IMG/VR virus record: IMGVR_UViG_3300028908_000031
Location: 1-23,447 of that record
Length of the DNA stretch: 23,447 nt
Source: a virus
Reading direction: 5' to 3' (one strand)
In this document: positions 1 through 23,447 of the stretch, one piece after another
Numbering within the stretch: the first letter of the stretch is position 1
Layout: every line of letters starts with the position of its first letter
The notes under the pieces: generated by a model
What the model saw: only the letters and a program-made list of their open reading frames with translations
Told to the model about the DNA's origin: nothing
Databases searched by the model: none
Translations under genes and position numbers: made by a program

Positions 1-340
1 TGAAGCCCGGGCTAGGAAAATGAGTCTGGCCGGTAACGGGGGGCCCTACAATGAAGCCCGGGCTAGGAAAATGATGTCGGCCGGCAGCGGGGGCAACCGC
101 AATGAAGCCCGGGCTAGGAAAATGATGTCGGCCGGCAGCGGGGGCAACCGTAATGAAGGCCGGGCCGGGGAAATGAGGCCGGCCGGCAGCGGCGGGCCCT
201 ACAATGAAGCCCGGGCCGGGGAAATGAGGTTAGCCGGTAACGGCGGGCCCTACAATGAGGGTCGGGCCGGGGAAATGAGGCCGGCCGGCAGCGGGGGGTC
301 CTACAATGAGGCCCGGGCCGGGGAAATGAGAAACCGAGCA
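1..340. repeat. Tandem repeat, about 6.7 units of 51 bp
   Basis: Units start at about 1, 52, 103, 154, 205, 256 and 307, with an exact 51-base period and no indels. Units 2 and 3 are almost identical. Units 4 to 7 form a second subtype in which the Arg-Lys codons after CGGGC are replaced by Gly-Glu codons. Most units carry the 8-base palindrome GCCCGGGC or a one-base variant, and most carry GCCGGC, so single strands could form hairpins. The last unit degenerates just before the ribosome site of the next gene. Confidence 0.95.
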
Positions 341-376
341 AAAAATGAGCGGAGGGTGGTTTTGTGGCCTACGTGA
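2..376 (+). CDS. C-terminal part of a repeat-rich protein, cut by left edge
   Basis: This reading frame is open from the left edge and ends in TGA at 374-376, so it is most simply the tail end of a gene that starts outside the window. It translates seven 17-residue units of the type NEARAGEMRPAGSGGPY, rich in Gly, Ala, Arg and Glu, then a short basic tail (NRAKNERRVVLWPT). All units keep the frame (51 bp = 17 codons), while the other two plus frames have a stop in every unit, which supports coding. The antisense strand is also open, so frame openness alone is not proof. It overlaps the next gene by 13 bases and contains that gene's ribosome site. From position, the upstream gene could be a capsid protein or other head gene with a low-complexity extension, but nothing here identifies it. 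An internal start at 20 is possible but has no good ribosome site. Confidence 0.55.
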   Translation, partial: EARARKMSLAGNGGPYNEARARKMMSAGSGGNRNEARARKMMSAGSGGNRNEGRAGEMRPAGSGGPYNEARAGEMRLAGNGGPYNEGRAGEMRPAGSGGSYNEARAGEMRNRAKNERRVVLWPT

Positions 377-942
377 CGGTGGATGACCTGAAGGAGTTTA
401 TCGGTATCACCGGGTCTGGTATGGACAGCGTTTTGCGATCGATGATTGATTTGGCCCAGGGCGTTGTAGAAAACTACACGGGTAGCATCTTTGAGGCCGT
501 CAACGAGACCAGGGTCTTCGATTGGCAGAATACGAAGTTGCTGTTTCTGGACCGGCCGTTACACGCATTGACTAGCGTTGTGAACGGGGGGGAAACGTGG
601 GATAGCGAGGATGTGCGGACGATGCCGCGGAACGGGCCTCCGTACTTTTGGCTCGAGGCCACGATAGAGGGCGGACGCGTGTGGGAATTAGGCGACTACG
701 GCGGCGAGGACGCCATTCAGGTGACGGGGACGTGGGGTTGGTTGACGGCCTCGGGGGAAACGCCCCCGGCCATTAGCGAGGCGACCAAGATGCTTGCGGC
801 TTTCTACTTTGAGCGGCGACAGAATGAGGGGGTATCTCGGTTGAGTGTTGGGGATACGGGGCTGACGTATACGGACGGTATTCCTACGCATATTCGGGAA
901 ATTCTGGACGGATACCGATTCCCGCATTTCGGGAGGCTGTAG
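364..942 (+). CDS. Head-tail connector protein (HK97 gp6 / SPP1 gp15-like)
   Basis: The 192-aa protein begins with the pattern of phage head-tail adaptors: a Val-rich strand, then DDLKEFIGI and an alpha-helical stretch (SMIDLAQGVVENYTG) of the kind that inserts into the portal ring. The C-terminal half has EATKMLAAFYFERR and a terminal arm, also typical of this family. The start is GTG at 364, with GGAGGG at 351-356 as the ribosome site. This start overlaps the end of the repeat-rich gene. In the virion such proteins form the 12-fold ring beneath the portal. The order with the next three genes (closure, gp10-like, terminator) supports the call; sequence identity to a specific phage cannot be judged here. 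Confidence 0.8.
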   Translation: MAYVTVDDLKEFIGITGSGMDSVLRSMIDLAQGVVENYTGSIFEAVNETRVFDWQNTKLLFLDRPLHALTSVVNGGETWDSEDVRTMPRNGPPYFWLEATIEGGRVWELGDYGGEDAIQVTGTWGWLTASGETPPAISEATKMLAAFYFERRQNEGVSRLSVGDTGLTYTDGIPTHIREILDGYRFPHFGRL

Positions 943-1320
943 GTGAGAGAGCACCGAATTACGGCCGTGCAGGCCGGAACGAGTGCCGGTGATTACGGGC
1001 ATACCGGGCTGGACTGGAGCAATCCAGCGGCTACGCATACGTTTGCCGGCCGGGCCATACGGTTGGACCAGGCGGAATGGAAGCGGTTGGGTTTCGAGGG
1101 GACGGCCGTTTATGACGTGCTCATTATTGTACCCGTGGACGAAATGCCAGCGGGGCTATCGCAGGCCGGCGCGTCTACGTCCTGGCGGATTACGAATATC
1201 GTGTCTGATGACGGCGTTGTGTTTCTTGATGGAAACATAGACGTCAATGAGGTTACGCCACAGGTAGGGCCGTTGGGGCGCGTGCGTTTCTGGCGTATCT
1301 GGGGAAAGGTGGTGAAATGA
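943..1320 (+). CDS. Head closure / head-tail adaptor protein
   Basis: A 125-aa protein starting with GTG directly after the previous stop (TAG 940-942), with GGGAGG at 931-936 as ribosome site. It has the size and beta-rich character of head closure proteins (SPP1 gp16 / HK97 gp7-like). A segment around residues 55-85 (VYDVLIIVPVDEMP, then WRITNIVSDDG) matches the small beta-barrel pattern in which proteins of this class end with a 'conversion of units' strand. Function is assigned mainly by position between the connector and the gp10-like gene. It overlaps the next start by four bases (ATGA), so the two are translationally coupled. A general head-tail joining protein is the safe alternative name. 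Confidence 0.65.
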   Translation: MREHRITAVQAGTSAGDYGHTGLDWSNPAATHTFAGRAIRLDQAEWKRLGFEGTAVYDVLIIVPVDEMPAGLSQAGASTSWRITNIVSDDGVVFLDGNIDVNEVTPQVGPLGRVRFWRIWGKVVK

Positions 1321-1886
1321 AGGTTTGGGCGACGGTTGAAATGGATTTTCGGGGGAAAGAGGCTAAACGGCGCGGTATCGACTTCATCCACGATTATATT
1401 TTGGACCAGACGGCGTTGGTGGAGGAATACGCTAAGTTTAGCGTTTCTCCAGGGGTGGGGCCGGGGCCGCATCCGCACCGCACGGAGCACGAGGATACGG
1501 GAGCGTTGCGCGATAGCATCACCAGCGATGTCGACGTGAAGGGAACGCGTGCTATTGGTGAGGTGGGGACCGACCTGGAATACGGGGCCTACCTTGAGGT
1601 TGGATGGCATAGCCGGGCCGGGCGGTTTTTCCGGTATCCGTGGCTGGAGCCATCCTTGCGGCGTGCCAAACGTTCCGGGCCAAAGGTAGCCCAGCGCCAC
1701 GCGCACGTGTACTTTCGCGGGGACCTCACGTCGAAACCTCAGCGTATCCAGGCTGGATATATTCCCCCGGGGATTCGCTGGGAGCCGTTTCTACAGCGAT
1801 TCCGTGGGCCTGGGGGGCGGTTTATATCGCGTGAGAAATTCGAGGCGCTATTGGCGCAATATCATGCCGAACAGGGGATACCATGA
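1317..1886 (+). CDS. HK97 gp10-like neck / tail completion protein
   Basis: The 189-aa protein shows the hallmarks of the HK97 gp10-like family: an N-terminal helix, a conserved middle segment with HRTEHEDTGALRDSI (the usual 'TGxLRxSI' motif), then EVGTDLEYGAYLEVGW (the usual 'YA.yvEfGt' motif) and FRYPWLEPSL (the usual 'PFLrPAl' motif). Compared with typical members of about 110-150 aa it has a C-terminal extension of about 60 residues (from about residue 130) containing RIQAGYIPPGIRWEPFL, whose role is unknown. It acts at the head-tail interface during tail completion. Start ATG 1317 overlaps the previous stop as ATGA and lies behind a GGGGAAAGG ribosome site. Confidence 0.82.
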   Translation: MKVWATVEMDFRGKEAKRRGIDFIHDYILDQTALVEEYAKFSVSPGVGPGPHPHRTEHEDTGALRDSITSDVDVKGTRAIGEVGTDLEYGAYLEVGWHSRAGRFFRYPWLEPSLRRAKRSGPKVAQRHAHVYFRGDLTSKPQRIQAGYIPPGIRWEPFLQRFRGPGGRFISREKFEALLAQYHAEQGIP

Positions 1887-2296
1887 TTGATGGAGCGCGG
1901 TTAGTCTATGAGGTACTGACCTCGGATAGTGACCTTGTAGCCGAGACGGGCGGCAGTATCTATGGACCGCCCGGGTTGCCTGCCGGATTTACGTTGAAAA
2001 AGGCTGTCATGTTCTACGGGGACGGTGGGGACGAGTCTACCCAACTCCCCGTTGTAGAACAGACGTTCACGTTTCATTGCTACGGGGAAACATCCGCTCA
2101 GGCGCGGCGGGTGTATTCCGTTCTGTCCGATGCTCTCTGGCGAAAGGCGGGGGAGAACGTAACCGTGAACAGCGAAACGTGGAGATTGATATTCACCTGG
2201 CATGGTGGCGGGCCATATGACCTGGTTGAACCAGAATTGGGGTGGCCGTACGTCCGGGTATCTTACATCCTGCGGTTTATCCGGGAGGCCATGTAG
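1883..2296 (+). CDS. Tail terminator / tail completion protein (DUF3168-like)
   Basis: A 137-aa protein whose layout fits the tail terminator family (lambda gpU / DUF3168-like): an N-terminal helix (ARLVYEVLTSDSDLVAETG), a GGSIYGPPGLP turn, then beta strands with PVVEQTFTFHCYGETSAQARRVYSVLSDAL, which corresponds to the family's 'fdv..ys....A..l...v..aL' core, and a final antiparallel strand (WPYVRVSYILRF). The protein caps the growing tail tube and joins it to the head. Start ATG 1883 overlaps the previous stop, with AGGGG a few bases upstream. It stops at 2294-2296, where the next gene begins by a one-base overlap. Confidence 0.78.
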   Translation: MIDGARLVYEVLTSDSDLVAETGGSIYGPPGLPAGFTLKKAVMFYGDGGDESTQLPVVEQTFTFHCYGETSAQARRVYSVLSDALWRKAGENVTVNSETWRLIFTWHGGGPYDLVEPELGWPYVRVSYILRFIREAM

Positions 2297-3318
2297 TGCG
2301 TCGGTGGCGGGTGGTTATAGGAACGCCGGCGGTAGCGGGTGCACCGCACGGGTACGGCATCATTGCCGGCGGCATTACGCGAACATTGGGACGCGATCCT
2401 CGGTTCGACGTCTTGCCGGCGCTACTGGCGCGTGAGTGGGATATCCGGCTTCTGGTGTCGGTGGTTTCTCCCTGGATGTTGGCTGGGTGTGATGCGTCGG
2501 ATGTAATTTGGCACACCATGTTCGAGGTTGAACCGTTCCCGGCATGGTGGGCCGATATTCTTAATGGGGTGCGGGGGGTATGGGTTCCTAGCACGTGGGT
2601 TAAGGACCAGTTGCGGTCTATCGGCGTGCGCGTTCCCATCCTTGTCGCACCTTACGGCATTGACCACGGCATATTCACGTATGTCGACAGGCGGGAAACG
2701 CGCAAGGATAAGCCGTTTACGGTGTTTGCCTGGGGACGCGGATTCGTAAGCAGAAAACGGTTGCTGGATGCGGTAGCAGCGTTCGTCAAGGCCGACATAC
2801 CGAACTCACGGCTGGTCGTCAAGGTGAACGAGGATGATGAGACCGTGCGGAACGGGGCATCTTTCACCTGGAACGGCCAGGAAGTTGAGAACGTGACGGT
2901 TATCCGGGCCAACATGGGGCGGCGGGCTATCGCGCAACTGCTCCATGAGGCGGACGTTATGTTATATCTGAGCGGCGGCGAGGGATTAGGCTTGATGCCG
3001 CTGGAGGCGATGGCCACCGGTTTGCCGGTTATCTTGATGCCCGTCACCGGGATGACGGAATACGCTAATGAGCACACGGCGTTTCTGGTGGCCGGACGTC
3101 GGGAATACGCTACCACGTACATGGCCAGATGGCACTACGAGTCGTGGTGGTGGCGGGCCGACCTGGATGATGTGGCGGATGTTCTACGGTATGCGTACGC
3201 GCACCCGTCCGAGCGCCACCGGATTGGGGACGCGGGGCATAGGAAATCACTGGAATTCACGTGGTCCAGAATGGCCGATTCGTTAGCGGCGTTTTTGGAC
3301 CAGATTACGGAGGGATAA
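2296..3318 (+). CDS. GT4-type (GT-B fold) glycosyltransferase
   Basis: I place the start at GTG 2296, which overlaps the last base of the previous stop and gives a 340-aa protein beginning MRRWRVVIGTPA. An in-frame ATG at 2242 would lie inside the upstream gene. The N-terminal half has the Rossmann-like opening and Gly-rich loop (GYGIIAGGI). The linker contains the family phrase APYGIDHGIF. The C-terminal half carries FAWGRGFVSRKRL and the diagnostic EX7E motif, EGLGLMPLEAMATGLPVI, with Glu229 and Glu237, which bind the donor sugar nucleotide in retaining GT4 enzymes. Acceptor and sugar are unknown. Its position inside the late operon suggests it acts on virion proteins, or on a host surface glycan during assembly. 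Such cargo is unusual between tail terminator and major tail protein. Confidence 0.88.
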   Translation: MRRWRVVIGTPAVAGAPHGYGIIAGGITRTLGRDPRFDVLPALLAREWDIRLLVSVVSPWMLAGCDASDVIWHTMFEVEPFPAWWADILNGVRGVWVPSTWVKDQLRSIGVRVPILVAPYGIDHGIFTYVDRRETRKDKPFTVFAWGRGFVSRKRLLDAVAAFVKADIPNSRLVVKVNEDDETVRNGASFTWNGQEVENVTVIRANMGRRAIAQLLHEADVMLYLSGGEGLGLMPLEAMATGLPVILMPVTGMTEYANEHTAFLVAGRREYATTYMARWHYESWWWRADLDDVADVLRYAYAHPSERHRIGDAGHRKSLEFTWSRMADSLAAFLDQITEG

Positions 3319-3322
3319 GACG

Positions 3323-3841
3323 ATGGGCGGAATTAGCGGAAATACCAAGAATTATATTCTGTACGGGACGAACGCTTATGTTACCGTGGACGGCACGGAC
3401 CTGGGGGCAACGCTGGGCGACATCGAAATCAAGATTGGGCTGGAACAGTACTACCCAGACTTCGCCCAGGCGCGTGGTCCTGTGGCCGGCACGGGCAAGG
3501 TGAAGTCCGGCACGTTCTCCGTGTCGACGACGATTAGCGAGTGGTCGTGGGCAACGCTCTCGAATGTAATGGGGTCCATTGGTGCGGATAGTTCCGGCGC
3601 GTCCGAGAAATACGGCGGTGCGGCGCTGGACGATATCGTGGAAGTGGAAAATGTGGTTGTCAAGGGCGTGACACGAAACGACGGCAAGGCAATGCGGGTA
3701 ACTATCCCCAAGGCCTACGTCGAGGTGGAAGGTTTTACGCTCACGGAAAACCAGGAGACTGGTATCAAGGTGACGTTCGTGGGGTTGTACGAAGATACGT
3801 CTCCCACCACGTTGCCGGGGTATATCGAAATCGAGAAGTAG
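3323..3841 (+). CDS. Major tail (tube) protein
   Basis: The 172-aa, beta-rich, low-Cys protein has the size and position of a siphovirus tail tube subunit, just after the terminator block and just before the chaperone frames. It starts at ATG 3323, preceded by GGAGGG. The N-terminal segment (KNYILYGTNAYVTVDGTDLGATLGDIEIKI) resembles tube proteins that define a data-type-like first strand followed by a long beta hairpin (SGTFSVSTTISEWSW). The C-terminal phrase YVEVEGFTLTENQETGIKVTF is typical of the final tube-fold strands. I see no extra Ig-like domain. A 32-base gap separates it from the next gene. The GT4 gene immediately upstream makes this protein a possible glycosylation target (inference). 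Confidence 0.75.
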   Translation: MGGISGNTKNYILYGTNAYVTVDGTDLGATLGDIEIKIGLEQYYPDFAQARGPVAGTGKVKSGTFSVSTTISEWSWATLSNVMGSIGADSSGASEKYGGAALDDIVEVENVVVKGVTRNDGKAMRVTIPKAYVEVEGFTLTENQETGIKVTFVGLYEDTSPTTLPGYIEIEK

Positions 3842-3873
3842 AAACAATCTGAATAACTGAATAGGGGGATATG

Positions 3874-4227
3874 ATGAGCCAGAGCACGAACATCTTGAAT
3901 CTTGACGTGATGATGCCGGAGCCACGGAAAGTCGTTTGGGGTGGCCGCGAACACGATGTGTTGCCTATGACGCTGGAGCAGTTTGCTTATTCTATGCGGC
4001 TTCAGGCTGCGTTACATCGCGCACAGTTTGGAGAAGTTAGCGAGGAAGATTTGTCCGTCATATACAAGATTCTACACGCGGCCATTCCGACTATTCCACA
4101 AGAGGATTTCTCGCGAATGCCTATGCCCGCGTTGACGGAGTTGTTGACCTTCATCACGGGCGGTGTTGAAAGCGAAGACGAAGACGAAGAATACCCGGAA
4201 GACGAACTGGGCGAGGACCTGATGTAA
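3874..4227 (+). CDS. Tail assembly chaperone, first frame (gpG-like)
   Basis: A 117-aa protein located between the tube and tape measure genes, where the gpG/gpGT chaperones lie in siphoviruses. The core has PMTLEQFAYSMRLQAALHRAQFGEVSEEDLSVIYKIL, helical and typical of the family. The last 20 residues are strongly acidic (ESEDEDEEYPEDELGEDLM). There are two adjacent ATG codons, at 3871 and 3874. I use 3874 because AGGGGG at 3863-3868 then has normal spacing. The stop TAA at 4225-4227 lies in the loop of an 11-bp perfect inverted repeat. The next frame begins at once in the -1 register, as expected for a frameshift-extended chaperone. Confidence 0.72.
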   Translation: MSQSTNILNLDVMMPEPRKVVWGGREHDVLPMTLEQFAYSMRLQAALHRAQFGEVSEEDLSVIYKILHAAIPTIPQEDFSRMPMPALTELLTFITGGVESEDEDEEYPEDELGEDLM

Positions 4228-4251
4228 TAGATTGGGCGATGGTCCTCGCCC
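4209..4251 (+). promoter_or_regulatory. Perfect 11-bp inverted repeat at chaperone frame junction
   Basis: GGGCGAGGACC at 4209-4219 and its exact reverse complement at 4241-4251 enclose a 21-base loop. The loop contains the stop of the first chaperone frame (4225-4227) and the first bases of the ATG at 4239. The right arm is followed by GTTTTTG, so in RNA it could act as a frameshift-stimulating stem (mRNA), as an attenuator-like terminator limiting transcription into the tape measure gene, or as a control of re-initiation. Which one cannot be decided from sequence. Confidence 0.6.
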
Positions 4252-4568
4252 GTTTTTGTCACGCGTATCCGGCCTACACCGCCGAGGCCGCGCTACAAAT
4301 GCCGGCATCCCGATTTTGGGCAATGTACGAGTGCATCCCCGCGCTGGAGGCGAACGATGCACTAATGCAGCGCATAGCGTTTCACGGCGACGAGGAGGCC
4401 CACAAAGCGTTAATGAGGGCGGCCAAAATCAGGGTGCCGGATGATAGCGAGAAACTCATACCCGGGGCTATGCCGTGGGTCAAACCACTGGAGAACGCCG
4501 ATGCCATCAGGCGCGAACTGGAAGAAAAACGCAAAGGAACCGATAAAAGTTCACATGGTCCGCCATAA
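4239..4568 (+). CDS. Tail assembly chaperone, second frame (gpT-like extension)
   Basis: This frame translates DWAMVLARFCHAYPAYTAEAALQMPASRFWAMYECIP, then a helical, charged end (ADAIRRELEEKRKG). It looks like the C-terminal T domain that interacts with the tape measure in gpGT proteins. It lies in the -1 register relative to the gpG-like gene and is open upstream to about 4170 (the nearest upstream stop is TGA at 4167-4169), so a -1 shift between 4170 and 4227 would fuse the two. An ATG exists at 4239 but has no convincing ribosome site, so frameshift expression is more plausible than separate initiation. No canonical slippery heptamer is visible: CCCGGAA at 4194-4200, eight bases before the stem, is only a partial fit. 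Confidence 0.62.
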   Translation: MVLARFCHAYPAYTAEAALQMPASRFWAMYECIPALEANDALMQRIAFHGDEEAHKALMRAAKIRVPDDSEKLIPGAMPWVKPLENADAIRRELEEKRKGTDKSSHGPP

Positions 4569-4710
4569 GTTTTGTGGGGCGCGTTTATTCGACACGCGCC
4601 TGGACCTGGAAGAGGTGCCGCTATCCGTAGCGGACATCTTCATCAAGTGCCGCAAGTGCCACAAACTGGTCGGTTTCCGTATACGGCGGGGGACGGAAGA
4701 TGGAGAATAA
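4555..4710 (+). CDS. Small Com-like zinc-binding protein
   Basis: A 51-aa protein from ATG 4555. It overlaps the end of the T-like frame by 14 bases and the tape measure start by 11, which fits a translated gene in a packed operon, although I see no strong ribosome site. It has His4/Cys7 (HKFC) near the N-terminus and a Cys32-x2-Cys35 pair in IKCRKCHKLVGF. This resembles the Com family of phage Mu, small zinc proteins that stimulate translation of the mom DNA-modification gene, and also generic zinc ribbons. Only two Cys plus His4 and Cys7 are obvious ligands. A role in regulating translation of the tape measure or chaperone mRNA would be speculation; no mom-like gene is in this window. Confidence 0.55.
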   Translation: MVRHKFCGARLFDTRLDLEEVPLSVADIFIKCRKCHKLVGFRIRRGTEDGE

Positions 4711-7700
4711 ACTGGTCGTCGGCAAACTGGTCACCAAACTGGTGGCCGACGCTTCGCAATACAACAGCGAAATGCAGCGAGCACAGAACAGGGCGGAAAA
4801 ATGGCGAACCGCCGTTGCGGGGGCCTTCCTCGGCGTGTCTGCTGCTGCATCCGCCTACCTGACGCGGGCCACGATGACGGCGGCGCGCACCCAGGTGCTC
4901 GGGACGTCGCTCAAGGTGGTGGGGGAACAGGCCGGATATTCGCGGGCCGAACTAAAGGCGTACGAGGCGGCCATCAAGCGGATGGGTATCACCACGCAAA
5001 ACGCCCGACTCGCCATGATTCGTTTCATCCAGGCCAATCTGGACCTGGCGGATGCGGCCAAACTGGCGCGGGCGGCGCAGGACCTGGCCGTCATCGCGGG
5101 GATGAATTCCTCGGAGGCGTTCGAGCGCATCACGCAAGCAATCAACGGCCAGATACCACGCTTATTGCGCGTTTTCGGCATCGTTCAGAACTTGGACGAA
5201 ATCTACACTAACTTTGGTCGAACCCTGGGAATTTACACGGAAACGATTAACTCGGCCGGCGAGGCCGAGGGGCATTGGGCGCGCCAACTGACCGAGACGG
5301 AAAAAAAGCAGGCGCTGCTCAACGCGGTGCTGGAGCAGGCGGCGAAGGTGTCGGGCACGTACGTGGCGGCGATGGGGGATGTCGGAAAGAAGATGACGTC
5401 GTTGCCGCGTGTGTTCGAGGAAGCCCGCAACGCTATCGGCAAACACTACCTTCCCGTTCTGAACGCGTTGGTTACGGCGACGTACAACAGCGTTAAGTGG
5501 TTTGACAAACAGTCTGAGGCCACCCAGAAGATGGTGGCGTATTTCATCGGGCTAACCGCCGCTGTCACGGCCGTTGCCGGGGCTGGCCTTCTTCTCGCAC
5601 CCGTGCTTGGCACCATAGCCTCCGCCGTTGCCGCGATAGGTGCTCCGGTTGCAGCGGTTATTGCGGCCACTGGAGCGTTGGCGGCGGCGTGGTCCAAGAA
5701 CGTCGGGAACATCCAGGGAAAGACTAGGGGATTGCTGCGCACATTCCGGGCCGTGTCTGAATACACACGGCGCGAATTGGCTCCCGGTGTGAAGGCCGCG
5801 TGGGGGGAGTTGACGGGCGCTGTCGGCAAGGGCGTAGATTACGCTACCAGAAAATTACACGAGTGGGGCCTAACGCACGAGTGGCTTCAGGGGGTAGTGT
5901 CCAAGGCGACCAGCATGATGATAGACGCCTTGGCGCTTATGCTTGATAGGGTGATGGACGTCGGGCGGGGGATGGTGGCGGCGTTTTCTGCTGCGATGAA
6001 AGCGATGAAAGGCGACTTTGGCGCGGCCAAGGAGATTCTGAAAGACGCGTGGCGCGAGATAGAAAAAAGTACAGCAGAAAGCACGCGAGCACAGGTGGCG
6101 GCTATCTATGAAGATATCCGGGCGGTAGAGGACCTCTCCAATCAAGACGAAAAACTGGTGCGCCTTGCCGAAGCATGGAAAAGGGCAGGAAATGATGTCG
6201 TAGCGAGCGCCGGCGAGATGGCGGAGGCCGCACTAAGCGTTAATGATGCTTGGCAAAAAATCTTGGAATCCATCCAGGCCATTGGTCAATCGGCGGCGGA
6301 TAGCGTACGTGATACCTTTGCGCGCATACGCGACGAGTATGCGCAGCACGCCGTTAACATCGTTCGGATAGAATACGAGCGGCGGCGGGCGCTCGAGCAA
6401 CTGGAGCGCGAATACCAGGCGGAACGGTATCGGCTGGAGAAGAGCGGACACGTGGCGGCCCTCAAACTTCTCCAAGAGGCCGTAGAGCGCAAGCGGGCGG
6501 GTATCCTAGCGTACTATAGCCAACGCATCAAGGATGAACGTAAGGCCCAGGAGACGTTGTTGGTCACCGCGCGTCAGTATCTCCAGGCCGGCCTGGACGA
6601 GGTGAACGCGATGCTAACGGCGCGGGTGCGGGCGTTCCAGGTGGCCTGGGCGCAAATGCAACGAATATCCCTCGCCAATGTAACGTCCATTATCGCGTAT
6701 ATGAAGGCGGCGCGGCAGGTTATGGAGGCGGGCCAGGCCGTCGTCGACATCCAGCGCATTCGCCAGGAGTTGCTGGCGTCGTTCGATGCTATCAGGCGCG
6801 ACGCAGAAAATGCGGCGAATGATGCGGCGAATCAGTGGGAGGCGTGGCGCGACGCTAACCTCAACCTACGCCAGAGCATCGAGGACCTTACTGGTAGTTT
6901 CGACGAAGCGCCCAAGAAGACGAAGGAGAAACTACGCGACCCGCTGCTGGAGGCGGCCGAGGCGGCGGACAAACTAGCAACGGCTACCCAACGGGTCCAG
7001 GACGCGCTGAATGAGTTGGCGCTATCGGGGGCCGTCCGGGGAGATTGGCTGACTCCCATGCGGGAGGCGATGGACGCGGCTATCGTCATGCTGCGGGAGT
7101 GGGCTATCCGGGTGAAGGAGTTGCTGGGGTCCGGCGAGGCTATGCTGGCGGGGGAGGACCGCGAAAAATTCGTCGGGGTTCTTCAGGCGGTGAATGCGGT
7201 AATGCAAGCGGTGGCGGCCACGGCGCGCACCGTGGAGATGCTGGCCGAGGGGGATATCCGGTCCAGTGCGCCGGCGTTCGATATCGTAGCCGACTGGGCG
7301 CGGCAGGCGGTAGAGGCGATGGGGGCCCTGGTCGACCTGGACGAAACCGTGAATACGCCAGAATTCCAGCGTGCACTAATTGTGGGAACTGTGGCGAAAG
7401 TGCTTTCTGATGTTGGAAATGCGGCTCGGGCCCTGGCGGAACTGGACGCGGTCCCACGAGACGTGACAGAAGGACTGTCCGTTGTGGAACGGGCGGCCGC
7501 GGCTATGGTTGAGGCTATGCGGCGCGTGGCGGCCAGCACGGGCATGATTGGACGATACGAGGAGACGTTCGCCAAGCGGCTACAGTCGTTTCTATCCCCC
7601 ATCCGTGATGTGCGCGCGGTGGTGGAGGGTCTTGCGGATATTCGCTACCTACGGGGGACGGACTTAGGGGGCACGATTGAGTGGGGTGTGGAATTGCTGG

Positions 7701-10700
7701 CGCAGGTGGCCGTGTGGATGGGGCGGCTACGGGCCCGCCTACCCGACGCGTACGTTCCGGAAAATGATGTGGCGAGGTTTGCCGCGTCTATGCGGGCCAT
7801 CATTGCCCCACTCAAAGACACGGCCGCTGTCATTGATGCGCTTAATGGTATTCGTCACCTACGCGGTACAGACCTTGGACACGCCATAGGCTGGGGAGAT
7901 GAACTGCTGGCGCAGGTGGCCGTATGGTTCGGGCGATTACGGCGACGGCTACCCGAGGCGTACATTCCCGACCGTGACGCGGAGCGGCTGGCCGGTAGCC
8001 TGCAGGCTATTACGGGGCCTCTCAAGAGCGTGGCGGATATGGTCCGGGCCCTTGACGACATCCGCCACCTGCGTGGCACCGATTTAGGACACGTCATTGA
8101 ATGGGGCGTCGAATTGCTAGCCCAAACGGCAGTATGGTTTGGGCGTTTGCGGCGACGGCTACCCGAGGCTCACGTACCTACGGCGGCCTGGAATGATATG
8201 GCCGCGAATATCGAAAGTATCATTAAGCCATTGAGGGCTATTGCAGGGGCTGTTGGTAGCCTCGCGGATATTCGCTACCTGCGGGGGACAGACCTCGGCG
8301 GTGTGATTGAGTGGGGGGTTGAATTGCTAGCCCAGACGGCCGTGTGGTTCGGTAGATTGCGCCAGCGGCTACCCGAGGCTCACGTACCTACGGCGGCCTG
8401 GAATGATATGGCCGCGAACATCGAAAGTATCCTTAGACCATTAAGGACCATCGCGGATGTCGTGAGTAGCCTCGCGGATATTCGCTACCTACGAGGTACG
8501 GGCCTGGGGGACGTTATCGGGTGGGGCGTCGAACTGCTGGCCCAGGTGATGGTGCGTATCCGACGGCTGAATGAGTTGGACGTGTCGGGAGTAAGGCGGG
8601 CGGCCGGGGTGACGAGCGCCGTTGGCGGAATCGTTGATGTGCTAGAGCGCGTTGTGGCGCTGGCCGGCCAGATGGCCGACGTTGCGCACTTGCGCGGGCG
8701 GCTAGATGCCGGCGGAATCATCGAGTGGGTTACGGGCCTGATAGGCGACATAGCAACCGGGATTGAGAACCTGCCGGACGGCTGGGCGGATAGATTACAG
8801 CAGAATGCCGGGGCGTTCGCGGCGGCCCAAACCGCCATCGAGGCCATCGGACGGGGGATTGATGTCCTGGGGGCGGCGGCCAATGTGCGGTACATCGACC
8901 GGGCCAAGGCCAACCTGAACGCTATGGTGAACGTCTGGGACAACATCCTGACGTCACTGGATGCCAAGATATCCTCCGGGGAATTCAAGATTAACCGTCT
9001 CGTGGAGAAGTGGGGGAATAGCGTTTCGGCCCTGGCGGATAGCCTGAGCGCGGGGATTAGGGTTATCCGGGAGGCGCGGGCAATTCGTGACGTAGACACC
9101 CTGGTGCCACTGGCGCAAAACCTGGGGGAACGGATAATCGAATTTCTGAACGCGTTGGCCGAAAAGGTGAGTGGGTTCGATGCCGAAAAGGACAATGTGC
9201 TCCACGAGTGGGGAGAGGCGGTAGAGGCGCTCATGGGCGGGCTGGCGGCCGGCATAGAGGTTATTCGTTCCCGGCCGCGCACGTGGCAGGAACCGGGGGC
9301 CGTCTGGGATTCGTTCGTTGAGTGGGTCAAGGACACATACCGAACGTTCCATGAGTGGGTGAACGGGCCAAACGGGTTCGAGGATATCGAGATAGACTTG
9401 ACGGCTGAGTGGGCGGCAGCGCTGGAGAGCCTGATGAACGGCCTACAAACGGCGCTTGGGTTGGCGGCTAATCTGCCGCTTGCCTGGGACGTGCGGGCGG
9501 ATGTGTGGGACGCATTCAAGGCGTGGGTAAAGGCGACGTTCAAGGACTTCCACGATTGGGTGACCGAACCGAAGACCGGGCTGGACGCGGAGGGCATTGC
9601 GCTGGTTCAGGCGTTCGGCGATGCGATGAACGCGTTGTTCACCGGCCTGCGCTCCGGCCTGGACGTATTCGAGAATCTGGTTGGCCTTATCCCGCCGGCG
9701 GATGAGCGTATTACGTGGTTCCAGGACCACGTCAAATCGATGTTCACCAGTTTCCACGATGAGGCGGAGCGATTAGGTAGCGACGCCACGGAGGCCACCG
9801 GGGCCTACGGGCGGGCTCTCCAGGATTTGGTCGGTGGCTTATCGTCGGCGCTGGAACTGTTCACCACGTTGATGGACCAAAACCTACGTCGGTTCATTGG
9901 CACGGGGAACGAGAAAGACGGGGAGTTGGCGCGGGCCCTGTCTGACCTAATCCAGGGCATTAGCACCACGATGTCGGCGTTTCAAACATGGGTCGTCAAC
10001 AAATTCGACACGTCCTGGGGGCCGGCGGCGGATACGCTGCGAGAAAAGGTAGAGGCCGTCGTTGGGACGTTGAAGTCGGCCCTGGAGTTGTTCACGTCTC
10101 TCCAAGAACACGGCCTGCCGTCTACCGACCTGATTCAGAAATTCATCGACAGCGTGATGAACCTGTTCCAGGTGTTCGCGGACAACTTGGGGGACAGCAG
10201 CGCTGAGGTTGACGAGGCTGGGCGGGGCGTGACGGAAGCGCTCGGGCGGACGGCGCAGCACATCGGTGCGCAGCAAGCGGATTTCGTCCGGGCCGGGCAG
10301 CAGATAGCGCTAGCCCTGGCCGGGGGCATGACGGACGAGGAGACCGTCAACTGGGCCTGGGAGGGCCGGGTAATCATGCTTGGTCTGAAGGCCGGCCTGG
10401 ACCAGGGGCGCGGCGACGTTATTGCGGCAATGCGGGAGACGGCGGAACGGATGCGCGAGGAACTGGAGCGGGCCTGGGGAATCGCCTCCCCGTCCAAGGT
10501 GGCCGAACGAATCGGACGCCACATCACGGATGGGCTGGTTCGCGGGTTGGGACCAGCGCAAAGCATCTTGTCGGGTGGGCGCATAGAGGTAGAAAACCGG
10601 CGGCGCATTGATGTGCGGGTAACGGTAGACGGCAGCAGCATGGGGCTTGAGGAACGAATGCAGTTGGCGCGTGAATTGGCATATCTGATTAGGGCGGGGG

Positions 10701-10705
10701 TATGA
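4700..10705 (+). CDS. Tape measure protein, 2001 aa
   Basis: This is the largest gene in the window and follows the chaperone frames, as tape measure genes do. The N-terminus (KLVTKLVADASQYNSEMQRAQNRAEKW) is the usual tape measure opening. Around residues 277-330 there is a long hydrophobic Ala/Val/Gly region with probable membrane helices. The centre is largely alpha-helical. Residues about 980-1330 contain five tandem 70-residue units, and a weaker series of about 67 residues continues to about 1690. The C-terminus (about 1880-2001) has the common ending with AWGIASPSKVAERIG. I saw no lysozyme or peptidase motif. The protein sets tail length; at roughly 0.15 nm per residue it predicts a tail near 300 nm. 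Start ATG 4700 follows GGGGGACGGAAG. Confidence 0.92.
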   Translation: MENKLVVGKLVTKLVADASQYNSEMQRAQNRAEKWRTAVAGAFLGVSAAASAYLTRATMTAARTQVLGTSLKVVGEQAGYSRAELKAYEAAIKRMGITTQNARLAMIRFIQANLDLADAAKLARAAQDLAVIAGMNSSEAFERITQAINGQIPRLLRVFGIVQNLDEIYTNFGRTLGIYTETINSAGEAEGHWARQLTETEKKQALLNAVLEQAAKVSGTYVAAMGDVGKKMTSLPRVFEEARNAIGKHYLPVLNALVTATYNSVKWFDKQSEATQKMVAYFIGLTAAVTAVAGAGLLLAPVLGTIASAVAAIGAPVAAVIAATGALAAAWSKNVGNIQGKTRGLLRTFRAVSEYTRRELAPGVKAAWGELTGAVGKGVDYATRKLHEWGLTHEWLQGVVSKATSMMIDALALMLDRVMDVGRGMVAAFSAAMKAMKGDFGAAKEILKDAWREIEKSTAESTRAQVAAIYEDIRAVEDLSNQDEKLVRLAEAWKRAGNDVVASAGEMAEAALSVNDAWQKILESIQAIGQSAADSVRDTFARIRDEYAQHAVNIVRIEYERRRALEQLEREYQAERYRLEKSGHVAALKLLQEAVERKRAGILAYYSQRIKDERKAQETLLVTARQYLQAGLDEVNAMLTARVRAFQVAWAQMQRISLANVTSIIAYMKAARQVMEAGQAVVDIQRIRQELLASFDAIRRDAENAANDAANQWEAWRDANLNLRQSIEDLTGSFDEAPKKTKEKLRDPLLEAAEAADKLATATQRVQDALNELALSGAVRGDWLTPMREAMDAAIVMLREWAIRVKELLGSGEAMLAGEDREKFVGVLQAVNAVMQAVAATARTVEMLAEGDIRSSAPAFDIVADWARQAVEAMGALVDLDETVNTPEFQRALIVGTVAKVLSDVGNAARALAELDAVPRDVTEGLSVVERAAAAMVEAMRRVAASTGMIGRYEETFAKRLQSFLSPIRDVRAVVEGLADIRYLRGTDLGGTIEWGVELLAQVAVWMGRLRARLPDAYVPENDVARFAASMRAIIAPLKDTAAVIDALNGIRHLRGTDLGHAIGWGDELLAQVAVWFGRLRRRLPEAYIPDRDAERLAGSLQAITGPLKSVADMVRALDDIRHLRGTDLGHVIEWGVELLAQTAVWFGRLRRRLPEAHVPTAAWNDMAANIESIIKPLRAIAGAVGSLADIRYLRGTDLGGVIEWGVELLAQTAVWFGRLRQRLPEAHVPTAAWNDMAANIESILRPLRTIADVVSSLADIRYLRGTGLGDVIGWGVELLAQVMVRIRRLNELDVSGVRRAAGVTSAVGGIVDVLERVVALAGQMADVAHLRGRLDAGGIIEWVTGLIGDIATGIENLPDGWADRLQQNAGAFAAAQTAIEAIGRGIDVLGAAANVRYIDRAKANLNAMVNVWDNILTSLDAKISSGEFKINRLVEKWGNSVSALADSLSAGIRVIREARAIRDVDTLVPLAQNLGERIIEFLNALAEKVSGFDAEKDNVLHEWGEAVEALMGGLAAGIEVIRSRPRTWQEPGAVWDSFVEWVKDTYRTFHEWVNGPNGFEDIEIDLTAEWAAALESLMNGLQTALGLAANLPLAWDVRADVWDAFKAWVKATFKDFHDWVTEPKTGLDAEGIALVQAFGDAMNALFTGLRSGLDVFENLVGLIPPADERITWFQDHVKSMFTSFHDEAERLGSDATEATGAYGRALQDLVGGLSSALELFTTLMDQNLRRFIGTGNEKDGELARALSDLIQGISTTMSAFQTWVVNKFDTSWGPAADTLREKVEAVVGTLKSALELFTSLQEHGLPSTDLIQKFIDSVMNLFQVFADNLGDSSAEVDEAGRGVTEALGRTAQHIGAQQADFVRAGQQIALALAGGMTDEETVNWAWEGRVIMLGLKAGLDQGRGDVIAAMRETAERMREELERAWGIASPSKVAERIGRHITDGLVRGLGPAQSILSGGRIEVENRRRIDVRVTVDGSSMGLEERMQLARELAYLIRAGV
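7637..8686. repeat. Five tandem 210-bp repeats within tape measure gene
   Basis: Units start at 7637, 7847, 8057, 8267 and 8477, an exact 210-base (70-codon) spacing. Each begins with the phrase DIRYLRGTDLG or a close variant, followed by EWGVELLAQ and WxGRLRxRLPEA. A sixth, degenerate copy begins at about 8678 (DVAHLRG), with a 201-base offset. DNA near-identity is highest between the later units: 8156-8220 and 8366-8430 differ by a single base, which indicates recent duplication or gene conversion. The first units are more diverged. Confidence 0.93.
9320..9760. repeat. Second, degenerate repeat series in tape measure gene
   Basis: Three copies of a W-V-K-x(4)-F-x-x-F-H segment lie at about 9323, 9524 and 9728 (WVKDTYRTFHEWV, WVKATFKDFHDWV, HVKSMFTSFHDEA). 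They are spaced 201 and 204 bases apart, about 67 residues. Each is preceded by a helical segment ending in an LxxGLxxxL pattern. The series is protein-level only; the DNA has diverged. Confidence 0.7.
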
Positions 10706-10706
10706 C

Positions 10707-12218
10707 GTGAGTCTGCTACACGGAACAGTCGCCGTTACGGTCGAGGTGGGGGGGATAGACGTCACGGAATATCTTCGTGACGAATCCCTTGTGGTCCATG
10801 AGACGCTGGACGGGGATATCCCCACCGCCGAGTTTGTGCTTGAGGACACGTCTAACGCGCTGGACGTGTCGCCGTGGCAAGAGGTTGTCATCAAGGTGAA
10901 CGGAACGCGCGTGTGGGGCGGGTACGTAATCCGACCTATACCAACGGCCGGGCCGGGCGGGACACATCGAGTGTGGACCATGCGGTGCGAGGGATACGCC
11001 AGGCGTTTTCGGCATACGGATGACCTGACGCGCGCCTGGCAGAATGCGACGCCGCAAACAATCGTGGCGGATATGCTAAGCGCGCTGGGACTTGCGGGGG
11101 AATTCGATGGCACTACGTATGTTCCCGCGAGCCCCAGCGTTACTGCTTTTTCGGTGCGTGACGTCAAGTTGGCGGAGGCGCTGGACCGGCTAGGGGCCAT
11201 CACGGGACTAGCGTGGTACGTGGACAGCGAGAAACGAATACGCATGATAGACACATCCAGCGCCATGTGGAACGCTCCGTTCGAGGTGGCTACGATAGGA
11301 ATAGACGCTGCCACGCTAGTGGTGGCGGATGCGGCCACAGAGATAATCGTTGCAAGCGGAATCAACCTGGTGGCGACGGCAGCGGTTAACTGGAGCACGG
11401 TTTTCCCCGTCAACGCCGGCCTGTCTGTCGATTACGGGGACGTCGTAATCAATCGTGTAGTTGTGTACGGTGGGTGGAGTGTCGTTGGACCGATAGCCGA
11501 GGCGTTCACGGGGGACGGCAGCACCACGTCATTCGCCCTATCCCAACATCCCATTCACTCCATCGTATACGTCGAGGTCGACGGGGTCTTGAAATCGTTC
11601 GGAACGATGTGGGTGCATTCGTTTTCTGATTACGATGCGCTCATCGACTATTCCGATGGTGTCGTGTATTTCAGTACGGCTCCGGCCAGCGGGGCCACCA
11701 TACGTGTGGCATATCGACACATGGACAGAGTCACGTACGAGGCTGTCGATGCCGCATCATACGCCACCATAGGTTTCTACATTACGCATACGATTCACGA
11801 TCCGACCATTAGCACCGAGGACAAGGCGGCGGCGGTAGCAAGCGCCTTGCTGGATGAATTCGCCGACGTTCCAGAGCGAATTACGTTCACAGTCGAACGC
11901 GGATGGTTAGTTCCCGGTTACGTTATTCATTGCAACTTTCCCCTCTACGGTATCAACGGGAATTACCTTATTCGAGAGGTAACGACGCGATTCAAGCGGG
12001 ATAACATTGTTGTGCACCAGGTTACGGTTGGGGGCCGGCCGGTACGGATGGGAGAAACGTTGGCCGGCATGTTGCGAGGGTATGGTGGAAAGACGGCGGC
12101 CGACCCGTACGGGCCTGCCGGACTAGTACCAACCATCACCGGAACCACGGATGAGCAGACCGTGGGCGGGGTCATCATGGCCATCGACCCGCGAACCACG
12201 TTCCAGGCGGGGAGTTGA
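10707..12218 (+). CDS. Tail hub / tail-associated protein (gp27 / D-like)
   Basis: The 503-aa protein directly follows the tape measure gene, where distal-tail and hub proteins lie. The N-terminal domain (VAVTVEVGGIDVTEYL, then LEDTSNALDVSPWQEVVIKVNGTRVWGGYV) has the hub pattern, and 'TPQTIVADMLSALGL' with 'LAEALDRLGAITGLAWYVD' is the late control D / T4 gp27-like segment. Around residues 265-340 an inserted beta module begins TGDGSTTSFAL and includes YVEVDGV, a common phage accessory fold. The C-terminal part (about 390-450) has VTFTVERGWLVPGYVIHC and IREVTTRF, which closes the hub domain. The start is GTG 10707, two bases after the tape measure stop, with a GGGGG stretch upstream. No peptidase or lysozyme domain is evident. 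Confidence 0.72.
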   Translation: MSLLHGTVAVTVEVGGIDVTEYLRDESLVVHETLDGDIPTAEFVLEDTSNALDVSPWQEVVIKVNGTRVWGGYVIRPIPTAGPGGTHRVWTMRCEGYARRFRHTDDLTRAWQNATPQTIVADMLSALGLAGEFDGTTYVPASPSVTAFSVRDVKLAEALDRLGAITGLAWYVDSEKRIRMIDTSSAMWNAPFEVATIGIDAATLVVADAATEIIVASGINLVATAAVNWSTVFPVNAGLSVDYGDVVINRVVVYGGWSVVGPIAEAFTGDGSTTSFALSQHPIHSIVYVEVDGVLKSFGTMWVHSFSDYDALIDYSDGVVYFSTAPASGATIRVAYRHMDRVTYEAVDAASYATIGFYITHTIHDPTISTEDKAAAVASALLDEFADVPERITFTVERGWLVPGYVIHCNFPLYGINGNYLIREVTTRFKRDNIVVHQVTVGGRPVRMGETLAGMLRGYGGKTAADPYGPAGLVPTITGTTDEQTVGGVIMAIDPRTTFQAGS

Positions 12219-12220
12219 GC

Positions 12221-13117
12221 ATGGCGGGCGAATTCGGGACAGCAACGGGAGTCGTCATCTGGTTCGACCGGACAACGGGTGTGGGGAAAATCCTCGGCCT
12301 GTCTGATGGCGTTCCCCAGGCGTATTTCGACAGCGACGGAACTATTAAGGCCGGCGGGGGGCAAATCATCCTGGACGAGGCCGGAATACGGCTGTTGTTT
12401 TCTGGCGGCTCCGGATACGATGTGGATCCGTACGGCAGCGGGCCGTTCGGGGGGCCAATAGAGAATATTCTCCAATTCGAGTTTTCCGGTGGGAATACGT
12501 GGTTCGCCCTTTCCCATGCGGACGAGGATTACCTCGACGTCGCTGCGGATACGTCCAGCGGGGCGGGGGGCTATCCGACTCGTTGGCGCTGGCACAAAGG
12601 CGGCGGATACGTCTTTCCTAAGGCGACGGCTGCTCCGGCTGTTCCGGACGAGGGGATGGTGATATACGCGGATGGAACCACGTGGAATCCCGGGGCCGGC
12701 GAGGGGCTCTATTTCTACGATGGCTCTCAATGGTTGCCTTTCGCTCGTCCAATCCGCGATGGAAGCGCTTCTTCCACGGCCGAATTCTCCACCACGTCCA
12801 CGGCGTTCGTGGACGTACTTACGCTTTCAGTCACGACGAACAGCGGAAAATTGCTGGTGGGGGCTACAGCGCCGAGGCTGTGGTTGAACAACTCAACGGA
12901 CGAATTGGCGGCGCGACTGGTGGTAGGGTCGGAATCGGATACGTTTTTCCGTTCGGTCTGCAATGCCATGACGCCAACGGCTACCCACGCTCGGGTATTC
13001 GACCTTGGGAGCGCGGGGACATACACGGTAGCCCTCCAGGTGGCCGTTACGGGCGGCACCGGGTACGTCAATAAGGGGGGGCTTGCGAAAACGACCATAT
13101 GGTACCGAGAACTGTGA
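12221..13117 (+). CDS. Baseplate / tail tip protein with C-terminal beta domain
   Basis: I choose ATG 12221 over TTG 12215, because GGGGAG at 12208-12213 then has 7-base spacing. The protein is 298 aa. Residues 1-60 are beta-rich (GVVIWFDRTTGVGKI). The middle is Gly-rich, and a segment ending GEGLYFYDGSQWLPF is typical of proteins at the tail tip. The C-terminal 110 residues (from about STTSTAFVDVLTLSV) look like the beta sandwich found in the three fibre paralogues that follow, with a matching TSTxWxxxGL opening, which suggests a shared receptor-binding or trimerising fold. Stop at 13115-13117, six bases before the next ribosome site. The exact role (baseplate hub accessory or short tail spike) is inferred from position only. 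Confidence 0.55.
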   Translation: MAGEFGTATGVVIWFDRTTGVGKILGLSDGVPQAYFDSDGTIKAGGGQIILDEAGIRLLFSGGSGYDVDPYGSGPFGGPIENILQFEFSGGNTWFALSHADEDYLDVAADTSSGAGGYPTRWRWHKGGGYVFPKATAAPAVPDEGMVIYADGTTWNPGAGEGLYFYDGSQWLPFARPIRDGSASSTAEFSTTSTAFVDVLTLSVTTNSGKLLVGATAPRLWLNNSTDELAARLVVGSESDTFFRSVCNAMTPTATHARVFDLGSAGTYTVALQVAVTGGTGYVNKGGLAKTTIWYREL

Positions 13118-13125
13118 GGTGATTG

Positions 13126-14055
13126 ATGGACGACTTGCGCAATCTTATCGCTCGTATAGAAACGGCCACGCCGGACGAATTACCCGCCCTTGTGGCGCGG
13201 GCGCTGCGGGTGCTGGCGGGGGTAGAAGAAGACAAGACGAAATTCGGCATTCCGCTCTACGTAATGAACGCCTGGCCGCACGAATGGCCGGGCCACCCGG
13301 AATGGCAGCGGGCCGGCGCTGTCGGGGTCCACATGCGTGTTCTCCCGGGGCAAATCGAGAAAATTCCGGGGGAACTGGACCAGGCGGCCAGGCTAGGCAT
13401 ACGGGTCGGGTTGGTGGTTGCCGTCCACTCGGCCAAGACGGGACCACATACCACATACACGAAATTCGTTCCAGGCATCGGCCGCATACCGGACTACTGG
13501 AGCGAGGCGTTTTTCCAGGAATGGCTACGTATCCGGCGCACAGTCGCCATGGCCGTGGCCGACCACCCGGCGCTGGCCTGGGTGGGACACGACTTCGGCC
13601 TGGATGACGAATCGTGGCCGGCTAAACCCTGGTGGGTGGTTCGTGTAGCACGACTCGACATATGGGGATACATGATGCAGTACGTCCGGGCTGCGCACGC
13701 GTTAGCCCGGTTATACCAAAACGTTCCAGTTTTGGCCCAGTGCTACACGATGTATTCCCGCCAGGGGTTGGACGTCTTGTACACGGAAGCGCCCCCGAAC
13801 CTCGGCATTAAATTAAACGGGCTTAAAACCGAACCACTCCCTCTCCCGGACGAGAAGGTGCGGCCGTATTGGGAAAGATGTGGCCGCGAGGGGCGCACGC
13901 GCGGGTTAGAACCGGGGATAGTGCCAACGGGGACCGTGGAGGAATTGCGGGCAACGGCGCTTACGCTTGTTCGTCGTGCGCGCGATGAGTGGAAGGCGGA
14001 TTTTCTGAACATGCAGCGGAAATTCATCGAGGCCCTAGCCACGGTGGAGGAGTGA
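13126..14055 (+). CDS. Tail-region protein with glycosidase-like TIM barrel
   Basis: A 309-aa protein. I start it at ATG 13126, using the GAGGTGA ribosome site at 13116-13122, not the TTG three bases earlier. After a helical N-terminus (DDLRNLIARIETATPDELPALV) come alternating strand-helix units: IPLYVMNAWPHEWPG, GVHMRVLPGQ, LGIRVGLVVAVH, PALAWVGHDFGLDDESW, VPVLAQCYTMY, DVLYTEAPPNLGIKLNG. This is the rhythm of an (alpha/beta)8 glycoside hydrolase. Candidate acid residues are the Asp/Glu in GLDDESW and the Glu in LYTEAP. The family (GH42- or DUF4832-like?) is a guess. In a tail-fibre operon such an enzyme would most simply degrade a host surface polysaccharide on entry. No signal peptide is seen, in keeping with a virion component. 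Confidence 0.5.
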   Translation: MDDLRNLIARIETATPDELPALVARALRVLAGVEEDKTKFGIPLYVMNAWPHEWPGHPEWQRAGAVGVHMRVLPGQIEKIPGELDQAARLGIRVGLVVAVHSAKTGPHTTYTKFVPGIGRIPDYWSEAFFQEWLRIRRTVAMAVADHPALAWVGHDFGLDDESWPAKPWWVVRVARLDIWGYMMQYVRAAHALARLYQNVPVLAQCYTMYSRQGLDVLYTEAPPNLGIKLNGLKTEPLPLPDEKVRPYWERCGREGRTRGLEPGIVPTGTVEELRATALTLVRRARDEWKADFLNMQRKFIEALATVEE

Positions 14056-14056
14056 C

Positions 14057-14971
14057 ATGCCGGGAACGACAACAACCAGTTATCGCGGATATACGAAGCC
14101 TCAACTCGGATACGAGGGCACTCCGGATTGGGGTACAATCTACAACCAGAACATTAACGCCATTGACACGGACATTGGGCGTGGGTACACGCCGGTGGGG
14201 TCGGCGACGAACCTTCCGGCCAACCCGTCTGTCGGGGATACGTTCCTGGGGGATGACGGTGCGTTCTATCGTTGTTTTTCGGCGGGTGTATGGACAGTCA
14301 CCTGGCCGGCCTCCCAAATCGGGGCTGGCACAATCGCGGAAGATAAGTTGGCCGACGCGGCCGTAACGACGGAGAAGGTGGCGGACGGGGCCGTGGCGGA
14401 AGCGAAATTGGCCGACGGCGCTGTGACGACGGAAAAGGTGGCGGACGGGGCCGTAACGGAAGCAAGGATAGCGGATGCCGCAATAACTGAAGCAAAATTG
14501 GGGAACGCGTCGGTGACGGCGGCCAAACTAGCGGCTGGTAGTGTAGGGACGGCGGCCCTGGCGGACGATTCCGTTACGATAGAAAAGATGGCGGTCGGGG
14601 CAATCAGCAGACAGGCGCGTGACGAAGACACGGCTTCCGTTAGCGTTACATCGACGACGTGGGTTAGTACGGGGCTCGAGGCAACGATAACTACGTACGG
14701 CGGCGTGGTCCTGCTGTCGGCTCATATCCCCCGGGTAGCCGTCAATGCATCATCCGAAATACATTTCTCGTTCGATGTTGACGGGGCTGTTCTGGGGGGC
14801 GCAAACGGATTAGCCATCACCGTGTCGGATCGGTCCATGACGATAAGGGCCGTCACAACGCTGGCCGCGGGCGCGCACACGGTGAAACTGGTGGCAAAGG
14901 CGACTGGTTCGGGCGGAACCGTCGGCTGGGGGACAATGCCGCACGTGCTGGCTATAACGGAGATGGCGTAG
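14057..14971 (+). CDS. Tail fibre protein, paralogue 1 of 3
   Basis: This 304-aa protein has three parts. Residues about 1-85 form an anchor domain with WGTIYNQNINAIDTDIGRGYTP, ANPSVGDTFL and the YRCFSAGVWT ending. Residues about 90-184 are eight or nine 10-residue repeats of the type ADGAVTTEKV or ADGAVTEAKL, a pattern of fibrous phage proteins that probably trimerise. Residues about 195-304 form a beta domain (STTWVSTGL, FSFDVDGAVLGG, AGAHTVKLVAKA). ATG 14057 lies one base after the previous stop, with GGAGGAG upstream at 14046-14052. The same three-part plan recurs in the next two genes, so the domains evolved by gene duplication. A receptor-binding role is inferred. Confidence 0.68.
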   Translation: MPGTTTTSYRGYTKPQLGYEGTPDWGTIYNQNINAIDTDIGRGYTPVGSATNLPANPSVGDTFLGDDGAFYRCFSAGVWTVTWPASQIGAGTIAEDKLADAAVTTEKVADGAVAEAKLADGAVTTEKVADGAVTEARIADAAITEAKLGNASVTAAKLAAGSVGTAALADDSVTIEKMAVGAISRQARDEDTASVSVTSTTWVSTGLEATITTYGGVVLLSAHIPRVAVNASSEIHFSFDVDGAVLGGANGLAITVSDRSMTIRAVTTLAAGAHTVKLVAKATGSGGTVGWGTMPHVLAITEMA

Positions 14972-14979
14972 GGGGAAAC

Positions 14980-15933
14980 ATGACGACACCGTTGCGGGGA
15001 TACAACGAACCAGCAGTTAATGCGCCCCCGGGGTGGGGGAGCGACTGGAACGACAATTGGGATGCTATCGACGACGACCTCGGGCGCGGGTACACACCGT
15101 CCGGCCTGGATGCGGATAAGCCGGCTAACCCCCAGGCCGGGTGGACATACATTGCGACGGATACGGGCATCATCTACCGATGCCTCACGGACGGTGTGTG
15201 GACGGCGGAACTGTCGGCCGACATGTACGGTGCGGGCGTTCTGACCACAGCGAAACTGGCCAACGGGGCCGTAACTGCGAGTAAGGTTCAATCCGGCGCT
15301 ATTTCGACAGCGAAAATCGCGGCTGGGGCGGTGACAACGGCCAAACTGGCGGATGGCGCAATCACGGCAGTGAAACTTGCCGATAACGCAGTGACGGCAG
15401 CGAAAATTGCGGCCGGGGCGGTAACAACGGCCAAACTGACGGATGGGGCGGTTGGGACAGCGGCCCTTGCTGACGATGCCGTGACGAAAACGAAAATTCC
15501 GGCGGCGTGGGCCACTAGTGGCCAGGATATCGAGGGGACTATCGCGCGCCTACACATGGCGGAGGTGCGCGACCAAAACTTCGTGGTCCACACGGCGCTA
15601 TGGGGACGGATAGGAGACTTCGTCATCACGACATCGACGTACGGCGGGCGCGTGTTCCTCGGGTGGCAAGCGTACAAGCGGGGGATAACATTTTTCGATT
15701 TCGCAATAGATGGAACTAGGGTAGGGGATAGCACGGACGGCCTAGCCATCCCGTTTTTCAATGCGCCGGGGATGGTCAACATCTTCTATCCCGTGTCCGG
15801 CCTGGCAGCGGGTACACATACATTCGAGGTCATGTGGCGAACTGGCACGTCGTCGGATTACGGATACGTAGACACGTATTACACGGGGAAGCAGATTCCG
15901 GCCGTGTTCTGGGTCCTGGAGGTGCGACGATGA
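14980..15933 (+). CDS. Tail fibre protein, paralogue 2 of 3
   Basis: A 317-aa protein built like its neighbours. The anchor (residues about 1-80) contains GWGSDWNDNWDAIDDDLGRGYTP and the IYRCLTDGVWT ending. Residues about 82-177 hold nine or ten 10-residue repeats (LANGAVTASKV, LADGAITAVKL, IAAGAVTTAKL). The C-terminal domain (about 190-317) contains GGRVFLGWQAYK, FAIDGTRVGDSTDGLA, AGTHTFEVMW and ends PAVFWVLEVRR. It is preceded by a clear GGGGGAAA ribosome site (14971-14978). C-terminal sequence diverges more than the anchor, as expected where host-range selection acts on the tip (inference). The gene overlaps the next by four bases (ATGA). Confidence 0.68.
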   Translation: MTTPLRGYNEPAVNAPPGWGSDWNDNWDAIDDDLGRGYTPSGLDADKPANPQAGWTYIATDTGIIYRCLTDGVWTAELSADMYGAGVLTTAKLANGAVTASKVQSGAISTAKIAAGAVTTAKLADGAITAVKLADNAVTAAKIAAGAVTTAKLTDGAVGTAALADDAVTKTKIPAAWATSGQDIEGTIARLHMAEVRDQNFVVHTALWGRIGDFVITTSTYGGRVFLGWQAYKRGITFFDFAIDGTRVGDSTDGLAIPFFNAPGMVNIFYPVSGLAAGTHTFEVMWRTGTSSDYGYVDTYYTGKQIPAVFWVLEVRR

Positions 15934-16850
15934 GTACCTACACAACCGTTCTATCGCTGGAAAAATTTGCGACGGCTGAGACGGGATGGGGAAAGGGGTG
16001 GAACACGAATCTCGATATCGTGGACCACGCTATTGGCACAGGTTTCACACCTAGCGGAGGAACAGCGGACCGTCCGGCCAGCCCACAACCCGGGGACACA
16101 TTCCTGGATACGGACACGGGCGAATTCTTGTGGTGTCTGGTGGCCGGAACGTGGACCAGCATATTGCCGGCCACGATGCTTCCGGCGGGCGGGGCAAATA
16201 CGGGAGCACTGGCCGACAGCGCAATCACGGAAGACAAACTGGCCGACGGCGCAATCACGACGACCAAACTGCAACCGTCGGCGATAGAAGAGGAGAAAAT
16301 AGCCGGGGCGGCCGTAACAACGACGAAAATAGCGGATGGTGCCGTAACGGAAGCGAAATTGGCCGATAGCGCGGTGGACGCTGGGGCCCTGGCGGCCGGA
16401 GCAGTTACCACAGCGCAAATTACCGGTGGCGCTGTGGGGGCTAGCAAGGTGTCGCCCGGGGCCGTAACTTCTGTCTACACAAGCACGAATTCCGGTTCCG
16501 ACATAACTACCACATCGACGACCTGGACGGATACCGGACACACGGTAACGTTTACGTGTGAAGAAGCCGTGGCGTTGCTAACGTTCACGGCGAACGTCCA
16601 GAACGAGTATTACCAGACATATTTTGACTTTGACGTTGACGGTTCACGCGTTGGGGGGGTAGATGGATTAGCCCGGGTAGAACCGAAAGTTTCCGGTGTC
16701 GTCGAGGTGACAATGATGTATCCAGTACACCTGTCGGCCGGGACGCACACGGTGAAGGTTTCGTGGCGGGTAGCGGGTTCGGAAAGTAGTATTCAAGATG
16801 CGACGTATTCTACGGAATCGTCATTGCACGTTATCGTTTGGGAGAGATGA
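15930..16850 (+). CDS. Tail fibre protein, paralogue 3 of 3
   Basis: ATG 15930 overlaps the previous stop (ATGA) and follows GGAGG at 15918-15922. An in-frame upstream ATG at 15834 would lie within the previous gene. The resulting 306-aa protein keeps the plan: anchor with GWGKGWNTNLDIVDHAIGTGFTP, PQPGDTFLDTDTGEF and LVAGTWTSIL; residues about 85-182 with the 10-residue repeat series (ADSAITEDKL, ADGAITTTKL, ADGAVTEAKL); and a C-terminal beta domain (TTSTTWTDTGHTVTF, FDFDVDGSRVGGVDGLA, AGTHTVKVSW) ending SSLHVIVWER. The C-terminal domain resembles paralogue 1 more than paralogue 2 around FDVDG and HTVK. It carries the same four-base overlap with the next gene. Confidence 0.68.
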   Translation: MSTYTTVLSLEKFATAETGWGKGWNTNLDIVDHAIGTGFTPSGGTADRPASPQPGDTFLDTDTGEFLWCLVAGTWTSILPATMLPAGGANTGALADSAITEDKLADGAITTTKLQPSAIEEEKIAGAAVTTTKIADGAVTEAKLADSAVDAGALAAGAVTTAQITGGAVGASKVSPGAVTSVYTSTNSGSDITTTSTTWTDTGHTVTFTCEEAVALLTFTANVQNEYYQTYFDFDVDGSRVGGVDGLARVEPKVSGVVEVTMMYPVHLSAGTHTVKVSWRVAGSESSIQDATYSTESSLHVIVWER

Positions 16851-16852
16851 TC

Positions 16853-18019
16853 ATGGCGCAGAAGCGAATCTACGAACTAGCGGCGGAAGCATCATTGGCC
16901 GACGGCCACGCGCTGGTAGTGGACAAGTCCGGCCAGGCGTCGGCCACACACGTGACCGTGGGGGACCTGGGGGATTATGTTCTGTCCACGAACAGCGTGG
17001 GGGATTTGGGGGACGTGGTCTTGTCGTCTCCCGTCACCGACGGCTCCGTCTTGCGTTACGACGGAACGAGCGGAAAGTGGGTGGATGACGGAAACGTTCT
17101 ACTGGACGGTACGGCCGTTATCACTGTTCGGTATAGTGACCCTATCATCAAGATTATCGACACGAATTCATCGTCGTATGCGACGACGAATGTGTCGCTG
17201 CAGTTTCGCAATACATACGCCACCGTTGGCAGGGTAGAGCAATCCGGAGAGACGTTGATATTAGAGTCTACAAGCGGAATAGGAGCGCTATCGTTTCGCA
17301 TAAGCGGCTCCGAACGATGTGGCGTTTATCCTGCCGGATTTGGTCTTGGCACTACCGCACCGGGCGGCTCCACCACCACTGGCACGAACGTGCTAAGCAT
17401 CGCGGACGGCACGGCTCCCGCTGGGGGTGTAACGGGGCAGGTGAGTTTATATTCAAGCGGGGGCGGATTAGAGGTAATGATGGGAAGCGGAAGAAAACAT
17501 GTATTAGGAGATAGCGTTGACCTAAACGGAACATTGCGCGTAACTGGCGTATTCGCGCCTACGGCTGGCAGCGGCATAGAAATGTACTATTCTGCAGGGC
17601 AAGGTAATATTTTTGCATATAATAGGGATACCCTAGCATTTTTGGCGCTTAGGCTACGTGGGGCACCAATCATATTAGGTAGTAAAACTGTCATAAATAG
17701 TACATCGACTGCAAGCGCTTGGCTCGACATCAACGGCGACCTTATCCTTCGCGAAGTCGCCACTCCCTCCGCCCCACCAGCAGATGCGGCGCGTCTTTTT
17801 ACCCGGGATGACGGTGGGGGGCTAACTGAGTTTGGATTGCAGTTTTCTACGGGCGATATACAAATTCTTGGGAAGGAGGGGTATACGGTGCCGGCATACA
17901 CAACGACAAACGTTACCACAGCACGTTCGCTAGATGTCAGCGCGGCTACGCTTACGGACGTGGCGAATGTATTAGCCACGTTGATTGAAGATATGCGGGC
18001 GCGTGGATGGTTTAACTGA
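16853..18019 (+). CDS. Large fibre / tail structural protein
   Basis: I place the start at ATG 16853 using GGAGAG (16841-16846); in-frame TTG 16838 and ATG 16847 are poorer. The 388-aa protein opens MAQKRIYELAAEASLADGHALVVDKSG, the common opening of tail fibres that anchor to the baseplate, followed by repeated strand units (VGDLGDYVLS, VGDLGDVVLS). The middle is beta-rich and Gly/Ser-rich. The C-terminus (about 330-388) has FSTGDIQILG then TTTNVTTARSLDVSAATLTDVANVLATLIEDMRARGW, a pattern of phage fibre C-termini that chaperone folding. Bases 17450-17720 look AT-richer than the surroundings, with codons such as AAT, ATA and TTA, so the middle may be acquired by recombination. I see no auto-cleavage domain with confidence. 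Confidence 0.6.
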   Translation: MAQKRIYELAAEASLADGHALVVDKSGQASATHVTVGDLGDYVLSTNSVGDLGDVVLSSPVTDGSVLRYDGTSGKWVDDGNVLLDGTAVITVRYSDPIIKIIDTNSSSYATTNVSLQFRNTYATVGRVEQSGETLILESTSGIGALSFRISGSERCGVYPAGFGLGTTAPGGSTTTGTNVLSIADGTAPAGGVTGQVSLYSSGGGLEVMMGSGRKHVLGDSVDLNGTLRVTGVFAPTAGSGIEMYYSAGQGNIFAYNRDTLAFLALRLRGAPIILGSKTVINSTSTASAWLDINGDLILREVATPSAPPADAARLFTRDDGGGLTEFGLQFSTGDIQILGKEGYTVPAYTTTNVTTARSLDVSAATLTDVANVLATLIEDMRARGWFN

Positions 18020-18040
18020 TAATCGAAAAGGAGACATAAC

Positions 18041-18229
18041 ATGGAGAACACAGAAATCACACCCGAGGCGGCCCGCGAACTCATCGAACGCGAGCGTCAG
18101 GAACGTGTTCGGCGCGCCGAGGCCGCAATTCGCGAAATCCTCCAGCGCGAACGGTGCGCGTTGGAACCCGTCGTTACGCTCACGTCACGCGGGATGAGCG
18201 CCACAGTTAGAATCGTGGCGCGGGATTAA
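18041..18229 (+). CDS. Small charged protein, unknown function
   Basis: A 62-aa protein with a strong ribosome site (AAAAGGAG at 18026-18033, 7-base spacing to ATG 18041). Residues 8-42 form a highly charged, probably helical segment (ELIERERQERVRRAEAAIREIL) rich in Glu and Arg. The last 15 residues form beta strands (VTLTSRGMSATVRIVA). Small proteins of this kind are frequent between tail and lysis genes but have no recognisable motif here. It stands alone, 21 bases after the fibre gene and 49 bases before the secreted hydrolase, and shares the same transcription direction. Function unknown. Confidence 0.6.
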   Translation: MENTEITPEAARELIERERQERVRRAEAAIREILQRERCALEPVVTLTSRGMSATVRIVARD

Positions 18230-18278
18230 TGCGGTAGTTGACATAACATTACTAGTATAAACCAAAGGAGAAAGGCAC

Positions 18279-19484
18279 ATGCGCAAAACATTCATCGTTT
18301 TTTCCGTTGTAATGCTCGTCGTTTTCGGCACCGTCTTTTTCTTGGCACGACCGACCGCCCTGGTCCACGCCCAATGTGTCACAGGGCTTGTTATCGTCAC
18401 GGACAATCCCACCACCGTGAAATTCGTTGGTCCAACCTGGTGGGGGGCCGGGGCAAAGACATATTATGTAAATACGAAGGTGGTGGCGGGGGAAAACCGT
18501 GCGTATCTTCGCTACATTGCGGCAGGACCGTATGTGGTCACGGATACGATTTACGGCGGGTCCATGAACGTATACGCGAACGCGTGTCAAGATACGTTCT
18601 ATTATCTCCATTCGGCCACTCCCACCCCCACGCCAACGTCTGTGCCGACGGCAACGCCAACTCCCCGCCCTACAGCCAATCCAACCCCAACCCCGCCCCC
18701 GTTCCCTGACCGGAAATTCGGCGTCGGCATGACGTACACCATGAGCGCGGCGGAATGGGAGGCCCTAGAACGGCCGCTGGTCTACTCGTGGTCGGCGAAT
18801 ACGTCCTACGCGAACCAATTCGGATATCACTACACCCCCATGATGTGGGGATGCACGGGTGCGCACCTACAATCCGCCATCGCCTGGCCGCGTACGGGTG
18901 ATTACATGCTGTTTCTGAACGAACCAGAATCCCCCACCCAGGCGAATTGCTCGCCGGCCACGGCCGCGCAATATCTGCACGACCTGCACGAAGCGAGGCC
19001 GGACCTGCGAATCGTGGCCGGTGGCGTGAACAACTCCTGGTCCTGGATGGCGGGTCTGGGAAATGAATATGCGACGCGCTACGGAACATCCCCGCCCATC
19101 GCTGGCATCCACGTCCACGCGTACGCGTGGGGCCAAGCCGATTGGCGGGCAAACGCCCAGGCAATCATCGGCCAAATCAACGGGTGGAAATCGTTCCAGG
19201 ACCAGCACCCGTGGGCCCAGGGCGAATTGTGGGTCACGGAGACGGGTATCCTAGAAAATTCACGTGATTTCATGTGGTCCAACGCTGTTCTACGCGAACT
19301 CGTGCTAACGTTTGCGGGCGATGGGCGCGTGACGCGGCTGTACTGGTTCGCGTACGAGGGCGCGCCCGGGGTCGCCAATGCTGAATGGCGGCCAACCATG
19401 CTCGTGTGGGACGGGGAGCGTACACCGTTGTGGTGGGCTATGCGAGATTGCGTAGATGGCGCTTGCCTGTCTGTGGAGCGGTGA
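18279..19484 (+). CDS. Secreted GH128/Asl1-like glycoside hydrolase
   Basis: The 401-aa protein has a basic N-terminus and hydrophobic core (residues 1-31, ending near ALVHA before QC), a clear Sec signal peptide. Residues about 32-110 form a small beta domain. Residues about 112-145 are a Thr/Pro-rich linker. The catalytic part begins KFGVGMTYTM and carries FLNEPE (Glu215, likely acid/base), IHVHAYAWG and WVTETG (Glu321, likely nucleophile), then LYWFAY. This pairing matches the Asl1 / GH128 clan of endo-beta-1,3-glucanases, although substrate is not certain. The Thr/Pro linker is the kind common in secreted enzymes of Chloroflexota. ATG 18279 is preceded by AAAGGAGAAAGG. A host-envelope or sheath-degrading, lysis or entry role is plausible; no other endolysin was recognised. 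Confidence 0.72.
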   Translation: MRKTFIVFSVVMLVVFGTVFFLARPTALVHAQCVTGLVIVTDNPTTVKFVGPTWWGAGAKTYYVNTKVVAGENRAYLRYIAAGPYVVTDTIYGGSMNVYANACQDTFYYLHSATPTPTPTSVPTATPTPRPTANPTPTPPPFPDRKFGVGMTYTMSAAEWEALERPLVYSWSANTSYANQFGYHYTPMMWGCTGAHLQSAIAWPRTGDYMLFLNEPESPTQANCSPATAAQYLHDLHEARPDLRIVAGGVNNSWSWMAGLGNEYATRYGTSPPIAGIHVHAYAWGQADWRANAQAIIGQINGWKSFQDQHPWAQGELWVTETGILENSRDFMWSNAVLRELVLTFAGDGRVTRLYWFAYEGAPGVANAEWRPTMLVWDGERTPLWWAMRDCVDGACLSVER

Positions 19485-19487
19485 GCG

Positions 19488-20303
19488 ATGACGACTACAA
19501 TCGTGGCCGTATCAGACCTTCACGCTGGTAGCACGGTTGGACTGTGTCCACCCGAATATGACCTATACGAAGAGGGAAGGTACAGGGCCAATAAATACCA
19601 ATTATCCCTCTGGAAGAGGTGGGAGGCTTTTTGGCACCGCGCCGGGGAAATAGCGCGGGGGCGGCGGTGGATTGTCTGGAACGGGGACCTCGTTGATGGA
19701 GTCCACCACCGGACAACCCAGTTGGTGTCCGTCAACACGCTGGACCACGTAGGGATAGCCGCGGCCTCTATCAGGCGGGCCGTGGAGATATATCGCCCGG
19801 AAGCCATGTTTTTCGTGCGCGGAACAGGTGTTCATGTGGGGGACGTGGCGCAACTGGAGGAGATGGTAGCGGCCGAGTTTCGTGATACGATACCCTACGA
19901 AGCCCCACTTTCACGGTGGGGGGCGTGGATAGAAACCGATGGTGTGCGCTTTCATTTCGCACACCACACCCAGGGATGGGGGAGGCCGTGGACCAAGACG
20001 GGTGCTCCGGGACGTGAGAGCGTTATGATGGTGGCCAATGCCCACGCCGCGGATGTTGGTGTTCCGGACGTGTCGGTAAGGGGGCACCAGCATCGGTTCA
20101 ACGATAGTGGTATGGCCACCCACCCTCGCGTGTTCGTGCTGCCGGGATGGCAATTGATGAGCGGCTTTCTACGGAAAATTGCTCCCGGCCGGGAACCGGA
20201 GATTGGCGGAATTATATTCACTGTTCAAGATGGCGAATACACGCCGCACGTAAGGCGGTGGATTATACCGCTAGCCGACGAACTGCACTATAGGAGCGAA
20301 TAA
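19488..20303 (+). CDS. Calcineurin-like metallophosphoesterase
   Basis: The 271-aa protein has the metal-binding signature of calcineurin-type phosphoesterases: SDLHAG (Asp10, His12), WNGDLVDG (Asp67), an RGTGVH segment (His116) in the place of the usual GNH motif, AHH at 159-160 and RGHQHR (His200, His202). Asn in the GNH box is replaced by Thr, as occurs in some phage members. The role is unknown; similar phage genes are suspected of nucleic acid or nucleotide phosphate removal. The start ATG 19488 lies four bases after the hydrolase stop, with GGAGCGG upstream. It overlaps the following gene by one base, so it is co-translated with it. Confidence 0.82.
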   Translation: MTTTIVAVSDLHAGSTVGLCPPEYDLYEEGRYRANKYQLSLWKRWEAFWHRAGEIARGRRWIVWNGDLVDGVHHRTTQLVSVNTLDHVGIAAASIRRAVEIYRPEAMFFVRGTGVHVGDVAQLEEMVAAEFRDTIPYEAPLSRWGAWIETDGVRFHFAHHTQGWGRPWTKTGAPGRESVMMVANAHAADVGVPDVSVRGHQHRFNDSGMATHPRVFVLPGWQLMSGFLRKIAPGREPEIGGIIFTVQDGEYTPHVRRWIIPLADELHYRSE

Positions 20304-20557
20304 TGACAGATACGTTCGATTTCACCATAGAGGAACTAATTAAGGACATCTGGGGGAAAGATGCGGATGCCGACGGTTTTTTTACGACTCGTGAACTATC
20401 AAGACGGTGGGGGGTGAGCCAGGATCGCGTGCGGGAAATATTGCGACGCGCTGGAGATGCGGGATACACGATAGACAGCGCTCGGGTCAGGAGACGGACG
20501 ATAGACGGCCGCTTCGCAACGGTTCCGGCCTATCGTATCACCAGGGAGGGGCATTAA
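20303..20557 (+). CDS. Winged-helix DNA-binding protein
   Basis: An 84-aa protein, ATG 20303 overlapping the phosphoesterase stop by one base. Residues 27-48 (FTTRELSRRWGVSQDRVREILRR) form a helix-turn-helix, followed by GYTIDSARVRRRTIDGRFATVPAYRI, which has the two-stranded 'wing' pattern of small winged helix proteins. The overlap with the next gene suggests coordinated expression. It could regulate the late genes or the convergent minus-strand region; without a known relative the target is unknown. Its placement between phosphoesterase and holin-like genes is unusual. Confidence 0.66.
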   Translation: MTDTFDFTIEELIKDIWGKDADADGFFTTRELSRRWGVSQDRVREILRRAGDAGYTIDSARVRRRTIDGRFATVPAYRITREGH

Positions 20558-20838
20558 TGGCCGGTGGAGACTTAATCACTATCGCACGCGAATTCGGATT
20601 CCCCGCGACGCTAGCCTTGCTATTGCTCTATTTCGTGCTAAATACGTGGAAAGACTACAAAGAGGAGAACGACCGCCTGTTACAAATGGCCTACCAGCAA
20701 AACGAGCAAATTGTCGCCGCAATGCGCGAGCAAGCGCGCGTACTGGCGGAAATCGTCACGCAACTACGCGAGCAGGCCGCGGTGATTGAGCAGTTGACGA
20801 ACGAGATAAGGGGGAAAAACGAAAGCCCGGGGCGTTAA
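20557..20838 (+). CDS. Holin-like single-membrane-span protein
   Basis: ATG 20557 overlaps the previous stop (one base) with CAGGGAGGGG just upstream. The 93-aa protein has an N-terminal hydrophobic segment (residues about 15-31, FPATLALLLLYFVLNTW), then a long charged coiled coil (residues about 36-85) with DRLLQMAYQQNEQIVAAMREQ and VLAEIVTQLREQAAVIEQ. This layout fits holin-like or spanin-like small phage membrane proteins. It is the last gene of the plus-strand operon, and its stop codon lies in the loop of the bidirectional terminator. A structural spacer protein is an alternative. If the GH128-like protein is the muralytic partner, this could be its release factor (inference). Confidence 0.62.
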   Translation: MAGGDLITIAREFGFPATLALLLLYFVLNTWKDYKEENDRLLQMAYQQNEQIVAAMREQARVLAEIVTQLREQAAVIEQLTNEIRGKNESPGR

Positions 20839-20849
20839 CCCCGGGCTTT
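20822..20849. terminator. Bidirectional rho-independent terminator
   Basis: AAAGCCCGGGG (20822-20832), loop CGTTAA (20833-20838), CCCCGGGCTTT (20839-20849): a perfect 11-bp stem with a T run on the plus strand. On the minus strand the stem is followed by TTTCGTTTTT, so it can also stop transcripts of the convergent minus-strand genes. The stop codon of the holin-like gene lies in the loop. Confidence 0.92.
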
Positions 20850-20855
20850 TCATGC

Positions 20856-21068
20856 TTACGCGCCACCGCCGGTGATGCTTTCGATTATATCCAGGTCGGT
20901 GGCTACACGCGCCGGTACGTACCGGTTTCCAGCGCTGCGGGCCAGGACAACGTCACGCCCCTTTAGGGTGACAACCGTCACCCAGTGCGAATTGCCCGCC
21001 GCGTCTGGCGGCAGCAACCGAAGAACCGTAACGGTATCCTTCTCCTTATTGCGTTCTACTCGGTACAT
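20856..21068 (-). CDS. Small protein of unknown function (70 aa)
   Basis: A 70-aa protein on the minus strand, its stop only seven bases from the terminator. The start at 21068 is supported by a strong ribosome site, AGGAGGTGCAAAATG. The sequence is beta-like (VTVLRLLPPD, WVTVVTLKGRDVVLARS) with an N-terminal KEKDTVTV and a C-terminal DIIESITGGGA, so it may be a small beta-barrel. It overlaps the upstream gene by 23 bases, which implies translational coupling. No motif recognised, no membrane segment. Confidence 0.7.
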   Translation of the reverse strand: MYRVERNKEKDTVTVLRLLPPDAAGNSHWVTVVTLKGRDVVLARSAGNRYVPARVATDLDIIESITGGGA

Positions 21069-21744
21069 TTTGCACCTCCTCTTTCATTTTTTGTAGGGTT
21101 TCTTTCCTAAACGCCTTCAACCTCGTGTAGAGGTCTCCAGCGCCCGGAACCTCTATGCTGGTTTCGGGAATTTCCACAAACGACTGCGACCACTCAACCC
21201 GGCGATCTGGCAATGGGTCGGGTATGTTGATACGTACAGCCCCATCAGATACAATCGGGGTTATCTCATTTTCTATCATATATTTATCTATGCCGCGGTG
21301 ACTCGCAATCACCGCGTAATAGAAATCCGCAAATAAAATCTTATGCTCCGCGATGGTCTTCCCATCGGAGCCTTGCCCCACAAATTCGCTAACCGTGTTT
21401 GCCGTTGACGACGGCGGCGGTATGAAAGGATATTTCACCTCTACATCTATTACCAATCTTCCCCCGGATATTCTCCCGGGGCGGGCCCGGGAATACACGT
21501 ACTCCAACACTTTCCCGGCGGACGTGAACTCATCCCCCAGGAATCGATGGAGACCGCCGTACCGATATCTGAAACTGAAACGATATCGGCCGGCCGGCCA
21601 GATCCCGTCTGTTGCCTCAATGATAGTCACATCTCTGTCTACCGAACTAAGGTAGACAGAGAACTCCCGTTCGTCTTGCGCAACCACAAGGGACGGGGTC
21701 GTTAGTCGAAAAATTCCACACTTGCAATATATTACACTATTCAT
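21046..21744 (-). CDS. Protein of unknown function (232 aa)
   Basis: A 232-aa protein with a good ribosome site (GGGAGGAAACC before ATG 21744). It starts MNSVIYCKCGIFRL, with Cys7 and Cys9, then alternates beta strands rich in Arg, Tyr and Asp (RYRFSFRYRYGG), a Pro-rich segment (YPFIPPPSS) and a charged helical C-terminus (RLKAFRKETLQKMKEEV). No family recognised. Its early coding sequence contains a 12-bp perfect inverted repeat (listed separately). It lies between the tRNA-like element and the 70-aa gene and is probably transcribed with both. Confidence 0.66.
   Translation of the reverse strand: MNSVIYCKCGIFRLTTPSLVVAQDEREFSVYLSSVDRDVTIIEATDGIWPAGRYRFSFRYRYGGLHRFLGDEFTSAGKVLEYVYSRARPGRISGGRLVIDVEVKYPFIPPPSSTANTVSEFVGQGSDGKTIAEHKILFADFYYAVIASHRGIDKYMIENEITPIVSDGAVRINIPDPLPDRRVEWSQSFVEIPETSIEVPGAGDLYTRLKAFRKETLQKMKEEVQNVPSRTQ
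21632..21662 (-). repeat. 12-bp perfect inverted repeat inside the 232-aa gene
   Basis: TCTCTGTCTACC (21632-21643), loop GAACTAA (21644-21650), GGTAGACAGAGA (21651-21662). The arms match exactly. In the minus-strand mRNA it falls in codons for about YLSSVDRDVTI, near residue 30 of the protein. No T run follows. Possible roles are an RNA hairpin that slows translation, or an operator-like palindrome for a DNA-binding dimer. Confidence 0.8.
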
Positions 21745-21778
21745 GGTTTCCTCCCTGTTGTTTTTTATGGGCCTAGGT

Positions 21779-21860
21779 GGGGGAGGGCGGGAATCGAACC
21801 CGCACGCCCCGTGGGTTCAGCCTGTGCGGGCCACACAGGCCTCCGCCACCGGACATCCCC
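21779..21860 (-). tRNA. tRNA-like element, unusual, anticodon uncertain
   Basis: On the minus strand the 3' half is a standard tRNA: T-stem GCGGG, T-loop TTCGATT, stem CCCGC, then CCTCCCC, which pairs with GGGGATG at the 5' end except for one T-C mismatch. A 7-bp hairpin (GCCTGTG, loop TGGCCCG, CACAGGC) sits in the anticodon position. A 16-base variable region follows (class II-like). The D region is short (TCC GGTGGC GGA), leaving no normal 8-9 linker. The base before the possible anticodon is G, where U33 is normal, so decoding is doubtful and no isotype is given. The 3' CCA is not encoded (CACC follows). It could be a pseudo-tRNA, a tRNA-like regulatory RNA or a remnant of an integration site. 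Confidence 0.45.
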
Positions 21861-21864
21861 GACG

Positions 21865-21904
21865 CCACTACCAGTGGCCGACGCTGGGGGCCCATTCCCA
21901 GCGT
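21865..21904 (-). ncRNA. Two hairpins next to the tRNA-like element
   Basis: Just 5' of the tRNA-like element on the minus strand are two perfect stems: CCACT/AGTGG with a 3-base loop (21865-21877), and ACGCTGGG/CCCAGCGT with an 8-base loop (21881-21904). Between them and the tRNA-like fold the spacers are only a few bases. The packing suggests a structured leader or precursor RNA, or a terminator-like end of the 269-aa gene without a T run. Treat as a candidate only. Confidence 0.4.
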
Positions 21905-21923
21905 TCGGGACCTCCCCATGCTA

Positions 21924-22733
21924 TTATCGTTTATTCAGAATTTCCTCGGCCCTGTCGTACAGGGCCTTGTATTCCGCCACCAACTCGTGGTAGCGGTCTG
22001 GGTTGAAGCCATATCCCCACGCCCGGCCCGGGGGAAAATCGCGGGCCGTCGGGCCCATTGCCCGTCCGACAATCTCACGGACAAGTGGAGGCCACCCGGC
22101 GGTCTCCATAGCCTGCATGATTTCGCCCCAGGCCGCTGTGAGACCCGACGCGTGGCGGAAAAATGCCCACCCGACGACCGACATCACCTCGTCCACGGTC
22201 GGAAACTCGGGCCACGGACGAAGCTTATAATCGTCAGGCAGGCCCGCTGACTCGAGCAAATCCTGCCGAGATAGTTCGTTATCGCCCAAGTGGCGAAGGC
22301 GAAGGACCTCGGCAATCCGCTTTTCGGCATTTCTCATTTTCCCTTCCCTCCTGGGGATGAGAACCGGATCTGTTACGGGGATGCCATCGAAATTCGCAAC
22401 CGTTTCTAATATGGTTTCGAACTCCCGCTCGTTGACACACCCGCGCAGGCTAAACACCTGCGCGTACTCGTCGGGAGCAAACTCTATTATCTCGGCGGCC
22501 AACACAACGCGTTGGTACCTGCGAATTGGAACGTCCAATTTTCGAGCCAACGAAGCAATATCTGTACCAAGTTCGCCGGTTGCGTCATCGATGGACACTA
22601 CCTCGACACGGCCGGGCTCGGGCAACGAAATAAAAACCGGACGCGACAACTCCGATATGATATATGCCCCCGGTTTACCAGCCGGGAATCGCTTTCCTGC
22701 CTCTCTGTCGACCTTTATCACGTATGTAGTCAT
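21924..22733 (-). CDS. Protein of unknown function (269 aa)
   Basis: I start at ATG 22733 because the G-rich stretch just upstream (AGGGGGGGGC) is a suitable ribosome site, and the extra 46 residues of a longer frame lie in an Arg/Pro-rich intergenic stretch. The first 140 residues contain IISELSRPVFISLPEPGRVEVV and LVPIRRYQRVVLAAE-like strands (seen as PIRRYQRVVLAAEII). The rest is helical, with MRNAEKRIAEVLRLRHLG and a C-terminal WGEIMQAMETAGWPPLVREIV. Two parts are separated by a basic linker (PRREGKMR) near residue 130. No catalytic motif recognised. It ends 64 bases from the tRNA-like element and probably shares its transcript. Confidence 0.62.
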   Translation of the reverse strand: MTTYVIKVDREAGKRFPAGKPGAYIISELSRPVFISLPEPGRVEVVSIDDATGELGTDIASLARKLDVPIRRYQRVVLAAEIIEFAPDEYAQVFSLRGCVNEREFETILETVANFDGIPVTDPVLIPRREGKMRNAEKRIAEVLRLRHLGDNELSRQDLLESAGLPDDYKLRPWPEFPTVDEVMSVVGWAFFRHASGLTAAWGEIMQAMETAGWPPLVREIVGRAMGPTARDFPPGRAWGYGFNPDRYHELVAEYKALYDRAEEILNKR

Positions 22734-22800
22734 GCCCCCCCCTATATTCCCGGGCTCCCGCCACTCCCGGGATTGCGCGGCCACCCATTCCCCGCGCCCC

Positions 22801-22844
22801 GTCCTCCGCGCAGGAGGACACTGTTCGTGTGGGGCATAAGCCCC
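22801..22844. repeat. Two short hairpins in minus-strand intergenic gap
   Basis: GTCCTCC/GGAGGAC with loop GCGCA (22801-22819) and GGGGC/GCCCC with loop ATAA (22831-22844) lie in the 118-base gap between the 269-aa and 134-aa genes. Both are perfect but short, with no T run on either side. They may affect mRNA processing or stability; no promoter motif is evident in the gap. Confidence 0.45.
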
Positions 22845-22851
22845 CCGTAGC

Positions 22852-23256
22852 CTATTCTTGCACGGCCTCAATCCCCCAGCCGTGCAATTCCTCGATAATT
22901 CTCTTTACGGCCCACTCGGGGGCCCAAAAAGCATGAAGCCACGCTGGGGGAGAGGCCAAAGGCTTTGTCAGCGCCGGGTCCATGTAGGCACCCAGCGCTG
23001 CAAGTCGCTTAATCGCCCGTCCGTACGTGTTGCGCACGTTGCGGGCAGACTTGAATACAAACACAGTGTTACCACGCACCCTAAGGGGCGAATTCTCCAC
23101 TTCCCGCCAGTGGGTATCACAAAAATGCACCCACTTGGCGGAGGTATTGTCGATTGCCGCGTGCGCGGCCTTGGTCCCGCATACGTCACATGTCTCGGGC
23201 GTCCGTGGACGCCCCTGGTATGAAAATCTCGATTCCGTTCCCATGTAAACTTTCAT
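22852..23256 (-). CDS. Zinc-binding protein of unknown function
   Basis: The 134-aa protein starts at ATG 23256, with GGGGAGG at 6-base spacing. It carries a Cys-x2-Cys (23, 26) followed by Cys46-x2-His49 in VHFCDTHW, a likely zinc knuckle. Downstream there is KSARNVRNTYGRAIKRLAALG, basic and helical, then a C-terminal helical region with WAPEWAVKRIIEELHGWG. Zinc finger plus basic helix could mean nucleic acid binding; the target is unknown. It is followed by the 269-aa gene on the same strand, 118 bases away. Confidence 0.65.
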   Translation of the reverse strand: MKVYMGTESRFSYQGRPRTPETCDVCGTKAAHAAIDNTSAKWVHFCDTHWREVENSPLRVRGNTVFVFKSARNVRNTYGRAIKRLAALGAYMDPALTKPLASPPAWLHAFWAPEWAVKRIIEELHGWGIEAVQE

Positions 23257-23319
23257 CGCTTGCCTCCCCTTTCTCCCGTCCCTACCCGCCCCGCCCGTTC
23301 CCCGGCGTCGGGAGTTTGC

Positions 23320-23447
23320 TTACAGGCCCATGCGCCACGCCGCGTTGCGCAGGGCCTGGTCCACCTCAGTCCATGTCGCCAGTCCCTTCTCCACCTGGCT
23401 GGCGAAAAACTCCCACCAGCCGGTCTCGAGGGAATCCACCACCGCCT
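23320..23447 (-). CDS. C-terminal end of a gene cut by right edge
   Basis: A minus-strand frame runs in from the right edge and ends in TAA (23320-23322 on the plus strand as TTA). Its 41 visible residues (VVDSLETGWWEFFASQVEKG, then LATWTEVDQALRNAAWRMGL) form two amphipathic helices of coding character. The start is outside the window. It lies 63 bases upstream of the zinc-binding gene and probably belongs to the same minus-strand cluster. No function can be named. Confidence 0.6.
   Translation of the reverse strand, partial: AVVDSLETGWWEFFASQVEKGLATWTEVDQALRNAAWRMGL

Follow-up and report, generated by a model that had tools for sequence, protein, structure and literature searches.

This locus raises the question of how the second of two overlapping phage reading frames is translated. 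The window, a virus record of 23.4 kb (the chaperone and tape-measure features given below are on the + strand), holds a perfect inverted repeat over the point at which one frame closes and the other continues. The first-pass annotation had seen no canonical slippery heptamer there and had suggested a novel recoding signal, a re-initiation device or a built-in attenuator. Judged from the sequence, we consider the site to be a -1 programmed ribosomal frameshift of the lambda G/GT type, with a predicted 118-aa G-type and a predicted 232-aa GT-type chaperone, at a probability of about 90%. This reading is supported by the -1 relation of the frames, the heptamers found in the overlaps, the lack of a start for the T part, the hairpin, the gene order and the precedent of the PRFect study.

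Gene order and reading frames

ORF1 (3871-4227) follows the major tail protein gene (3323-3841) and encodes the putative G-type tail assembly chaperone, a 118-aa protein with an acidic C-terminal tail that matched phrog_893 (E = 2.5e-14). The ORF2 frame is open from 4170 to 4568 and stands in -1 relation to ORF1, and the two frames are open together for 58 nt (4170-4227). ORF1 closes with a TAA at 4225-4227, and an in-frame TAG comes after it. Following a -1 slip, the T-type part would be read from 4200 to 4568, giving a fusion product of 232 aa. The gene for the tape measure protein (4700-10705; 2001 aa, matching tape-measure PHROGs) comes directly after the chaperone ORFs. The two ORFs are flanked by the genes for the major tail protein and the tape measure, the same order as in relatives.

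Several other features of the window were recorded. At the contig edge (1-330) is a 51-bp tandem repeat of 6.5 copies with 85% matches, in which one frame is open as a repeat protein. The tail module includes a GT4-like glycosyltransferase gene (2242-3318; phrog_2170, E = 4.7e-27), which is flanked by the tail-terminator-like gene and the tail-tube gene. A small ORF at 4441-4710, between the chaperone genes and that for the tape measure, carries paired cysteines (HKFCGARLF...FIKCRKCHKLVGFRIRR); it had no family match and resembles small zinc-finger proteins such as Com of phage Mu. Further tandem repeats at 8096-8544 (210 bp), 14336-14463 (60/30 bp) and 15305-15503 (90/30 bp) fall within the tape-measure gene and within genes further downstream that probably encode tail fibres.

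A tblastn search against phages recovered Pseudomonas phages nickie and hairong and Rhizobium phages RHEph10 and RHph_N1_10, all four with the same layout and the same -1 relation. IMG/VR loci were added through alignments of the T part, the alignment of ORF1 alone being too variable as a query, and the comparison set consisted of 42 non-redundant loci, the window and 41 distant relatives. No close relative was obtained from single-protein scans of viral contigs, for which the queries were ORF1, ORF2, the tail protein, the N-terminus of the tape measure and the protein of 10707-12218, nor from a scan of genome contigs. The -1 relation was kept in the window and in 41 of 41 relatives.

The Pfam search returned nothing for the window's ORF1, and the lambda G/T families of Pfam and PHROGs were not matched by its ORF1 or ORF2 proteins. 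Two PHROGs of unknown function did match the pair: phrog_893 matched ORF1 in 17 of the 17 members scanned, and phrog_1131 matched the T parts or ORF2 relatives in 12 of 13. Most likely these two families represent, respectively, the G part and the T part of a tail chaperone made by frameshifting, which would give both of them a likely function. In the seven annotated records examined (including nickie, RHEph10 and Salmonella phage SSU5) the pair is entered as separate hypothetical proteins, and in most of the seven the second gene is annotated from an internal start codon.

The T part has a conserved start, D[F/W]...[F/L][A/S]R[F/V], which begins at 4230 in the window, and the first ATG comes later, at 4239. 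Of the 42 loci, 37 (window included) had a motif that could be scored automatically, the five with a differing motif being left out, and none of the 37 had an ATG, GTG or TTG before the D[F/W] motif in the ORF2 frame, even though that frame extends, uninterrupted by stops, back into ORF1. Because no start codon precedes its conserved beginning, the downstream T part is probably produced exclusively in fused form. Two separate proteins, with ORF2 started from ATG 4239 by termination-reinitiation and the hairpin joining stop and start, are a highly improbable outcome. The ATG does lie 12 nt past the ORF1 stop, and an exception to the scored loci was seen later in a distant relative, Stenotrophomonas phage BUCTxx99, where an ATG at the ORF1 stop precedes the conserved motif and is accompanied by an A_AAA_AAA run. 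A start at 4239 would, however, remove the conserved D[F/W] at 4230, and this ATG touches the 3' arm of the hairpin and lacks an obvious ribosome-binding sequence at the usual distance. The suggested re-initiation device is thus contradicted by a conserved downstream region that begins before any start codon.

The hairpin over the ORF1 stop

The first-pass annotation had described an 11-bp perfect inverted repeat with the ORF1 stop in its loop, a T run behind it and an open overlap at 4170-4227, and each of these was found as claimed. The arms of the core stem are at 4209-4219 and 4241-4251, the loop is 21 nt long, and the 3' arm encodes V-L-A-R of the T part. The predicted stem is longer than 11 bp, with 4201-4206 pairing with 4255-4260 outside the core. 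The stretch 4201-4262 has a predicted folding energy of -30.7 kcal/mol (z = -5.8), and the core hairpin alone one of -24.6 kcal/mol (z about -5 for the core stem).

Perfect 11-nt repeats with a loop of up to 30 nt gave 4 hits at 3 places in the whole window, compared with 0.33 in shuffled sequences, and the chaperone hairpin was the only one within the tail genes. By folding z-score, calculated against mononucleotide shuffles, the hairpin stretch ranked 5th of 2339 folding windows; by raw folding energy it was less special, at 121st of 23385. When the region was recoded synonymously, with ORF1 preserved up to its stop and ORF2 beyond it, equally good folding was reached in 5 of 5000 recodings, and the hairpin is therefore no by-product of the encoded proteins. 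No Rfam match was obtained over 3800-4700 at E values up to 1. The most extreme folding outlier in the window is elsewhere, at 21611-21672 (z = -6.3), and contains a 12-nt perfect inverted repeat (21632-21643/21651-21662).

The structures of the relatives were compared within the same loci. Stretches after the heptamer had a mean z of -1.9 versus -0.4 in control stretches, and z fell below -2 in 39% of the former versus 10% of the latter (p about 1e-6, by a statistic that ignores the relatedness of the loci). A stem is therefore common among the relatives and not universal, many of them having no strong structure, and the window's stem is not shared with them letter for letter. This lack of conservation is not decisive against a frameshift, because relatives differ in their stimulatory structures yet retain both the heptamer and the -1 relation.

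A stem followed by a T run may also be read as an intrinsic terminator or an attenuator that separates the chaperone genes from the tape-measure gene, in which two competing hairpins would share the 3' arm 4241-4251 and pair it either with 4209-4219 or with 4234-4239 (loop 4240-4245). In favour of this arrangement, the stretch 4233-4252, with TTTTTG, resembles a terminator, and the predicted energy of the short hairpin is -11.2 kcal/mol, which is far outweighed by the -24.6 kcal/mol of the long one. The T run (4253-4257) has another explanation: it is part of CGT TTT TGT, which encodes a conserved Arg-Phe-Cys motif present in most relatives, including relatives that lack this stem. Terminator-like matches between 3000 and 6000 numbered 6, compared with 3.1 ± 1.8 expected, and the position of the hairpin fits that of a frameshift stimulator. 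Since the T run encodes conserved Arg-Phe-Cys and terminator-like sites are little above expectation, no attenuator is needed; these results speak weakly against the one proposed earlier, and we regard termination here as extremely unlikely.

The heptamer C_CCG_GAA and its counterparts in relatives

In the ORF1 frame, CCCGGAA at 4194-4200 reads C_CCG_GAA, and 8 nt separate it from the core stem. The spacer (4201-4208) is partly able to pair with 4255-4260 when free of ribosomes. A heptamer-to-stem distance of 8 nt falls within the usual spacing of stimulators. No heptamer of the strict form X_XXY_YYZ occurs in frame in the window's overlap, and CCCGGAA is not strictly canonical either: re-pairing of the Glu tRNA with GGA requires a G-U pair in the middle of the codon.

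The type has nevertheless been reported for this gene. In the PRFect study (PMC10885494; preprint PMC10274946), CCCGGAA is the commonest form of the -1 'threetwotwo' motif among annotated phage frameshifts, and the 'fivetwo' motif has GGGGGAA as its sole form, with about a thousand cases. The cases of both motifs are annotated or predicted, not measured, and the authors noted that G-U pairing lets these motifs mimic the canonical one (PMC10885494). The first-pass annotation was right to name CCCGGAA as a slip candidate at a tail-chaperone frame switch; the view that a usable site is lacking does not hold, since the heptamer lies in the overlap, in the correct frame, and is a recurrent, reported tail-chaperone motif. 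A novel recoding signal is likewise unsupported, because the heptamer type is published and GGGGGAR recurs in 7 of the 41 relatives.

Taken alone, CCCGGAA says little, because such in-frame heptamers are not rare in this phage. Canonical or XXXGGAR heptamers were found in frame at 29 of 6502 codon pairs, three of them CCCGGAA, and the chance of one in an 18-codon overlap is about 8%. The relatives add to it: a canonical X_XXY_YYZ or a G_GGG_GAR was present in the overlap of 40 of the 41, and a canonical or XXXGGAR heptamer in 41 of the 42 loci with the window included. The one locus without such a heptamer (L053) has G_GAA_AAG. Over all 42 loci, heptamers occupied 42 of 729 codon pairs in the overlaps, compared with 31 of 4663 upstream in ORF1.

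The XXXGGAR type was found in eight of the 42 loci, as CCCGGAA in the window and as GGGGGAA or GGGGGAG in seven relatives; CCCGGAA itself was absent from all 41 relatives found. G_GGG_GAR involves the same Glu slip from GAR to GGA as C_CCG_GAA. That such heptamers form a second class was already raised in the PRFect paper (PMC10885494), and their recurrence inside one homologous family is the addition of the present sequence analysis. We lean towards X_XXG_GAR being a true second class of -1 heptamer, between which and the canonical class the chaperone family moves. If so, the textbook X_XXY_YYZ rule would be too narrow for phages. Searches with the strict rule may be missing real phage frameshifts, and the apparent missing slippery site of this locus becomes a plain frameshift case.

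The frameshift may also be real and take place elsewhere in the overlap, for example at G_GGC_GAG (4209-4215), with CCCGGAA incidental. GGGCGAG is in frame, and in-frame heptamers of the XXX type arise by chance. It lies, however, inside the stem, with no structure left downstream, and both GGC and GAG would re-pair poorly in the -1 frame, whereas CCCGGAA is of a reported type and has the 8-nt spacer. A slip at such another position is very unlikely.

Proposed slip and comparison with known systems

With CCCGGAA as the candidate slip site, most ribosomes would translate ORF1 to its stop at 4225 and release the 118-aa chaperone. A minority would pause while CCG occupies the P site and GAA the A site, delayed by the hairpin, whose core begins after 8 nt, and would slip back by one base onto CCC and GGA. 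They would then translate the -1 frame, hairpin region included, as far as 4568, producing the 232-aa fusion. That CCCGGAA is the exact place of the slip, that the hairpin acts as pause or stimulator, and that efficiency is low are inferred parts of this scheme. A literature search for mass-spectrometry precedents found no paper.

The arrangement resembles that of lambda gpG/gpGT in its short chaperone with a low-level -1 fusion (here predicted), in its overlapping -1 frames and in its position between the tail-tube and tape-measure genes. The heptamers differ, the canonical G_GGA_AAG of lambda standing against the window's C_CCG_GAA. The -1 programmed frameshift of lambda gpG/gpGT in tail assembly has been reviewed (PMC5009743). 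The PRFect motifs of SEA-PHAGES tail chaperones (PMC10885494) come from other phages and agree with the window in the identical CCCGGAA, the -1 direction and the gene concerned.

Pseudomonas phage nickie, Rhizobium phage RHEph10 and Salmonella phage SSU5, kin through phrog_893 and phrog_1131 at a protein identity to the window of about 20-30%, have a related ORF1/ORF2 layout with the same -1 relation, and in them, too, the tail tube gene precedes ORF1 and the tape measure gene follows ORF2. Their heptamers are unlike that of the window, being canonical in nickie (CCCAAAG) and RHEph10 (GGGAAAC) and G_GCA_AAG in SSU5, and their annotations give two hypothetical proteins without a frameshift. In SSU5 (L065, 1148-1815) the second chaperone gene is annotated from an internal ATG, and an unannotated -1 fusion at the G_GCA_AAG adjoining the stop is likely.
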